From assembly GCA_018816735.1 (NCBI GenBank), contig JAHIVH010000123.1, positions 1 to 64,000 on the forward strand: 64,000 nt of DNA. The letters are read 5' to 3'. Both the position numbers and the translations under genes were made by a program. Positions 1 through 64,000 of this stretch are shown piece by piece. The notes under the pieces are model-generated. The model did not search any database. It was given only the letters and a program-made list of their open reading frames with translations, and was not told the origin of the DNA. Origin of the DNA: Pseudomonadota bacterium (GTDB lineage: Bacteria; Desulfobacterota; Desulfobacteria; Desulfobacterales; JAHIVH01). Position 1 is the stretch's first letter, and each line of letters starts with the position of its first letter.

Positions 1-40
1 CGAAGAATCACATGGCCTTTTTTATTTTATGCCCGGTACA

Positions 41-207
41 AGTTAAATGTTGAATAGCCAATTGGAAGAATGGTTAAATAGGCAAATGGAAGAATAGTTA
101 AATAGTGAAAGGAATTCTATCAGTTTTACCATTCAACCAATTATCCAATAAACCATTCAACCAATCCACTTTTAATCTGTTCAACCCAAGCAACCCAACA
201 AACCCAA
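41..207. repeat. Inverted array of degenerate 8-bp repeats
   Basis: From 49 to 112 the + strand reads as consecutive octamers of the type GTTAAATA, GTTGAATA, GAAGAATG and GGCAAATG. From 124 to 171 the complementary type (TTCAACCA, ATAAACCA, ATTATCCA) continues with the same 8-bp period. The two halves face each other around GGAATTC near 111-117, so the transcript of either strand could fold into a long imperfect hairpin. A related CCCAA-rich stretch runs to 207. The array sits directly behind the stop of dnaE2 and may act as its terminator. No coding potential was recognised in it. Confidence 0.6.
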
Positions 208-208
208 A

Positions 209-3200
209 TCATAGCGACTCAAAACCGGGAAGCGCTTCCATCTTGTCCACGGTGAGAGTAACGGCTCCCCAGTTTGAATCTACCACACCCCACAGGAGAT
301 AGGGCCTGCCGTGGTCGAGCATGTGGCAGAAGCGCACATAGGTCTTGGGGAAGAAGGTGGTTTCGAAGATATCGGTCTCATCTTCGAATGTGAGAAACTC
401 CATGGGGTCCCCATGCTTGGTCCGGACCACTTTTCCGGTGACCAGAAAACCGGCCATGCCTATTCTCTTCCCCACATATTGTCCCAGATAGCGTGCCTTG
501 ATCAGGCGATGCTTTGCCAGGTGCTTTTCATAAAGGTTCACAGGATGCCTTTCGCACAGGAAACCCAGAATGTCGAATTCCTGCTGAAGCCGCTTTATTG
601 GATCATCTTTCAGGGGCGGTGGTTTCGGCGGATCAAGGGGGACCACATGAATCGGCAGTTCGTTTACTTCAGGTTGGGGGGCGTTTTTTTTCAGGAAGGA
701 AAGTTGCCACATCATGGAACTTCGGGATACATAAGGATTCAAGGAATCAAATGCGCCACATTGAACAAGCGCCGTCTTCTCCTGTTCTTCCGGCCGGGTT
801 CTTGACAGAAAATCTTCGATACTTGCGAAAGTTTTTTTCTTTCTCTCACTGATGATTTTTTCCATGCAAGTCCCGGACAGATGTTTAATGGAAATAAGAC
901 CCACGCGCACCTCTTTACCGTTGCCCTGCCACCTGATATCGCTTTGGTTCACGTCCGGGGGAAGAACCGTAAGTCCCATACGCATAGCCTCGGACACATA
1001 AGCAAAGGTATCGTAGAAACCGCCCTGGTTGCTGATGACCGCAGCAATGAATTCCGAAGAAAAATGAACCTTCAGCCATGCGGCCTGAAAGGAAACTCTG
1101 GCATAAGACGCGCTATGGGGTTTGCAGAAGGAGTACCCGCTAAAGCTCATCATCATCTGCCAGACTTCCCTGATTTTATCGTCAGGTACACCTTTCTTTC
1201 GAGCACCATTTACAAAATTCTGGTAAAAATCTTTCAGCACATGGGCTTTGTCTTTTTTGGACATGACCTTTCTTAAGCCATCTGCATCGGCATGGGAGAA
1301 TCCTGCAAGGGCCACAGCTGTTTTTGATACGTCTTCCTGGTACACCATGATACCATATGTTTCATCCAGTATATTGGCCAGAAGCGGATGAATGGGGTCC
1401 CATTTCTGGCCGTGGAGTCTTTTGAGATAGACCTGAATGTAATCGTTTGCCGCAGGACGGATAATGCTGCTGTGAATCACCAGGTGCTCGAAATCGCCTG
1501 TGCCCGATTTTTTCTGCAAGAGACGTGTGGCCGGGCTTTCAATGTAAAAACAGCCCATGGTTTGCCCTTGCGCTATCGCTTCCTGGGTGTCGAAATCATC
1601 TTCCGGCTTCCATTTTGTTTCATCCAGATGGTGACCATTTTTCTTCAGGTTCAGGATCGCATCCCGGATCACGCCCAGGCTCCGGTTTCCCAGAAGATCG
1701 ATTTTGACCAGGCCCGCTCTTTCGGTCTGGTCTTTTTCCCACTGGATGATGTTGACCCCTTTGGGTGCTTTTTCAACAGGAACATAGTGACAGATCGGAT
1801 GAGGCGTGATGACAATACCGCCGGGATGAACCGACAGATATCGGGGAAGATTGCATATCTTTCGGGCAAACACCATGATTTCAGGCCACGGGGAAGAAAG
1901 GGAAAGTTCTCTTGATTCCGGGCGGGTTGACAGTTCTTTCAGGATATCGAGGCCTTCCGTATCGCTTCGGAAGTACCAGGGTATTTTTTGGGTGACCCGG
2001 CTGATTTCCGTTTCCGTCAATCCATATACTCTAGCCACTTCCCGAACGGCCATCCGGGGTTGGATGGATACATGATTGGCGACCATGGCACAATGATCCG
2101 GATAAGCGGCAAACACTTTTTCGATTACCTGATCCCGTTCATCCCATGCAAAATCAATGTCGATATCCGGCGGATCTTTTCTTCCCGGATTGAGAAAACG
2201 CTCAAAGTAAAGATTGTGTTTGATCGGGCAAACATTGGTGATGTGAAGGCAATAGGCCACAAGAGAGGCTGCCCCTGATCCACGACCGCAGATACGTGGA
2301 CTTAAAGATACAATGTCTTTTACGACCAGAAAGTAGGATGAAAAGCCCATGCGACGGATAATGGACAACTCGTGTTCAAGACGGTCCACCACGGTTTCAG
2401 GGAGGTCATGACCATAACGGATTTGTGCGCCTTTATACGCTTCTTCGTGCAGGCAGAGATCTGCGTTCAACCCCTCTCTATCCTTCCATGGGGGCATGAC
2501 CATACCAAATTGAGGCCCTTGGAATTCAAGCATTTCAGAAAGTCTGTACGTATTTTTGATCGCTTCCGGGCAGATGGCAAAGCGATTTTTGTATTCTTCC
2601 TCAGATGTGAGAAAAGAGCCGTCCGGCGCTTGATCCAGAGAGCCCACACGCTCAAGTGTTGTCTTTAAATCGATGGCTCTCAGCATCTGATGCAGGAGTG
2701 CATCTTCCGGTCGCAAATAAAAACTTCCGGGTGTGGCCACAAGGGGGATGTCAAATTTCTTTGCGGTTTCAACAAGTGGCGATGATCGGGGAAGCGGTCG
2801 TCTCGGTAAGGCGGCATGCACCATGACGTTTGCGGCATGCCACTTCTGAAGCAGGTACGGGTTTTGGGTAAGAACGGCCAGCCCCTCATGGTAATTCATC
2901 ACATGGGATGCCAGACTGAAATGTTTATCAAGATGGCGGGCAGTGAGCAATCGGCAAAGATTCGTATAGCCTTCAGGAGATTTTACAAGGAGGATTGCTC
3001 TTCCTGTCGTAACCGGATCAGTCAGTTCCGCACCGATAATTGGGCGGATGTCAACGTGTTTGCATGCGTCGATAAACGGCCACAACCCGTACAGATTATC
3101 GGTATCTGTAAGGGCAAGACGGGCATATCCCATTTTTTTGGCTTCAGCGCAAATGGTTTTGATGGATGCCGTTCCCCACATCAGGGAATAGGCGGATCGC

Positions 3201-3217
3201 ACGGTTAATGGTATCAT
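209..3217 (-). CDS. dnaE2: Error-prone DNA polymerase III alpha subunit (DnaE2/ImuC)
   Basis: This is a C-family DNA polymerase of 1002 aa, the length range of DnaE2/ImuC rather than the roughly 1160 aa of replicative DnaE. It has an N-terminal PHP domain (about 1-270), the polymerase core with the metal-binding PDIDIDF motif near residue 350 and the upstream GRGSGAASLVAY motif, a helix-hairpin-helix region, and a C-terminal OB fold (about 900-990). The PHP metal site looks dead: the usual VHSxYS is VRSAYS (Arg7) and the usual LTDH is LTDT (Thr39). It lies 61 bp behind imuB in the lexA cassette, so its likely job is SOS-induced translesion synthesis together with ImuB and the sliding clamp. 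The start has GGAAAAGA just upstream. Confidence 0.9.
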   Translation of the reverse strand: MIPLTVRSAYSLMWGTASIKTICAEAKKMGYARLALTDTDNLYGLWPFIDACKHVDIRPIIGAELTDPVTTGRAILLVKSPEGYTNLCRLLTARHLDKHFSLASHVMNYHEGLAVLTQNPYLLQKWHAANVMVHAALPRRPLPRSSPLVETAKKFDIPLVATPGSFYLRPEDALLHQMLRAIDLKTTLERVGSLDQAPDGSFLTSEEEYKNRFAICPEAIKNTYRLSEMLEFQGPQFGMVMPPWKDREGLNADLCLHEEAYKGAQIRYGHDLPETVVDRLEHELSIIRRMGFSSYFLVVKDIVSLSPRICGRGSGAASLVAYCLHITNVCPIKHNLYFERFLNPGRKDPPDIDIDFAWDERDQVIEKVFAAYPDHCAMVANHVSIQPRMAVREVARVYGLTETEISRVTQKIPWYFRSDTEGLDILKELSTRPESRELSLSSPWPEIMVFARKICNLPRYLSVHPGGIVITPHPICHYVPVEKAPKGVNIIQWEKDQTERAGLVKIDLLGNRSLGVIRDAILNLKKNGHHLDETKWKPEDDFDTQEAIAQGQTMGCFYIESPATRLLQKKSGTGDFEHLVIHSSIIRPAANDYIQVYLKRLHGQKWDPIHPLLANILDETYGIMVYQEDVSKTAVALAGFSHADADGLRKVMSKKDKAHVLKDFYQNFVNGARKKGVPDDKIREVWQMMMSFSGYSFCKPHSASYARVSFQAAWLKVHFSSEFIAAVISNQGGFYDTFAYVSEAMRMGLTVLPPDVNQSDIRWQGNGKEVRVGLISIKHLSGTCMEKIISERKKKTFASIEDFLSRTRPEEQEKTALVQCGAFDSLNPYVSRSSMMWQLSFLKKNAPQPEVNELPIHVVPLDPPKPPPLKDDPIKRLQQEFDILGFLCERHPVNLYEKHLAKHRLIKARYLGQYVGKRIGMAGFLVTGKVVRTKHGDPMEFLTFEDETDIFETTFFPKTYVRFCHMLDHGRPYLLWGVVDSNWGAVTLTVDKMEALPGFESL

Positions 3218-3278
3218 TAATTCTTTTCCATTCAGGGAACGGGCCTGTTGCGTGTGTCGGCTTTATAAAAGGCCACGG

Positions 3279-4487
3279 TCAGCCCAATGATACTGGAAAC
3301 TGCCGGTGAGGAAGCATCCGCCCGGTAAAGACACCGATGTCGCCGAATTTTTCCCTGATTTTATCGATGGTCTCTGAAAGACGAAGCTCCTGCTCCCGTT
3401 TTCCGTTATCAAAAAATTCTTTCTGAATGGGGGGGAAAAAGAGTTTTTTCAATACTAGTCTGATATGATTGATGCGTACCCGTCGGGTGAGGGCCATGGA
3501 AAGTGCGCGGCATGCGGATTGAAAAAGCGTTGGATCACTTGAAACCGGTGGCTTGATGCTCACCTGCCTGGCCTGATTTAATCCATCTGAGTAGGTGACG
3601 GTCACACCGGCGATGCCTGCAAACCGGTTGGTCGCACGGAGAACTTTTCCGCCTTTTTCGGAAAGTAGGTAAAGGGCTCGCTCGATATCACCCCTGTTGT
3701 TTGTGTCTTCGGAAAACGTGTGGTCCATGACCACCGATGGCGCCTGTGTCTCTGACAGTCGTACCGGTGAAGTGTCAATTCCCCGGATTGCGTGATATAA
3801 ACATCGGGAGCGTTCGCCAAACGGAATTTCCAGTTGTTCATGGGTCCATTTTTTCAATTCATTGACTTTGGAAATGTGAAAGCCGGCCAGTGTGTCAAGG
3901 TCAGATATGGTGACGCCGGGTATCATGGACAGGGGCAGCGGGGAAAGGAGTGCCTCTTCCTCGCCGGGTCCTACGATATATTCTCCAACCGGTTTAACCA
4001 GACGGGTGGCGACTTTGGCCACCAGTTTGTTGGAAGCCACTGACCAGGACGGCGGCATTTCCAGATCGTTTTGGATCTGTTTTTCAAGCCGCCATGCCAT
4101 ATCTGCCGGTGGACCGAACAGTCTCGATGTGCCGGTCACATCCAGAAACACATGGCCGTCATCCATGCCCTGCTCAATCAGGGGCGTATAGTTTTTTGCC
4201 TGTTTAAAAATATACTGCATGGCCTGTTCGTACCGGGCCGGATGTATGGGCACCACACGGCATCGTTTGCATATTTTAAGGGCATTCAACACCGGCATGC
4301 CTTTCCGGATGCCGCATGAAAACGCTTCTTCACTCATGTCGTAGACAGGCGTTCTGGCGGATTTTTTCTGGGCGATCAGCACCGGCCAGTCTTTCAACCC
4401 CTTGTCGATCTGTCGTTCCACAGCCACGGCAAAATGGGTAATGTTGATATGGATAATCGATCTCTCTTTTTGAAGAGGGTTCATCAT
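3279..4487 (-). CDS. imuB: ImuB-type inactive Y-family polymerase
   Basis: A 402-aa DinB-superfamily protein. Fingers, palm, helix-hairpin-helix (about 185-225) and little-finger (about 240-345) regions can be followed. The first catalytic motif, IIHVDMD in DinB, is IIHINIT here, so the metal-binding Asp is Asn15. The second, SLDEAYLD in DinB, is MDDGHVFLD, so the Asp-Glu pair is broken. The DG-x-x-LDVTG-x-x-x-LFG pattern (110-123) is typical of ImuB, which acts as a clamp-binding scaffold for ImuC rather than as a polymerase. At 402 aa it is shorter than many ImuB proteins. No clean QxLxLF clamp motif is visible; IQKEFF near the C-terminus is the only weak candidate. Its start overlaps the DUF72 stop by 4 bp (ATGA), which indicates translational coupling. 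Confidence 0.82.
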   Translation of the reverse strand: MMNPLQKERSIIHINITHFAVAVERQIDKGLKDWPVLIAQKKSARTPVYDMSEEAFSCGIRKGMPVLNALKICKRCRVVPIHPARYEQAMQYIFKQAKNYTPLIEQGMDDGHVFLDVTGTSRLFGPPADMAWRLEKQIQNDLEMPPSWSVASNKLVAKVATRLVKPVGEYIVGPGEEEALLSPLPLSMIPGVTISDLDTLAGFHISKVNELKKWTHEQLEIPFGERSRCLYHAIRGIDTSPVRLSETQAPSVVMDHTFSEDTNNRGDIERALYLLSEKGGKVLRATNRFAGIAGVTVTYSDGLNQARQVSIKPPVSSDPTLFQSACRALSMALTRRVRINHIRLVLKKLFFPPIQKEFFDNGKREQELRLSETIDKIREKFGDIGVFTGRMLPHRQFPVSLG

Positions 4488-5302
4488 GAGAGCACGCCTT
4501 TCCTGACCAGCATGGCGATTATCTGACGTGCGTTTTTTGGCGCCTGGGCTCGGACATGGTTATTGAAAAACAAAAGACCGGTTTTGGCCTTTTCAACCAT
4601 ATGGGGGATTCTTTTTTCCGCATACAGGGAAAGCTCCGCTTCCTGGTAGTCATAATCAAACTGATGCTGCATGTTGCCGGATTGCCATCCTTTTTTATTT
4701 CTTCCATGGAACCGGATATAGAAGAGATCCGGGTTGGTCACCACATCAATTGAGGGGAAAAGCCATGGCAGATCCGGCACATCCACGGTCACCAGGGTGA
4801 TCTTCCGTTTGGAGAATTCCTCATAGACTTTTTCTTCTGCCCACGAGATATGCCGGAATTCGATGGCAAGCGGCATGTCAGCCATCGTATCCAGAAGCAT
4901 GGCCAGATAGGTCCGGTTTTCAGGGGTTCGCCTGAATGACGGCGGAAACTGGGCCAGCACGGCGGAAAGCTGGCCGGACTGGATCAGCGGCGACATGCCT
5001 TCCCGGTACAGGGCAGCATTCTTGCGCCACAGATCCGGTTCCACTTCGTGGGTCAGTTTGCGGGTGAGTTTGGCCGCAAACCGGAACTGTTCGGGCACCT
5101 GTTTCAGCATCCGTTCCACGGCCTGGGCTTTGGGCATCTGGTACCAGGTATAGTTCAGTTCGGTCACGGAGAAGTGATGGGCATATTCGGAAAGCATGCC
5201 TCCTGAAGGCGTATCTGCCGGGTAGAATCCCGCATCCTTCCACTCCGGATAGGAATACCCGCTGGTACCGGTTAAAATGATTGTGGGGTCTGAAATAACC
5301 AT
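4484..5302 (-). CDS. DUF72 (YecE-like) TIM-barrel protein in the SOS cassette
   Basis: A 272-aa protein of the DUF72/YecE family. It starts with GTSGYSYPEWK, contains the conserved FSVTELNYTWYQMP and FRFAAKLTRKLTHE segments, and ends with FFNNHVRAQAPKNARQ. The family has a TIM-barrel fold and no firmly established reaction. It is normal length and cytoplasmic, with no signal peptide. It sits between lexA (23 bp upstream) and imuB (4-bp overlap), exactly where canonical cassettes carry imuA, a RecA-like gene of unrelated fold. An SOS-related role is inferred from position only. The Shine-Dalgarno AAGGAA lies 8 bp before the ATG. Confidence 0.88.
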   Translation of the reverse strand: MVISDPTIILTGTSGYSYPEWKDAGFYPADTPSGGMLSEYAHHFSVTELNYTWYQMPKAQAVERMLKQVPEQFRFAAKLTRKLTHEVEPDLWRKNAALYREGMSPLIQSGQLSAVLAQFPPSFRRTPENRTYLAMLLDTMADMPLAIEFRHISWAEEKVYEEFSKRKITLVTVDVPDLPWLFPSIDVVTNPDLFYIRFHGRNKKGWQSGNMQHQFDYDYQEAELSLYAEKRIPHMVEKAKTGLLFFNNHVRAQAPKNARQIIAMLVRKGVLS

Positions 5303-5325
5303 CGAGGCGTTCCTTTCAAAGGGTT

Positions 5326-5958
5326 TTAAAGGATGCCTTCCGGGCCCCGGTAGACACCGATGACTTTTCCCTGAACAAGGGCTTCACTGAATTTGAGCCG
5401 AAGGGGTTTGAATTTCGCGTTTTCCGGCCGGAGCTCAATATGATCTTCATGCAGAAAAAACCGTTTGACAGTGGCCTCCTCACCCTGAATGAGCGCCACC
5501 ACAATTTCACCATTTTCCGCATACTGACGGGGCTCGCAAATGGCCAGATCGCCATTGAGAATTGCAGCATCCTTCATGGAATCCCCCTTGACCCGAAGGG
5601 CAAAGAGATTGCTCCCCCGGAACATATCTGCGTCCAGAACAATCGTGCTGTCCCATTCCTGCTGGGCATACATGGGGAGGCCTGCGGTGACGGAACCGAT
5701 GATGGGAATCTCCCGCCATCGTTGAAGGCCCGCTGTCTGACTGACCCGGTTCAGTACGTGAACGGTGCGGCTGTAGCGATTTTTTCTGGTCAGGTATCCC
5801 TTGGTTTCAAGGGCGGAAAGAATCTGGGCAATGGCCGTATGGCTCACGGAAAGCGCTGTTGCTGCCTGCCGGAGGCTTGGGGGATTGCCATTTTCAGCAA
5901 TTTTTTCTTGAAAATAGGTAAGCACCCGGCGTTGTTTGGGCGTCAGATTTTCTCTCAT
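5326..5958 (-). CDS. lexA: LexA repressor
   Basis: The SOS repressor and self-cleaving serine peptidase, 210 aa from this start. The winged-helix DNA-binding domain spans about 1-68. The cleavage site Ala92-Gly93 (TAGLP), catalytic Ser127 (GDSMKD) and Lys165 (ATVKRF) are all present, so RecA-stimulated autocleavage should work. A 26-residue in-frame extension exists upstream, but the ATG at 5958 is preferred: it gives the usual LexA N-terminus (MRENLTPKQRRVL), has GAGGA 5 bp upstream, and lies about 40 bp behind a good sigma-70 promoter. It heads the lexA-DUF72-imuB-dnaE2 operon and presumably represses it and itself. Confidence 0.95.
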   Translation of the reverse strand: MRENLTPKQRRVLTYFQEKIAENGNPPSLRQAATALSVSHTAIAQILSALETKGYLTRKNRYSRTVHVLNRVSQTAGLQRWREIPIIGSVTAGLPMYAQQEWDSTIVLDADMFRGSNLFALRVKGDSMKDAAILNGDLAICEPRQYAENGEIVVALIQGEEATVKRFFLHEDHIELRPENAKFKPLRLKFSEALVQGKVIGVYRGPEGIL

Positions 5959-6006
5959 GGTGGTCCTCACTGGGTTTTTTAAAAAACCGTTGATTCGTTT
6001 TAAATC

Positions 6007-6043
6007 ACTATATATTTCCTGAAATGTAAATGTCAATGTAAAT
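6007..6043 (-). promoter_or_regulatory. lexA cassette promoter with 12-bp direct repeat
   Basis: On the minus strand TTGACA (6031-6036) is followed after 18 bp by TATAGT (6007-6012), or after 17 bp by ATATAG. The -35 box is embedded in two copies of ATTTACATT (6035-6043 and 6023-6031) repeated with a 12-bp period. The repeat covers the -35 and the upstream spacer and is the best candidate for the LexA operator. That assignment is inference, because no known LexA box of this lineage was matched. Confidence 0.6.
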
Positions 6044-6110
6044 ATAAGTGTTAAGGTTATGGGCGGTCGTAATCAGAGATAATCTTGATGTAATATTTTG
6101 GAATGATTGG

Positions 6111-7088
6111 CTAAACCGTAATCTGCCAGCAGCGGTGGATGGTTTTTCGTTTGCTGATATAGTCTTCGGGGATAGTGAGCGCAGTGATTTCCTTGACATC
6201 AGATATGGCAAGCTCATCCATGCGAGGTTCAAAACTCTGATGGTTGGTTGAAAAGAAAACGGTGGCGCCTTTTTTCATCACGGCCATAACCGCAGCAAGA
6301 AGTTCGGGATGGTCTCTTAAAATGTCAAACTGAAGATTTCGGGTTCGGGTTGTGGAGTAGGATGGCGGATCAACCACGGCAAGATCAAACTGCTGCCCGG
6401 TTTGTCGGGCTCGCTTCAGAAAATCAAAGGTGTCTGCCTGGATCAGGATGTTTGTCTCCGCAGGAATTCCATTTAAGTCCATATTTTCTCTGGCCCATAA
6501 AATAGTGGATTCTGATCTGTCCACAGATACCGTCGTTTTTGCCCCACCCTTGGCCGCATAACAGGAGAAAGAGCCGGTGTAACAGTACAGATTGAGGAAC
6601 TCTCTTCCTGCGGACATGTCCTTCACCATCGCCCTGGTATTTCTGTGGTCTGAAAAAAGTCCGGTGTCCACATAATCGTAAAGGTTGACATAGAACTTCA
6701 GGTCTCTTTCGGAAACGATGATTTTTTGGTTGGTGTGGTCAAGACGTTCATATCTCGATCCATCCTGTTTGCCCGCAATGCGTTCTTTCAGGTGAACATT
6801 TTCCAAAGGGATATTGAGGATGCGGCCAACGGCTTCCCCCATCATGGGCAACCAGTCCTTTGTGGATTGTTGCCGTGTATATTCGGAAATGACGATATGG
6901 CCGTCGTACCAGTCTACGGCCGCACGTATTTCAGGTATGTCCCAGTCGTAGAGTCTGAAAACGCTCAAATTCTGTCTGGCATAGCGTTTATAAAGGTGTT
7001 TAAAACGTTTCGTTACCCTGTTTGCCAGCATTTCTGCCTGGTTTATATATTTTCTGTTGAGTGTGCTGTGATCCATGTCCAAACCCAT
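6111..7088 (-). CDS. rlmK: Stand-alone RlmK-like 23S rRNA methyltransferase
   Basis: A 325-aa class I SAM-dependent methyltransferase that resembles the C-terminal half of E. coli RlmKL (YcbY), the domain that makes m7G2069 in 23S rRNA. Visible family landmarks are the N-terminal FRLYDWDIPE segment, the linker YVNLYDYVDTGLFSDHR, the SAM-binding LNLYCYTGSFSCYAAKGGA, and the catalytic DPPSY. The RlmL half (THUMP plus m2G2445 methyltransferase) is absent, so this is the single-domain form. The start could also be the Met at residue 5; neither has a strong ribosome site. It stands alone between the lexA promoter and an unrelated membrane gene. Confidence 0.8.
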   Translation of the reverse strand: MGLDMDHSTLNRKYINQAEMLANRVTKRFKHLYKRYARQNLSVFRLYDWDIPEIRAAVDWYDGHIVISEYTRQQSTKDWLPMMGEAVGRILNIPLENVHLKERIAGKQDGSRYERLDHTNQKIIVSERDLKFYVNLYDYVDTGLFSDHRNTRAMVKDMSAGREFLNLYCYTGSFSCYAAKGGAKTTVSVDRSESTILWARENMDLNGIPAETNILIQADTFDFLKRARQTGQQFDLAVVDPPSYSTTRTRNLQFDILRDHPELLAAVMAVMKKGATVFFSTNHQSFEPRMDELAISDVKEITALTIPEDYISKRKTIHRCWQITV

Positions 7089-7338
7089 TACCTGTCAGAT
7101 TAATTTTATTCAGTTGTTAAGTCTTTTATAAAAGCGGCATATATATGTCAATGGCGATAACTGTTTTTGGGATCCGGGAATGTGAATTCATCCAAAACAG
7201 AAGTTCCAAAAACCGGTCTTGATCATGACGTAGAAACTCACATATTTTCGTTGCCAAATGATATATCTGTGCGTTATTCATAATCAGCTTCCAGACAATG
7301 CCTTAAAACCATATTCATCTAAAAAAAGGAGAGGAATC

Positions 7339-8082
7339 ATGACAACACTTACACCCAGGGTCAAACAGGCGAAGGTTATCTGGGCAATCATCGCATTATC
7401 CTATATCACGGTGTGGATCATACCGTTAACCTGCCGGTTTGACGGTGTGGGGGAAGGTACAAAAGCCGCACGGTCTATTCTGCGTGATTATACCCAGTTC
7501 AAATGGTATGTTATCCCATTTCTCCTGGTGGTTCTTAATTTCTTTTTTGACGAGGTCAGGCGAAAAAACTGGGCCGGTATTCTTGCCGGACTGTCGCTTT
7601 TTTTAATGGATGTGTTCAATGAAATCTGGAACGGCCTTTTTTACACGGCCACAGGCGGGTATGCAGCTGTCTGGATGTGCCAGTACCCGACTGCCTATCA
7701 GCCGCTCATGGGATGGAATATAGAGATTATCTTCATGTTTCTCATGATGGGAATCGCCAGCACCAAGCTTCTTCCTGAAGACAAGGATATGATGATCTTC
7801 GGTAAAATCAACAACCGGCATTTTATCGCATTCATTATGGCCTGGATCTGTGTGGTTGTGGAAATCATTTTGAATATGTGCGGGGCGCTGACCTGGAATT
7901 ACTGGTGGTGGCAGGCGGACTTCCCCTGGTTGATTTTTCTGATTGGATACCTTCCTTTCTGGGAAATTTCCTATTTTGTGTATGACCTTCCTGATGTCAG
8001 GAGTCAGATCAGGTTTGTCGGCCTGATGGCGGCCATTTTATTTATTGCTCTGGTTATTTTTATTCCTTTGGGTTGGGTGTGA
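7339..8082 (+). CDS. Seven-TM membrane protein of unknown function
   Basis: I do not recognise the family. The 247-aa product has about seven hydrophobic segments, beginning with VIWAIIALSYITVWIIPL and ending in ALVIFIPLGWV at the C-terminus. A Trp/Tyr/Asn-rich stretch around ALTWNYWWWQADFPW lies between TM5 and TM6. The ATG at 7339 is chosen because AGGAGAGG sits just upstream and it starts at the first membrane segment; a longer frame to 7258 has no ribosome site. There is no signal peptide and no soluble domain. It is followed by 170 bp of leader to the next gene and appears monocistronic. Confidence 0.7.
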   Translation: MTTLTPRVKQAKVIWAIIALSYITVWIIPLTCRFDGVGEGTKAARSILRDYTQFKWYVIPFLLVVLNFFFDEVRRKNWAGILAGLSLFLMDVFNEIWNGLFYTATGGYAAVWMCQYPTAYQPLMGWNIEIIFMFLMMGIASTKLLPEDKDMMIFGKINNRHFIAFIMAWICVVVEIILNMCGALTWNYWWWQADFPWLIFLIGYLPFWEISYFVYDLPDVRSQIRFVGLMAAILFIALVIFIPLGWV

Positions 8083-8196
8083 TGTTTAAATTGAGGCGTG
8101 ATATATTTTAAAGATTCGGTTTTATTTATAAAATTAGGAGAGGATATCTTCTCATGGCACATGGATGTTTCAAACGATGTTTTTTTTCAAGAAACG

Positions 8197-8246
8197 TTGA
8201 CATGACTAATTGTTTATTATATGGCCACCAATTTTAAAAAGGAGAG
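8197..8246 (+). promoter_or_regulatory. Putative promoter and GTG ribosome site for the secreted peptidase-like operon
   Basis: TTGACA at 8197-8202 is followed by an AT-rich stretch with TATATG after 15 bp or TATGGC after 17 bp, so the -10 is weak or ambiguous. GGAGAG at 8241-8246 stands 6 bp before the GTG at 8253 and fixes that start. A 27-codon frame with its own ribosome site (8154-8237) overlaps this leader. Confidence 0.4.
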
Positions 8247-8252
8247 AAAAAG

Positions 8253-8924
8253 GTGAGATTAATATTTCTTGTGAGTATGTGTTTATCAACGGTGTTATCT
8301 GTTTTTTCAAGTGAGGCCTATGCCGAACGGCAAGCCGTGATCTTTATTGAGTGTGAACATGAAGATTTGGCTGATGCGTCGATTTTCGAGCTGGTAACGG
8401 TTTGGGTGACAAATGCCAATCTTGGCGCTTCGTATGACACATTGCACTGGTTGGTAAATAAGGATGCGACCCGGGATAACTTTATGGCATCGATGATCAC
8501 AGCGGTTAATGAGTCTCCATCGGTTGATCTGTATCTGATTGCTCATGGCGGAACGGAATACGTGTGGGGACATAATGACACAAGGATCACATCAGATGAT
8601 ATTCTGGCACTTGGCACATTTGAAAATATGGACCACCTTCGGTTTGTATATAACGGAAGCTGCTATGGGTATGATCAAACCGATGAATACAGAACGATCG
8701 GTGCGATGAGTACGATCGGAAACATTGAATTGAGCACCAACGAAGTATTCTATCCGGCATTTACCAATCATTTCAGAAAAAGAACAGGTCATGGCGGCGA
8801 GGACATCAGCAAACCGCTTTATGAAGCTGTCAGAATCGCAAAAGAAGCCACGATTGCCGTAAACGTTCCGATGAATTTTGAAATCAATGGCGATAAAGAA
8901 GTCAAAATGACCACACCCCGATAA
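8253..8924 (+). CDS. Secreted caspase-fold-like (clan CD) putative cysteine peptidase
   Basis: A 223-aa exported protein starting at a GTG with GGAGAG 6 bp upstream. A signal peptide is clear (LIFLVSMCLSTVLSVFSSEAYA, cleavage near residue 24). The mature part alternates hydrophobic strands and helices. It carries two motifs spaced as in clan CD peptidases: DLYLIAHGG with His98-Gly99 at the end of a strand, and LRFVYNGSCYG with Cys137 at the end of the next strand. Together they would form the His/Cys dyad. No known family is recognised and the protein is shorter than most secreted clan CD enzymes. It heads an operon with 2-bp gaps to the next two genes. It could be an inactive relative, and activity is inferred only from the motifs. 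Confidence 0.6.
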   Translation: MRLIFLVSMCLSTVLSVFSSEAYAERQAVIFIECEHEDLADASIFELVTVWVTNANLGASYDTLHWLVNKDATRDNFMASMITAVNESPSVDLYLIAHGGTEYVWGHNDTRITSDDILALGTFENMDHLRFVYNGSCYGYDQTDEYRTIGAMSTIGNIELSTNEVFYPAFTNHFRKRTGHGGEDISKPLYEAVRIAKEATIAVNVPMNFEINGDKEVKMTTPR

Positions 8925-8947
8925 TCATGAGACAACAGGGCTTCTAT

Positions 8948-9475
8948 ATGAAAAAATCAGTCGTTGGCATTTGTTTTCTTTTAATTTTTGTTATTATTTT
9001 TTTTATTGCAGGGGATCATTTCTTTTTTAAACGGGAATACCTGAAGCCGGTGAATGCTTATTCTGATACATCTTCAACAGATAAGGCGTCACCAACGAAT
9101 AAAGATGGCACCCAATCGCATCGTCCAGATCGTATTATCGGGAAATCAGATAATCGCAATCACAGGCCTGATAAGGATAATCTTCAAATCAATCCTATAG
9201 ACAGGGAAGCGATGGTCTCGACATATCGGGAAAAACTTTCCAAGATAAAAAATAATTTAAAAGAACAGGGGTTTGACTTTGCAGCCATGTCAGAAGAACT
9301 TCGACTAAGACTCAAAAAATCTGAAAATGGCCGTTTGTTACCGGAAGATCTGTTGGTTTTGCTGCCCAGAGAAGTAGAAAATGATTTCAGGGAAATGATG
9401 AATCTCATTATGCAGCTGGGTGAAATAGACAATATTCCTAAAACAACTGGGGAACCGGGAGAAGAGGAGATATAA
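8948..9475 (+). CDS. Membrane-anchored helical protein of unknown function
   Basis: A product of 175 aa from the MKKSVVG start (182 aa from an upstream ATG at 8927). One N-terminal transmembrane segment or uncleaved signal (VVGICFLLIFVIIFFIAG) is followed by a low-complexity Ser/Thr/Asn/His linker. A charged helical region with coiled-coil character (about 90-170) follows, including REKLSKIKNNLKEQGFD. No family is recognised. It lies between the putative secreted peptidase and the propeller gene with almost no spacing, so the three are probably translated from one mRNA. The topology suggests a periplasmic helical domain tethered to the inner membrane. Start choice is uncertain because both ATGs have weak ribosome sites. 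Confidence 0.6.
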   Translation: MKKSVVGICFLLIFVIIFFIAGDHFFFKREYLKPVNAYSDTSSTDKASPTNKDGTQSHRPDRIIGKSDNRNHRPDKDNLQINPIDREAMVSTYREKLSKIKNNLKEQGFDFAAMSEELRLRLKKSENGRLLPEDLLVLLPREVENDFREMMNLIMQLGEIDNIPKTTGEPGEEEI

Positions 9476-9477
9476 AG

Positions 9478-10773
9478 ATGAGAAATGGATGGTTCTGTCT
9501 GATGATGGCGTGGGCATTAAGCCTGCTGGTCGGTTTTGGGGTATCCTGTGATTTCCTGGAGGAACGGGACGCCAGTTACAGTGTCACCCAATTTAATGCC
9601 AAAAAGGGAGCGGCCGGAACATATGGCAGCAGTTATTCAGATGTGGCCACGTCAATTTTTCAAACCTCAGATGGGGGGTATATGGTCGGCGGATACACAT
9701 GGGCGTTTATTAGCCTGACCAGCGAACCCACCGATTACTGGATTATGAAGCTTGATACAGACCAGGAGATTATCTGGTCAAAAATTTATGGGAGTACCGG
9801 CAGGGAATATGCCTATTCAGTAAAGGAAACATCCGATGACGGGTATATTGTGGCGGGTCATAGTCGGAAGAAACTGTACGGTGACCTTGACTATGGCGGG
9901 AACTATTGGGATTTCTGGATTTTGAAGCTGGATCAGGGTGGCAATATTTTGTGGAACAAGACGTTTGGCGGCCCAGGATATGAGAAGGCAAATGCCATTC
10001 TGGAAACAATTGACGGCGGATATCTTGTTGCCGGTTTTGCAACATCATACGGACCGGGTGGAATGGATTCCGGCGTTATTTTCAGGGAGTCGAAAAAAAA
10101 TGTATGGGTGCTGAAGTTGGATTCGGAGGGAAATCAGGTTTGGGAATATCTGGCAGGTGGCATGGGTGAGGATGGGGCATTGGCAGCCTGTGAAACACCA
10201 GACGGTAAATATATGATCTCAGGTTTTGATTCCTCGGTTGACAAGGGAAATTATGATTTTCTTGTCTTAAGGCTTGATGCGTCCGGGAATGAAGAATGGT
10301 ATAAAACTTACGGTGGTGTCCATGCTGAAAACGCTTATGCCATCAAGGAGGCGCCTGATCACGGATATATTGTTGTTGGCGACACCTGGTCATATGGCAA
10401 TGGCAATACGGATATATGGGCCTTAAAGCTTGATGTTTCAGGGAATCAGGTCTGGCAGGCAACCTTTGGCGGTGAAAAATTTGAGCGTGCCTATGCAGTT
10501 GATACCACTACCGGAGACAGTGCCTATATCATCGCAGGATATACCAGTTCTTTTGGGGCCGGGGATAATGATGGCCTTATTTTAAAACTGGATTCAGACG
10601 GAAACAAACTCTTTCATCAAACTGTTGGTGGTGAGGGTACTGATTTTTTATTTTCAGTGGATGAAACAGATACGGGTGATATTATTGCTGCCGGTACGAC
10701 AAATTCATATGGTGCGGGACAACTTGATTTGTGGATTGTCAAATTGTCAGGTCAGGGTGATATCCTTCCCTGA
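9478..10773 (+). CDS. Secreted seven-bladed beta-propeller protein
   Basis: A 431-aa exported protein. The N-terminus is a signal peptide (MMAWALSLLVGFGVSC). Cys24 could be a lipidation site, though GVSC is a poor lipobox. The rest consists of seven repeats of about 50-60 residues built on a WxLKLDxxGNxxWxKTFGG core and an ETxDGGYIVAG core, as expected for a seven-bladed propeller of the kind common on Desulfobacterota surfaces. No catalytic motif is visible; binding or scaffolding is the usual role. GGAG 9 bp upstream supports the ATG. It ends the three-gene operon and converges on the ClC gene with a single base between the stops. Confidence 0.75.
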   Translation: MRNGWFCLMMAWALSLLVGFGVSCDFLEERDASYSVTQFNAKKGAAGTYGSSYSDVATSIFQTSDGGYMVGGYTWAFISLTSEPTDYWIMKLDTDQEIIWSKIYGSTGREYAYSVKETSDDGYIVAGHSRKKLYGDLDYGGNYWDFWILKLDQGGNILWNKTFGGPGYEKANAILETIDGGYLVAGFATSYGPGGMDSGVIFRESKKNVWVLKLDSEGNQVWEYLAGGMGEDGALAACETPDGKYMISGFDSSVDKGNYDFLVLRLDASGNEEWYKTYGGVHAENAYAIKEAPDHGYIVVGDTWSYGNGNTDIWALKLDVSGNQVWQATFGGEKFERAYAVDTTTGDSAYIIAGYTSSFGAGDNDGLILKLDSDGNKLFHQTVGGEGTDFLFSVDETDTGDIIAAGTTNSYGAGQLDLWIVKLSGQGDILP

Positions 10774-10774
10774 T

Positions 10775-12598
10775 TTATTCTTGAGATTTGCTTTTCAAAT
10801 GCTGTATCTGGCGATTATACATGGCAATAACCGATCTCCTGTCCAGCATGCCGACGAGGATTCCGTGATCTTCTTCTTCAACTACCGGCAGGCTGTCGAT
10901 ATTTTTCGTTGTCAGTTTTTGGAGCACGGTGTTCAAATCTTCATTTTTCGTCGTAACAATCATATCTGTTGTAGCCAGATCCTTCATCACCACAAGATGT
11001 TCGATATGCTGGGAAAAGAGCACACCCCGGATATCGGTGCTTGAAAAAATGCCCACGAACCGGTCTTCATTGTTCATCACCGGGAAGTAATGCTGTTTGG
11101 TTTCCGAAAAGAATTTTTTAAAATCAACAAACGGCATTTCCTGATGCACATGGGGTACTTTTTTTATCAGATGTTTCAAGTCATTTACTTTGATGGACTG
11201 AAGGATGTCTACCATAAATTCACCGGCATGAGCGGGTGAGTCCACCTTGTTGTTTACCTGTTTTTCGTAAATGCTCCATTTTCTGCACAATAGATAACAC
11301 ACCGAGCAGACCAGAAGACTGGGCAGAAGCAGGTGATAGGAATTCGTCATTTCGCTCACGAAAATGATGGTTGATATAGGGGTGTTTGAAACTGCTGCAA
11401 AAAAACCGGCCATCCCCACAACAACAAATGCGCCTGGAGACGTGACGATTTCCGGCATGAAGAGGTGAAATATCTGGCCAATAACACCGCCCATGGCACC
11501 GCCAATCACTATCGAAGGTCCGAAAACCCCACCACTCCCACCAGAACCTATTGTAAAGGATGTTGTGAGAATCTTGCCAAAGGCAAGAAGTAGCAGGACG
11601 CTTATGGTCAACTCGTTGTTCAGGGCTTTCTGTGCTGAGCCATATCCAAATGCAAGAGTGTAGGGGAGAAAAAAACCAACGCCACCTGTTAAAAGCCCTC
11701 CTATAGCAGGCTTAAAATGATTGGGAATGCGGAGAGATTTGAAAAAACCGGTGACACCGTAAAAAAATTTAATATAAATAATACCGGTGATGACAAGGAC
11801 AACGGCGAGCGCCAGGTAAGGGCCTAATTCGAGTGGATTCTGAAAATTAAAATAGGGCGCTTCAAAAAGTGCACCCCATCCAAACTCCAGGCAGAACACA
11901 CAATAGGCCACAACAGAAGAAATACCTGCAGGAATGATAACTTCGGATTCAAATTCCGGGTCCCTGTATAACACTTCCGAAGCAAATAGCGCACCTGCCA
12001 GGGGTGCCCTGAAAATGCTCCCGACACCGGCCCCTATGCCGGCGGCCATCATGATTCTTCTGCTTCTGTCAGATAATTTTAAACGGGTCGCCAGAAAGGA
12101 TCCAAATCCTGCCCCGATCTGGGCAATCGGGCCCTCTCTTCCGCCTGATCCTCCTGTTGTAAGGGTAATGGACGAAGCGATTGTTTTGATGATAGGCACA
12201 ATCCCCCTGATATACCCTCCTTTTCTATGATAAGCATCAATGGCTGCATCTGTGCCATGTCCTTCGGCTTCCGGGGCAAACGTATAAACAAACCAGCCGC
12301 TAACCAGGCCGCCAACGGCCGGAAGGAATAAAAGTATCCATTTATTAAATGGTGTATTGGTCGGGGGAATAATACGATGCTCTCCGGCAGGTGAATCCGG
12401 ACGGTACCCGGCAAGAAAATCCAGAAAATAATGCATGCCGTATTCGCAGAGATAATGAAAAATAATCGATCCAACACCTGCGATGATGCCAATCAGGACA
12501 AAATATAAGGACCATTTTCCCGCCCGCGCGAGATTCACAGAACCTTTTTTGCTGGTGAGGCCGATCAGTCTGTTTTGCAGGCGGTTTAAAATTGTCAT
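10775..12598 (-). CDS. ClC-family chloride channel/transporter with CBS pair
   Basis: A 607-aa inner-membrane ClC protein. Landmarks are the AEGHGTDAAIDAYH segment, the GSGGREGPIAQIGAG motif with the gating Glu in GREGP, and the GGSGGVFGPS motif contributing to the anion site. After about 440 residues of membrane domain come two CBS motifs (about 465-595), which in other ClC proteins bind adenine nucleotides and tune activity. Whether it is a channel or a Cl/H exchanger cannot be told from these motifs alone. It lies 53 bp behind the aminotransferase on the same strand and may be read through from it. Confidence 0.9.
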   Translation of the reverse strand: MTILNRLQNRLIGLTSKKGSVNLARAGKWSLYFVLIGIIAGVGSIIFHYLCEYGMHYFLDFLAGYRPDSPAGEHRIIPPTNTPFNKWILLFLPAVGGLVSGWFVYTFAPEAEGHGTDAAIDAYHRKGGYIRGIVPIIKTIASSITLTTGGSGGREGPIAQIGAGFGSFLATRLKLSDRSRRIMMAAGIGAGVGSIFRAPLAGALFASEVLYRDPEFESEVIIPAGISSVVAYCVFCLEFGWGALFEAPYFNFQNPLELGPYLALAVVLVITGIIYIKFFYGVTGFFKSLRIPNHFKPAIGGLLTGGVGFFLPYTLAFGYGSAQKALNNELTISVLLLLAFGKILTTSFTIGSGGSGGVFGPSIVIGGAMGGVIGQIFHLFMPEIVTSPGAFVVVGMAGFFAAVSNTPISTIIFVSEMTNSYHLLLPSLLVCSVCYLLCRKWSIYEKQVNNKVDSPAHAGEFMVDILQSIKVNDLKHLIKKVPHVHQEMPFVDFKKFFSETKQHYFPVMNNEDRFVGIFSSTDIRGVLFSQHIEHLVVMKDLATTDMIVTTKNEDLNTVLQKLTTKNIDSLPVVEEEDHGILVGMLDRRSVIAMYNRQIQHLKSKSQE

Positions 12599-12651
12599 GA
12601 CCTTTTATCGATCAGTTTACCATGTGTCAGAGGGTCTTAAATTTTACAAGA

Positions 12652-13965
12652 TCAGGCGCTCCTCAAATCATCAATTCCTTTGCGGATGATATCAAAGAGC
12701 TCGGTGACATCACTTTCCTCAATGCAGGAAAAGGCGACACGAAGATCCTTCTCACCCAGTGCGATCAGTCCCACGCCATAGTTGTCGAGAAGGTGAAGCC
12801 TCACTTTCTCTGCATCCAGATCTTTCAGTCTGATGCACATGAAATAGCCTGAGTTAAATGGGTACACATCCCAGTAGTCTTGATATTTTGAATCATAGAC
12901 AACTTCTTTAACACGGTTGGCGCGTTTTTTTAATATGGAAAATTTTGCTTTTTTTTCTTCCAGATAATGATGATCATTCATGGATTTTAAGACAATCGAC
13001 TGGCTTAAATGCGATGCATTTGAAATATTCCCCCGTATGGCACCGGCTGTTTTTTTCTCAAGCGCCTCATATAAAGGTTTTGAATCCCCTTTGATTTTTG
13101 TGCTATAGGTGATAAACCCGACTCTTAAGCCCCATACATAATTTTCCTTTGTTGCGCCATCCAGCTTTACAGCAAGAATTCTTTCATGGGCATCTGCAAG
13201 TTTGGCAAAGATCGATTCTTTCATAGTGTCTTCTTCATAAAACAGGCCAAAATATGCATCATCGGCAATCACGATGAGATGGGTACCGTTTATCGCTATA
13301 TTTGTCAGGACATCTGTTATCCTTTTCCCCTCTGCTTCCGTGACCGTGTATCCGGTGGGATTCTGTGGAAAATTTAACAACACGACAAGTTTGCTGTTTT
13401 TTGCTGCTTCTTCCTTCAGCTTGTTTTCAAACGCGTTAAGATTGAACCCGCCTGATTCGGTGAACAAGGTGAAGTTTTTGATCACCGCGCCTTTTCGCAC
13501 ACCCATGATCATGTTGTAATTGCCCCACATTTTGTCGGGAAGAATGACCACATCACCCGGATTGATCCACATATCCGCAGCAATGCTTACCGCATGGGTA
13601 ATCCCGCAGGTCACCACCGGAAGACTGATGGTTTTGCCTGAAAGAGAAGCGTTTTTTTCACGTTGTTCATCCTGCCATTTTTTTCTCAACTCCGGAATGC
13701 CAAATGACGGGGCATACGTCAGCGAATTGGCAAGTGAAATATCTTTTATGGCTGAGGAAACAGAAGGCATGGCCATGATATCGCCACCCTCTTTGGCTAT
13801 ACCTATGGTTGCGTTGATTTTGTGCGCTTTTTGTTTGGCTTCCGCACTTTGGCTTAATATGCCTTTTGGAAAGAAAACATTTTTTCCGATATCAGAGAGC
13901 ATGTCAAGAATATGGGGATTCCCCTGCTCAATAATTTCGTTCAATTGCTTGGCTAAAGCATTCAT
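12652..13965 (-). CDS. PLP-dependent class I/II aminotransferase
   Basis: A fold-type I PLP enzyme of 437 aa, cytoplasmic. Recognisable elements are the TYAPSFGIPELRKKW motif, LLNFPQNPTGYTVTEAE (the NPTG motif), VIADDAYFGLF with the pyridine-contacting Asp, and the Schiff-base lysine in GATKENYVWGLRVGF. A C-terminal RVAFSCIEE segment corresponds to the carboxylate-binding region, with the Arg at the expected place. The substrate cannot be read from the sequence; aspartate, alanine or branched-chain substrates are all possible. It sits in a minus-strand run, 75 bp behind the PxxKW gene and ahead of the ClC gene. AGGGA lies about 10 bp before the ATG. Confidence 0.88.
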   Translation of the reverse strand: MNALAKQLNEIIEQGNPHILDMLSDIGKNVFFPKGILSQSAEAKQKAHKINATIGIAKEGGDIMAMPSVSSAIKDISLANSLTYAPSFGIPELRKKWQDEQREKNASLSGKTISLPVVTCGITHAVSIAADMWINPGDVVILPDKMWGNYNMIMGVRKGAVIKNFTLFTESGGFNLNAFENKLKEEAAKNSKLVVLLNFPQNPTGYTVTEAEGKRITDVLTNIAINGTHLIVIADDAYFGLFYEEDTMKESIFAKLADAHERILAVKLDGATKENYVWGLRVGFITYSTKIKGDSKPLYEALEKKTAGAIRGNISNASHLSQSIVLKSMNDHHYLEEKKAKFSILKKRANRVKEVVYDSKYQDYWDVYPFNSGYFMCIRLKDLDAEKVRLHLLDNYGVGLIALGEKDLRVAFSCIEESDVTELFDIIRKGIDDLRSA

Positions 13966-14039
13966 TTTAAAATATTCCCTAAAATGGTTGTCAATAGAAC
14001 TGAACGCAAAAAAAACATATATTTCAAATTAATCGTAAC

Positions 14040-14324
14040 CTATTTTTTACGAGCACCGCGTTTTGAAGCTTTCAACGGATTGACTTTCTGTTTGGCTTCA
14101 GCAATTTCCATGGAAATATGTGTCGCAAGGTTACAATTTCCCAAAAGCCATTTGGCTGAAGGATCCGGAGCGGACCCACAATATTTGCCTGTGGGAAAAT
14201 CACCGACGCGGCTGCATCCTTCACATTTTTCATCGATCGGTTTACAGGCGCCACCCGCATAGGAACACCCGGCTTTTTTCATAAATACACATTCATTATC
14301 TTTTCTGACAGTTGTGCAAATCAT
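14040..14324 (-). CDS. PxxKW-family cysteine-rich protein
   Basis: A small 94-aa cytoplasmic protein with ten cysteines arranged CTTVRKDNEC, AGCSYAGGAC, KCEGC, KYCG and NC, followed by the PSAKW signature that names the PxxKW family of Desulfobacterota and relatives. The function of the family is not established; the cysteines suggest metal or Fe-S binding. The Lys/Arg-rich tail (KASKRGARKK) is a further feature. It is the first gene of the minus-strand run toward the aminotransferase. Confidence 0.82.
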   Translation of the reverse strand: MICTTVRKDNECVFMKKAGCSYAGGACKPIDEKCEGCSRVGDFPTGKYCGSAPDPSAKWLLGNCNLATHISMEIAEAKQKVNPLKASKRGARKK

Positions 14325-14628
14325 TTTTTCTACTCCCTGAATTGATGATCTTTAAAGTAAAATTATAAAATTTCAATGAGTTATATAGCTAATTCGCTCA
14401 GAGTCTATAATTTTAATCAAACCCAAAATATATAAATGGTGAAACGGCCAATGTCAATCTGATTCTTGCTTTTTTGTAAATGGGGGGCTATGATCAACGC
14501 CGGGAAAAAGAGAATGGCCAAAGCCAGGCCTATGAAATAAGGTGTTTTTTTTTATGATCATGATATAGTTGACACCTTGATGATGTTTATAAATCATATG
14601 AAAAAAATAGATCAGGACCGGAAACAGG
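14325..14628. other. AT-rich divergent intergenic region with putative kdsD promoter
   Basis: About 300 bp between the divergent PxxKW gene and kdsD. TTGACA at 14569-14574 followed after 17 bp by AATCAT (14592-14597) is a plausible promoter 25 bp ahead of the kdsD start. ATTATA at 14364-14369 could be a -10 for the PxxKW gene, but its -35 is unclear. I see no gene, RNA or repeat in the rest. Confidence 0.4.
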
Positions 14629-15603
14629 ATGAGTATTGAACAGGCCATTGAGGTACTGAAAATAGAAGCTGAAGGGATACTGCGGCTTGCAGACCGCATT
14701 GATGATAATTTTACCAGAATGGTTGATATTATTTATCAGTCCAAAGGTTGCGTGATTATCAGCGGCATTGGAAAATCCGGTATCGTGGGCCGGAAGATTG
14801 TCGCCACGTTGAACAGCACAGGCACGAATTCCATTTTTTTGCATCCTGTGGAAGCCATGCATGGCGATTTGGGAATTGTAAGAAAAGACGATGTGTTTCT
14901 CGCGCTGTCAAACAGCGGTGAAACAGAGGAATTGAATATCCTTTTGTCAAGCATTCGAAAAAAAGGCTGCCCGGTTATTGCGCTCACAGGCAAGAAAGAT
15001 TCGACCCTTGCCCGGCTGAGCGATGTGGTGATCGATGTGGGCGTGGATAAAGAAGCCTGCCCTCTGGGACTGGCACCCACATCCAGCACAACAGCGCTTT
15101 TGGCCATGGGAGATGCTTTGGCTGTTGTGTTGATCAAGAAAAAGGATTTTAAGTCAAAAGATTTCAGGAAAAATCATCCTGGCGGAAATCTTGGGCAACG
15201 ACTTGCCGGCAAAGTGTCTCATATTATGCTCACCGGAGACATTGTCCCTTCCATTATTGAAGGCGCATCTCTCACGGATACGATAAAAGTGGTGGACCGC
15301 TATAAACTGGGGGTTGCACTTATCATCAAACCAGATCAGACATTGACCGGAATTATTACAGATGGTGATATCAGGCATTTCATTGCTGAAGGGAAATCAA
15401 TTGATACATGTCAAAATATGGATGTCATGACGAAAAATCCCCGAACGATAAAAAGTGACAGCCCGGTATATGATGCATTGAACCTGATGGAAAAGCACCA
15501 GATAACCGTCCTGCCAGTTGTGGACCCGCATGGTAGGATTCTGGGCGTCCTGCACCTTCATGATATTCTGGGTAAGGGGACATTAAAATTTAATGGTTCC
15601 TGA
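14629..15603 (+). CDS. kdsD: Arabinose-5-phosphate isomerase (KdsD/KpsF)
   Basis: The enzyme interconverts ribulose 5-phosphate and arabinose 5-phosphate, the first step toward KDO for lipopolysaccharide. The 324-aa protein has the usual layout: a SIS domain (about 30-175) with GIGKSGIVGRK and ALSNSGETEE, then two CBS motifs (about 205-320). The HPGGNLGQRL motif joins the halves, as in KpsF/GutQ/KdsD proteins. The length is normal. The ATG is preceded by GGAAACAGG. It implies a KDO-containing outer membrane, consistent with the outer-membrane proteins elsewhere in the window. Confidence 0.94.
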   Translation: MSIEQAIEVLKIEAEGILRLADRIDDNFTRMVDIIYQSKGCVIISGIGKSGIVGRKIVATLNSTGTNSIFLHPVEAMHGDLGIVRKDDVFLALSNSGETEELNILLSSIRKKGCPVIALTGKKDSTLARLSDVVIDVGVDKEACPLGLAPTSSTTALLAMGDALAVVLIKKKDFKSKDFRKNHPGGNLGQRLAGKVSHIMLTGDIVPSIIEGASLTDTIKVVDRYKLGVALIIKPDQTLTGIITDGDIRHFIAEGKSIDTCQNMDVMTKNPRTIKSDSPVYDALNLMEKHQITVLPVVDPHGRILGVLHLHDILGKGTLKFNGS

Positions 15604-15620
15604 AAGACGTCCCCTTTTTT
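15575..15620 (+). terminator. Possible intrinsic terminator of kdsD
   Basis: AGGGGAC (15575-15581, inside the last codons) pairs with GTCCCCT (15609-15615), followed by a run of six T. The loop is about 27 nt and contains an ATTAAAATTTAAT palindrome that may extend the fold. Confidence 0.4.
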
Positions 15621-15689
15621 ATTAAATCACAAATATGTTTGTATTCCTGAACCATTTGACCGATTGCATCCATAAATAGAGAGGTTCTC

Positions 15690-17033
15690 ATGAATTATGA
15701 TGTTTTGGATACGGAAATTCTTTCGCTTGGCAAAGCAAAGATTGATTCCCCAATGGCAAAGATGGAAGGCGACTGTATCAGCAAGTCTTTCATTCCGGAT
15801 AACGAACGTGTGCTGTTAAGCGTCAATCCCGATGATATTAAAGACAGAATTAAAAAGGGAAAGGAACTGGTTTCATTTGAACTGGCCGGTCCCAGGAAAA
15901 AGATTTATTTTGATCCCAGCAAGCTCAGGTGTGCGCTGGTAACATGTGGGGGGCTCTGTCCCGGCCTCAATGATATCATCCGGTCTATTGTTCTGGAGCT
16001 TTATTATCGGTATGGTGTCAGAAATATTTATGGTATTCAGTATGGGCTTCAAGGGTTTATTCCGGAATATGGCCACGATGTGGTTGAAATGACACCCGCC
16101 ACAGTCGGAAGCATTCATGAACGCGGCGGAACGATTCTGGGGTCGTCAAGAGGCCCTCAGGATATTGACAAGGTTGTAGACTGCCTTGAGCGGATGAATA
16201 TCGGCATTCTTTTTATGGTTGGGGGGGATGGGACCCAGATGGCCGCTTCCAAAATTGCAGATACCGTTATAGAGCGAAGCCTTAAGATTTCCGTGGTAGG
16301 TGTTCCCAAAACCATTGATAACGATATTTTTCTTGTGGCCAAATCATTTGGTTTTGACACAGCTGTGGATGTGGCCACAGGGGCTATTGAAGGCGCCCAT
16401 AATGAGGCGGAAGGATATCATAACGGGATCGGACTCATCAAATTGATGGGCAGGCATTCAGGATTCCTTGCAGCAACAGCTGTGCTGGCCAAGCAGGATG
16501 TGAATTTTGTCCTGATTCCGGAAGTTGATTTCGATCTTGACGGGCCGGACGGATTCCTATCTTCTCTTGAAAAGCGCCTCCTGAGCCGTCGGCATGCTGT
16601 TATTGTCGTTGCGGAAGGGGCCGGGCAGAATCTCTTCAAAGGCAAAAAAAAAGAACATGATGCGTCCGGAAATATTAAATTGAACGATATCGGTGTATTT
16701 TTAAAAGATAAAATCACCGAACATTTTAAATCCAGAAATATCGAAATTGCCCTTAAATACATCGATCCCAGTTACATGATTCGGAGTCTTCCTGCGAATG
16801 CAAACGATCATGTCTTCTGCAGTTTTCTGGGAAGAGACGCGGTTCATGCCGGTATCGCCGGTAAAACAAAACTGCTTATCGGGCACTGGAACAATCACTA
16901 TGTCCATATTCCCATGGCGTTATCGATAGGGAAGCGAAAGCAGGTGTCGCCCCATGGAAAGCTCTGGTTGACTGTTCTTGAAGCCACAGGGCAAGGGCCA
17001 TTGAAAAATAATATAGGCAAATCTGAAAAGTAA
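15690..17033 (+). CDS. ATP-type 6-phosphofructokinase (group II/X, PfkA family)
   Basis: A 447-aa glycolytic kinase of the long PFK branch also found in plants and spirochaetes. It has a roughly 80-residue N-terminal extension, GGLCPGLND (substrate/nucleotide loop), GGDGT, PKTIDNDIF with the catalytic Asp, the MGRHSGF motif, and VVAEGAG. The Gly in GGDGT is the usual mark of ATP use (PPi enzymes have GGDD). The Lys in PKTIDND is otherwise typical of PPi enzymes; this mixture is known in the X group, so ATP is favoured. GAGAGG stands just before the ATG. It converges on the LpoA-like gene with an 18-bp gap. Confidence 0.85.
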   Translation: MNYDVLDTEILSLGKAKIDSPMAKMEGDCISKSFIPDNERVLLSVNPDDIKDRIKKGKELVSFELAGPRKKIYFDPSKLRCALVTCGGLCPGLNDIIRSIVLELYYRYGVRNIYGIQYGLQGFIPEYGHDVVEMTPATVGSIHERGGTILGSSRGPQDIDKVVDCLERMNIGILFMVGGDGTQMAASKIADTVIERSLKISVVGVPKTIDNDIFLVAKSFGFDTAVDVATGAIEGAHNEAEGYHNGIGLIKLMGRHSGFLAATAVLAKQDVNFVLIPEVDFDLDGPDGFLSSLEKRLLSRRHAVIVVAEGAGQNLFKGKKKEHDASGNIKLNDIGVFLKDKITEHFKSRNIEIALKYIDPSYMIRSLPANANDHVFCSFLGRDAVHAGIAGKTKLLIGHWNNHYVHIPMALSIGKRKQVSPHGKLWLTVLEATGQGPLKNNIGKSEK

Positions 17034-17051
17034 ACCCTGGTAGAGATGGGG

Positions 17052-19028
17052 CTAAGGATGTAGTCCGAATTTTTTGTAATGTTTTTCAAGCTCTACAAAT
17101 TGTTCACCTTTGATTTTCAGGATGTAGAGTTCTTTTTCCGCGTCACCATTTTTTTTGAATGATGTATCGCCGGTTATCCCTTTAAAATGGTTTACCTTCA
17201 GAAGCTCCTTCCTTACACCTTCTTTTGCATTTGCATAGGCGTAGTTGGCAATTTCAAAAAGAATACTTGCGGTATCATAAGAAATGGCTTCTATGAATCC
17301 GGGTGTCTCACCATAGGTTTCTTCAAACCGGTCAACAAAAAATCGAACATGGGGAAGGGTACTGTTCTGAAAAAAACCTTCGGGAATAATTGCTCCCTGG
17401 GCTTCTTTTTTTGCCATTTTAATGATGACGTCTGAATGCCAGAGATTGGTCCCCAGAAGATGGACATTGGTGATGTCATTGTACGACAGTTGGGGGACGA
17501 TAAGACCGGCTTTTGCAGATGCTTCCGGAATAAAAATGGCATCAAAGTCGACAATTGCTTCTGGTTCCTCCCCGGCCTTCATTCTGGCAATACCCTTAGT
17601 TTTCATAAAGTCTTCCGACATGGGATAGTACAATCCAATCAGTTTTTTAATGGGACCCGAAAAATCGGTGTGGGATATATTATAGGGTTCCACACCAACC
17701 ACTTTCCCGCCATACTGGATGACTTCATCCCAGAAAAGGTTCATAAACGTTTCACCATATTTTTCATCTGGATAAAGAATGGCAAAACGGTTTAAGTCAA
17801 GCTCGTTAAAGATATATTCGGCAAGTGCCTTGACTTGCATTTCCGGAGTAATGAAATTTCTGAAGACATAGTCTCCAATATCAACCAGGTCTGATTTCTG
17901 GGAAAGAACAATGATGGGAATCTTCAAGGCCTGTGCTTCTTCTGCGCCTGCCTGGGGTGTGGTAATGGGACCGATTATGGCAACGGCATTTTCTTCATTC
18001 AGTTCTCTTACCGCCTTTACCGTCAGTTCAGGGTCTGATCCTGTGTCCTTGATGATGAGTTTGATTTTCGATCGAACCCTTAAGTCCTCAAGGTTTGAAA
18101 GTGCGATTTCTATTCCTTTTAATGCTTTTTCTCCAAACGTTTTGTATGGCCCGGAAAGGGGAAGAAGGCATCCCACGATAAAATTCGCTGATCGGGATCG
18201 GGTGTTCATTTCTTCAATAATCTGCTGGGCTTCAGGCACATTTTCATGATTGGGAAACCCTGCGATAAATCCGGATAATATTTTTAATGCATCTTCTGCA
18301 TTCCCTTCATCTGCGTAGTTTCTTCCCAGCTGGAACATCAGGAAGCCTAACGTACGATTGTCTTCAACCCGGTGAAGGATGGATATGATATCCGAGGCAT
18401 CCAGAAGGGCAATGGCGCCTTTTATCCGAGAGGTTGCATTTTTGCCTTCCGGTGATTTCAGATCGATTTCTGTTTTGATATATGAAAACAGAGCCTCCAC
18501 AGGCAGGTTCATTGCCATATAGGCATCACCTTTGAGCATGTTCATCCTCAGTTGATATGAGGCTGGCAGTCCTTCCATCATCTTGTCCGCGCCATCAACG
18601 ACGTCCTGGTAGCTTCCCTCCTTGTAATACGTGAAGAGGTATTCCACACGAGCATCCGGAATAAAAAAATTTGCCGGATATTTTTTGATCAGCGTATCAA
18701 ATTGCCTTCTGGCTTCCTTATAATTTCCTTCATGGGATAAAATGGAGCCTATTTTCAATATACAGGCCGGGGCCATTTGGCCTTCAGGATAGTTTTCAAG
18801 ATAGGTTTGATAGATTTTCAGGGCTTTTTCATAGGATTGGGAATTAAATTGCTTTTCCGCTTTCTGAAAAATGTCATAGCCTGGATCATCCTTATGTCGG
18901 GCGCCTGGACTGGTAACCTGTTTTGACGTGCAGGAAAATAAAAGCGCAATGGAAAGGAGAATAATAATCAGGTTTATTGATTTCATAGGATTCGTATACA
19001 TATTCATTTTATTAGAAATTGATTCCAT
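17052..19028 (-). CDS. TPR plus periplasmic-binding-fold lipoprotein (LpoA-like)
   Basis: A 658-aa exported lipoprotein. The hydrophobic signal IILLSIALLFSC ends in a lipobox Cys near residue 33. An N-terminal half of TPR-like repeats (about 45-275, for example YEKALKIYQTYLENYP) follows. A type I periplasmic-binding domain (about 280-640) begins VGCLLPLSGPYKTFGEKAL. This TPR plus Leu/Ile/Val-binding-like layout matches LpoA, the outer-membrane activator of PBP1a, and LpoA-like proteins of Desulfobacterota. An amino-acid receptor role cannot be excluded, but no permease genes are nearby. The start is uncertain: Met9, Met15 (MKSINL) and Met1 all lack a good ribosome site, and Met15 gives the most normal signal peptide. 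Confidence 0.75.
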   Translation of the reverse strand: MESISNKMNMYTNPMKSINLIIILLSIALLFSCTSKQVTSPGARHKDDPGYDIFQKAEKQFNSQSYEKALKIYQTYLENYPEGQMAPACILKIGSILSHEGNYKEARRQFDTLIKKYPANFFIPDARVEYLFTYYKEGSYQDVVDGADKMMEGLPASYQLRMNMLKGDAYMAMNLPVEALFSYIKTEIDLKSPEGKNATSRIKGAIALLDASDIISILHRVEDNRTLGFLMFQLGRNYADEGNAEDALKILSGFIAGFPNHENVPEAQQIIEEMNTRSRSANFIVGCLLPLSGPYKTFGEKALKGIEIALSNLEDLRVRSKIKLIIKDTGSDPELTVKAVRELNEENAVAIIGPITTPQAGAEEAQALKIPIIVLSQKSDLVDIGDYVFRNFITPEMQVKALAEYIFNELDLNRFAILYPDEKYGETFMNLFWDEVIQYGGKVVGVEPYNISHTDFSGPIKKLIGLYYPMSEDFMKTKGIARMKAGEEPEAIVDFDAIFIPEASAKAGLIVPQLSYNDITNVHLLGTNLWHSDVIIKMAKKEAQGAIIPEGFFQNSTLPHVRFFVDRFEETYGETPGFIEAISYDTASILFEIANYAYANAKEGVRKELLKVNHFKGITGDTSFKKNGDAEKELYILKIKGEQFVELEKHYKKFGLHP

Positions 19029-19160
19029 GCTACATGTTTGACTGCTTGCCTGTCAAATATTTGTTTATAAATGTGGCAATCCTGTTGGCAGAGACACTTT
19101 TAAAGCCTTTTTTGAAAACGGCCAAAGGCATTGACAATGTGTGACAAAAATAAGCAATTA

Positions 19161-20093
19161 TCATGCCTCAATGAATTGATCCACAACATTTTCAATATGA
19201 CCAATCTCGGATGGTTGAAACCAGAGAATATCCGGATCATTTCTGAACCAGGTGAGCTGTCTTTTGGCATATCTTCGTGTATCCCTCTTGAAAAGAAACA
19301 GCATATCATCCCATGATATTTTCTGGTTTAAATATTCTGTAACATGCCTATATCCTATCGATTTCATTGGTTTTAGCTCTTTTGGATATCCCTTTTTGAT
19401 CAGGTTTTTGACTTCCTCAACAAGGCCGTCTTTGATCATCATGTCCACCCGCATGTTGATTCTTTCATAAAGCACTTTTCTGTCCATATTGAGGCCTATC
19501 TTTTTTGCATGGATCAGGCCCTCAGGAAAGCCGTGTGCCTGGTGAAACGATGAAATCGGCTTTCCGGTTTCCATGAAGACTTCAAGCGCACGGATGATTC
19601 TGAATGTATCATTGGGATGGATTTTTGATGCTGAATCCAGATCGCATGTTTTCAGTTTGTCATGAAGAAAAGGGGCACCATGGGTGTCTGCCTCTTTTTT
19701 GAGTCGGGAAAGCGTATCCGCATTGCATGGCCGATCCCTGAAAAGGCCGTGAAGCATTGCCTTGATGTAAAGTCCCGTCCCGCCCACAACAAAAGGGAAA
19801 ATCTGATTTTCATGAAGATTTTTTATGGTGTCATAAGCCATTTGTGAAAACTTTCCCGCGTCAAAGGGCTCATCCGGATTGACGATATCGATCAAGTGGT
19901 GTCTTACGGCCTGTTGTTCTTCCTCTGTGGGTTTGGCCGATCCAATGTCCATATATCGATAAATTTGCATGGAATCGGCATTGACGATCTCCCCATGAAA
20001 TTTTTGCGACAGCCGGATTGCCACAGATGTCTTCCCTATACCCGTAGGGCCGCAGATGATGATGGCCTTCAGTTTTTGCTGGATGTCATTCAT
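19161..20093 (-). CDS. miaA: tRNA dimethylallyltransferase
   Basis: Transfers a dimethylallyl group from DMAPP to N6 of A37 in tRNAs reading UNN codons. The 310-aa product shows the P-loop GPTGIGKTS, DSMQIYRYMDIGSAKPT (tRNA and substrate binding), VVGGTGLYIKAMLHG, and the C-terminal RRYAKRQLTWFRND. The length is typical and cytoplasmic location is expected. The ATG has AGGA about 12 bp upstream, which is rather distant. It lies between the LpoA-like gene and tetR on the same strand with 60-130 bp gaps, so it may have its own promoter. Confidence 0.95.
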   Translation of the reverse strand: MNDIQQKLKAIIICGPTGIGKTSVAIRLSQKFHGEIVNADSMQIYRYMDIGSAKPTEEEQQAVRHHLIDIVNPDEPFDAGKFSQMAYDTIKNLHENQIFPFVVGGTGLYIKAMLHGLFRDRPCNADTLSRLKKEADTHGAPFLHDKLKTCDLDSASKIHPNDTFRIIRALEVFMETGKPISSFHQAHGFPEGLIHAKKIGLNMDRKVLYERINMRVDMMIKDGLVEEVKNLIKKGYPKELKPMKSIGYRHVTEYLNQKISWDDMLFLFKRDTRRYAKRQLTWFRNDPDILWFQPSEIGHIENVVDQFIEA

Positions 20094-20156
20094 AGAGAGT
20101 CATCCTATCACTTTATTGTTTTTTGTACCAGAGCATCGTAATGAAAAGATACAAGA

Positions 20157-20780
20157 TCAGGTCAATTCTTTGGGGTCGTCTTTTGAAAAAAAACCGTAAA
20201 TCAGCTCGGACAATGTGTTCAATAACCGCTTTTCGTCAATTTCAGTGCCGATAAATTTGATTGTATGCGCAACATTTTCCACGGTGTTATGCAGAACAAT
20301 AGCTGCTGCAACCGGATCTTTAATCCGGAGCGCCGTGCTGTTTTGTTCAATAAGGAACCGGACCTGTTCTATCTCCCGGTTTCGTTCTCTTTCATATACC
20401 CGGTTGATATCCGGATCGGAATATCTCAAGGCGTGGGTCTGCCGGTGAAATTCCGGTTGAATGGTGTAGGCATCAAATGTATTTTTAATAATTGACTTGA
20501 TATCCTCGAGCGTGAGTTCGTTTGTTTTATAGGTACTCAGTTGCTTCCAGATCATCATGTAATGACGGTCCAGATAATCTTCCAGCATTTCAAGAAGAAG
20601 GGTCTTCTTGTTTTTAAAATAGGAATAGAAGCTGCCGGTTGAAACGCCTGCCCTTTTCGCGATTTCATTTGAATTGGTGCCATGAATGCCTTTCTGTGCA
20701 AAGAGCTGAAACGCAGCTTTGATAATCCTGTTCTTCGTGTGAATGCCGCGACCCTGCTTGGGAATTCGAACATTACCCAT
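20157..20780 (-). CDS. TetR/AcrR-family transcriptional regulator
   Basis: A 207-aa TetR-type repressor. The N-terminal helix-turn-helix (about 14-60) reads RIIKAAFQLFAQKGIHGTNSNEIAKRAGVSTGSFYSYFKNK when taken in pieces, typical of the family. The C-terminal ligand-binding domain is all-helical, and its effector cannot be predicted. AGGAG stands just before the ATG. It is divergent from the dehydrogenase/SCP2/ThDP operon, and a perfect GGATTG-T-CAATCC palindrome covers its own -35 box, so it probably represses itself and the operon. Confidence 0.9.
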   Translation of the reverse strand: MGNVRIPKQGRGIHTKNRIIKAAFQLFAQKGIHGTNSNEIAKRAGVSTGSFYSYFKNKKTLLLEMLEDYLDRHYMMIWKQLSTYKTNELTLEDIKSIIKNTFDAYTIQPEFHRQTHALRYSDPDINRVYERERNREIEQVRFLIEQNSTALRIKDPVAAAIVLHNTVENVAHTIKFIGTEIDEKRLLNTLSELIYGFFSKDDPKELT

Positions 20781-20818
20781 TTTTTCTCCTTTTCATGCAC
20801 ATTGTCTCTGGGATCATG

Positions 20819-20954
20819 AGATTAATAAGTAAAATGGGGATTGTCAATCCAAATAGAAAAAATTATATGATTAAAATATCATATAAAATATATTAATATA
20901 TTGTAATTATTATAAATAAAATATATTGACAATATGAATTTTTATTATTATAAA
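20819..20954. promoter_or_regulatory. Divergent tetR/dehydrogenase promoters and candidate TetR operators
   Basis: Minus strand: TTGACA (20842-20847) and TAATCT (20819-20824), 17 bp apart, for tetR. Plus strand: TTGACA (20926-20931) and TATAAA (20949-20954), 17 bp apart, about 80 bp ahead of the dehydrogenase. A perfect 13-bp palindrome GGATTG-T-CAATCC (20838-20850) overlaps the tetR -35. A second palindrome with 8-bp arms TATATGAT/ATCATATA spans 20864-20885 between the promoters. The second may reflect AT-richness rather than a real site. Confidence 0.6.
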
Positions 20955-21039
20955 AACGTATCCTTTATCATTCGGGCTTAATATTCTATTTCCTGCAAAA
21001 AAAGATATGATACTCATGTTGGCATATCGCGGAGGCAAT

Positions 21040-22257
21040 ATGAAAGCACTTCAGTTTAATGTCAGTATTCCGAAATTCATTCTGGCAAAGAGCCTTGAAC
21101 CGGTTCTGGGCAAACGGGTTTATTACAATGGCCCTTTTCAAACCGTTCAAATGGTGGATATCGATGAACCGGCCCTTCCTTCCCCGGACTGGGTAAAAAT
21201 AAAAACAATTTTTTGCGGGTTCTGCGGCAGTGATCTGAATCTGATCATGCTTCATGACTCCCCATCGGCGTCGCCGTTTACATCCATGCCCTGTGTGATG
21301 GGGCACGAAATCGTAGGAGAAATCGTCTCTGCCGGATCACAGGTCAACCATTTTTCACCAGGAGACCGGGTGGTGGTAAACCCCATTTTAGGGTGCGAAA
21401 CACGGGGAATAGATCCGGTTTGCCCAAGCTGCCAGAACGGAAGAGAAGGCGGGTGTGAAAATTTTGCGGAAGGTTGTCTGCCGCCCGGCATGTTCATCGG
21501 CATCAATAGCCGGGTCCCGGGTGGGTTTGCCCCTTTTTTTGCGGCCCATCAAAGCCAATTATACAAAATCCCGGAGAACCTTGGCATGGAAGCTGCCGTA
21601 TTGGTAGAACCACTTGCAGTTGCCCTGCAAACCGTATTTGACAATATGCCGTCTTTGAATGACAAGGTCCTCGTTGTCGGTGGTGGCGTTATCGGAAATC
21701 TGATCATTCAGTCGATAAAAGCACTGGCCCCTTCCACCCATGTATCGCTGGTGGAACCGTCTCCATTTGCAGCAGATCTTGCAAGGAAAGTGGGCGCCGA
21801 TGAAATTGTTCATCCAAAGAAAGTGTTTGACGAAACGCGCCGGATCACACATGCAAAGATGTACGATCCCTTAATGGGCATGGCGTTTCCGGTGGGCGGC
21901 TTTGACAAGGTTTATGATACCGTGGGGAATGCGGCTACACTCAATCAGAGTCTGAGGGTTCTAAGGGCCATGGGGACGCTCAGTATCGTGGGGATCGGGA
22001 ATCCTGTGAAGCTCGACCTGACACCCCTCTGGCTGAAACTTCAGACGGTAAAGGGCGTTTTTGCCTATGGCAAGGTAACCTATGAAGGAAAGGATCGGCA
22101 CGTTTTTGATATTGCCATGGAATTTTTAGCTAAAAATAAGATATGTGCCGATATGCTGGTGACACATCAATTCAGGATCGAAGATTATCGGGAAATGATC
22201 GAAGTCAATTTGAACAAAGGGAAGCACAAGGCGGTTAAAACCGTGATGTCTTTTTGA
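21040..22257 (+). CDS. Zinc-dependent medium-chain alcohol dehydrogenase
   Basis: A 405-aa MDR-superfamily oxidoreductase, cytoplasmic. The catalytic zinc ligands are in FCGFCGSD and GHE. A lobe containing CETRG-VCPSCQ-GGCENF supplies the four structural-zinc cysteines. The nucleotide-binding motif VLVVGGGVIGNLIIQ is present. The substrate is unknown; a linear or branched alcohol/aldehyde is likely, and sorbitol- or threonine-type substrates cannot be excluded. The ATG at 21040 has GGAGG 4 bp upstream and is preferred over an upstream in-frame ATG at 21007. It is the first gene of an operon with an SCP2-like protein and a ThDP enzyme, probably controlled by the divergent TetR protein. Confidence 0.88.
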   Translation: MKALQFNVSIPKFILAKSLEPVLGKRVYYNGPFQTVQMVDIDEPALPSPDWVKIKTIFCGFCGSDLNLIMLHDSPSASPFTSMPCVMGHEIVGEIVSAGSQVNHFSPGDRVVVNPILGCETRGIDPVCPSCQNGREGGCENFAEGCLPPGMFIGINSRVPGGFAPFFAAHQSQLYKIPENLGMEAAVLVEPLAVALQTVFDNMPSLNDKVLVVGGGVIGNLIIQSIKALAPSTHVSLVEPSPFAADLARKVGADEIVHPKKVFDETRRITHAKMYDPLMGMAFPVGGFDKVYDTVGNAATLNQSLRVLRAMGTLSIVGIGNPVKLDLTPLWLKLQTVKGVFAYGKVTYEGKDRHVFDIAMEFLAKNKICADMLVTHQFRIEDYREMIEVNLNKGKHKAVKTVMSF

Positions 22258-22269
22258 AAGGAGATGCCT

Positions 22270-22626
22270 ATGAGATTTTCAATACTTCTTTATCTGTTGA
22301 ATGTTGTTTTAAAAATTGCCTCAATTGTGAATCGGCCGTTTAAAAAATACATCAGTAAAGCCAGTACCAAGGTTTTAATAAAAACAGCTGATGGTGACAG
22401 GGCAAGGCTTTTTGTGTTTGACAAGGGGACGGTTTCTTCCATTCCCGGCAATCAGAAAGACTTTGATGTGGCCCTGGTATGGAAAGATGCGAAAACCGGA
22501 TTTTCCGTGATGACCAATACGAAGAAGGACGCGGTATTCAATGCGGCAGCAGAAGGAAAACTCACGTTAGAAGGGATGAGTGTCTATGCATTGTGGTTTG
22601 AGCAGGGCCTGAAGCTTATTGTATGA
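22270..22626 (+). CDS. Small SCP2-like putative lipid-binding protein
   Basis: A 118-aa protein starting at the second in-frame ATG, which has AAAGGAG 6 bp upstream; the ATG at 22264 directly abuts that site. The N-terminus is a hydrophobic helix (FSILLYLLNVVLKIASIV). The rest resembles a minimal SCP-2 sterol-carrier fold, with VLIKTADGDRARLFVF strands and a C-terminal AEGKLTLEGMSVYALWF segment. The similarity is weak and is seen only by pattern. It lies 12 bp behind the dehydrogenase and 74 bp ahead of the ThDP enzyme, so it may hold an acyl or lipid substrate for them. Confidence 0.5.
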   Translation: MRFSILLYLLNVVLKIASIVNRPFKKYISKASTKVLIKTADGDRARLFVFDKGTVSSIPGNQKDFDVALVWKDAKTGFSVMTNTKKDAVFNAAAEGKLTLEGMSVYALWFEQGLKLIV

Positions 22627-22700
22627 AATGATCGGGACCGAATAACATCCGGTTGCTTTTTGTGAACCGATTCGGAAATTTAAAACCAAAGGAGGATTCC

Positions 22701-24368
22701 ATGGGAAAAATATATGGCGGTCATCTGGTTGCCAGGTATATGAAAGAAGTTGAAAAGGTCAGCACGGTGTTTACCCTTTCAGGGGGGCATATTGAGAATA
22801 TCCTGGATGGGCTTAGTGAATACAACATACGGGCCATTGATGTCCGTCACGAACAGGCTGCAGCCATGATGGCCCATGCCTGGTCCATATATAAAAAAGA
22901 GCCTGGCGTGTGCCTGGTCACGGCTGGGCCGGGATTTACGAATGCCCTCACAGGCATTGCCAATGCCTATCTGGATAATGCACCTGTTGTTGTCCTTTGT
23001 GGCAGACATCCTTTACGGGATGATCTGACCGGCGCACTTCAGGAGATCAATCAGATGGATATGGTAAAACCCGTGACCAAATGGTGCGCCAGTTGCCATG
23101 ATATCAAGCGGATTCCCGAATATCTGTCCATTGCTTTCAGACAGGCCAATCTGGGAAGGCCGGGCCCTGTGTTTCTCGAACTGCCACCGGATATCCTTTC
23201 TGTAGCGATCGATGAGAAATCGGTTCGTCTGCCGCAAAAGAAGGTTCACATGTCCTATACGCTTCCGGCCGACTCGGCGCTTGAAGATGCGGCAGCGCTT
23301 ATCAACAAGGCAAAAAAACCGATATTTTTGGGTGGCAGCGGCATTGGCATGAGTAACTGTCAAACCGTTTTAAAAGCGTTTATTGAAAAAACAGGCATCC
23401 CTGTAGCTTTATTGAATAATGGCAGGGGGGGATTGCCTGACAATCATCCGCTGTCCATCAATCCCACCGGTTATACAGGCATTATGGCCGGATTACCTCA
23501 GGCAGATGTCATTGTTGCTGCAGGAATCCGGTTTAACTGGGTGCTTCAGGCAGGCCAGATGTTTCCTGATGCAATGGTCGTCCGTATCGATATCGATCCG
23601 TGTGAAATCGATCGTAACCGGCCTTCGGAAGTCGGCCTTGAAGGAGACTGCGGCATGGTTCTGGAAAAGTTGCTGCCGCTTCTTGAGAAAAGAAACCATG
23701 ATGCGTGGCTGAATAAAGTCATGAAGGCCAGTGAAGCCTTTATGGCAACAGAACTTGAGTTGCGGAATACGGCCCGGGATCCGATTCATCCGGTAAGGCT
23801 GGTATCCCAAATTATGGACGTGTTTGGTCCGGATGCCTTATATGTGGCAGACGGCGGCGATACCAGTTATTTCGGTCTGGCCGGATTTCAGTCTGTTCAT
23901 CCCGGAGGTGTGCTGGTTCCGGCTGGCGCCCTTTTGGGATGCCTGGGCACGGGTATTCCTTTTGCAATTGCCGGAAAACTGGCCCATCCGGACAAGCCCG
24001 TCATCGTGTTAAACGGTGATGGGTCTTTTGGATTTAACAGCATGGAATTCGACACGGCAATAAGGCACAACATCCCTATTGTGTGTGTGGTCAACAATGA
24101 TTGTGCCTGGGGGATGATCAAGCATTCACAGGAAATGAGTATTGGCAAGGATCGAACCACCTGCTCGGAGCTGGGCATGCGGCATTACGAGAAGATGGTG
24201 GAAGGCTTGGGCGGGTACGGAGAGCTGGTCACAAAAGATGAAGATATTATCCCTGCCATAAGAAGAGCCGTCGAATCCGGCAAACCGTCTTGCATCAACG
24301 TGGTGACAGATCCGACGGTCACCAGTCCGGCAACCGTTCAATTTTATCAGGTGTTAGCCGATTTTTAA
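22701..24368 (+). CDS. ThDP-dependent enzyme of the acetolactate synthase/2-hydroxyacyl-CoA lyase family
   Basis: A 555-aa protein with the three domains of the family. The N-terminal PYR domain carries the activating Glu in VRHEQAA and TAGPGFTNALTGIANA. The central domain has KKPIFLGGSGIG. The C-terminal PP domain carries the GDGSFGFN-x20-VVNND ThDP/Mg motif. It is normal length for acetolactate synthases, 2-hydroxyacyl-CoA lyases and benzaldehyde lyases, which are not separable by eye. No regulatory subunit gene is adjacent, which argues against biosynthetic acetolactate synthase. The ATG at 22701 is supported by GGAGG at 22691. The adjacent dehydrogenase could process the aldehyde or ketone it releases; that link is inference. 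Confidence 0.85.
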   Translation: MGKIYGGHLVARYMKEVEKVSTVFTLSGGHIENILDGLSEYNIRAIDVRHEQAAAMMAHAWSIYKKEPGVCLVTAGPGFTNALTGIANAYLDNAPVVVLCGRHPLRDDLTGALQEINQMDMVKPVTKWCASCHDIKRIPEYLSIAFRQANLGRPGPVFLELPPDILSVAIDEKSVRLPQKKVHMSYTLPADSALEDAAALINKAKKPIFLGGSGIGMSNCQTVLKAFIEKTGIPVALLNNGRGGLPDNHPLSINPTGYTGIMAGLPQADVIVAAGIRFNWVLQAGQMFPDAMVVRIDIDPCEIDRNRPSEVGLEGDCGMVLEKLLPLLEKRNHDAWLNKVMKASEAFMATELELRNTARDPIHPVRLVSQIMDVFGPDALYVADGGDTSYFGLAGFQSVHPGGVLVPAGALLGCLGTGIPFAIAGKLAHPDKPVIVLNGDGSFGFNSMEFDTAIRHNIPIVCVVNNDCAWGMIKHSQEMSIGKDRTTCSELGMRHYEKMVEGLGGYGELVTKDEDIIPAIRRAVESGKPSCINVVTDPTVTSPATVQFYQVLADF

Positions 24369-24422
24369 AAAGGGTATTCGCGAAAGAAAGCGCCTTTTGC
24401 CGGCGTTCATATTGAAAAAATT

Positions 24423-24457
24423 AAAAAATGCCGGAAATGGGTTTCCGGCATTTTTTT
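24423..24457 (+). terminator. Intrinsic terminator of the dehydrogenase-ThDP operon
   Basis: A 15-bp perfect stem (ATGCCGGAAA against TTTCCGGCAT, extended by A/T pairs) with a TGGG loop and a terminal T run, 55 bp behind the ThDP gene stop. Confidence 0.92.
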
Positions 24458-24505
24458 GTTTGGGCCGCTGTAATCAGTTATCCTGACCATGACTGATTTT
24501 TTCTA

Positions 24506-24556
24506 TTGACAGATTTCTGCCACATTGTGGTATAAGGTTATACCACGCTGTGGTAT
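24506..24556 (+). promoter_or_regulatory. Promoter with nested palindromic operator of the Met/Cys operon
   Basis: TTGACA at 24506-24511 is followed by GTATAA after 18 bp (or GGTATA after 17). A palindrome with arms GTGGTATAA and TTATACCAC separated by GG (24527-24546) covers the -10. It is flanked and overlapped by two smaller palindromes, CCACATTGTGG (24520-24530) and CCACGCTGTGG (24543-24553), whose starts are 23 bp apart, and by a further GTGGTAT (24550-24556). Binding here would block RNA polymerase. The HTH protein encoded 100 bp downstream is the natural candidate ligand. Confidence 0.78.
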
Positions 24557-24658
24557 GCTTTTTTGAAATGATCCCATTTTTTCATCACATTCAGGGACGC
24601 TGTTTTCAGGGAAAGCCATACAGAGCCATATGCAAGCGTATTTAAAAGGAGACAAGTC

Positions 24659-25039
24659 GTGGACAGTGATGAATTTGTGGGTTTCAGGAAAAAACTGAAT
24701 AAAACCCAGTCTCAAATGGCCCAGCTTCTGGGGGTTTCCGTGAAAGCGATACATAGCTATGAACAGGGGTGGCGGTCAGTACCGGCTCATGTGGAAAAAC
24801 AGATGCTGTTTCTTGTGGCAAGAGTGATGCAGAATGGAAACAGCAACAAACCCTGTTGGGAAATAAAGAACTGTCCGGATGAAAGAAAAAAAACATGTCC
24901 TGTTTTTGAGTTTGACGCAGGAAAGCTGTGCTGGATGATCAGCGGAACGCTTTGTGAAGGTCATGCCCGAAAATCGTGGCAGGAGAAAATGAAGATTTGC
25001 AGACAGTGTAAGGCGCTTATTCCGGTTTTAAAAAAATAA
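24659..25039 (+). CDS. HTH (Xre-like) regulator with two-CW cysteine domain
   Basis: A 126-aa protein starting at GTG, with AAGGAGA upstream. Residues 1-55 form a helix-turn-helix of the Cro/Xre kind (NKTQSQMAQLLGVSVKAI). Residues 62-120 form a two-CW domain: CWEIKNC, CPVF, KLCWMISGTLCEG and ICRQC, with eight cysteines that could bind zinc or an Fe-S cluster. The two-CW family occurs mainly in anaerobic bacteria and its function is not established. It is the first gene of the methionine/cysteine operon (24 bp before metY) behind a strong palindromic operator. An autoregulatory repressor sensing sulfur, metal or redox state is therefore the simplest inference. Confidence 0.8.
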   Translation: MDSDEFVGFRKKLNKTQSQMAQLLGVSVKAIHSYEQGWRSVPAHVEKQMLFLVARVMQNGNSNKPCWEIKNCPDERKKTCPVFEFDAGKLCWMISGTLCEGHARKSWQEKMKICRQCKALIPVLKK

Positions 25040-25063
25040 GGACCCTTTTTCAGGAAGGAGTTT

Positions 25064-26326
25064 ATGATGGATAAACAAAAATTAAAGTTTGAGACCCGTG
25101 TGATTCATGGGGCCAGCATGTCTGAAGACTGGCTTGGGTCGACACTGCCGCCGATTTTTCAGACAGCGGCTCACAAACATGACACAGCTGAAAATTTAAG
25201 CTTGACCTTTGCCGGAAAAACGTCGGATCACATTTACATGAGGCTTTCCAACCCCACGAATCGGGTATTGGAAGAAAAACTGGCCGGCCTTGAGGAAGGT
25301 GCCGGCGCTGTTGTCATGGCATCTGGGATGGCCGCCATATCAAATACGTGCATGGCGCTTTTGCGGGCAGGGGATGAGTTCGTATCCGGAAGTTCGCTAT
25401 TCATGTCCACGTATATTCTTTTTACCAATATTTTCAAAAAGTATGGCATTACCGTTCGGTTTGTGGACCCGCTTGATCTGGATGCCATGGAAAAAGCGAT
25501 TAACGGCAAAACCCGTTTCATCTATCTGGAAACCATTGGAAACCCCAAAATGGATGTGCCGGATATAGCAGCCATTTCAAAATTGGCCCATGATCACGGG
25601 TTGCCTTTAGTGGTTGATAATACGCTGGCAACGCCTTATCTCTGCCAGCCTTTAAAAATTGGTGCGGATGTGGTCATTCATTCCACGACCAAATATTTGA
25701 GCGGCCATGGCAATGCATCTGGTGGCGTGGTGATAGACGGGGGAAATTTCCCCTGGCCGGAAAACCGGTTTCCGGACTTCAAGCCGTTTATCGATCGCAA
25801 AGGGAACCTTGCTTTCCTGGATAAGGTCTGGCGGGAACATCATATCAATTTCGGGACTACGCAGGCGCCGTTTCATGCCTATCTGACCATGATCGGTCTT
25901 GACACACTCGCATTACGAATGGAACGGCATCTTGAAAATGCCATGGCAACAGCCGCATTTTTGAAAGAAATACCTGAAGTCACGTGGGTCAGGTATCCGG
26001 GATTCGAGGATAACCCTTGCCATGAAACAGCCAGACGACAGTTTGGCGGAAAAGGGTTCGGTGCACTCCTTACATTCGGGTTGAAAGACCAGGCAGCATG
26101 TTTCAGATTTATCAATCATCTTGAACTGATCTGCCACCTCGCCAATCTGGGAGATTGCAAAACACTCGTCATTCATCCCTATTCGACGCAATATGTGTCT
26201 TTTGATGACAAAATGAAAGCGAGCCTTTCCATCTTTCCGGAAATGATCCGGTTATCCGTGGGGATTGAGGCAAAAGAGGATATTTTTGATGATATCAGAC
26301 GTGCACTGGACAAAACAAACACATGA
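25064..26326 (+). CDS. metY: O-acetylhomoserine sulfhydrylase (MetY)
   Basis: A PLP enzyme of the Cys/Met metabolism family, 420 aa, cytoplasmic. The likely reaction is O-acetylhomoserine plus sulfide to homocysteine, attractive in a sulfide-producing organism. Family marks are [33 protein letters not shown], the ASGMAAI motif, [13 protein letters not shown], and the Schiff-base lysine in [13 protein letters not shown]. Two ATGs lie together; the second (25067) is better spaced from AAGGAG. The stop overlaps the metX start by 4 bp. Neighbour metX supplies the acetylated substrate, which supports this call over cystathionine lyases or synthases. Confidence 0.9.
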
Positions 26327-27495
26327 GCGAATATATTGAGCATGATCAGACGTCTGTTTCCGCAGGTCTTGTAGAAAAGAAATTTTTTACGTTTGCCGGA
26401 TCGCCAGACGAGATGCCACTTGAAAGTGGCGCAAAACTGGGGCCGATTACCATTTCCTATGAGACATTGGGGACGCTCGCCCCGGATAAAAAAAACGTGA
26501 TTCTGGTCGCCCATGCGCTGACCGGGGACGCTCACATGGCAGGGGTGTATTCAACAGAGGATACCAAGCCCGGATGGTGGGATATCATGATCGGCCCGGG
26601 AAAAGGGATTGATACGGATAAATATTTCGTGATCTGCGCAAATATCCTGGGAAGCTGCATGGGCTCAACAGGACCGTCGTCCATCAATCCCAAAACCGGC
26701 CACCCCTATGGTTTTGATTTTCCGTTGGTGACCATCGGCGATATGGTCTGCGCTCAGAAAAAATTGCTGGATCATCTGGGCATTGAAAAGATTTTTTCGG
26801 TCATCGGGGGGTCGCTTGGCGGGATGCAGGTGCTGGAATGGATGGTGAGATATCCGGATAAGGTAGTCTCCGCCATTCCTCTGGCCACGACCACCAAGCA
26901 TTCGGCCCTTGCCATTGCGTTTAACGAAGTGGCGAGGCAGGCAATCATTGCTGATCCGAACTGGTGCGGCGGAAATTATTATGGCGGAAAGAAACCCGAT
27001 ATGGGGCTTGCGGTCGCCAGGATGATCGGTCATATCACCTATCTTTCCGATGAATCGATGCGCATGAAGTTTGGCAGAAAGCTGCAGGACAAAACAGATC
27101 TGTCATTTGATTTCAGTGCGGATTTTCAGGTGGAGAGTTACTTGAGATACCAGGGTGCCAAATTTGTGGAACGGTTTGATGCCAATTCTTTTTTGTACAT
27201 CACGCGGGCTGCGGACTATTTTGATCTGGAGAAAAAATATGGTGAAGGATCGCCGGTCAAGGCCTTTTCCGGGGCAAAAGCCAAAAGCCTCATTGTATCG
27301 TTTACGTCAGACTGGCTCTACCCCACGTATCAGTCAAAGGCCATGGTCAAGGCCATGAAAAAGAACGGCCTGGATGTGAGTTTCTGCGAGATTGAGGCAG
27401 AATGGGGACATGACGCGTTTCTCCTTCCCAACAAACGGCTGTCAAATTTGATCAAGGGCTTTCTGGAAGGAGTAAGACGTGAAAACGGATATTGA
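26323..27495 (+). CDS. metX: Homoserine O-acetyltransferase (MetX)
   Basis: Activates homoserine by transfer of an acyl group, normally acetyl from acetyl-CoA. The 390-aa product is an alpha/beta hydrolase: nucleophile Ser in [14 protein letters not shown], the [11 protein letters not shown] oxyanion region, [10 protein letters not shown] carrying the catalytic Asp, and the catalytic His in WGHDAFLLP. The N-terminal [14 protein letters not shown] is typical. Some MetX-like proteins use succinyl-CoA, and this cannot be settled here. It overlaps metY by 4 bp and metW by 17 bp. Confidence 0.93.
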
Positions 27496-28099
27496 TCAAA
27501 TGAGATTTGACTTGAGAATCATTGCATCCTGGATCGAACCTGGTTCAAAGATCTTAGGGCTAGGATGCGGTGATGGTGAACTCCTGCATTATTTGAAAGT
27601 TCATAAAAAGGTTCGGGAAACCGGTATTGAAATCAAGGAATCCCGGGTAGCCACCTGCATAGAAAAGGGTTTGTCCGTTCTCCAGGGGGATATCAATGAG
27701 GAGATTCTTGATTACCCGAACGATTGTTTTGATTATGTGATTTTAAGCCAGACCCTTCAACAGGTTTTTGAACCGGATGCGTTGATTAAGAACATGTTGA
27801 AGGTAAGCAGGAAAAGTATTGTGAGTTTTCCCAATTTCTGTCACTGGAAAATAAGGTTTCAGATTCTTAAGTCTGGCCATGTACCGAGAACAAGGGAGCT
27901 TCCCTATGCGTGGTATGACACACCCAATATCCGGGTCTTGAGCATTAACGATTTCAGGAGGTTTTCAAAAGAGGTCGGGTTCAAGATTTACAAAGAGGCG
28001 GCGATTAACGCGTTTGATGATGGAAAAAAAGGCAAAGTTGTCGGTGTCATGCCGAATTTTTTTGCCAGCTATGGCATTTTCATGATCGGGAAGTATTGA
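27479..28099 (+). CDS. metW: MetW methyltransferase-like partner of MetX
   Basis: A 206-aa class I methyltransferase-fold protein of the MetW family, which in proteobacteria pairs with MetX and is needed for full homoserine acylation. Visible are the [24 protein letters not shown]-binding region, [33 protein letters not shown], and [12 protein letters not shown] followed by [11 protein letters not shown]. The motif reads LGLGCGDG rather than the more usual LDLGCGDG. The start is GTG at 27479 with AGGAG upstream, overlapping metX by 17 bp, which suggests coupled synthesis of a MetXW pair. Confidence 0.93.
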
Positions 28100-28137
28100 A
28101 AATGTCCTTTTTAAAAAAACGTCAGTAAAAAGGTGGT

Positions 28138-28572
28138 ATGATGGAAATCGTTTCAATTGCAGTAAGTAAAAAAAAAGGTACTCGTAAAACAATCATCGAA
28201 GAATCCTTGTTGATAAAGGATCACGGATTGGAGGGAGACGCCCATGCAGGTCCCTGGCATCGCCAGGTGAGTTTTCTCTCCTCCGAGAACATCGAAAAAA
28301 CCAGACAGCAGGGCCTTGATGTGACTTTCGGTGATTTTGCAGAGAATATCGCCACAAAGGGTATTGACTGGAAAACCCTGCCTGTGGGTACAAAGGTGAA
28401 GCTCGGTGAATCCGCCATTGTGGAGATTACCCAGATCGGGAAAGAATGCCACAAAAAATGTGCCATCTACTACCAGGCTGGCGATTGTATCATGCCAAAG
28501 GAAGGTGTTTTTGGAAAAGTCCTTGAGGAAGGAAGGATTGTGAACGGAGACAAGATTACACTAATTAATTGA
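28138..28572 (+). CDS. MOSC-domain protein
   Basis: A single-domain MOSC protein of 144 aa. Family features are the early DHGLEGDAHAG, RQVSFLS, FGDFAENI, the PVGTKVKLG strand, and a C-terminal CHKKCAIYYQAGDCIMP segment with three cysteines, including the conserved sulfur-carrying candidate. MOSC domains are linked to sulfur transfer and molybdenum cofactor chemistry; stand-alone proteins like this are generally uncharacterised. Its place between metW (38 bp) and nadA in a sulfur operon fits a persulfide-handling role, which is inference. Confidence 0.85.
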   Translation: MMEIVSIAVSKKKGTRKTIIEESLLIKDHGLEGDAHAGPWHRQVSFLSSENIEKTRQQGLDVTFGDFAENIATKGIDWKTLPVGTKVKLGESAIVEITQIGKECHKKCAIYYQAGDCIMPKEGVFGKVLEEGRIVNGDKITLIN

Positions 28573-28592
28573 ATGATCTATTGGAGTTTGTT

Positions 28593-29648
28593 GTGGAAAA
28601 GAACAGTAACGAAAGAGAAATCATAGAGAAAATTATCGACCATAAAAACAGGCTGGGAAAGGAACTGATCATTCTCACCCATCATTATCAGAGAAAATCC
28701 ATAGTCGATGTGGGCGATTACCAGGGCGACTCGTTTGGACTGTCCCAGACAGCGGCATCAGATGCACATGCCCGGTATATTGTTTTCTGCGGCGTTCATT
28801 TTATGGCCGAGAGCGCAGCCATCCTGGCAGGTAATAACCAGATCGTGCAGATTCCCGATCCGGATGCCGGGTGCTGGATGTCGGATATGGCAGATACCAT
28901 CATGGTTGAAAAGGCATGGAACGATGTGACACATATTACCGGTAAAGACACGGTCACACCTATTGTGTATATGAATTCAGATGCCTATATCAAAGCCCAT
29001 TGCGGAGAAAATGGCGGTGTGGTCTGCACCTCATCAAACGCGCACCATGCGTTTTCATGGGCGTTTGAACGGCGCGAAAAGATATTTTTCTTTCCCGATG
29101 AACACCTGGGGAGAAATACCGGTAACCGGCTTGGCGTTTCTCCGGATGAAATGATTGTCTGGGACCCTCAAAAACCCCTTGGCGGCAATACGGAAAGTCA
29201 GATCAGGAAGAGCAAAATCATTTTATGGAAAGGGTATTGCCTGGTTCATACCCGGTTTACCGTAGCTGACATGAAGAAAAAACGGGAAGAATTTCCCGAA
29301 GCACTGATTGTCGTCCACCCGGAATGCACAGAAGATGTGGTGGCCATGGCCGATGCCACAGGCTCCACCAGTTTTATCGTGAAATACGTAAAGAATGCCC
29401 CTCCAGGCTCGACAATTATCATTGGCACGGAAATCAACCTGATTGACCGCCTGGCCGTTGAGTACACGGACCGGAAGATATTACCTTTAAAAGAGTCCAT
29501 GTGCCCCAACATGTATAAAATCAGTCCTGAAAAACTGCTTGATACACTATATCATATTGGTGAACTGAATGTAGTAACCGTACCCGAAGATACCAAGGCA
29601 GGTGCAAAACTGGCATTGGACAGGATGCTTTTGCTTCCGTCAAATTAA
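28593..29648 (+). CDS. nadA: Quinolinate synthase A
   Basis: Condenses iminoaspartate with dihydroxyacetone phosphate to quinolinate for NAD synthesis, using an oxygen-sensitive [4Fe-4S] cluster. The product has about 351 aa. Features are LTHHYQRKSIVDVGDYQGDS, the Cys-containing GGVVCTSSNA, VVHPEC, and the SMCPNMYKI region. The GTG start at 28593 is preferred because GGAG stands 6 bp upstream; a TTG at 28569 overlapping the MOSC stop would add eight residues without a ribosome site. It belongs to the Met/Cys operon, an unusual partner that may reflect the need for cysteine-derived sulfur in its cluster. Confidence 0.92.
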   Translation: MEKNSNEREIIEKIIDHKNRLGKELIILTHHYQRKSIVDVGDYQGDSFGLSQTAASDAHARYIVFCGVHFMAESAAILAGNNQIVQIPDPDAGCWMSDMADTIMVEKAWNDVTHITGKDTVTPIVYMNSDAYIKAHCGENGGVVCTSSNAHHAFSWAFERREKIFFFPDEHLGRNTGNRLGVSPDEMIVWDPQKPLGGNTESQIRKSKIILWKGYCLVHTRFTVADMKKKREEFPEALIVVHPECTEDVVAMADATGSTSFIVKYVKNAPPGSTIIIGTEINLIDRLAVEYTDRKILPLKESMCPNMYKISPEKLLDTLYHIGELNVVTVPEDTKAGAKLALDRMLLLPSN

Positions 29649-29675
29649 AAAAACGCTGCCCGGAAGGAGCAAGGA

Positions 29676-30629
29676 ATGAGCAATATCTTAGAAACAAAAC
29701 CTATAGAGGCATGCCAGCTTGAAACAGAGAAGGTGTCACGCTTTCGGGATCAACTTCCTGAGAAAATAGAAAAAATCGTGGCCAACTGTTATGACAAGAC
29801 ATGCCACAACCATATTGATTATGATCCGCTCCCTTCCAGAGAATCGGTTATCCGGATTATTGAAAAGATGCGGGAAATTCTCTTCCCTGGATATTTCAGT
29901 GAAGAGCGTGTTGATCCTGCCAACCTGAAATACAGCATCGGCCAGTCTGTCTCGCTTGTATATGATATGCTAAGCGTCCAGATTACGGACAGTATCCGGT
30001 ATGAATGTTTGCGGTATAACAAGGAATGCAGCCAGTGCAGCGATCAGGGGCATCAGTTCACCCTTTATCTTCTGGACGGCATTCCTGAAATCAGACGGCA
30101 ATTGTCCACAGATGTGGAGGCCACATATACAGGTGATCCGGCTGCTAGAAGTTATGATGAGATTATTTTCAGCTATCCGGGCGTATTTGCCACTGCCGTA
30201 TACCGGGTCGCGAACCGTTTGTTCGAACTTGGAGTGCCGCTTCTTCCCCGGATGATGACCGAATATGCGCATAGCATAACCGGTATAGATATTCATCCGG
30301 GTGCTGAAATCGGAGACGGGTTCGTGATTGATCATGGTACGGGTGTGGTCATCGGCGAAACCACCATTATCGGAAATAACGTGCGCATTTATCAGGGCGT
30401 GACCATCGGTGCCTTGTCTCTTCCCAAGGAAGCAGGCGAAAAGTTCAGGGGGAAGAAAAGACATCCAACCATAGAAGATAACGTCATTGTCTATTCCGGC
30501 GCAACCATTCTTGGCGGTGACACGGTGATTGGTGCACGGTCCGTTATCGGCGGCAATGTGTGGCTGACAAAGTCCATACCGCCGGATACGCGGGTACTGA
30601 TAGAAGAACCACGGCTGGTCTATAAATAA
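29676..30629 (+). CDS. cysE: Serine O-acetyltransferase (CysE/EpsC type)
   Basis: Makes O-acetylserine from serine and acetyl-CoA, the substrate of CysK. The 317-aa product has a helical N-terminal half and a C-terminal left-handed beta-helix of hexapeptide repeats (about 205-310). The active-site stretch includes GIDIHPGAEIGDGFVIDHG, GVVIGET and GVTIGALS. The N-terminal domain is longer than in E. coli CysE, as in many anaerobe EpsC-like enzymes. A ribosome site AAGGAGCAAGGA precedes the ATG. It is 16 bp ahead of cysK, as expected for partners of the cysteine synthase complex. Confidence 0.92.
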   Translation: MSNILETKPIEACQLETEKVSRFRDQLPEKIEKIVANCYDKTCHNHIDYDPLPSRESVIRIIEKMREILFPGYFSEERVDPANLKYSIGQSVSLVYDMLSVQITDSIRYECLRYNKECSQCSDQGHQFTLYLLDGIPEIRRQLSTDVEATYTGDPAARSYDEIIFSYPGVFATAVYRVANRLFELGVPLLPRMMTEYAHSITGIDIHPGAEIGDGFVIDHGTGVVIGETTIIGNNVRIYQGVTIGALSLPKEAGEKFRGKKRHPTIEDNVIVYSGATILGGDTVIGARSVIGGNVWLTKSIPPDTRVLIEEPRLVYK

Positions 30630-30645
30630 CAAATAGGAGTCAGTC

Positions 30646-31563
30646 ATGATCTATTCACACATTGGCGAAACCATCGGTAGAACACCCCTTGTCAGACTGA
30701 ATAAATTGACAGAAGGACTTCACGCGACCATTCTGGCCAAACTTGAATTCAAAAATCCGCTGGGCAGTGTGAAGGACAGGCTGGGGAAGTCTCTGATTCA
30801 GGATGGCGAGGAACGGGGACTGATCAGCAAAGATACCCGGATTATCGAGCCCACCAGCGGGAATACAGGGATCGGCCTTGCGTTTCTCTGCGCAGTCAAA
30901 GGATATCAATTGACCCTGACCATGCCTGAGACCATGAGCGTGGAAAGACGGAAGCTCCTGACACATATGGGTGCGGAGATTGTCCTGACGCCCGGTTCAA
31001 TGGGGATGAAAGGGGCCATCGAAAAAGCCGGAGAACTGTTTGCCGCATCAGATAATGCCTATATTCCCAACCAGTTCTCCAACCCGGCCAATCCGAAAAT
31101 CCATCGGGAGACAACCGCGGAAGAAATATGGCAGGATACAGAAGGTGAGGTGGATATATTTGTCGCAGGCGTGGGCACCGGCGGAACCATTACCGGTGTC
31201 TCCCAGGTGTTGAAGAAAAGAAAACCCGGATTCAAATCGGTTGCCGTGGAACCCGCAGGTTCACCGGTACTCTCCGGAGGCAAACCAGGCCCACATAAGA
31301 TACAGGGCATTGGCGCCGGATTCGTGCCCGAAGTCCTTGACCGGTCTGTCATAGATGAAATCGTGACCGTAACCAATGATGAGGCATTTGAGATCGCGCG
31401 TGCCCTTGCCAAAAAAGAAGGCCTGCTTTGTGGCATTTCATCCGGGGCGGCTGTTTCTGCTGCCATGAAAATTGCAAAACGGGCTGACTCAGTGGGAAAA
31501 ACAATTGTCGTGATTCTGCCAAGCACCGGGGAGCGGTATATGAGCACGGAGCTTTTTGTTTGA
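30646..31563 (+). CDS. cysK: Cysteine synthase A
   Basis: O-acetylserine sulfhydrylase of 305 aa, a PLP fold-type II enzyme combining O-acetylserine and sulfide to cysteine. It shows the Schiff-base Lys in [11 protein letters not shown], the substrate loop [13 protein letters not shown], the phosphate-binding [10 protein letters not shown], and [10 protein letters not shown] followed by [13 protein letters not shown]. The length is standard. AGGAG lies 7 bp before the ATG. It is the last intact gene of the operon; no strong intrinsic terminator is seen before the pseudogene that follows. Confidence 0.95.
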
Positions 31564-31677
31564 GTTCTGTTACGCATTTTTTTCTGCTGTTTTGTACCTT
31601 TTATTTTCAAAATAACCTGATAAGGAAAAAAGAGTTTTTGCTTTTTTGACACTGCCATCCAGCAAGGAATCACTATC

Positions 31678-32240
31678 ATGGAAATTGAAATACGAGGTGC
31701 AAAACAGGAGGAAATGGCGGATTACAGACGCGTGGCGTTAACGTCACTTGTATTGTCACCTGAAAAAGAGTGTCTGATGTCATCCAGTTCATTCAGCCGG
31801 AAATGACTTTCTGCGCATTTGTTGATGGAAAACTGGCCACATCATATGCGGCCTGGCCAATGACCATGCGTTTCAACGGCAACCCTATCCCATTTGCCGG
31901 CATTACCTTTGTCGGGACATCACCTGTATACAGAGGTCTGGGTTGCCTTCGTCAGATGACGCAAAAACATTTTGAACATTTATATGAAACCGGAGAAAGA
32001 GGCTTTGCCGCTCTTTACGCCTCACAGGCATCTCCTGATGGTGCAGTAATTACAAAAACCGGAAAAAGCGCAGAGATGACTGTTCCCATAGATACATTGG
32101 CCATGCTTGTGTTCGGCCAGATCAGCACCACAGAAGCTGCCCGGATGGGGAGGCTTGACGTGCTGGAACAAAATGCCTTGCCCAAATGGGATCGGGTGTT
32201 GAAAACCGCCTATCGCCCGTTTTGTGCGAATTTATTCTAG
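31678..32240 (+). pseudogene. Broken Eis-like GNAT N-acetyltransferase
   Basis: The frame starting at 31678 (MEIEIRGAKQEEMADYRRVAL) stops at about 31806. The homologous continuation is in another frame from about 31770 (DVIQFIQPEMTFCAFVDGKL), so there is a frameshift near the GAAAAAGAG stretch at 31762-31770. The acetyl-CoA binding GTSPVYRGLGCLRQM is kept. Then the protein jumps from ALYASQASPDG to what looks like the very end of the Eis C-terminal SCP2-like domain (LGRLDVLEQNALPKWDRV type). A middle part of roughly 200 residues is therefore missing. Family Eis proteins are about 400 aa; only about 190 remain here. It lies behind cysK and converges on the TolC gene. Confidence 0.7.
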
Positions 32241-33907
32241 TTTTGGAGTAATTGGGCTTGTTCGGTTTCCATAGCCGAATGACCCCAATCACTTGATCCG
32301 ACTGAATCTATCTTGATTCCCCTCATATATAGAAGACTCCCTTCTGTAAGGTAGAGGTTGACAATGGCAATTCTGAAATTGACAATCGCCTCCACTTCGG
32401 CGAGGCGGGCGGCCATGAGATCGCGCTGGGCCTGGGCCACCAGGAGGGCGGTGCTTGACCCCACATCAAAGCGGTCTTTTTCGGCAGCGTACGTCTCTTC
32501 CTGAAATGTGCGGGTTGTCCGTGTGGCAGTAATTTGTTTTCTGGCACGGTCCACTTCATTTACGGCCAGCCGGACATTGAGCTTAATGAGGGTTTGAAGG
32601 TTTTCAACCGCTTTTTGGGCTTGAAGCCGTGATACCTGCGCGGCTTTGTTTTCTCCCTTGTTCTCCCGGTTGCCTATTGAATGGGTGAATGTGAGGCCGA
32701 TTGCCAGATCATGTGTTTCATTTTTTTCAAGATGCTGAAACGTGTCTTTGAACGTGTCTGAATAGCCGGTCCGCCCCAGAGAAATAAAAAAATCAAGTTT
32801 CGGCAGGAGGCCGTTTCGGGTCATGATGGTTTCAAGGCGGTTTTTTTCAAGCTGTAATCGGGCTTCATTCAGGTCGGAACGGGATTTTTCAGCCAGTTTG
32901 ATCCGGTCCGGCAAATCGGAAACAGGCATGGTGTCGATGTCGGGTTTGCTGGTGAGGTTTACCATAAGCTCAAACAGGCCGGCATAGCCGGGTCCGATCA
33001 GGTGCAGCAGTTTCAGACGGTGTTCTTCGGCAAGACTTTCTGCATCGATCAGGTCCTGTTCACGAAGCGCCACTTCACTTCTTGCCGCAGCCGCTTCGGT
33101 CCTGGGCAAGATGCCAACGGCAATCTGTTGCTCTACCTCATCCCTTTGTTTTTTGGCGATGGCAAGGGACTGCTCAAATATGGTTATTTTTTGTTTTGAA
33201 AGAACATATTGCCAATAGGCATTTTCCGTATCTGCAATAAGGGTTTCGGTAAACCCCTTTAATTCCTGAATACTGATCACCGTATCCAGGTTTGCCTGCC
33301 GGACACGTGCCAGATTCACGGAAGGGCCAAATCCCTTTAACAATGACTGGGTAAGGCTAATGCCGATCCGGGTTTTCTGCTCTTCCGGCGTTTCATCATC
33401 GGAACGGAATCGCTCATGGGAAAGTCCTGTTTCAATGGTGGTGCCTGTGCTGAATGTTTTTCGAAGGTCTACGGCTTTTTCTTCGGTTTTTTCGGTGATC
33501 GTTTGATGGTCGTCTGTTCCTGCGGTTTCAGGAATTTTTTCCTGCAGATAAGAAATATCTGCGAATACTTCAGGATCAAAGGAAGCCTGTTCCATCATTT
33601 CAAATGCACCGCTTTTCAAGGGTTCAAGTCTTTGGATGACCAGATCCGGATTATGCTGAAGCGCTGTGATGACGGCCAGTTCTATGGACAGGTCAAGGAC
33701 CCCTTCACTATTGGGAACGATATCGCCTGCCTGAATGGGTTCTATATGGGAAGAAGAGGGAGGCGTGACAGAGATTTCCGGCAGTTGTTTCAGTATATCC
33801 GTGTCCCAGCTTTCCGGAGATTTTTTATTTGCACAACCGGCAGTCAGGAAACTGATAAACACAATCAGGAAAACGGGTACATATATGTTCAGATGAAATG
33901 CTTTCAA
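32237..33907 (-). CDS. TolC-like outer-membrane efflux lipoprotein
   Basis: A 556-aa outer-membrane factor of an RND system. The N-terminal signal ends in the lipobox LTAGC (Cys25). The body has two OEP repeats, with long helical hairpins such as [24 protein letters not shown] and [22 protein letters not shown]. The C-terminal tail [21 protein letters not shown] is not part of the fold. The start overlaps the pump gene stop by 4 bp. With the two upstream genes it forms a complete tripartite pump; substrates are unknown. Confidence 0.88.
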
Positions 33908-36900
33908 TTCGGGCTCTCTTTTTTTTCCGGATGAAAAAGTGAATAAACAGCCGGGATCAACACGAGCGTAATCAGTGTTGAACCGGTCAATCCGCCTACA
34001 ACGGCTCTTGCCAGCGGAGCCTGCGCATCAGCGCCTTCTCCGATACCCAAAGCAAGGGGGAGAAGGCCAAATATCGTTGTCAGGGTCGTCATTAATATGG
34101 GCCGCAACCGTCTTCTGCCTGCTTCGGAAACCGCATCCCTCACGCTTAACCCCTTATGGACAAGCTGCCCTGCCTGATCCACCAGCAAAATAGCGTTGTT
34201 CACCACAATGCCTCCCAGCATGATACAGCCGATATAGGATTGGACGTTCAACGTGGTTTTGGTGAGAAACAGGGTGATCAAAACCCCTACCGCAGCGACC
34301 GGTACGGAAAACATGACGACCAGCGGATTTTTAAGGGATTCGTACTGGCAGGCCAGAACCATATATACGAGAATCAGGGCAAGAACAAGGGAGATTAAAA
34401 GTTCCCGGGTTGATTTCTGCTGCTCTTCGTAATTGCCGGAAAGATTCAGATCATATCCCACAGGTCGTGGTATCCGGGAAAGCACTGCCTGGATATCTTT
34501 TGTAACCGAGCCCAAATCCCGGCCTGAGACATTGGCCTTGACGGTCACAATCCGCTGCTGGTCTTTTCTGTTGATCACGGCAGGTCCTTCTCCTTTTTCC
34601 GTTGCGACCACGTTTCGAAGGGCGATCCGGTCGCCTGAGGGCGTACCTAACGTCAGATCCAGTATATCATCCAGAGACCGTTTTTCCGCATCTTTCAATT
34701 GAACAAAAATCCGGTAGGAATTTCCCTCTGACCGGTATTCGCCTGCGGTAGAGCCTGCCACGGCTGTTTTCAGCATTTCCGTCACATCCCTTACGCTCAG
34801 GCCCAGATCCGCTATTTTATGGCGGTCCACATGGATCTCTTCCTGGGGCATGCCTTTTTTCTGGCTTGAATCGATATCGGTAATTCCCGGCACATCAGAA
34901 ATCGCTTCAGCGACCTTTTGAGACAATATCTCCAGTGTATCAAGGTCAAACCCCCGAATGTCGATGGTGACGCCTTCGTCTCCACCCAGAATCCTCTCCA
35001 GGATGAACTGGCCCTGTGGCGCACGGGTTCTTATCTTCATGCCCGGAATGCTGTTGATGAGTTTTTTCCGCAAGTCATCTGCGATTTCGATATTGGACCG
35101 GTTCCTTTTGATCGAAGGTAAAAGGGAGAGCCGGATTTCACCTTCAGGTGTCTCTGCACCTCTGCTGCTGGCCACGGCAGAAACCATTTCAGGTACATTT
35201 TTATAGACGATATCTTCCATCATCCGGGTCTGCCTGTCGATCAGGTCAAGACGGGTGCCGACCTCCATTTCTCCTGTTACCCGGACTTCCCCTTCATCGC
35301 TGGGCGGCAGAAATTCGGTGCCGATCAAGGGTAAAAGAAGAAGGCTCAGTGTAAGAATGATCGCCGTCACACCGATCGTTATCATGCGGTTTTTTAACAC
35401 CCAATGGAGGAGGGTTTTGTATCTGCTGTCCAGTTCGTTGAAAAAGGTTTCAGCATGGGCGGCCATGTTTTTAATCCACAATGGCCGGTTGTTCCGGTGC
35501 GTTTCAAGACGATGGATGAGTTTTGACGCCAGCATGGGCACAAGAGAAAGGGATACCAGTAATGAGCATACGAGCGAGAAGATAATCACATAGGCCAGTT
35601 CCTTGAAGAGGATGCCGGAAACCCCTTTTACAAAAATAAGCGGCAGAAAAATGACGAGTGTGGTAATGGTGCTTGCGATAATGGCCGAGCTTACTTCCTG
35701 TGTGCCTTCAACAGAGGCTATTTCCGGGGATTCGTGATTTTCAATCTGACGTCTGAAAATGTTTTCCAGAACCACAATGGAGCTGTCCACCATCATGCCC
35801 ACGCCCAGGGCCAGGCCTCCCAGGGTCATGAGATTCAGGGTAAACCCGCCAAAATACACCAGCGCAAATGTAGCGATAATCGAGATCGGTATGGAAAGGG
35901 AGATGACGACCGTGCTTCGGATGTTTCTTAAAAAAAATAACAGCACGATGATCGCAAACCCGCCGCCGTACATCACCGACTGGGCCACATTTGTTATGGA
36001 CCGTTCGATAAAGTTGCCCTGGTTTATGACCGGCACGATATGAAGCTGGGGAAACGCCGCATTGGCCTTGTCGATTTCCGCCAGGATATTTTTTGAAACC
36101 TCCACGGTATTGGCGTCCGCCTGTTTCCGGATGGCCACGCGGATGCCCCGTTCGCCGTTTACGCGAACCATGCGGGTGAGTTTTTCATAGGTGTCTTTTA
36201 CATCTGCAATCTGGCCCAGTGTCACGGCAGCTCCGTCGTAGGTGGCCACAACCGTATCCCGAATCTGGGAAAGATCGATAAATTCGGCAGGCGCCCTTAA
36301 GGTCACGTCAAAACGGCCGCTTTCAATACTTCCTGCCGGAAGATCGATGTTGGCATTCCTTATGGAATTTACAATCTGTGAAAGAGGGATGCCCAATGCC
36401 TTCAACCGTTCATGATCGAGTTCTACCCGGACCTCCCGGTTGAATCCACCCCATAAGTCGACCTGGGCCACGCCATTTAACCGGGCAAAGCGATAGCGAA
36501 TCTGGTTTTCAATCAACTGGGTCATCTCCACCGGGTCCAGGTTGCTTGAAACCCCCAGGAGTACTACGGGAAAGCTGTTGACATCAAATTTCCTGATCCG
36601 GGGCCGGCTCACATCTTCAGGCAATTCGTCTATTTCATCCTCGATTCTCGATTGCAGATCAAGGGCTGCTGTATCAATTTTGGTGCCCCAGGAAAACGTG
36701 ACCCGGATATCACTTCTTCCTTCAGTGGATTCGGATGTCATATCCTTCACACCCGGAACCGTAGCCACGACTTCTTCCAGGATCTGGGTGATGATCCGTT
36801 CCATGACTTCCGGGCTGGCGCCTTCATATTCGGTTCTGATGGATACGGTGGGAAGCTCGATATCCGGCAGAAGATCAATTCTTAAGCGGCTTAAGGAAAC

Positions 36901-36978
36901 GCTCCCTAAAATGACAATGATCAACGTGACCATTGTCGTGAAGATCGGTCTTTTTACGCTGAATTTCGGGAGATTCAT
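33904..36978 (-). CDS. RND-family efflux pump (HAE-1 type)
   Basis: The 1024-aa inner-membrane pump of a tripartite system, with about twelve TM segments and two large periplasmic loops (about 35-330 and 555-850). The start [20 protein letters not shown] and the TM4 region [19 protein letters not shown] are typical of HAE-1 drug/lipid exporters. The first proton-relay Asp is present, while the second position is Ser. Heavy-metal-type motifs are not seen. Start and stop overlap the neighbouring genes by 4 bp each, so adaptor, pump and outer-membrane factor are translationally coupled. Confidence 0.92.
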
Positions 36979-38189
36979 TTTCTTCCGCCCTCATTTTCAG
37001 ATGGTGCATCCACTCTGTTTCTATCTTCCGGAAGGGTGATTTTGGATCCGTCATTCAGAAGCTGCTGGCCCAGTGTCACCACGTCTCCGTCTGTTTCAAT
37101 GCCTTTCACTTCCACCAGATCATCTTCCCTGATGCCGGAAATCACAGGGTGCCATCTCACGGTCGCATTTTCCGTGTTCACCATAAACACACCGGTCTGA
37201 TCACCTCTTTTGGTCAACGCCTGTTCAGGAATGACGATAGCCTCTGCCACATGATCGAGAACGATGGTGGCCCGGATGAACATGCCGGGTTTGAGTTTCT
37301 GTTCCGGGTTAGCGATAGCGATTTCGACTCTGGCCTGCCGTGTTTCCTTTTTGAATACTGGCGCAATTCGGGAAATTTTTCCCTGAAACGTCTCTTCCGC
37401 AAACGCATCTGTGGAAAGATAAACAAGTTGCCCGATAGTTAACCGGGAATAATCTTTTTCCGTGATAAAGATGACACCGGTTATAGGATCGAGCCTTACA
37501 ATGGATATCAGCGATGTGGTTGCGGAAACGGTGTCTCCCTCATCCACAAACCGTTCTGCAACCACACGGTCCTGATCCTCGCCGCTCCATTCTGCCGTGA
37601 CGTTGGTATACCCGAGCCTGATATTGGCTGTTTCAAGAGCAGCTTCAGCTCTTATAACCTGGGCTTTGGCCACTTCCAGTCGGGCTTCTTTTTCCAGTTG
37701 ATTGGTTTTGGCCGTATCGAGCTGGGATTCGGATTTGACGCCTCTTTTGCTCAACGTTTTTACCCGATCCAGTTCCCGGTTGGCAATAATCAATCCATTT
37801 TCCGCTTCCACAAGGTTCGCCTTTGCAACAGCCAGATCGGCCTTGACCTGAGCCACCTCCTGGATATACTCCCCATTATCCAGTTCACAGACGATCTGGC
37901 CCCGGTGGATGGTATCCGAAATATCCACATACAGGCGCTCCACCCGCCCGCTGACCTTGGGCGCCACCAGAAACTGGGCTTCCGCCTCCAGTGTGCCGCT
38001 GAACGTCCGTTTTAGCGTTATCGGCCCTGTTTTTATTTTGGCTGTTTCCACAGGCACGGGGAGTACGTCTTTCCCCCGTCCGCCCGGTCCCTGGGAGGCC
38101 GTTATCCGGCTTAAAACCCGCCAGCCGATTCCAGAAACGATAATGATAATGACGAGCGTGAAGATCAATTTCCGGCCCGATGATGTCAT
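36975..38189 (-). CDS. RND periplasmic adaptor (membrane fusion protein)
   Basis: A 404-aa HlyD/AcrA-family adaptor with an N-terminal membrane anchor ([19 protein letters not shown]) and no lipobox. It then has a beta-barrel strand, a lipoyl half ([20 protein letters not shown]), a coiled-coil hairpin of about 70 residues, a second lipoyl half, and barrel plus membrane-proximal domains. It is the first gene of the pump operon, behind a sigma-70-like promoter about 100 bp upstream. The ATG has only a weak GGA upstream. Confidence 0.9.
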
Positions 38190-38296
38190 GATGGTGTGTC
38201 CTTATGCGGTTATGGTGAAACAACTTATTTAACGTGCTGCTCTTTTAAAGGGTTTTGGCCGCTTATATGTGTGGGCCTGATCCTTAAGACAGATGA

Positions 38297-38325
38297 AAAA
38301 TATTTTAAATAGGGGGGGATGTCAA
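38297..38325 (-). promoter_or_regulatory. Promoter of the RND operon
   Basis: On the minus strand TTGACA (38320-38325) and TATTTT (38297-38302) are 17 bp apart; the spacer contains a run of seven C. The predicted transcript start near 38290 leaves about 100 nt of leader. No regulator gene is adjacent to explain control of the pump. Confidence 0.6.
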
Positions 38326-38397
38326 TGGGATTACGTGAGGTTAACCTGGAATTAATTTTCTTTACACTAAATGATCATCCAAAACGATTTCGCTTCA

Positions 38398-38799
38398 TCA
38401 GATAAACCCTTGTGCCTGAAAACTCAAATGGCCTTTCCGGGTGACGATGATGTGATCCAGTATTCTGCCGGATTCCACAAGCTGCCTCTGCAGTGCCAGA
38501 TCTTCGGTACTGGCCTTGAGTTCGCCGGACGGATGGTTGTGGGCGAGAATGACTGCTGCGGCCCGGTCCGTGATCACATCGGCAAACACTTCTCTGGGAT
38601 GGACCTGGGTTTTGTTCAGAAGGTCTACGGTGACAATCCGTTTCTCGATGACCTCGTTTGCGCCGTTTAATGAAATGCACACAAAATATTCCTGCTGTTT
38701 GGTCATGATATCGGCAAGCAGTGGCAGGAGGGCATCCTCCGGTTCCTTTAGTTTTTCCCTGGGCCTTTTGAATTCGGGCAGGTCTTTGACTTTTTTCAT
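38398..38799 (-). CDS. Short RadC-like JAMM-domain protein
   Basis: A 133-aa protein with only the JAB/MPN half of RadC. The metal-site motif HNHPSGELKASTED is complete (His, His, Ser, Asp) and a Glu lies in the N-terminal part (GANEVIEKR). Full-length RadC is about 220 aa with an N-terminal helix-hairpin-helix region that is missing here. Short RadC proteins are frequent in mobile or anti-phage islands, and this one adjoins decayed AlbA_2 genes. It may be a functional stand-alone JAMM protein or a remnant. ACAGGAACCTGAACC precedes the ATG, a moderate ribosome site. Confidence 0.7.
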   Translation of the reverse strand: MKKVKDLPEFKRPREKLKEPEDALLPLLADIMTKQQEYFVCISLNGANEVIEKRIVTVDLLNKTQVHPREVFADVITDRAAAVILAHNHPSGELKASTEDLALQRQLVESGRILDHIIVTRKGHLSFQAQGFI

Positions 38800-38832
38800 G
38801 GTTCAGGTTCCTGTAACTCACATCAATCGTTA

Positions 38833-39150
38833 TCATGCCTTGTTTATCTTTTCGATACCCCGGCCCCAGGCTTCGATATACCCGGCACGGAAAAAGGCAG
38901 CCGCAATCAAGGGGTTATAGGAGATGGACGGGTGCTTTTTCTGCAACAGGTCCAAGGTCAGCTCTTCAGGCAGGCGGCCCGGATTCCAGATCACAATCTT
39001 GTTCTCATACACACTGATCTGAACAGGAGTACCGCTGGCATAATCTTTATGCACCACCACATTGAGTAATGCTTCCCGTAGCGCCGGGCAGGGAACAGAT
39101 ACTGTTCGACCCGCTGAATCCCTTTATAGCTGATGAATGCTTTCATGTAT
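38833..39150 (-). pseudogene. Second AlbA_2/RecG-like helicase-family remnant (internal fragment)
   Basis: The frame carrying VVVHKDYASGTPVQISVYEN, GRLPEELTLD and AAFFRAGYIEAWGRGIEKINKA matches the middle of AlbA_2 (Schlafen-type) ATP-dependent DNA-binding proteins. Immediately upstream the homologous QRVEQYLFP is in a different frame from ALREALLNVVVHKDY, so a frameshift lies near 39105. The N-terminal AlbA_2 domain and the C-terminus are both absent. It is therefore a truncated internal piece of a second gene copy, abutting radC. Confidence 0.7.
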
Positions 39151-39168
39151 TATTAGTAACTCGTATTG

Positions 39169-40163
39169 TTACAATCTATTTTTTTCAATCCACGCCTTCC
39201 CCTTTTCCCTCAGCCGGTACTTCTGCAAACGGCTTTGGGGTTTTTCGGGGATGGTGTATTCAATATACTCACCATCAAGAAGTTCCTTTAAAACTTTTTT
39301 TAGCTGGCCGGAAATTTGTTTTTGACCCAACAATTGGGAGAGTTCATTCTTCGAATAACTGTTTTTTGAAAGAAGCTCGCTTATTTTTACTTGTAGCGAC
39401 TCGGGCTGTGACTTTAGATGGTTATCCTTCTCTGCTTCTGAGAGATCTTCTCCATCCACCGGTACAACCACGGAAAACATAGCCTCTTCTATAAATTCCG
39501 GTTTTGCGCCTTTGGTGTAAAATGGCAGGTACTTCGTCTGCCAGCGTGTACCCTTTTTTTCCGGTTGCAGAATCCTTTTTGTAGAACCCGGCCTTCTTCA
39601 GCAGGGTTTCGGGTTTAAGTCCGGCCCAGGGGTGGGTGGACTGGTTGGCACGCATCAGGCCGGGATGCCTTTTCAAAAAGATCAGGCCTGAAATCCTCAA
39701 GGGTTGTGTAGGGCAGAACCTTCTGCTCTGAAAAATAGCTGGCCTTGCGATTGACGATTCCTGCTATCTGTTCCGGCCGCTCGATCTTGTAGTCTCCTTC
39801 TTCCCGCCGTATATGGATAACTCCCTTACAGGTGTGGATCTGGGAACTTTCCGGCACTTGAACGATTAGCAGGTGTTTGCTCATGTATTGAATGTCATGC
39901 ACAGACATCACAAACACCGGGTTGATTTTTTGGGGGTTGTTGGAGAGATTGACCAGATCGGTTTTGATTTTCTGTACGGCTGATGGGTCTATCCCTTTAA
40001 CCGTGCCGTCATCGGCAACGCCAAGCAGGATGGTACCCCCTTCGGTATTTAAAAATGCGCAAATGGTTTCAAAGACATTCTTTGGCAAACTGTTTTCAGC
40101 CTCTTTGAATTCAAGTGTAAGTCCTTCGCCCTGTTTGAATAGCCTTTCAATATCTTTGATCAC
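39169..40163 (-). pseudogene. AlbA_2 (Schlafen-type) putative DNA-binding protein, broken
   Basis: An intact AlbA_2 domain begins at 40163 (GEGLTLEFKEAENSLPKN, INTEGG-like FLNTEGGTILLGVADDG) and runs about 170 residues to LEDFRPDLF. A frameshift near 39660 moves homology to another frame (RANQSTHPWAGLKPETLL to KKGYTLA). A deletion near 39540 then joins it to a third frame reading YLPFYTKGAKPEFIEEAMFSV in pieces, plus a winged-helix C-terminus ending at 39169 (GKAWIEKNRL). The central part, about 180 residues in homologues, is lost. Only the N-terminal domain could still be made as a roughly 182-aa product. Confidence 0.75.
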
Positions 40164-40513
40164 CGTTTAAACCTTTAACATTATGTTTAAATTTCTTTTC
40201 CTCCAGCCGCGCCTTTCCTTTGTCTATCATCCGGTAACTCTGGAAGCAGCATGAATTCATATTCAATAAGATGATTCAGAAATATTTGAAATATCGATCA
40301 ATGTCAATTAATTATAAACAGGCATTTTGATTCTTCTGCGCTGTTTCAAGTGGCATGAAACAGGCCATGCGAACCGGTTTTTTACCACCCATTCAATTGC
40401 CTTGACAATCGTACCCCCGGCTTTTAGTATCTGGGTCGCCATAAAAAATATATGGGCGATCGTTTTTGGGTATGGCGCTTGACGGCAACAATAAGAAAAA
40501 AAGGACATGATTA
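40164..40513. other. Intergenic region with promoter for the 3-hydroxyacyl-CoA dehydrogenase
   Basis: This 350-bp gap holds a good sigma-70 promoter on the + strand, TTGACA (40402-40407), 17-bp spacer, TAGTAT (40425-40430), giving about 77 nt of leader to 40514. A 66-codon minus-strand frame (40308-40508) looks accidental. The left part beside the AlbA_2 pseudogene is unremarkable AT-rich sequence. Confidence 0.55.
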
Positions 40514-41419
40514 ATGAAGGTTGAGGATATTAAAAAGATACTCATTCTGGGATCAGGGACGATGGGGCAGCAGATCGGGTTACTTTGCGCAGTTCATGGG
40601 TATGATGTGACGATTTATGATATTAAAAAGGAGATCCTTGACAGAGCGGATGAGAGAATCAGAAGGCGTGCCGGCAAAATGGTATCATCCGGCCAGGTAT
40701 CTGATGAAACCGCGCAGGCAGGCCTGAAACGGATCACCATGACCGATGACCCGGAAAAAGCTGCAAAAGATGCGGATTTGGTAAGCGAATCCGTTCCTGA
40801 GGATCCTAAATTAAAAGGAAAGGTCTTCGCCCAGTTTAATGCACTATGCAAGGAAGATACGATTTTTACAACCAATACATCCTCTTTATTGCCTTCACAA
40901 TTTGCCGAAGAAACCGGAAGGCCGGAGAAATTTCTGGCATTTCATTTTCATGATACGCTGATGACAAAGATTGTGGATGTGATGCCGCATTCGGGAACTT
41001 CTCCTGAAACGGTTTTACTGGTCACTGCCTTTGCCGAGACCATTGGCCAGGTTCCCATTGTATTGAAAAAAGAACATAATGGGTTTGTGTTTAACAACAT
41101 GCTGATGGCGCTCCTCGATTCTGCTTTGAATCTTGCCTCAGGGGACGTGGCTTCAATTCAGGATATTGACCGCTCATTCATGGGCGTGATGCATTCCATG
41201 GTAGGGCCATTTGGCATCATGGACAGTGTGGGCCTGGATACGGTTTATAAAATAACCGATTACTGGGCACAGCAGCTGAACAACCCGGCAGCCAAAAAGA
41301 ATGCGGCATTTTTAAAGACATATATTGATGAAGGCAAGTTGGGTATGAAATCCGGTAAGGGATTTTACGCCTATCCCGGTCCGGCATATGCCAAACCGGA
41401 TTTTTTAACAAAAAAATAG
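40514..41419 (+). CDS. 3-hydroxyacyl-CoA dehydrogenase
   Basis: A 301-aa NAD-dependent enzyme of the 3HCDH family (beta-oxidation or butanoyl-CoA formation). The Rossmann motif ILGSGTMGQQIGLLCA, the TNTSSLLPSQFAE loop with catalytic Ser, FLAFHFHD with the catalytic His, and a C-terminal 3HCDH domain with GMKSGKGFYAYP are all present. Stand-alone length is normal, so this is not the fused FadB type. No acyl-CoA neighbours remain except the broken enoyl-CoA hydratase far downstream. AAGGA lies before the ATG. Confidence 0.9.
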   Translation: MKVEDIKKILILGSGTMGQQIGLLCAVHGYDVTIYDIKKEILDRADERIRRRAGKMVSSGQVSDETAQAGLKRITMTDDPEKAAKDADLVSESVPEDPKLKGKVFAQFNALCKEDTIFTTNTSSLLPSQFAEETGRPEKFLAFHFHDTLMTKIVDVMPHSGTSPETVLLVTAFAETIGQVPIVLKKEHNGFVFNNMLMALLDSALNLASGDVASIQDIDRSFMGVMHSMVGPFGIMDSVGLDTVYKITDYWAQQLNNPAAKKNAAFLKTYIDEGKLGMKSGKGFYAYPGPAYAKPDFLTKK

Positions 41420-41459
41420 ATTTTCCCTGACATCTGAAACAGTTAAAAAGGGTATCAGG

Positions 41460-42149
41460 ATGTCAAAAATAATTCTTGTGATAGAAGACAATGCGGATCT
41501 GGGCAATCTTCTCTCCCTGCATCTTCGGGATCTCAATTTTGAGGTGGTCTGTGAGCCTGATGGCAGAAAGGGATTGAGGCAGGCCGAGAGCCATGTGTTT
41601 GATCTCATCATCCTCGATATCATGCTTCCCGGAATGGACGGCATCGAAATATTGAGGCAGATCCGGGGTAAGGGTAATGCCGTGCCCATCCTGATGCTCA
41701 CGTCAAAATCTTCTGAAACCGATCGCGTGGTGGGTCTGGAGCTTGGCGCAGACGATTATGTGACAAAGCCTTTCAGCATCCGCGAGCTCCTGGCCAGAGT
41801 GAAAGCCCTTTTAAGGCGCGCGGAAGCGGATCAACCCAAAACGATCGTAGAAGGAGAGCTGGTGATTTGTCCGGAGAAGCGGACAGTCTCGCTTTCCGGA
41901 AAATCGATTGATGTCACCGCAAAGGAGTTTGATCTTCTCTACTATTTTGCCAGCCATCCGGGTCGCGCTTATTCCCGGTCTCAGCTGCTGGATCAGATTT
42001 GGGGCTATGCACACAGTGGATATGAGCATACGGTGAACTCCCATATCAACAGACTTCGATCCAAAATAGAGAAAAATCCGGCAAAGCCCCGGTATATCTT
42101 AACTGTATGGGGCGTCGGCTATAAGTTCGCAGACGAAAACATTCCTTAA
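41460..42149 (+). CDS. OmpR-family response regulator
   Basis: A 229-aa two-component regulator. The receiver domain (1-120) carries the acidic pocket IEDNAD, phospho-acceptor Asp53 in LIILDIMLPGMDG, and the Lys in VTKPF. The winged-helix output domain (about 130-225) includes LTAKEFDLL-type VTAKEFDLLYYFASHPGR and VNSHINRLRSKIEKN. It precedes, by 13 bp, a histidine kinase gene that has lost its sensor and phospho-acceptor regions. The regulator itself looks intact but is probably without its native partner. Confidence 0.92.
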   Translation: MSKIILVIEDNADLGNLLSLHLRDLNFEVVCEPDGRKGLRQAESHVFDLIILDIMLPGMDGIEILRQIRGKGNAVPILMLTSKSSETDRVVGLELGADDYVTKPFSIRELLARVKALLRRAEADQPKTIVEGELVICPEKRTVSLSGKSIDVTAKEFDLLYYFASHPGRAYSRSQLLDQIWGYAHSGYEHTVNSHINRLRSKIEKNPAKPRYILTVWGVGYKFADENIP

Positions 42150-42162
42150 AGAAGGAAATCCC

Positions 42163-42815
42163 ATGTTCCGATCGCTTTATTCAAAGCTTGCCGTGGGTAT
42201 GTGGAAACCCTGTTATTGAAAGAACAGACTCTGGCCCCTGAGGAAAGAAAAAATTATCTTCTGACCGCCCACAAGCATTGTCAGCGATTAAGCACACTGG
42301 TGGAGGACCTCTTTGAGCTGGCCAAACTGGATGCCAGTGAATCGGGTCCGCACACCGAACCGTTCAGTATTTCGGATCTCATGCAGGATGTGATTCAGAA
42401 ATTCCAACTGACTGCTGAAAAAAAAGGCATCCGGATTACGGTTGACCTGGAAGATAACCTGCCTTTTGTCAATGCAGATATCGGTTTGATTGAACGCGTG
42501 TTTGAAAATCTCATTGAAAATGCCTTGCAGCATACGCCTGAAGGCGGAACCATCACCCTTGGGCTTGCCACCGATGGATCTGATGTCGCTATTCAGGTCA
42601 GGGACACCGGGAAGGGAATTTCTGAAAACGATCTCCCTCATATTTTTGACCGGTTTTATCAGGTGGATAAAAGCAGGCGGTTTCAGGCCGGTCATTCAGG
42701 TTTGGGCCTTGCCATTACCAAACGAATCCTTGAGATTCATGGAAAGGATATAACAGTCAAAAGCACCGAGGAACAAGGCACTATATTAACTTTTAAACTG
42801 CCTGCGGTTTGGTGA
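42163..42815 (+). pseudogene. Sensor histidine kinase with internal deletion
   Basis: The original start is retained: GAAGGA, then ATG at 42163 encoding MFRSLYSKLAVG. Within about 35 bp the reading switches to another frame at 42191-42200, where homology resumes as YVETLLLKEQ, just after the H-box in intact kinases. Sensor, membrane, HAMP and phospho-acceptor His (some 250-300 residues) are thus lost and the join is out of frame. The rest (SDIGL-x-ENLIENALQH, DTGKGISENDLPHIFDRF, GHSGLGLAITK) is a complete ATPase domain. A GTG at 42201 could give a kinase-dead ATPase fragment. Confidence 0.85.
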
Positions 42816-42848
42816 ACACAGGCGTAAATATAATGACGCAAAAAAACT

Positions 42849-42872
42849 TCACCACAGAGAGCACAGAGAAAA
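42849..42872. repeat. CACAGAG-type dispersed short repeat
   Basis: The 240-bp gap ahead of msrAB contains CACAGAGAGCACAGAG, a degenerate CACAGAG repeat of a kind often scattered between genes of Desulfobacterota and other environmental bacteria. Only this one copy is seen in the window. Nothing else is recognised in the gap. Confidence 0.35.
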
Positions 42873-43056
42873 AGATTTGCGATGTCCATGCAGTGTCTAA
42901 AACAGGCTCGAAAGGAAGTTCTTTCTGAGAAAAATACAAAAAACAGTTTGTGATAAAAAAGTGATCTTTTCGTGATGCATTCGGGATACGGCCATCTCAT
43001 ATTGCAGGTAAATGGGTTTGGTTAAGTAAACATCAACGAACAAGAGGAGGCGAACC

Positions 43057-44253
43057 ATGATAAACAAAATATTTATTGCAGTTGTCATTCTTGCGATCGG
43101 GATCTTTGGTATCTTTCGTATCCATTCCCTGACCCATGCCATGACGGAAAAAGACGATATGACCATGACGGATTCAAAAAAAACAGACACAGCCATTTTC
43201 GCAGGCGGGTGCTTCTGGTGCACGGAATCGGATTTCGAGAAAGTGCCGGGAGTGTTAGACGTGATTTCCGGTTATACCGGCGGCCATGTGGTTGATCCCG
43301 CATACGAACAGGTATCTGCCGGGGGTACCGGGCATGTGGAAGCCGTCAAGGTGATCTATGATCCTGAAAAAGTGAGTTATGACATGCTTCTGGACGCATT
43401 CTGGCGGTATGTGGATCCCACAGACAGCGGTGGCCAGTTCGTGGATCGGGGCCCCCAGTACCGAAGTGCCATTTTTTACGCCAATGAAAACGAGCATCAG
43501 ATGATCGAGGCATCCAAGAAAAAACTGGAAGCTTCAGGCCGGTTTACAAAACCGGTCGTCACCGATATTCTGCCAAGAGGTCCCTTTTATCCGGCAGAAG
43601 AATATCATCAGGATTATTACAAAAAAAATCCCATCCGGTATAAATTTTATCGTTCACGATCCGGACGGGATCAGTTTCTGGAAAAGACCTGGCAGAATGA
43701 AATGGGGATGGTCAAGGATATGGATTCAAAAATGCCGGCCGGCATGTCCTCCCCCAACATGATGTCACCCATGGATACCATGAATAAAGGAGGAATGACG
43801 ATGTCCGAGAAGCATATGTATATGAAACCTGACGATGAGAACCTTAAAAAAAGATTGACCCCCATTCAATACAAGGTTGCCCGGGAAAACGGTACAGAGC
43901 CTCCCTTTAAAAATGAATACTGGGATAATCACGAGCCGGGCATTTATGTGGATATTGTGTCAGGAGAACCACTTTTCAGTTCAACAGATAAATTTGAATC
44001 CGGGACCGGTTGGCCCAGTTTTACAAAACCGCTTGAGCCCGGTCATGTCATTGAAAAAGAGGATAAGGGCCTTTTTATGAACCGGACCGAAGTGCGAAGC
44101 AAATTCGGTGATTCACATCTCGGGCATGTTTTTGATGACGGGCCCGAACCAACAGGCCTTCGGTATTGCATCAACTCAGCCTCGCTCCGTTTTGTGGCTG
44201 CAAAAGATCTGGAGAAAGAAGGGTATGGGACGTATCGGGCGATGTTTAAATAA
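43057..44253 (+). CDS. msrAB: Exported MsrA-MsrB fusion with methionine-rich linker
   Basis: A bifunctional methionine sulfoxide reductase of 398 aa. An N-terminal signal or anchor ([16 protein letters not shown]) predicts a periplasmic enzyme. MsrA (about 45-205) has catalytic Cys52 in AGGCFWC plus GYTGGHV and GHVEAV. MsrB (about 262-395) has [20 protein letters not shown] and the catalytic Cys in RYCINSASL. The zinc CxxC pairs of many MsrB proteins are absent. The two domains are joined by a 43-residue linker (214-256) with 13 methionines. Reduction of oxidised periplasmic proteins is the inferred role. The ATG has AGGAGG upstream. Confidence 0.92.
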
Positions 44254-44299
44254 CATGTCAATAGAAGATGGTAAATTTCAGTTATTAAAGAATAGGTCT

Positions 44300-45454
44300 T
44301 TAAGGCATATTGAAAAATAAGGAAACCCTTGTTCCCTGGCCTGGTGCGCTGTCCACTTCTATTCTGCCTTTATGCGCATCCATGATCGTTTTGCACAGGC
44401 TCAGCCCGAGGCCAAACCCACCGGTGTGTTTTGAACGGGATTTGTCGACCCGGTAAAAGGGTTCAAAAATGTGAGGCAATTCATTTTCAGGGATACCTGT
44501 CCCTGAATCACGAACCTCAACGGCAAATTGCGTTGACGTTTTTCTGATGCTTACAGTGACAGGTTCTCCTTCCTTATCTGAATATTTGATGGCGTTCATG
44601 ACGATGTTTTTTAAAACAGTGCTGATCATTTTCGGATCGATAAGCACGTTGCTTTCTTCAACCACATCCTCACAAAGTGTCGTCTTTGCCTTTCCCTGAG
44701 GCAAAAATTCAAGCGCCACCTTCATGCGTGTGATGGGGGTGCGAAGTTCGTGACTGACATCTGTCATCAGTCGTTCCCGGGTATGGAGCATATCACGTAT
44801 TTTTACCGTCATTGCATTAATCGCCTCGGACAATTGGCCGAATTCGTCGGATCTGTCTACGGAAATCTTGTAATCAAGATTTCCCGACCCAACTTCCATG
44901 ACTCCTTTTGACAAGTGTTTTACAGGTTTCAGTATTTGCCGGATGATAAAAAATGTAAAAATCAGAAGCACCGACAGGATCCCGATCAGCACCATATGCG
45001 GCCACAAGATTTCATCTTCCGGCAAAAACACCCGGGTTGTGCTGAATTCAAATTTGCCGTAGTCCTTATCCACGATAATTGCATTCATTCCTTTAGAATG
45101 CATTATCCGGGCATAGGTATCCTGATAAATAATCACGCCGTGATGATGAGGATTCGGGATATCTTTATCTGACGTGGTCCAGCTCAGATCAGGCCCCTGA
45201 AATTGGATTGTGATGTGGAATTGCCTTGAAATGTCTTTGGCCTTCGCAAAACTGGGTGGATTGCCCAGATCCGTTATCAGATAATTGACATAGTGAATGG
45301 CATTTTTCCCAAATGGGATTCGGTCTTTGTGTATTCTCTGCCCCCAGAAAAAGCCGATGACCACCACATTGATCAATATGCCGGTGACCACGATGATCAG
45401 CAGCAGTTTTGAAAAAACGGAGTTGAATACGCGGTTCAGCCAGCTAACTTTCAT
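44300..45454 (-). CDS. CpxA-like sensor histidine kinase lacking about 50 residues
   Basis: A 384-aa membrane kinase. TM1 (about 16-36) and a periplasmic sensor to about 150 are followed by TM2, a HAMP domain with PVKHLSKGVMEVGSGNLDYK, the H-box VSHELRTPITRM with His235, and an ATPase domain with the N-box (Asn287), DSGTGIPENE and GFGLGLSL. His235 and Asn287 are only 52 residues apart; about 105 is normal. An in-frame deletion therefore appears to remove the second helix of the dimerisation domain and the start of the ATPase domain. The start at 45454 has GGAGAGGAC upstream and overlaps the regulator stop by 11 bp. Activity is doubtful. Confidence 0.82.
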   Translation of the reverse strand: MKVSWLNRVFNSVFSKLLLIIVVTGILINVVVIGFFWGQRIHKDRIPFGKNAIHYVNYLITDLGNPPSFAKAKDISRQFHITIQFQGPDLSWTTSDKDIPNPHHHGVIIYQDTYARIMHSKGMNAIIVDKDYGKFEFSTTRVFLPEDEILWPHMVLIGILSVLLIFTFFIIRQILKPVKHLSKGVMEVGSGNLDYKISVDRSDEFGQLSEAINAMTVKIRDMLHTRERLMTDVSHELRTPITRMKVALEFLPQGKAKTTLCEDVVEESNVLIDPKMISTVLKNIVMNAIKYSDKEGEPVTVSIRKTSTQFAVEVRDSGTGIPENELPHIFEPFYRVDKSRSKHTGGFGLGLSLCKTIMDAHKGRIEVDSAPGQGTRVSLFFNMP

Positions 45455-46145
45455 CAGAGTCCTCTCCGCCGATAAACGCATATCCCGTGGCCCAGATGGT
45501 TTTAATAAATACCGGGGCCTTGGGATCATCATTTAATTTTTGACGAAGCCGGCTCATGGTGATGTCCACAGAGCGGTTAAATGCGTCACAATCCATGCCT
45601 CGCAATTCCTGTAAAATCCGGTCCCGGTTCAAAACCCTGCCCGGATTTCTGGTCAATAATTCAAGGGCAACAAATTCATTGGTGGTGAGAACAATCCGCT
45701 TGTCATCCAGCATTACTTTTTGTTTCGGTATATCAATTATCAGCTTTCCGAATATACGCTTCCCTATAGATTCTTTTTTGCTGTGAGTCCGGCGGAGAAC
45801 GGTTTGAATACGTGCCACAAGCTCACGGGGTTCAAACGGTTTTGCCAGATAATCATCGGCGCCAAGCTCAAGCCCCACGATCCTGTCCATTACCTCACCG
45901 CGTGCGGTCAGCATGATAATCGGTGTGGCATGGGTTTTTCTTATGGTTTTACACACGTCAAATCCATCCATTTCCGGCAGCATGACATCCAGAATAATCA
46001 GATCCGGGAATGCATCCTTCAGTTTGGCAATCCCTTTTGACGGGTGGGTCTCGGTCAGAACATGATAGTTGAAATTCGTCAGATAATCCGTCAGCAACCG
46101 GTTCAGTTTTTCGTCATCATCGATGATCAGTATCGTTTGTGCCAT
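45444..46145 (-). CDS. CpxR-like OmpR-family response regulator
   Basis: A 233-aa regulator, intact. The receiver has IIDDDEK, phospho-acceptor Asp53 in LIILDVMLPEMDG and the Lys in LAKPFEP. The winged-helix output ends with VDITMSRLRQKLNDDPKAP and IKTIWATGYAF. It overlaps the kinase gene downstream and lies behind a Spy/CpxP remnant, the typical order of an envelope-stress system. Three GTAAC half-sites with a 10-bp period lie upstream of that remnant and probably bind this protein, so the operon is likely autoregulated. Confidence 0.92.
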   Translation of the reverse strand: MAQTILIIDDDEKLNRLLTDYLTNFNYHVLTETHPSKGIAKLKDAFPDLIILDVMLPEMDGFDVCKTIRKTHATPIIMLTARGEVMDRIVGLELGADDYLAKPFEPRELVARIQTVLRRTHSKKESIGKRIFGKLIIDIPKQKVMLDDKRIVLTTNEFVALELLTRNPGRVLNRDRILQELRGMDCDAFNRSVDITMSRLRQKLNDDPKAPVFIKTIWATGYAFIGGEDSDES

Positions 46146-46201
46146 GGTGATATTTTGTGTGGTGACCTTTCACCCGCTTCAGGGCAAAAGGCCTGTTAGG
46201 G

Positions 46202-46330
46202 TTACTCTCCGAAATAGGAATGCCATTTATCAAACGTTTCCAGTTTATCAATCAGAATCGATTTCTGCTCAGACGTTAATGTCTTGTGGAACTCGGAGAG
46301 GCTTGAAACGACAAATTTGTTTTGATGGCA
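46202..46330 (-). pseudogene. Spy/CpxP-family remnant (C-terminal end only)
   Basis: The frame ending at 46202 encodes FVVSSLSEFHKTLTSEQ and ILIDKLETFDKWHSY, the characteristic C-terminal end of small Spy/CpxP periplasmic chaperones and metal sensors (LTxEQRxxL pattern). Upstream in the same frame there is neither signal peptide nor the first LTxxQ repeat; the sequence runs into a regulatory region with GTAAC repeats. The 5-prime three quarters of the gene therefore seem deleted, bringing the old promoter next to the tail. A longer frame to 46528 exists but its N-terminal part looks accidental. Confidence 0.6.
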
Positions 46331-46367
46331 ATCTAATACACAATCCGGAAGAATGCTTTTCACAACC

Positions 46368-46392
46368 GTAACAGTTTGTAACAAATTGTAAC
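46368..46392 (-). promoter_or_regulatory. Triple GTAAC tandem repeat, candidate CpxR-like binding site
   Basis: GTAAC occurs at 46368-46372, 46378-46382 and 46388-46392, exactly 10 bp apart (GTTAC on the transcribed strand). OmpR-family regulators bind such head-to-tail half-sites one helical turn apart, and the known CpxR box is GTAAA-N5-GTAAA. It lies upstream of the Spy remnant, regulator and kinase run. Basis: sequence plus family knowledge. Confidence 0.65.
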
Positions 46393-46626
46393 GAAAGGCA
46401 AAATTAAAAAAAATATTTATTGTTATGGCGATCTCGCTTATCAATAAAACTGCCTGAAGCCAATTTTCGGAAAACCGCCATTCCATTTCCCATACCCATA
46501 TGATTATATCTATAATCGAGCCGGACATTTTTTTAATTGGAGACCATCCATTTTTCGGGTATGGTGGAACGACTCACCTTATCATGAGGTGGTGGATGAA
46601 AAAACAGATTAATTTAGGATAAAAGG

Positions 46627-49275
46627 ATGCCCCATATGCAGCAGCCGGAAACCAAATACCTGAAAGATTATAAAAGACCCGCCTATAAAGTGGAAACGAT
46701 AGACCTCACCGTTGAACTCTTTGATCAATATGCATCGGTTACCTCAGAAATGAAAGTGACCAGGGATGCATCTGCGGATATAACAACGCCTTTTGAAATG
46801 GACGGAAAAGACCTTGAACTGGTCTCACTTGAGCTGGATAACAGACTGCTTTCCGCTGATGATTACCAGCTGACAGCCGAAAGCCTGAAACTTGCCAATC
46901 TGCCGGTCACGTTTTCGCTTGCCATCAAAACCAGAATTGTGCCGCATACCAATACATCATTGGAAGGATTCTATAAAGCAGGAGCGTCTTTTCTCACCCA
47001 ATGCGAAGCCGAAGGGTTCAGGCGGATTACGTTTTTTCCGGACAGGCCGGATGTCATGTCAATATATACATGCACCCTGATTGCAGATAAAACCCGGTAT
47101 CCTGTTCTTCTTTCCAATGGCAATCTGGTAAAGACAGGCGAACTGGACGATAATCGCCATTTTGCCACGTGGCATGATCCATTCAGAAAGCCCTCTTATC
47201 TTTTTGCCATGGTGGCAGGGAACTTTGTCTGTGTGGAAGACATCTATACCACGTCTTTCGGAAAAGAAGTGGCGCTGAAATTTTATACGGAAAAGGAGAA
47301 CGCGGATAAATGCGACCATGCCATCCGTTCACTTCAGAAAGCAATGAAGTGGGATGAAGACGTTTTCGGGCTGGTGTATGACCTGGATATCTATATGGTC
47401 GTTGCGACCAGTGAATTCAATATGGGCGCCATGGAGAACAAGGGGCTTAATATTTTTAATTCAAAATTCGTTCTCGCAAAACAGGAAACCGCCACCGATA
47501 TCGATTTTCAGGATATTGAGCGGGTGATTGCCCATGAATACTTCCATAACTGGACAGGAAACCGGGTGACGGTCTGCAACTGGTTTCAGTTGAGCCTGAA
47601 AGAAGGACTTACGGTGTTCAGGGACCAGGAATTTTCCTCTGACATGGGATCAAGAGCCATCAAACGGATTTCGGATGTAAGGGTTTTGAGAGCAGCACAG
47701 TTTGCAGAAGATGAAGGCCCCATGGCCCATCCAGTGCGTCCGGAATCCTATATTGAAATGAACAATTTCTACACGGTCACGGTCTACAACAAGGGGGCCG
47801 AGGTTATCCGCATGATCCATACCATCCTGGGGTATGATCATTTCAGAAATGGCATGGATCTTTATTTTGAGCGCCATGATGGCAAGGCGGTGACCATTGA
47901 GGATTTTGCAGCCGCCATGGAAGATGCTTCAGGTGTGGACCTGACCCAGTTCAGACTGTGGTATTCACAGGCAGGAACACCCCGTATTTCGGTTGAGAGA
48001 TCCTACAATAAAGAAAAAGAAGAATACGCGCTGACAATTACCCAGTCCCTACCTGATACACCAGGCCAGGCCCATAAACGTCCCATGCTGATTCCCATGA
48101 AGTTGGCCCTGTTGTCAAAAGAGGGCAGAGAGCTTCCCCTGACACTTTTAAATGATGACAGCAAAAATTCCGGGACAACGGAGCGCGTGATCAGCCTTAC
48201 AAAAGAATCGGAAACGTTTACATTTGCAGGTATGGATAAAGAACCCGTGCCATCTCTGTTCAGGGGATTTTCCGCACCTGTCAGGGTAGATGAAGGATAC
48301 ACCGATTCCGAACGAATATTCCTTCTTGCCAATGATTCGGATGCATTCAACAGGTGGGATGCGTCCCAGAAGCTGTTTACAGAACATATCCTCATGATGG
48401 TTAAACAGATTGGAGACAGGAAGCCTTTTGGTGTTTCAGGAGAATTGACAGACGCCATTCGAAAAACACTTCTTCATCCGGAACTTGACCGGGCACTGAT
48501 CGCCCAGATTTTAACCGTTCCCACAGAAACGGAACTTGGTGATCAGATGAAAACTATCGCGGTGGATGGTATTCATGACGCACGGGAGTTTTTCATAAAG
48601 ACGCTTGGAGAAAGGCTTTATGACGATCTTAAAGATGTTTACGATCGCCTGGAAGAAACAGGGGAATATACGATTGATGGGGATTCAATCGCGCGAAGAA
48701 GTTTAAAAAACAAGGCGCTTTTTTACCTTTCAAAAACAGAAAAAGGACGTTCCCTTGTCATTGACGCCTTTTCAAAGGCATCAAACATGACAGACGAGAT
48801 CTCGGCATTGACCTTTCTGGCGGATATGAATGTGCCTGAACGGGAACAGGCCATCGACCGGTTTTATGAAAAATGGCGAAAGGATACGCTGGTTCTTGAC
48901 AAGTGGTTTTCCGTTCAGGCCGGATCGCAGATGCCCGGTACGCTTGATCAGGTGAAAAGACTCATGAATCATGAAGCGTTTTCCATTAAAAATCCCAATA
49001 AAGTCAGATCGCTTATGGGTATGTTCTGCATGAGCAATCCTTTTTATTTTCATGCATCACATGGCGAAGGATATCAGTTTCTGGCTGATATCGTCATTGA
49101 ACTGGATTCCATCAATCCCAGCATGGCCGCACGTCTGTCAGCCGGATTCAACAAATGGAATCGGTATGATGAAAATAGAAAGCAACAAATGAAAAAAGAG
49201 CTTGAAAGGATAAAGGCAACACCGTCCCTTTCCAAGGGAGTATACGAAATCGTCACCCGGGCGCTTAAAGGCTGA
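46627..49275 (+). CDS. pepN: Aminopeptidase N (M1 family, PepN)
   Basis: A broad-specificity cytoplasmic zinc aminopeptidase, 882 aa, normal for bacterial PepN. The exopeptidase motif GAMENKGLNIFN, the zinc site VIAHEYFHNWTGNRV with the distal Glu in LKEGLTVFRDQEF, and the catalytic Tyr region FYTVTVYNKGAEVIRM are present. An Ig-like domain and a long alpha-helical C-terminal superhelix (about 545-880) ending in an ARL-x-x-GFNKWNRYD stretch follow. There is no signal peptide. The start may instead be Met4 (MQQPETKYLKDY), better spaced from AAAGGA. It converges on the phosphatase gene. Confidence 0.95.
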   Translation: MPHMQQPETKYLKDYKRPAYKVETIDLTVELFDQYASVTSEMKVTRDASADITTPFEMDGKDLELVSLELDNRLLSADDYQLTAESLKLANLPVTFSLAIKTRIVPHTNTSLEGFYKAGASFLTQCEAEGFRRITFFPDRPDVMSIYTCTLIADKTRYPVLLSNGNLVKTGELDDNRHFATWHDPFRKPSYLFAMVAGNFVCVEDIYTTSFGKEVALKFYTEKENADKCDHAIRSLQKAMKWDEDVFGLVYDLDIYMVVATSEFNMGAMENKGLNIFNSKFVLAKQETATDIDFQDIERVIAHEYFHNWTGNRVTVCNWFQLSLKEGLTVFRDQEFSSDMGSRAIKRISDVRVLRAAQFAEDEGPMAHPVRPESYIEMNNFYTVTVYNKGAEVIRMIHTILGYDHFRNGMDLYFERHDGKAVTIEDFAAAMEDASGVDLTQFRLWYSQAGTPRISVERSYNKEKEEYALTITQSLPDTPGQAHKRPMLIPMKLALLSKEGRELPLTLLNDDSKNSGTTERVISLTKESETFTFAGMDKEPVPSLFRGFSAPVRVDEGYTDSERIFLLANDSDAFNRWDASQKLFTEHILMMVKQIGDRKPFGVSGELTDAIRKTLLHPELDRALIAQILTVPTETELGDQMKTIAVDGIHDAREFFIKTLGERLYDDLKDVYDRLEETGEYTIDGDSIARRSLKNKALFYLSKTEKGRSLVIDAFSKASNMTDEISALTFLADMNVPEREQAIDRFYEKWRKDTLVLDKWFSVQAGSQMPGTLDQVKRLMNHEAFSIKNPNKVRSLMGMFCMSNPFYFHASHGEGYQFLADIVIELDSINPSMAARLSAGFNKWNRYDENRKQQMKKELERIKATPSLSKGVYEIVTRALKG

Positions 49276-49327
49276 GTGGGGGGGGATTTCTGATTAAAAT
49301 CCGGTAATCAGCAGGTCAGCCGGGGCT

Positions 49328-51364
49328 TCATTGATCCATGCGCTTAATAATCAGCATTGTCGTGTCATCTTTACATTCATAGGCTTTGAGTTCGCCAATG
49401 ATGCCGTTTCTGATTGTTAGGGTACTCTCATTTCCCAGATCACTGAAGATACGTTTCAGGTAGTCTTCGCCAAACATGTGAATTGTTCTGTTGTCGAGTT
49501 TGTTTTTTTGAAGTGCTTCTGTGATCCCATCCGTATAGATCATCATGGTATCGCCGGGATGTAGGATTATCTCGTCATTTTCAAACATGCCTTTGATATC
49601 TTCTTCGATTCCAATCCACATGCCCCGGGTTTCAATTAGTTCCACGTGAGCCTTTTCCTTCCGGTACACCATTATATCCTGGTGAAGGCCGGAATAACAG
49701 AATCTGCCGTTTTCATGACAGGCAAAGACGGTGATGGACATGTATTTGTCTTCTTCCAGCTGCTTGATATTACTTGTAATCGTAACATTGATCAATTCCA
49801 GTAATTGGGACGGCGGGATGGACGGGTTATGCTGAAGTGTTGTCTTGATGGCGGTCTGGACCATCATCATGATGAGGCCTGCCGGGATTCCATGTCCGGA
49901 AACGTCTCCGATAACGATCCAGTCTTTTTCGTCAGCATGAATGACATCGTAATAATCCCCACCGATTTCATCAGCCGGTACCATTAACGCAGAGATCTCA
50001 TAGCCTTCAATTTTGGGATTTTTAGGTAAAAGGACGGTCTGGATTTTTTTGGCCACCTGCATTTCACCCCAGAGCGCATCTTTGGCGCTCTGAAGGTCTT
50101 GTGTCCGCTCCATGACTTTATGCTCCAGATCCACATTTAGTTTCTGAAGTTTTTTACGCATGGAGTTGATCTGGTCCGTCAATACAATGGCAAGAAGAAC
50201 GGCCTGTATGGCAGAACCGATCTGCACCGACCATTGCGTTAGAAAATTATGGGGCAGAATGCTGAAGGATTTTAAGGCAAATAAGGTGATACCCAATGCC
50301 ATACACCCCCAGCTTATGGCAAAAAAAAGCGCGGGTCTTGATTTTTTAAATGCAAGATAAAAAGAAGTTGTGATGGTGATCACCACAGTTACGATAAAGG
50401 CGGTCGCGTAAATGATGGCAATCCGATAGGGTGCGGTCAAGGAAAGAACCATCCCGATAACAGCCATGAAAAGACAAAATACGATGATTTTATCGATTTT
50501 TGGAATTTGTTTTTTAAATTCCATTAATGATCTGCCGAACTGTGAGCCCCAGAAATAGGCCAGGCACATGAAAAGCGGCAGGCAGTTATTGGCCCACCAG
50601 ATGGAATCGGGCCATAAGTACTGAAATGCCAATCCGTTTAATGCCATCTGAAACAGCATATAGAAAACAATAAACAAGACGTAATATAAAAAATTAATGT
50701 CCTTTACGGATATATATAAAAAAATATTGTAGATGATCATGCTTAACAAAAGACCATAGTATAGCCATAAAATAGGCAATTCGATATTCAAATGTTTATA
50801 AAAATAGGCAGAAGACTGGATGCTTAAGGGCATGTTCAGTGAACTGGCCGTCTGATATCGAAGGTAGTAAATCCGGTCACTTTTGGCTGGGATATTAATC
50901 TGGAAAACCGGGTCACGATATTCTATTTGCCTTTGATTAAACGGGATGCCATCCCCGTTTTTTATAATGGCAAACCCTTTATCTTTTTCAGAAATATATA
51001 GATCCACGTGGTCGATCATCGGATAATCCTGGACCAGAAAAAAAACGCTATCCCTGTCATGGGGGTTTATGACTGAAAATTTAACCCAGTAGACGATCTT
51101 GGTATATCCGAAACTGTTCACCTCTTTTTTAGAGGCTATCCATAAATAGGAATCAGATGTGCCAGAAGCAGTCAGCCCATCTATGGTGAATAGCCCATTT
51201 GGATCTTCCAGCAGTTCAATGTGTTTTCCGATCTGAATTTTTGAGTAACTATCAGGTAGCGTCACAGGTTCAAGGGCAAGAGATCGCCCGGGAAGCAAAA
51301 CAAAAATTGTGCTGACAATAAAGCAGCTCAAAACTGCCGCCCTTTTTAGGTTGCCTTCTGACAT
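49328..51364 (-). CDS. 7TMR-DISM receptor with PP2C-type (SpoIIE/RsbU) phosphatase domain
   Basis: A 678-aa membrane protein. From the ATG at 51364 (GAGAGGGG upstream) it has a signal peptide, a periplasmic 7TMR-DISMED2-like sensor (about 40-175), seven TM helices (about 180-405), and a short coiled coil (LNVDLEHKVMERTQDLQSA). A PP2C domain (about 440-675) follows, with EIGGDYYDV, IGDVSGHGIPAGL and the metal Asp in MIYTDGITEAL. RsbU-like phosphatases dephosphorylate anti-anti-sigma (STAS) proteins in response to a signal. No STAS or anti-sigma gene is nearby, so its partner is elsewhere. A longer upstream frame lacks a ribosome site. Confidence 0.9.
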   Translation of the reverse strand: MSEGNLKRAAVLSCFIVSTIFVLLPGRSLALEPVTLPDSYSKIQIGKHIELLEDPNGLFTIDGLTASGTSDSYLWIASKKEVNSFGYTKIVYWVKFSVINPHDRDSVFFLVQDYPMIDHVDLYISEKDKGFAIIKNGDGIPFNQRQIEYRDPVFQINIPAKSDRIYYLRYQTASSLNMPLSIQSSAYFYKHLNIELPILWLYYGLLLSMIIYNIFLYISVKDINFLYYVLFIVFYMLFQMALNGLAFQYLWPDSIWWANNCLPLFMCLAYFWGSQFGRSLMEFKKQIPKIDKIIVFCLFMAVIGMVLSLTAPYRIAIIYATAFIVTVVITITTSFYLAFKKSRPALFFAISWGCMALGITLFALKSFSILPHNFLTQWSVQIGSAIQAVLLAIVLTDQINSMRKKLQKLNVDLEHKVMERTQDLQSAKDALWGEMQVAKKIQTVLLPKNPKIEGYEISALMVPADEIGGDYYDVIHADEKDWIVIGDVSGHGIPAGLIMMMVQTAIKTTLQHNPSIPPSQLLELINVTITSNIKQLEEDKYMSITVFACHENGRFCYSGLHQDIMVYRKEKAHVELIETRGMWIGIEEDIKGMFENDEIILHPGDTMMIYTDGITEALQKNKLDNRTIHMFGEDYLKRIFSDLGNESTLTIRNGIIGELKAYECKDDTTMLIIKRMDQ

Positions 51365-51905
51365 ATGGCCCCTCTCTTTTATCGATGATACGCTGTGAGA
51401 CTGATGAAATGAATTTTGTAGTGCGTTCACCGGGAAAATTGTGTTGAAATATTTTTCCCGATAGTGGAGGAAATCAATTTGCCATAGCATACAATCATAA
51501 AAACAGATTGTCAATGTTCGTTCAATAGAGTATCCATTGGGTGAATTTTTATTAACTTTCTGTAATTATAGTATAAAAAGTCATTCCTTCCCATCCGCTT
51601 ATCCAATTGATTGCATGAAGTCGAGTTGTTTACACAAATTGATTGACTTCTGAGTAAAATTTTCTTATGAAGTTCGCATAAAATCGCATTTTTGTACACA
51701 ATACTATCACGAGCTACCTTTTTTTATGGTTGCCGAACGGGGGCATTAAAATTTAATTTAATAATGGATTGGTGATCATTGTTTATGTTGACAAACATAT
51801 AATGTTTGTGTAATGTATGTTTTAAGGTTATATTTTCCATCGGCAATATGATAAATTCAGAGTCTTTTAATAACAGATACTTTAGGAGAGCAAAGAAGGT
51901 TTATT
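51365..51905. other. Long AT-rich region with promoter and spacer palindrome ahead of the discoidin-OmpA gene
   Basis: On the + strand TTGACA (51788-51793), a 17-bp spacer and TAATGT (51811-51816) form a good promoter with about 85 nt of leader. A perfect palindrome with 8-bp arms ACAAACAT/ATGTTTGT (51791-51809) fills the spacer and overlaps the -35, a classic repressor position; the regulator is unknown. A 62-codon minus-strand frame at 51511-51699 shows no support as a gene. Nothing else is recognised. Confidence 0.6.
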
Positions 51906-54900
51906 ATGGCTGATAAAAGATCGTTTAATAAATGGATAGGGTTGACTTGTCTTTTGACAATCTTTTTTCTTGTTCCCATTAATGGTTTTGCCGGCAAAGA
52001 CGGTAAGGACGGCAAAGATGACGGCTCGGGACAAAGTTATCTGGACTTTAAAATACAGAATCAGTCACTCATTTCAGTAAATGAGTCGTTGCAGGCTGTA
52101 TCCGTCCTGGATTCAAATTACAGTGCACTTTATATGGGTGCCGATAAAGCTGCAGACAACAAATCAACCACAGCCTGGTCAAATTTTTTGTATTTCACCT
52201 CCGGCAGCTATCTGCAGGTCGATTTTGGCGAAGAAATTACGGTCTCAAAAGTGAATATCCTGAACCGCGTGGATATGAACGCCAGTATGCAAGCATTTGA
52301 TATCGAATATCAAAGCGGGGCAGGATGGACCAAAATAGGTAATTATACCACAAATATTGCCAATGGTGAGCTGATAGAAGTGGAAATTCCTGACATTCAA
52401 ACAGGGGCATTGCGGCTGACCAATTTTTCACTTGAAGGCGGCAAAAACTGTGTAGCGGTAAGTGAGTTCCAGGTCAACACGCCTGTGATGCATGCCAGCA
52501 TTGAAGCCTCTACGGCGCCACCCTCATATGCAAATGATGGTGACAGGGCTACATTCTGGTCCAATTGTTTCTACCCCCAGGCAAATGATTTTCTCGAGGT
52601 CAATCTCGGCAGGGTGGCCCTTGTTACCAGTATCCAGTTGATCAATGTGGTTGATGGCAGCATGGGGCTTTCCGGGTTTGATCTGGAATATCACAACGGC
52701 TACAGCTGGCAGAAGATCGGTACCTATAAAAGCACAATGACGCCCGATGAAGTGATAAAAATAGCTGTTCCTGAAATTTATGCAAAGCGGTTGAGAATAA
52801 AGAATTTTTCCCTGGGAGCAGATAAAACCTGTGCAGGGATAGCTGAATTTCAGGTAAACACTCCTGACATGAGTTCAGATAGTGAAGATGATTCACACCA
52901 AGCTTTTGATGCCAGTGATGAAAGTGATGAAACCTACTGGTCCAATTGCGGGGCCTATGATGCAAACGATTATCTTGAGATTGATTTTGGCAAGCCTTTC
53001 ACCGTATCCCGTATTGAGGTGACCAATTACTACCCGGAAACAGGCGACCAGGGCATGATGGGGTTTGATCTCCAGTATTATAATGGAAGCACATGGGTCA
53101 CGATCGATAATTACCAGGGAACCAAACGGCACCATCCCTTTTTTGATATTACTCTGGATATGGTTATAGCGGCACAGCGATTCAGGCTCACCAATTTCGA
53201 TCTTGGTGTTGACCGGACATGTGTGGGAATAAGCGATATCTCTTTTTTCACACCCGATAGAACGTACTATGAAATGCCTCCTGTTGAAATCATCCTGCTT
53301 CCTGAAGTGACAAGTGTCACACTTTCAGAAGAAGAGCTTTCTTCGGATAATACGGAGCCAAGGGATATTATCATCACCGGCGATAATTTTGTCGGGGAGC
53401 CTTCTGCAAATACCATCTATTTTGAAAATGAAACGAATACATTCCAGATCGAAAACACATCCGGCACAACAACCGAACTTTACGCAACCATACCGGCAGA
53501 CGTGAAGCCCGGTTTGTATGATGTCCAGGTCGTCAATGAAAATGGCAGTTCCAATATTCTGGAAGGCGCGTATGAAATAACGGGCACCGTGAATCCGGAA
53601 GGTGATGACCCCATTCCTCTTGACATGATTAGCAAGAATTTCGGCATATGTTTTATCTCAATGGCAGGAACCGGTTCAATGGGCAGATTTTCATCGATAT
53701 GCCTGTCTTTGATACTGGCGGGTCTGGTGTTTTTTTTTTTACGGAAAAAAAGCGTGATTCGCGTAATCGCCATCATTTGCCTTTTTTCAACAGGTCAATT
53801 GACGGATGCGTTTGCAGGACTCGTAAACTATACCGGAAATGAAAAATGGTATATCGGCGTCGGTATCGGTTATCAGGAAATTGATGACCGATACAATGCA
53901 GTTGTGCTGGGCACCGATGAGACCATGAAGGTGGACAACAGTATCTATCCGGTGATACGGGGCGGATGGCATTTTACCCATAATATTATCCTTGAAACCG
54001 GCCTTCGTTACGATATCTACAGCGGTAAATTGAGGGGAGAGAATATTGACAATGGCGATGGACTGAAAGGTTTTTCCTTGATCCTCGGACCTGTTTACCG
54101 GTTTGATAAGTACAATGCCCTTTTCTTGGGGGATATACAGCCATTCGTCAATGCCAATATCGGATATCGTAAACTGGATATGGGGCTTGATTATGCTGTC
54201 GACGATTTCGACCCGTCATTCGGCTATGAGCTTGCCTGTGGTTTGACCAAAGGGCCTTTTGAGGTCAGGCTGGGGTATGGCGACTATTCCTACGATGAAG
54301 GCGGTACTGACGCCGGTTTTGATTCTTCAGGGTCAACGTCACGGCTCGATCAGTCAGGTTTTTTTGTCGAACTCTCCTATCTGTTTTCCTACAAACCCAA
54401 AAAGAAACAACCCGAACCCGAGCCAGCTCCTGCACCAGCTCCTGTAGAGGTGGTCAGAGACTCGGACAATGACGGTGTGCCGGATGACCGGGACAAATGC
54501 CCGGATACACCCCCTGGCACCCTGGTGGATGACGATGGATGCCCTGTTATCCTTGAGCCGAAAACATCAGCAGAAATGACGCAAATACTCAACACGGTTG
54601 ATGAAACGACAAAAACCAGCAGAGAAATATATATGAAGGTGGAATTTGATTTTGATTCGGCAGTGATCAAGCCCATGTCTTACGATATTTTAAACGAGCT
54701 TGGCCAGGCATTGCTGAATTTTGATACAAAAGATAATACACTTCTGATAAACGGCCATACGGATTCTGATGGTCCTGACGATTACAATATGGACCTCAGC
54801 AAAAGACGGGCGAATTCTGTCAAGGCATACATTTTTGATCATTTTAGCCTGAAATCCCTGAACGTCGAAACCAAAGGGTTTGGAGAAGAACAGCCCCTTC

Positions 54901-54998
54901 TCCCCAACACGAGTTCATATAACAAATCGCGAAACCGCAGAGTTGAAATCATGATGAAGCATGGTGATAATAATGACATGGGCGAGATTGCGCCCTGA
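51906..54998 (+). CDS. Giant discoidin-IPT-OmpA surface protein, apparent fusion
   Basis: A 1030-aa exported protein. It has a signal peptide and a short GKDGKDGKDDG spacer. Three discoidin-like (F5/8C) repeats follow (about 60-185, 190-320, 325-455), each with a TxWSN-like strand and LxVDFG. An IPT/TIG domain (about 465-560) is next. Then come CFISMAGTGS, a hydrophobic segment and RKK (about 588-614), like a C-terminal surface-anchor signal. This is followed at once by a second signal-like segment (VIRVIAIICLFSTGQLTDAFA). The last part is an eight-stranded barrel (637-830), Pro-rich linker, TSP3-like DSDNDGVPDDRDKCPD, and a peptidoglycan-binding OmpA domain (NGHTDSDG). The joint lies at 11 consecutive T (53730-53740); a GTG at 53754 could start a separate OmpA gene. 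Confidence 0.82.
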   Translation: MADKRSFNKWIGLTCLLTIFFLVPINGFAGKDGKDGKDDGSGQSYLDFKIQNQSLISVNESLQAVSVLDSNYSALYMGADKAADNKSTTAWSNFLYFTSGSYLQVDFGEEITVSKVNILNRVDMNASMQAFDIEYQSGAGWTKIGNYTTNIANGELIEVEIPDIQTGALRLTNFSLEGGKNCVAVSEFQVNTPVMHASIEASTAPPSYANDGDRATFWSNCFYPQANDFLEVNLGRVALVTSIQLINVVDGSMGLSGFDLEYHNGYSWQKIGTYKSTMTPDEVIKIAVPEIYAKRLRIKNFSLGADKTCAGIAEFQVNTPDMSSDSEDDSHQAFDASDESDETYWSNCGAYDANDYLEIDFGKPFTVSRIEVTNYYPETGDQGMMGFDLQYYNGSTWVTIDNYQGTKRHHPFFDITLDMVIAAQRFRLTNFDLGVDRTCVGISDISFFTPDRTYYEMPPVEIILLPEVTSVTLSEEELSSDNTEPRDIIITGDNFVGEPSANTIYFENETNTFQIENTSGTTTELYATIPADVKPGLYDVQVVNENGSSNILEGAYEITGTVNPEGDDPIPLDMISKNFGICFISMAGTGSMGRFSSICLSLILAGLVFFFLRKKSVIRVIAIICLFSTGQLTDAFAGLVNYTGNEKWYIGVGIGYQEIDDRYNAVVLGTDETMKVDNSIYPVIRGGWHFTHNIILETGLRYDIYSGKLRGENIDNGDGLKGFSLILGPVYRFDKYNALFLGDIQPFVNANIGYRKLDMGLDYAVDDFDPSFGYELACGLTKGPFEVRLGYGDYSYDEGGTDAGFDSSGSTSRLDQSGFFVELSYLFSYKPKKKQPEPEPAPAPAPVEVVRDSDNDGVPDDRDKCPDTPPGTLVDDDGCPVILEPKTSAEMTQILNTVDETTKTSREIYMKVEFDFDSAVIKPMSYDILNELGQALLNFDTKDNTLLINGHTDSDGPDDYNMDLSKRRANSVKAYIFDHFSLKSLNVETKGFGEEQPLLPNTSSYNKSRNRRVEIMMKHGDNNDMGEIAP
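53730..53740 (+). repeat. 11-T homopolymer inside the discoidin-OmpA reading frame
   Basis: Eleven T in a row encode FFF-L of the anchor-like helix, followed 5 bp later by seven A (53745-53751). With ten T the frame ends in a stop four codons after the T tract; with twelve T it ends about 30 codons on. The tract is thus a potential slippage or phase-variation site that decides whether the OmpA half is attached. Confidence 0.7.
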
Positions 54999-55048
54999 TC
55001 TATCAAAGAAAACCGTCTCTTTCAAATTGATATTCATAATTTCATCAC

Positions 55049-55087
55049 AGCGTCTTCAGGGAAATTTCACTGAAGACGCTTTTTTTT
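55049..55087 (+). terminator. Intrinsic terminator after the discoidin-OmpA gene
   Basis: An 11-bp perfect stem (AGCGTCTTCAG/CTGAAGACGCT) with a 10-nt loop and a run of seven T, 50 bp behind the stop. On the opposite strand it lies just beyond the GntR gene end and may serve both. Confidence 0.93.
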
Positions 55088-55115
55088 GGGTTGGGATCAT
55101 CAGGAAGAAAGAGAA

Positions 55116-55835
55116 CTACAGGTTTATGGTTTTGTTACCCTTAAAAGGACCCAGGGCATCCTTCATTTTGTTTTCTGAATAGATTAACGCTTTTTCCATG
55201 GCATAAGATGCATACGCTTCATCTCTTGCACAGATTGCAGATACGACTTTCTGATGAAGGTCGATCGATGCCGGACCTGTTCCTTCCAGGTGATAGAAAA
55301 AATGTGTGTAATAATGATAAATCGGCCTGAAAGAATGAAACATCAACTTCAGGACAAGGTTATTTGAAAAAACCGCTATCTTGTAGTGAAGGGTATAATC
55401 CATTTCTGCGAGGTAGGATCGGTTGTCTGCATTGGCTTTCAGCCCTTCCATAAGTTCCGTAAGGTAGGTGATGCCTGCCGGTGTAATGTTCTGCGCAGCT
55501 TTTCTGGCTGCAAAGACTTCGTTTGTCCGCCGGAATTCCATGAGCGATATGAGGAGAGATAAATCGACCGCTTCGCTTGTTCGCATAATATGGATTAAAA
55601 GGTCAAGAGAGGCTTCTTCTTTGTAAGCGCAAACATAGTTTCCGCTCTGCGGTTTTTTGACGATCAGTCCCAGCTGGGAGAGTTTTCTTACGGCATCCCT
55701 GATGGTCACCCGGCTGACCTTGTGGGCTAAGGAGAGGGTCCGTTCCGAGGGCAGCCTGCTCCCTGCCGGAAACGTTCCTTCCAGTATTTCCTGCTGCAAC
55801 TTGATAAATACCGATTCTGAGAGATTGGTTGTCAT
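55116..55835 (-). CDS. GntR-family (FadR-type) transcriptional regulator
   Basis: A 239-aa regulator with an N-terminal winged helix (LQQEILEGTFPAGSRLPSER, VSRVTIRDAVRKLSQLGLI) and an all-helical FCD effector domain (about 90-230). The metal/effector His and Asp residues of FCD domains are plausible in EMDYTLHYKIA and DLHQKVV. Such regulators usually respond to small carboxylates. It is divergent from the glycyl radical enzyme operon. TGGTA-N-TACCA palindromes, the FadR-subfamily operator type, lie at both promoters, so it very likely represses itself and the operon until the substrate appears. Confidence 0.92.
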   Translation of the reverse strand: MTTNLSESVFIKLQQEILEGTFPAGSRLPSERTLSLAHKVSRVTIRDAVRKLSQLGLIVKKPQSGNYVCAYKEEASLDLLIHIMRTSEAVDLSLLISLMEFRRTNEVFAARKAAQNITPAGITYLTELMEGLKANADNRSYLAEMDYTLHYKIAVFSNNLVLKLMFHSFRPIYHYYTHFFYHLEGTGPASIDLHQKVVSAICARDEAYASYAMEKALIYSENKMKDALGPFKGNKTINL

Positions 55836-55855
55836 CTGGGCATCCTTTTCGTAAA

Positions 55856-56008
55856 TACCATCATGGTAATACCACTTATATTCTAAATTTTTCAGGGTTC
55901 GTCAAGCATTATTCATATTTAATTCAATATTTTATATATTTAATATTCGAATGATGAAAGGGTTGACATTTGTATATAGATTTCATACTGTCAATTTGGT
56001 ATTACCAA
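55856..56008. promoter_or_regulatory. GntR operators and glycyl-radical-operon promoter
   Basis: TGGTAATACCA (55864-55874) overlaps a second palindrome TACCATCATGGTA (55856-55868) just upstream of the gntR start. TTGGTATTACCAA (55996-56008) is a perfect palindrome on the other side. They share TGGTA-N-TACCA, the FadR-type consensus. TTGACA (55963-55968) with TACTGT (55986-55991) after 17 bp is the likely + strand promoter; the right-hand operator lies at its transcript start. Confidence 0.85.
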
Positions 56009-56108
56009 GAATACACCACCATCCTGTCCGGATCGTGAATTTTCTTTTCAGATATGTGTTTCGCGATTTTCATAACGGTTCGGTTAAGATGACAGGGGAG
56101 GACAGAAC

Positions 56109-58583
56109 ATGGAAGCAATCTCACTCCGGGATGGTATCCCTCAAAAAATGGCAGAAAAAATTTATCCAATGTTTCAACCATTTAATGAACCCACTGAAAG
56201 GATTGCCTGCATCCGGGCAGACATACAAAAGACGCCTTATTCCATCTGTCTGGAGCGTCCGCTTCTTATCCGACAGTTCAGAAATTCATTAAACGGGAAA
56301 AAAGCGAAGTCAGAGCACCCGCTGATCAGACGGGCCATGATGCTTTCTCATATTCTCTCAAACCGTGTACCGCGAATTTACGATAATGAGTTTATCATCG
56401 GAAACATGACATCAAAACGGGTGGCGGCCAATTACTACCCGGAAGGTGGCTCGGTCAATATCATGGAAGATTTGTTCCGTCTTAAAAAACGTCAGGTCCC
56501 TATTCATCTTTCTTTTAAGGAAACAGTTCAACTGGGAGTCATTGGCGTATGCACCGCGCTGTCAAGCGTAGGGGGGAAAGCATTGCTGCGGCCCGGCCGA
56601 GTATCTCACTTTCTCGATTTTTTCCGGGCCAGACGATATTTTATTACAGAAGAAGCCGGCATCGGCCATCAGGTGGGAAACTACAGGGATGTGGTCGAGA
56701 ACGGGCTATGCCGGGCAGATCATATTGCGAAGGCTTGTCTCGACACCGGTAAGCTGGCGGATGGCACGTTTCTTTCAGCAGATCAGGAAGCTTTTTTCAC
56801 GTCTGTGAGAATTACCATAGACGGCATCAAAACCATGGCAAACCATCTTTCCAATGCGGCGGAAAAAGAAGCCCTAAAGCCAGGTACTGATAAAATACGA
56901 AAGAAAGAACTGCTAAATGCGGCAAATGCATTAAGGCATGTGCCGTACAATCCTTCCCGGACGTTTCTGGAAGGCCTGCAGGCGTGCTGGCTGGTACATG
57001 TGGCGATGAATATGGAGGATTTCGAGCAGGGCATGTCATTTGGCCGTCTGGACCAGATCCTCTATCCCCTGTATCGGAAAGGGATCGATGACGGCTCCCT
57101 TGCACCTGAAACAGCCGTTGAAATGCTTGCCAGCTTTCAACTGAAGACCTGTGAGACCATGCCTATCTATTCGGAGAGAATCGATCAGTATTTCAGCGGA
57201 AACGGCGTGGCACAGGGAATTACCATAGGTGGCACGGACATGTTGGGTAACGATGTCACCAATGAACTCTCCGGGCTTGTTCTGGATGCATATTCACAGA
57301 TAAAGACACGGGAACCGGCGCTTCATGTGCGGGTTCATTCCGGGATGCCGGCCTGGTTTCTTAAAAAGGCTGTGGAAACCGTTCAGCTTGGATGTGGAAA
57401 ACCATCGTTTTTTGGAGATAGAGCCGTTGTAAATGCGCTTCAGGAAGCTGGCATGTCCGAAGCCCATGCCAGAGATTATGCCGTTATCGGATGTGTGGAA
57501 ATGGCCAGCCAGGGGAGGACTTATAATTCCTCGGATGCGTGTCTTTTCAATCTGCCCCTTTGTCTGGAACTGGCTTTAAATCAGGGATACAGCTTCATGG
57601 GGAACACGGTATTCAAAAAAAGAATCGGCGCTGCCACACCCCCTGCAGATGCCATGATTATCTTTGATAATGTGGTGAAAGCGTTTAAGCTTCAGGTTGC
57701 ACATGCTGTTGATGAAATGGCTAAAATCATATCCTGGCTGGAGAAATGCTACCGTATTGAACGTCCGACACCGGTGAATTCCATCCTGACAGAAGGGTGC
57801 CTTGAAAAAGGCATGGATGTCACCTGGGGAGGCGGATTGTATGATCTGACATCCATTCAGGCGGCAGGCCTTGCTGACACGGGTGACTCATTATTTGCAC
57901 TGAAGAAACTGGTCTTTGATGACGGGCGGTTTACCCTTTCCGATCTGGCAGGCATATTAAAAAATAATTTCAAAGGTTACGAACCCCTGAGACAGGAACT
58001 GGTCAATCGATTCCCGCGTTATGGCAATGGCCATCCGGACGTGGACAGAATGACGCAACTGGCTGCAGATGTTTTTTCCGACGCAATCCGGTCGCACAGG
58101 AATACAAGAGGGGGCCGGTATGTTCCCGGCATCTACTCCATGACTTGTCATATCGGGTTTGGGAGGCAAACCGGTGCACTTCCAAATGGCCGCCTGGCCG
58201 GGGAAAGACTTTCAAACGGCCTTTCTCCCATTGACGGTTCAGAAAGAAACGGGCCCACAGCCGTCCTGAGATCCGCAGCATTCCTCAACAGCCGCAAATG
58301 GTCGAATTGCTGTGCCTTGAATATTAAATTCGACAAGAAGACGGTTCAAGGAAAAGCCGGCAATCAAGCACTATCTTCCATGCTTCGCACCTATTTTGAT
58401 CAGGGTGGCATGCAGGTTCAGGTCAACGTCCTTGATGCGGACATGCTTCGGGAGGCAAAAAAGGATCCGTCTTTGTACCCCGGCCTGGTTGTTCGGGTTG
58501 CGGGTTATTGTGCCTATTTCAATGACCTGCAGACGGATGTTCAGGATGAAATCATCGAACGGACCGTGCATGGAATTAAATAA
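56109..58583 (+). CDS. Glycyl radical enzyme (dehydratase/lyase branch), substrate unknown
   Basis: An 824-aa member of the pyruvate formate-lyase superfamily. The C-terminal RVAGYCAYF carries the radical Gly799. Catalytic Cys462 and base Glu464 lie in VIGCVEMASQGRTYNSS. This places it with the GCxE dehydratases and C-C, C-N or C-S lyases rather than true PFL (Cys-Cys). The common GCVEP followed by a GWHD-like stretch of diol and choline enzymes is replaced by GCVEM-x5-TYNSSDA. Candidate substrates include isethionate, hydroxyproline, arylacetates or an undescribed compound. GGGGAGG precedes the ATG. It is followed after 3 bp by its activase and controlled by the divergent GntR protein. No microcompartment genes are seen. 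Confidence 0.9.
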   Translation: MEAISLRDGIPQKMAEKIYPMFQPFNEPTERIACIRADIQKTPYSICLERPLLIRQFRNSLNGKKAKSEHPLIRRAMMLSHILSNRVPRIYDNEFIIGNMTSKRVAANYYPEGGSVNIMEDLFRLKKRQVPIHLSFKETVQLGVIGVCTALSSVGGKALLRPGRVSHFLDFFRARRYFITEEAGIGHQVGNYRDVVENGLCRADHIAKACLDTGKLADGTFLSADQEAFFTSVRITIDGIKTMANHLSNAAEKEALKPGTDKIRKKELLNAANALRHVPYNPSRTFLEGLQACWLVHVAMNMEDFEQGMSFGRLDQILYPLYRKGIDDGSLAPETAVEMLASFQLKTCETMPIYSERIDQYFSGNGVAQGITIGGTDMLGNDVTNELSGLVLDAYSQIKTREPALHVRVHSGMPAWFLKKAVETVQLGCGKPSFFGDRAVVNALQEAGMSEAHARDYAVIGCVEMASQGRTYNSSDACLFNLPLCLELALNQGYSFMGNTVFKKRIGAATPPADAMIIFDNVVKAFKLQVAHAVDEMAKIISWLEKCYRIERPTPVNSILTEGCLEKGMDVTWGGGLYDLTSIQAAGLADTGDSLFALKKLVFDDGRFTLSDLAGILKNNFKGYEPLRQELVNRFPRYGNGHPDVDRMTQLAADVFSDAIRSHRNTRGGRYVPGIYSMTCHIGFGRQTGALPNGRLAGERLSNGLSPIDGSERNGPTAVLRSAAFLNSRKWSNCCALNIKFDKKTVQGKAGNQALSSMLRTYFDQGGMQVQVNVLDADMLREAKKDPSLYPGLVVRVAGYCAYFNDLQTDVQDEIIERTVHGIK

Positions 58584-58586
58584 AAC

Positions 58587-59582
58587 GTGACACCTTCTAT
58601 TTTTTCGATTCAACACTTTTGTCTGCAGGATGGCCCCGGTATCAGAAGCATGATATTCTTTAAGGGATGTCCGCTTCGTTGCACCTGGTGCCAGAACCCG
58701 GAATCGTGGTATGCCGGCCCGGAAGTGGCGTTTAAATCCCACCTCTGCATTGGTTGCAACCTTTGCATGGACAACTGCCCCGAGCAGGCGATTTTCAGGC
58801 CCGGCCATCGGGACCCGTCCCGTTGCACGCGCTGTTTCTCCTGTGTGGATCATTGTCCGTCCCGTGCATTGGAAGGTTTTGGGAAATCCTATTCCATCGC
58901 GTCCATCAGAGACATTCTCCGGCCTGAATATCCCTTTTATCGTGATTCAGGCGGGGGGATTACCTTCTCCGGCGGAGAACCTTCGCTTTACATGAATTTC
59001 ATAGAACGACTTTCCGGTGTCCTCAAGGAAGATGGCATTTCCATTACCCTTGAAACCTGTGGCGATTTCGATCCGGGCATTTTTTACAAGAGAAAAAAAA
59101 TGCCTATAGGCGTGATCGATGACATGCCGGAGCCAACAAATCTTTGCCGGCCGGGTTTCCTGAAAGATGTGGACCTGGTTCTCTTTGACATCAAATTGGT
59201 CGACGATTTGCGTCACCGGCAATTCTGCGGCAAAGGGAATACCCGCATTCAAACGAATCTCAGCAATCTCGCCACTCTTGCAAAAATTGGCGGTGGACCG
59301 CGTGTGTGGCCCCGCATGCCGGTTATCCCCAATATTACAGATACCGTGGATAATCTTTCCGGTTGGGCCGATTATCTGTTGAAATCAGGCGTATTTTATC
59401 TTACGCTTGTCCCGTATCACAACCTGGGAAGCTTAAAACGAATCTGGCTGAATATTACGGATGGACCGGTCATACCTGCCCTGAAGACTGAAGAATTGGA
59501 AAAAACAGTTCAGATTTTAACGGATTACGGCATATCCTGTTTTTCTCCTGGAGAGGAAGACTGGCAATTGAGTGATAGATAA
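58587..59582 (+). CDS. Glycyl radical enzyme activase (radical SAM)
   Basis: Installs the glycyl radical on the upstream enzyme by SAM cleavage. The 331-aa product starts with GTG. The radical SAM cluster motif is CPLRCTWC (residues 29-36). A ferredoxin-like insert with two CxxCxxCxxxCP groups (CIGCNLCMDNCPE and CTRCFSCVDHCPS) binds two further [4Fe-4S] clusters, as in activases of the dehydratase/lyase branch. GGGITFSGGEP is the SAM-contacting motif. An insertion around residues 165-190 (YKRKKMPIGVIDDMPEP) is unusual. The 3-bp gap to the enzyme gene indicates one mRNA; the ribosome site is weak. Confidence 0.95.
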   Translation: MTPSIFSIQHFCLQDGPGIRSMIFFKGCPLRCTWCQNPESWYAGPEVAFKSHLCIGCNLCMDNCPEQAIFRPGHRDPSRCTRCFSCVDHCPSRALEGFGKSYSIASIRDILRPEYPFYRDSGGGITFSGGEPSLYMNFIERLSGVLKEDGISITLETCGDFDPGIFYKRKKMPIGVIDDMPEPTNLCRPGFLKDVDLVLFDIKLVDDLRHRQFCGKGNTRIQTNLSNLATLAKIGGGPRVWPRMPVIPNITDTVDNLSGWADYLLKSGVFYLTLVPYHNLGSLKRIWLNITDGPVIPALKTEELEKTVQILTDYGISCFSPGEEDWQLSDR

Positions 59583-59792
59583 AACCAATTTTTTAACCTT
59601 AATTTACGACTTATGCCCTATTGGCAACTCTCTCATTTTCCTGTATATTTATGCGAGTAAATTTGACCGGTTGTATTGTTTCATAAGTGCAAGGATGGCT
59701 AACCCCCCTTTAATCTTGTGAAAAATGAAAGTGTTATGGGCAATATGCGATCCACGTCCATTCTGCCTGAAATTGAAACACGGAGAAAATGA

Positions 59793-60320
59793 ATGAATAA
59801 AGAAAAAGCTTTGTTGATTTCGGTCAAACAAATTTTTCTGATCGGCATCATGTGTTTGGGGTTGATCACAACAATCGGAACGGGTTCAGGTGATGATGAC
59901 AAGAATGGATCATCCACAGGAACAGAAGCCACTTTAAAACACGAGGGGTTTGATTTTTCAGCCGGTGTTGTGCCTGAAAACGGGGAAGATTCTGATGGGG
60001 ATACAATCAATTGGGTGCCGGACCCATCTATGTATCTGGATGGTGCTTCCTATGGTGACGGCGTCTGGTGGCGATCGAAAGAAAACACCGCCAGTGAAAA
60101 TTTTTCCAAGGATTTGGGAGAAGTTGATCTTGACAGCCTGACAGATATTCCAACCATATGGGATGGTGGCACGGGTATAGCACTCATTAGTCTGCAGGAA
60201 AATCATGTGTATATTGTAAAATGTAAGGATGGATATGCGGCATTTCTGGTTAAATCCATTGATCTTGATACCTGGGATGTGGCAGTCGACTATATTTACA
60301 CATCCGGCACCTCCTTTTAA
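59793..60320 (+). CDS. Small exported protein of unknown function
   Basis: A 175-aa protein not recognised. The hydrophobic N-terminus (QIFLIGIMCLGLITTIGTGSG) followed by DDDKNGSS looks like the signal and acidic spacer seen in many Desulfobacterota surface lipoproteins, but the lipobox Cys is missing (ITTIGTG). The mature part is acidic and Trp-rich with a short C-terminal repeat-like strand pattern (HVYIVKCKDGYAAFLVKS). GGAGAA lies 5 bp before the ATG at 59793. It stands alone, and the remnant of an enoyl-CoA hydratase gene follows 21 bp behind. Confidence 0.6.
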   Translation: MNKEKALLISVKQIFLIGIMCLGLITTIGTGSGDDDKNGSSTGTEATLKHEGFDFSAGVVPENGEDSDGDTINWVPDPSMYLDGASYGDGVWWRSKENTASENFSKDLGEVDLDSLTDIPTIWDGGTGIALISLQENHVYIVKCKDGYAAFLVKSIDLDTWDVAVDYIYTSGTSF

Positions 60321-60341
60321 ATGGGTGAACAGGGTGAGCAG

Positions 60342-60844
60342 ATGACAGTATTGATTGAAAGTCAGGTTACGCTGTTGCCGGTGGCCTGGAGCTTGCGTTG
60401 TGGTGTGATATGCGGGTCATGGAAGAAACAGCTGTTTTTGGGGTTTTTTGCCGACGGTTTGGCGTTCCCCTGATCGACGGCGGTACGGTGAGATTGCCCC
60501 GCTTGATCGGCATGAGCCACGCCATGGATCTGATTCTTACCGGCCGGCCGGTTGATGCAAGCGAAGCCCTGAGAATCGGGCTTGCCAACAGAATCGTGCC
60601 TCACGGAAAATCCAGAGACGCCGCAGAGGAACTTGCGTTACAGATTTCAAAATTTCCCCAGACATGTATGCGAAGTGACCGGATGAGCGCTTATGAACAG
60701 TGGGATAAATCGGTTGAAGATGCGCTTGAAAATGAGTTTAAACGGGGAATGGAACCGATCTCCAAAGGGGAAACACTTGAAGGGGCTTCCCTGTTTACAA
60801 AAGGCATGGGAAAGCATGGCCGGTTTGACGGCGCCGATTTTTAA
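60342..60844 (+). pseudogene. Enoyl-CoA hydratase/isomerase pseudogene with internal deletion
   Basis: The start survives (GGTGAG, then ATG at 60342 encoding MTVLIES). At about 60361 the homology jumps, in a different frame, to SGYAVAGGLELALWCDMRV of the crotonase oxyanion region. From there the sequence is a normal C-terminal half (FGVPLIDGGTVRLPRLIG, DASEALRIGLANRIVPHG) to 60844. Around 90-100 residues, including the first oxyanion loop and substrate-binding region, are deleted and the join is out of frame. An ATG at 60398 could start a 148-aa fragment but would lack the active site. Confidence 0.85.
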
Positions 60845-61012
60845 AAAAACAATTAGCTTGCTTTCTTTCTATATAAAGACCTATTATACATTTAATCAAT
60901 CAAGCCCTGTTTAATCTGCAGGACAGTTTATTTCTGAAGGAACAATCCATTCACGAAGGTGGCACCCTCCAGTTTGCAACGTTGAAAATTTTTAAAGAAA
61001 AGGAAAAGCGAT

Positions 61013-61366
61013 ATGCGTCAAAAATATGTGATTTCTCGAGATTGTGCCAAAAATGAGCTTAAAATAAGGGAATATGCAATCATCGACAAAAATTTAAAAA
61101 AAGTGGCGACTTCAATGCTGCACAATGAAAGTTTCTCATTCCTCTGCGAAGAAACTTATGAAAGTGCGATTATCGAGAATTTTATCTCCAAAGGAATGGG
61201 CCCATTGATTTCAATCCTCAGGACCAACAATATATTTCCTATCGCACAATATGCCGCCGAAACTGCAGAAACAGTAATGGCATTATACAATTCAACGGAA
61301 GATGGTTCAGTGGAATTGTTTTTTGACGATGACGATTTGTTTTCAGACGCGACAGGCGTCAATTAA
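61013..61366 (+). CDS. Small cytoplasmic protein of unknown function
   Basis: A 117-aa protein with no recognised domain. The N-terminal part (KYVISRDCAKNELKIREYAII) is basic and the C-terminus is very acidic (ELFFDDDDLFSD). It has no signal or membrane segment. A good ribosome site (AAGGAAAAGCG) precedes the ATG, and the codon pattern looks like that of neighbours, so it is probably real. The gap before it (60845-61012) shows nothing notable. It stands alone and converges on the LVIVD gene. Confidence 0.6.
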   Translation: MRQKYVISRDCAKNELKIREYAIIDKNLKKVATSMLHNESFSFLCEETYESAIIENFISKGMGPLISILRTNNIFPIAQYAAETAETVMALYNSTEDGSVELFFDDDDLFSDATGVN

Positions 61367-61442
61367 TCTTCAGAAAATCTTTGAATATCTTTAGTTCTTA
61401 TTTTATCGCGATTCAGCACCATTTTGTTCTTCTCTGCACCCG

Positions 61443-62447
61443 CTATTTCGTTTTTTCAAAGATGACCAATCCTTTTCCGTTTAAAAGGACATAAACATAG
61501 TTACCGATTACAATGACTTCCCGGGCATAATCGCCAAGAGAATAGGTTTCTTTTACAACCGGTGATGCAATATTCGAAGTATCTATCACAACCAGGCCGG
61601 CATCTCCGTCAGCAAGATATGTATAGTGATCATCAACAGCGAGTCCTTCTGCCCAATCGCCGGTTTCATGAATATCAATCAACTCAATGGATGCCGGATC
61701 GGAAGCGTCAAACAGAAGCGTGCCGTATCCTCCTGCAGCAAGTGCCACGATGTTTTCTGATGCTTTGATATCATGGGGCGCACTATCATATGGGTTTGTA
61801 AAAGAACCAAGCAGTTGAGGGGAGCCCGGATAGGAAATGTCAAACACATCGATTGCATGATATTGACCGGCGACATAGGCTCTGGCATGATCGATTGTCA
61901 TCATATAGCTGGATAAAGAGCCAACCGTTTTTAAAATGGCAAATGTGTCCATATCAATAATATGAATGCCTTTATAATCCAATAGATATCCATATTCACC
62001 ATTTAATACAAAACTGTTGGGAATGTAATCCGTGCTTAATGTTCTTACGATTTCCCGGTCAGAAAGAGGGACTTCTTTTAAAAGTCCGCCCCAGCTACCA
62101 TCATGGTATTCACGTTGTGTAAAATAGACTTTTTCGCCGTATATCGCCACAGATGCCACGACATCCTCTGTCTCAAGAATACCTGTTTGTTGCGGTGTTC
62201 CCGGGGTGCTGATATCTATAAAATATATCCCATCTTCTGTCATCGAATCGTCGGTATGGGCAATGATGGCTGTGTTGTTTGAAACAGCCATATTTGACGA
62301 GAATCCGGTTAATATATATTCTCCTTTTTTTTCCAATATCGGTGTAGAAGACGCAGCGCCGGAATTGCCATTACTGCAACCTGTCATAAAAAAGGTAATC
62401 CCAGTAGCAAGTGCCAATGTGGTTTTGATTAGGCATATAAATTTCAT
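61443..62447 (-). CDS. LVIVD-repeat beta-propeller lipoprotein
   Basis: A 334-aa exported lipoprotein. The start at 62447 (MKFICLIKT) gives a normal signal with lipobox FMTGC. A longer frame adds 36 residues that do not look like a signal peptide. The mature protein is a series of LVIVD-type repeats of about 40 residues, such as GIYFIDISTPGTPQ, IDVFDISYPGSPQLLG, LLFDASDPASIELI and LVVIDTSNIASPVV. These form a propeller of unknown ligand found on many bacterial surfaces. No enzyme motif is seen. It is the downstream neighbour of a membrane protein gene, with a 135-bp gap. Confidence 0.8.
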   Translation of the reverse strand: MKFICLIKTTLALATGITFFMTGCSNGNSGAASSTPILEKKGEYILTGFSSNMAVSNNTAIIAHTDDSMTEDGIYFIDISTPGTPQQTGILETEDVVASVAIYGEKVYFTQREYHDGSWGGLLKEVPLSDREIVRTLSTDYIPNSFVLNGEYGYLLDYKGIHIIDMDTFAILKTVGSLSSYMMTIDHARAYVAGQYHAIDVFDISYPGSPQLLGSFTNPYDSAPHDIKASENIVALAAGGYGTLLFDASDPASIELIDIHETGDWAEGLAVDDHYTYLADGDAGLVVIDTSNIASPVVKETYSLGDYAREVIVIGNYVYVLLNGKGLVIFEKTK

Positions 62448-62582
62448 ATTTTTCAGATTCCAATATTCAATTGCTGTGTTAAAAGGCATTGTCTGTTTCC
62501 TTACCACTGCAATTTGGATTTGGAAATAAATAATTACCAAAAGGTCGACCCTCAATGCTTTTATTTGCGTGTCTCTTGTTAA

Positions 62583-63893
62583 TCAGGTGACATGGGCGGC
62601 GTCTTCTACCCATCCGGGTTGCGCTTCTTTGGTCTTTTGAAGATACGTGTTCAACTTGTTTTTCGATATGGTGTCAAGCAATAGTTGAAGCACGGTCAGC
62701 CTGTTGTTTCGCCGTGTGACAATCACAGGTATTTCACCCAGCGATTTCAGCTTCAGGCGTGCGGATGTCTTGCTCCGGGGCACTTCCGTATTGATGGTGG
62801 CAAAAGACGGGGTGATCGATACAACCTGGCAGCCGATGATCGCATCGTCAAGCACAAGGTGCGCGTCTTCCGATATGGCATATCTGGCCTCTTTACGCCT
62901 CTCTTTTTCGGGTCTCATGTGGATTCGATACTCTTCAATAAACGTATAACCCACACTCGCCCCGATCAGGCCGGCCGTGACAGCAATATATACCATACTG
63001 GGCATATCGAATTTTTCAAGCACGAGCAAAATAAGGAATCCGCCTAATGCACTTAAACCGCCAATGGTAACGACTTCCACGATCCGTCGGTTGATATGTT
63101 TAAAATACAGGGTTTCCCGGCTCTCCAGAAAATAAGTCGTCAATGAAGACGAAACAGCGGGTAACAGAGGAAAAAGGAACATGGACCGGGAGATACCGGT
63201 AAGGGGGCCTGTTCTGAAGATTTTATTTAAAACCAGTACGGCAAGCGCAATGCCATAACCGATACACCCTGCCAAAAAACTGTGGACAACCGTATTGTCG
63301 GAGGCCAAAGGATTTTGTCCTCTTTTCACTTGTTGCCGCCAGAAAAGGCGATCCACAAGCGTTGAGCCTATCAAGCCAGGGACAAACATGGCCAGACCGA
63401 TCAGTGACCATGTCAATGCTTCAAATGCATTATCGGGAAAAATTCTGGGGAGACTGGCAGGGGAAAAATAGGTGAAATAGTAGTAGTAAAGAAGCGTGGG
63501 CAGAAAAGCGGAACAGAAGATCACCATGCTGCTTTTCAAAACCGTATTCCAGTTTATCTCTGTGGCGGAGGCAAAGGATGCGGGACATAAACCAAAATAG
63601 GTAAAGGCAGTGGTTCTGTTCTGAGGAAGCTTTTCCGTCGATAGAATGCCGCAACTGATAAGCTGATAGCATTTCTTTAAAAGTGTATTCAATATTTTAT
63701 CCGTTTCTGTCCGGATCGGTTCTCTCCAGGGATCAGTGGCGCCATTTTTCACATCATCTTCCACAAATTCAATGCGTTTGTCGATATCCTGTTTTAATTC
63801 AGAGTACTCTTTCTCCAGTTTTTCATAGAGCAATTTGTCACAGCAGTTGATATACCGTGTGAATTCTCTGTCTGCTTTTCTTTTTCCGATCAT
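62583..63893 (-). CDS. Multi-pass membrane protein with possible C-terminal PilZ domain
   Basis: A 436-aa protein not confidently placed in a family. The first 115 residues are charged and helical (EKLEKEYSELKQDIDKRI). About six TM segments follow (about 125-315), the last near SMVYIAVTAGLIGASVGYTF. The cytoplasmic C-terminus (about 325-425) begins RRKEARYAI, resembling the RxxxR arginine motif of PilZ c-di-GMP receptors. The usual [DN]xSxxG that follows is degenerate (SITPSFA), so c-di-GMP binding is uncertain. The Shine-Dalgarno is not obvious before the ATG. Confidence 0.6.
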   Translation of the reverse strand: MIGKRKADREFTRYINCCDKLLYEKLEKEYSELKQDIDKRIEFVEDDVKNGATDPWREPIRTETDKILNTLLKKCYQLISCGILSTEKLPQNRTTAFTYFGLCPASFASATEINWNTVLKSSMVIFCSAFLPTLLYYYYFTYFSPASLPRIFPDNAFEALTWSLIGLAMFVPGLIGSTLVDRLFWRQQVKRGQNPLASDNTVVHSFLAGCIGYGIALAVLVLNKIFRTGPLTGISRSMFLFPLLPAVSSSLTTYFLESRETLYFKHINRRIVEVVTIGGLSALGGFLILLVLEKFDMPSMVYIAVTAGLIGASVGYTFIEEYRIHMRPEKERRKEARYAISEDAHLVLDDAIIGCQVVSITPSFATINTEVPRSKTSARLKLKSLGEIPVIVTRRNNRLTVLQLLLDTISKNKLNTYLQKTKEAQPGWVEDAAHVT

Positions 63894-64000
63894 TGTATAA
63901 AGATAGCTTAATTTGCACCATTTGTGCCGTAATGAATTTGGGCGGTGATCGGTAAAATTGGATTCGCTGTTTTTTTCCTTTCCGATTGCTTCTATAACTA

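Follow-up and report, generated by a model that had tools for sequence, protein, structure and literature searches.

A candidate Xre-type regulator with a two-CW cysteine domain, and its putative operator, at sulfide-assimilation genes of Desulfobacterales

Sulfate-reducing bacteria flood themselves with sulfide, and little is known about how they control the channelling of this sulfide into cysteine, methionine and Fe-S clusters. IscR and CymR, both of the Rrf2 type, regulate Fe-S assembly and cysteine synthesis, and MqsA is an antitoxin in which an HTH is joined to a cysteine-rich metal domain and which exerts autorepression by way of a palindrome. The regulators of methionine genes known in Proteobacteria are MetJ, MetR, SahR, SamR and riboswitches (PMC4239095). 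SahR and SamR are transcription factors, the former being found in the delta-proteobacterial orders Desulfovibrionales and Desulfuromonadales (PMC4239095). In Geobacter and Desulfuromonas met genes are controlled by the SAM-I (S-box) riboswitch, and an earlier survey of delta-proteobacteria reported S-boxes for methionine and described no regulatory protein for it (PMC545781). The published regulon studies of delta-proteobacteria that we found deal with SahR and with SAM riboswitches, and the orders they cover are Desulfovibrionales and Desulfuromonadales (PMC4239095, PMC545781).

Here we describe a locus in a 64,000-nucleotide stretch of a genome of the Desulfobacterales (contig JAHIVH010000123.1, positions 1 to 64,000; hereafter the window). 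For the Desulfobacterales, the locus provides a defined candidate regulator together with a putative operator and regulon, all of which can be tested directly. The predicted regulator, an HTH/two-CW protein, resembles SahR and SamR as a putative transcription factor of methionine genes, but those proteins have an ArsR fold, an SAH ligand and a 20-bp palindrome, whereas the protein described here has an Xre HTH, a cysteine domain and a 15-bp palindrome; the lineages and targets differ as well. With IscR and CymR it has in common predicted targets of the nifU/nifS-like and cysK/cysE/metY-like kinds, and cysteine-based sensing is plausible for it, but it gave no match to an Rrf2 domain in Pfam or NCBIfam and differs in its fold, operator and sensor domain. 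MqsA, whose HTH is among the nearest by sequence, is similar in the joining of an HTH to a cysteine domain and, we infer, in autorepression by a palindrome. The order of its domains is reversed, however, and the HTH/two-CW protein scores below the cut-offs of both MqsA models, has no toxin gene beside it and has a putative regulon of sulfur genes. The SAM-I riboswitch does the same physiological job in related bacteria but is an RNA, and a search of the whole genome for it (RF00162) found none, in agreement with the preliminary description of the locus, in which no SAM riboswitch was noted. Searches of the open-licence literature found no earlier description of a regulator of this type and no use of the term "two-CW domain", and they returned the core operator string only in unrelated papers.

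The HTH/two-CW protein and its operon

The regulator gene (24659-25039, forward strand) encodes 126 amino acids from a GTG start codon, closely preceded by the ribosome-binding site AAGGAG (24646-24651, forward strand). The protein consists of an HTH_3/Xre domain at about residues 4-57 (PF01381, 26.4 bits against a cut-off of 23) and a two-CW domain at residues 65-120 (NF045718, 52.3 bits against a cut-off of 35), each above the curated threshold of Pfam or NCBIfam. The HTH matches in Pfam were of the HTH_3 type only, and an ArsR-type HTH was absent. The preliminary description had proposed a fusion of an Xre-like HTH to a two-CW domain with eight cysteines; the fusion holds, but the cysteines number seven (C66, C72, C80, C91, C99, C114 and C117), with CW motifs at C66-W67 and C91-W92 and five further cysteines. 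A comparison of 46 homologues revealed that six of the seven are invariant and that C99 is nearly so. An AlphaFold2 model of the protein (pLDDT 90, pTM 0.81) has a confident HTH and a compact C-terminal domain. When this model was compared with the PDB using Foldseek, only HTH proteins were retrieved, among them Aca2, HigA2 and MqsA, and none had an E value below 0.001. The C-terminal domain had no relative in the PDB by sequence and no match in Pfam. The two-CW proteins found in the window's own genome are the regulator and a paralogue that is 58% identical to it, and there were none in 14 control genomes. We consider the preliminary proposal very probably correct in kind, the protein representing a new family of Xre regulators with a new operator and with the two-CW domain as its putative sensor. 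It is the conservation of the cysteines that suggests a sensing role for the two-CW domain, which has no solved relative.

The regulator gene heads a series of genes on the forward strand that, from metY to cysK, are narrowly spaced or overlapping: a metY-like gene of the O-acetylhomoserine sulfhydrylase family (25064-26326; PF01053), metX for a homoserine O-acyltransferase (26323-27495), metW (27479-28099), a gene for a MOSC-domain protein (28138-28572), nadA for quinolinate synthase (28569-29648), a gene for a cysE-type serine acetyltransferase (29676-30629) and cysK for cysteine synthase A (30646-31563). This gene order, as originally described, was borne out by matches in Pfam and NCBIfam (NCBIfam for the cysE-type gene). 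The metY product scores 446 bits against TIGR01326, under the cut-off of 495, and is therefore assigned here at the level of the family. Across genomes, two types of MetY occupy the same slot behind the regulator, one approximately 70-75% and the other approximately 40% identical to that of the window. The MOSC-domain gene, too, recurs in operons of the regulator (16 of 106 loci), at times as the sole recognised neighbour, and its product may have a role in sulfur trafficking rather than in the use of molybdenum cofactor. Between the metY operon and an upstream gene for a TPP enzyme is a strong hairpin with T-runs on both strands (24423-24456), which is probably a two-way terminator.

A 15-bp palindrome at the promoters of the regulator genes

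The promoter of the operon has a -35 box, TTGACA (24506-24511, forward strand), and a candidate -10, TATAAG (24531-24536, forward strand), at a spacing of 19 bp. TATAAG is the probable -10, although a consensus scanner did not list it; the alternative, TGGTAT at 24528-24533, would give a spacer of 16 bp. Superimposed on the promoter are two tandem copies of a putative operator, whose consensus is the 15-bp palindrome TRCCACANTGTGGYA, with centres 23 bp apart. Operator 1, TGCCACATTGTGGTA (24518-24532, forward strand), lies between the -35 and the -10 and overlaps the start of the latter, and operator 2, TACCACGCTGTGGTA (24541-24555, forward strand), lies 23 bp downstream at the probable start site of transcription. 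The -10 is thus covered by palindromes, as had been noted from the outset, but the two tandem copies of TRCCACANTGTGGYA read better than the nested arrangement built on CCAC and GTGGTAT that was then proposed. In keeping with this, the 20-bp perfect palindrome GTGGTATAAGGTTATACCAC (GTGGTAT-N6-ATACCAC) was rejected as the operator: it occurs in perfect form nowhere else in the genome and is for that reason best seen as a by-product of the tandem 15-mers. Tandem pairs 23-24 bp apart are also present upstream of the orthologue from the same genus (locus L044), of the paralogue in the window's own genome (L003) and at a further locus (L048). No Rfam family reached its gathering score anywhere in the window and a permissive Rfam search of the promoter gave no credible match, and on this ground we set aside control of the metY operon by a riboswitch or RNA leader.

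To assess conservation we scanned the 300 bp upstream of 115 regulator genes, with dinucleotide shuffles as background. An operator with at most two mismatches was present at 85 of the 115, as compared with approximately 0.35 expected. The matches to TRCCACANTGTGGYA were exact in 26 cases and had one mismatch in 35 (0.05 expected) and two mismatches in 24 (0.3 expected). Absence of the palindrome from orthologous promoters had been named beforehand as an outcome that would count against the proposed regulator, and these results show the reverse. The letters of the arms are conserved, and not their pairing alone, and outside the promoter boxes the flanks of the operator in these promoters display no conservation. 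Of the 85 promoters with an operator, 45 have a perfect TTGACA that ends 3-6 nt ahead of it; the commonest distance is 4 nt, at which the -10 falls on the operator's right end. The operator is found at the regulator's own promoter even when no sulfur gene follows.

Sites elsewhere in the genomes were identified by pattern search rather than with a PWM. In 96 related genomes the exact 15-mer occurs at 50 sites, as against one for a reversed control, and TTGACA-N4-9-CCACANTGTGG at 27, again as against one. An exact operator was present in 21 of 40 regulator-positive genomes and in 2 of 56 regulator-negative genomes (Fisher p = 2e-8), and one of the sites in the two exceptions (G056 and G060) falls within an ORF.

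Gene neighbourhoods and sites in trans

Besides the 40 of 96 related genomes, most of the genomes compared being MAGs, the GTDB genome collection has the regulator in at least 571 stretches, and the best 80 of these come almost entirely from Desulfobacterota-type MAGs (Desulfobacterales, Desulfobulbales and Desulfatiglandales). Pooled tblastn matches yielded 116 non-redundant loci, of which 106 had enough downstream sequence for a count of linkage. A sulfur-assimilation gene lies within 4 kb of the regulator in 70 of the 106, a number that may miss further sulfur genes, since neighbours were detected by similarity to a chosen list. The next gene is metY or metX in 43 loci, metY, metX or metW is downstream on the same strand in 48, cysE or cysK is near 26 and nifS or nifU is near 17. 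Adjacency to metX is far above chance, given that a random gene would be directly upstream of metX in well under 1% of cases by our own estimate from the size of the genome. Thus, homologues unlinked to sulfur genes, the other adverse outcome named in the preliminary description, are not the general case, although about one-third have no recognised sulfur gene nearby and some of these adjoin Hdr-like, phsA-like, nikR or peptidase genes. The metX gene itself is present in 26 of the 40 regulator-positive and 10 of the 56 regulator-negative genomes (p = 3e-6).

In a tree of the family, which was built from few columns and has rough supports, the loci with sulfur genes nearby are dispersed; on the well-supported branches alone, the "met" label must have changed at least seven times and the "nif" label at least four times. 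The link to sulfur genes therefore appears to have been remade repeatedly rather than inherited once. A clean division into met-type and nif-type branches was discarded, as the contexts are mixed on the tree. So too was mutual exclusion of riboswitch and regulator among the 96 genomes, as the SAM-I riboswitch occurs in 10 of them and is not exclusive of the regulator.

The window's own genome has six places at which the operator matches TACCACANTGTGGTA with at most one mismatch. Two are in the window promoter, two are between the divergently oriented paralogue and nifU, and another is upstream of a DUF39 gene, 6 nt after a TTGACA. The sixth, inside a tetR-like ORF, was set aside. The matches at C35 and those with two mismatches are within ORFs and were discounted as due to chance. 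The product of the DUF39 gene belongs to HcyBio, a homocysteine biosynthesis family (PF01837, 530 bits), and in Desulfovibrio DUF39 together with a NIL/ferredoxin partner makes homocysteine (PMC5764234). In the relatives, operators with no regulator gene adjacent precede metY-metX (L106/L240 and L117, in G006 and G031), metY-metX-metW (L247, in G047), cysK (L242, in G081), nifU-nifS (L248, in G001), YcaO (L240 and L255, in G006 and G034) and a ThiF-JAB-sulfite/nitrite reductase cluster (L254, in G063). An operator also precedes cysE-cysK-regulator (L245) and a DUF39-NIL/ferredoxin operon (L266) located upstream of the regulator gene in G037. No operator was found before metX in those regulator-negative metX genomes that had approximately 1.5 kb of upstream sequence. 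The original proposal of a regulator of methionine and cysteine synthesis is thus supported by linkage (70/106), by the operator (85/115) and by co-occurrence, but the putative regulon is broader, extending to nifU-nifS, DUF39-NIL/ferredoxin, YcaO and a puzzling set of copper and metal genes. As to YcaO, the operator is followed by YcaO-TPR proteins near an mnmA-like gene in L240 (site 5137) and near a cysK-like gene in L255 (site 3566), sites that we offer as a lead for a role of YcaO in sulfur assimilation.

Of the exact operators found in relatives, about half are in front of genes with functions other than sulfur assimilation, among them genes for multicopper oxidase, Cus-type efflux, Metal_resist, YHS, OsmC and DoxX proteins. 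Exact copies of TRCCACANTGTGGYA are located before multicopper oxidases (L235 and L260, in G071 and G087), an OEP-CusB-RND efflux operon (L249, in G002), a Metal_resist protein (L243, in G070) and YHS proteins (L236, in G009), and all five of these genomes are regulator-positive. Either members of the regulator family sense soft metals or the site is common to another regulator.

Proposed mechanism and alternative explanations

We observed the domains of the protein, its gene linkage, the conservation of the operator and its position in promoters, its presence in the same genomes as the regulator, and sites in trans before genes of matching function. To account for these observations we propose, with a probability of about 70%, that the HTH/two-CW protein acts as a repressor of the Xre type on sulfide assimilation and on its own gene, that it binds the 15-mer and represses by doing so, and that it senses its signal through its cysteines. 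A dimer would sit by its HTH domains on TRCCACANTGTGGYA, 3-6 nt past the -35 and reaching into the -10, and its occupancy of the operator would keep RNA polymerase off the promoter; repression in the window would be tightened by another dimer, bound to operator 2 at the start site. The two-CW domain, with its seven conserved cysteines, would be the sensor: under a shortage of fixed sulfur, or on loss of or damage to its metal or cluster, the regulator would be released from the DNA, allowing expression of the operon for the conversion of sulfide to homocysteine and cysteine. Further copies of the operator, together with the paralogue, would apply the same logic to Fe-S assembly (nifU-nifS) and to the DUF39 route to homocysteine. 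Since the common theme of the targets is the passage of sulfide into homocysteine, cysteine and Fe-S clusters, the natural signals would be the status of sulfide or cysteine, of clusters or of thiophilic metals. With this proposal there is, for the first time, a specific candidate role for the uncharacterised two-CW domain, and also a readout for a ligand search.

A thiophilic-metal signal gains weight from the exact operators before copper-type genes in regulator-positive genomes. Indeed, the same regulator could respond principally to a thiophilic metal, copper above all, or to damage to thiols or Fe-S clusters, the sulfur and nifUS genes then being induced for repair alongside copper defence. 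The operators in the five genomes listed above, and one before an OsmC gene (L267), are in keeping with such a signal, and the seven-cysteine domain would fit soft metals or clusters. On the other hand, the operators found in the window's own genome include no copper-type site, the genes adjoining the regulator are predominantly those of sulfur biosynthesis, and the copper sites may belong to another regulator, so that we regard a metal or damage signal as possible but doubtful. In another reading the operator is owned by a different transcription factor, with the HTH/two-CW gene simply one of its targets, which would accommodate both the exact copies in G056 and G060 and the half of the regulator-positive genomes that have no exact copy. 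The strength of the co-occurrence (21/40 versus 2/56), the presence of the operator at the regulator's own promoter irrespective of a following sulfur gene and the location of one of the two exceptions inside an ORF all argue against this, and we judge it quite improbable.

The position of the operator bears on the sign of regulation. Promoters with a 19-bp spacing are also used by DNA-remodelling activators, and operator 1, which lies between -35 and -10 elements separated by 19 bp if TATAAG is the -10, is placed as in such promoters and could serve an activator or dual regulator. In most homologues, however, the operator begins 4 nt past TTGACA, which creates a near-normal 17-bp spacer with an overlapped -10, the classical position for a repressor, and most of the HTH relatives retrieved are repressors or antitoxins; we therefore consider activation unlikely. 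The palindromes might instead act as RNA, with operator 2 and the TTTTTT that follows it forming an intrinsic terminator or leader element, and 24539-24557 does appear as terminator-like in a scan. We rejected this reading of operator 2, since the tandem sites of L044, L003 and L048 lack the T-run. The element would, moreover, be at the extreme 5' end of the transcript, its arm letters are conserved beyond what pairing requires and it has no match in Rfam, which together make a function as RNA very improbable. Equally little commends the idea that the HTH is the remnant of an MqsA-like antitoxin with no tie to sulfur control, which we find barely credible: the matches to MqsA models that suggest it are weak and below the curated cut-offs (PF15731, 21.6 against 30; TIGR03830, 27.7 against 61.8), the neighbours are metY and the TPP-enzyme gene rather than a toxin gene, and linkage to sulfur genes is repeated across loci.

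Returning to the repressor that we favour, its family might have a wider role. We suggest tentatively, at somewhat short of an even chance, that this undescribed family of cysteine-domain Xre proteins is a main regulator of organic-sulfur and Fe-S biosynthesis in Desulfobacterales and their relatives, that its two-CW domain reads sulfide, Fe-S or thiophilic-metal status, and that homocysteine and cysteine synthesis, NifUS, DUF39 and copper defence form a single regulon.

Finally, we note two further sets of genes that recur with the regulator or its operator. Operons for a universal stress protein and a GAF-domain protein have the same operator (L127 and L266/L111), and in L127 the GAF protein itself continues into a cysteine motif of the CW type. 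A PhnD-like binding protein and a large sensor-like membrane protein are found around the regulator or operator in several loci (L063, L137, L140 and L239): in L063 the pair immediately precedes the regulator gene, in L239 it follows an exact operator, and in L137 and L140 the large membrane protein is upstream of the regulator gene. The pair is possibly a system for sensing a sulfur compound; farther downstream, L063 and L137/L140 have phsA-like molybdopterin reductases.
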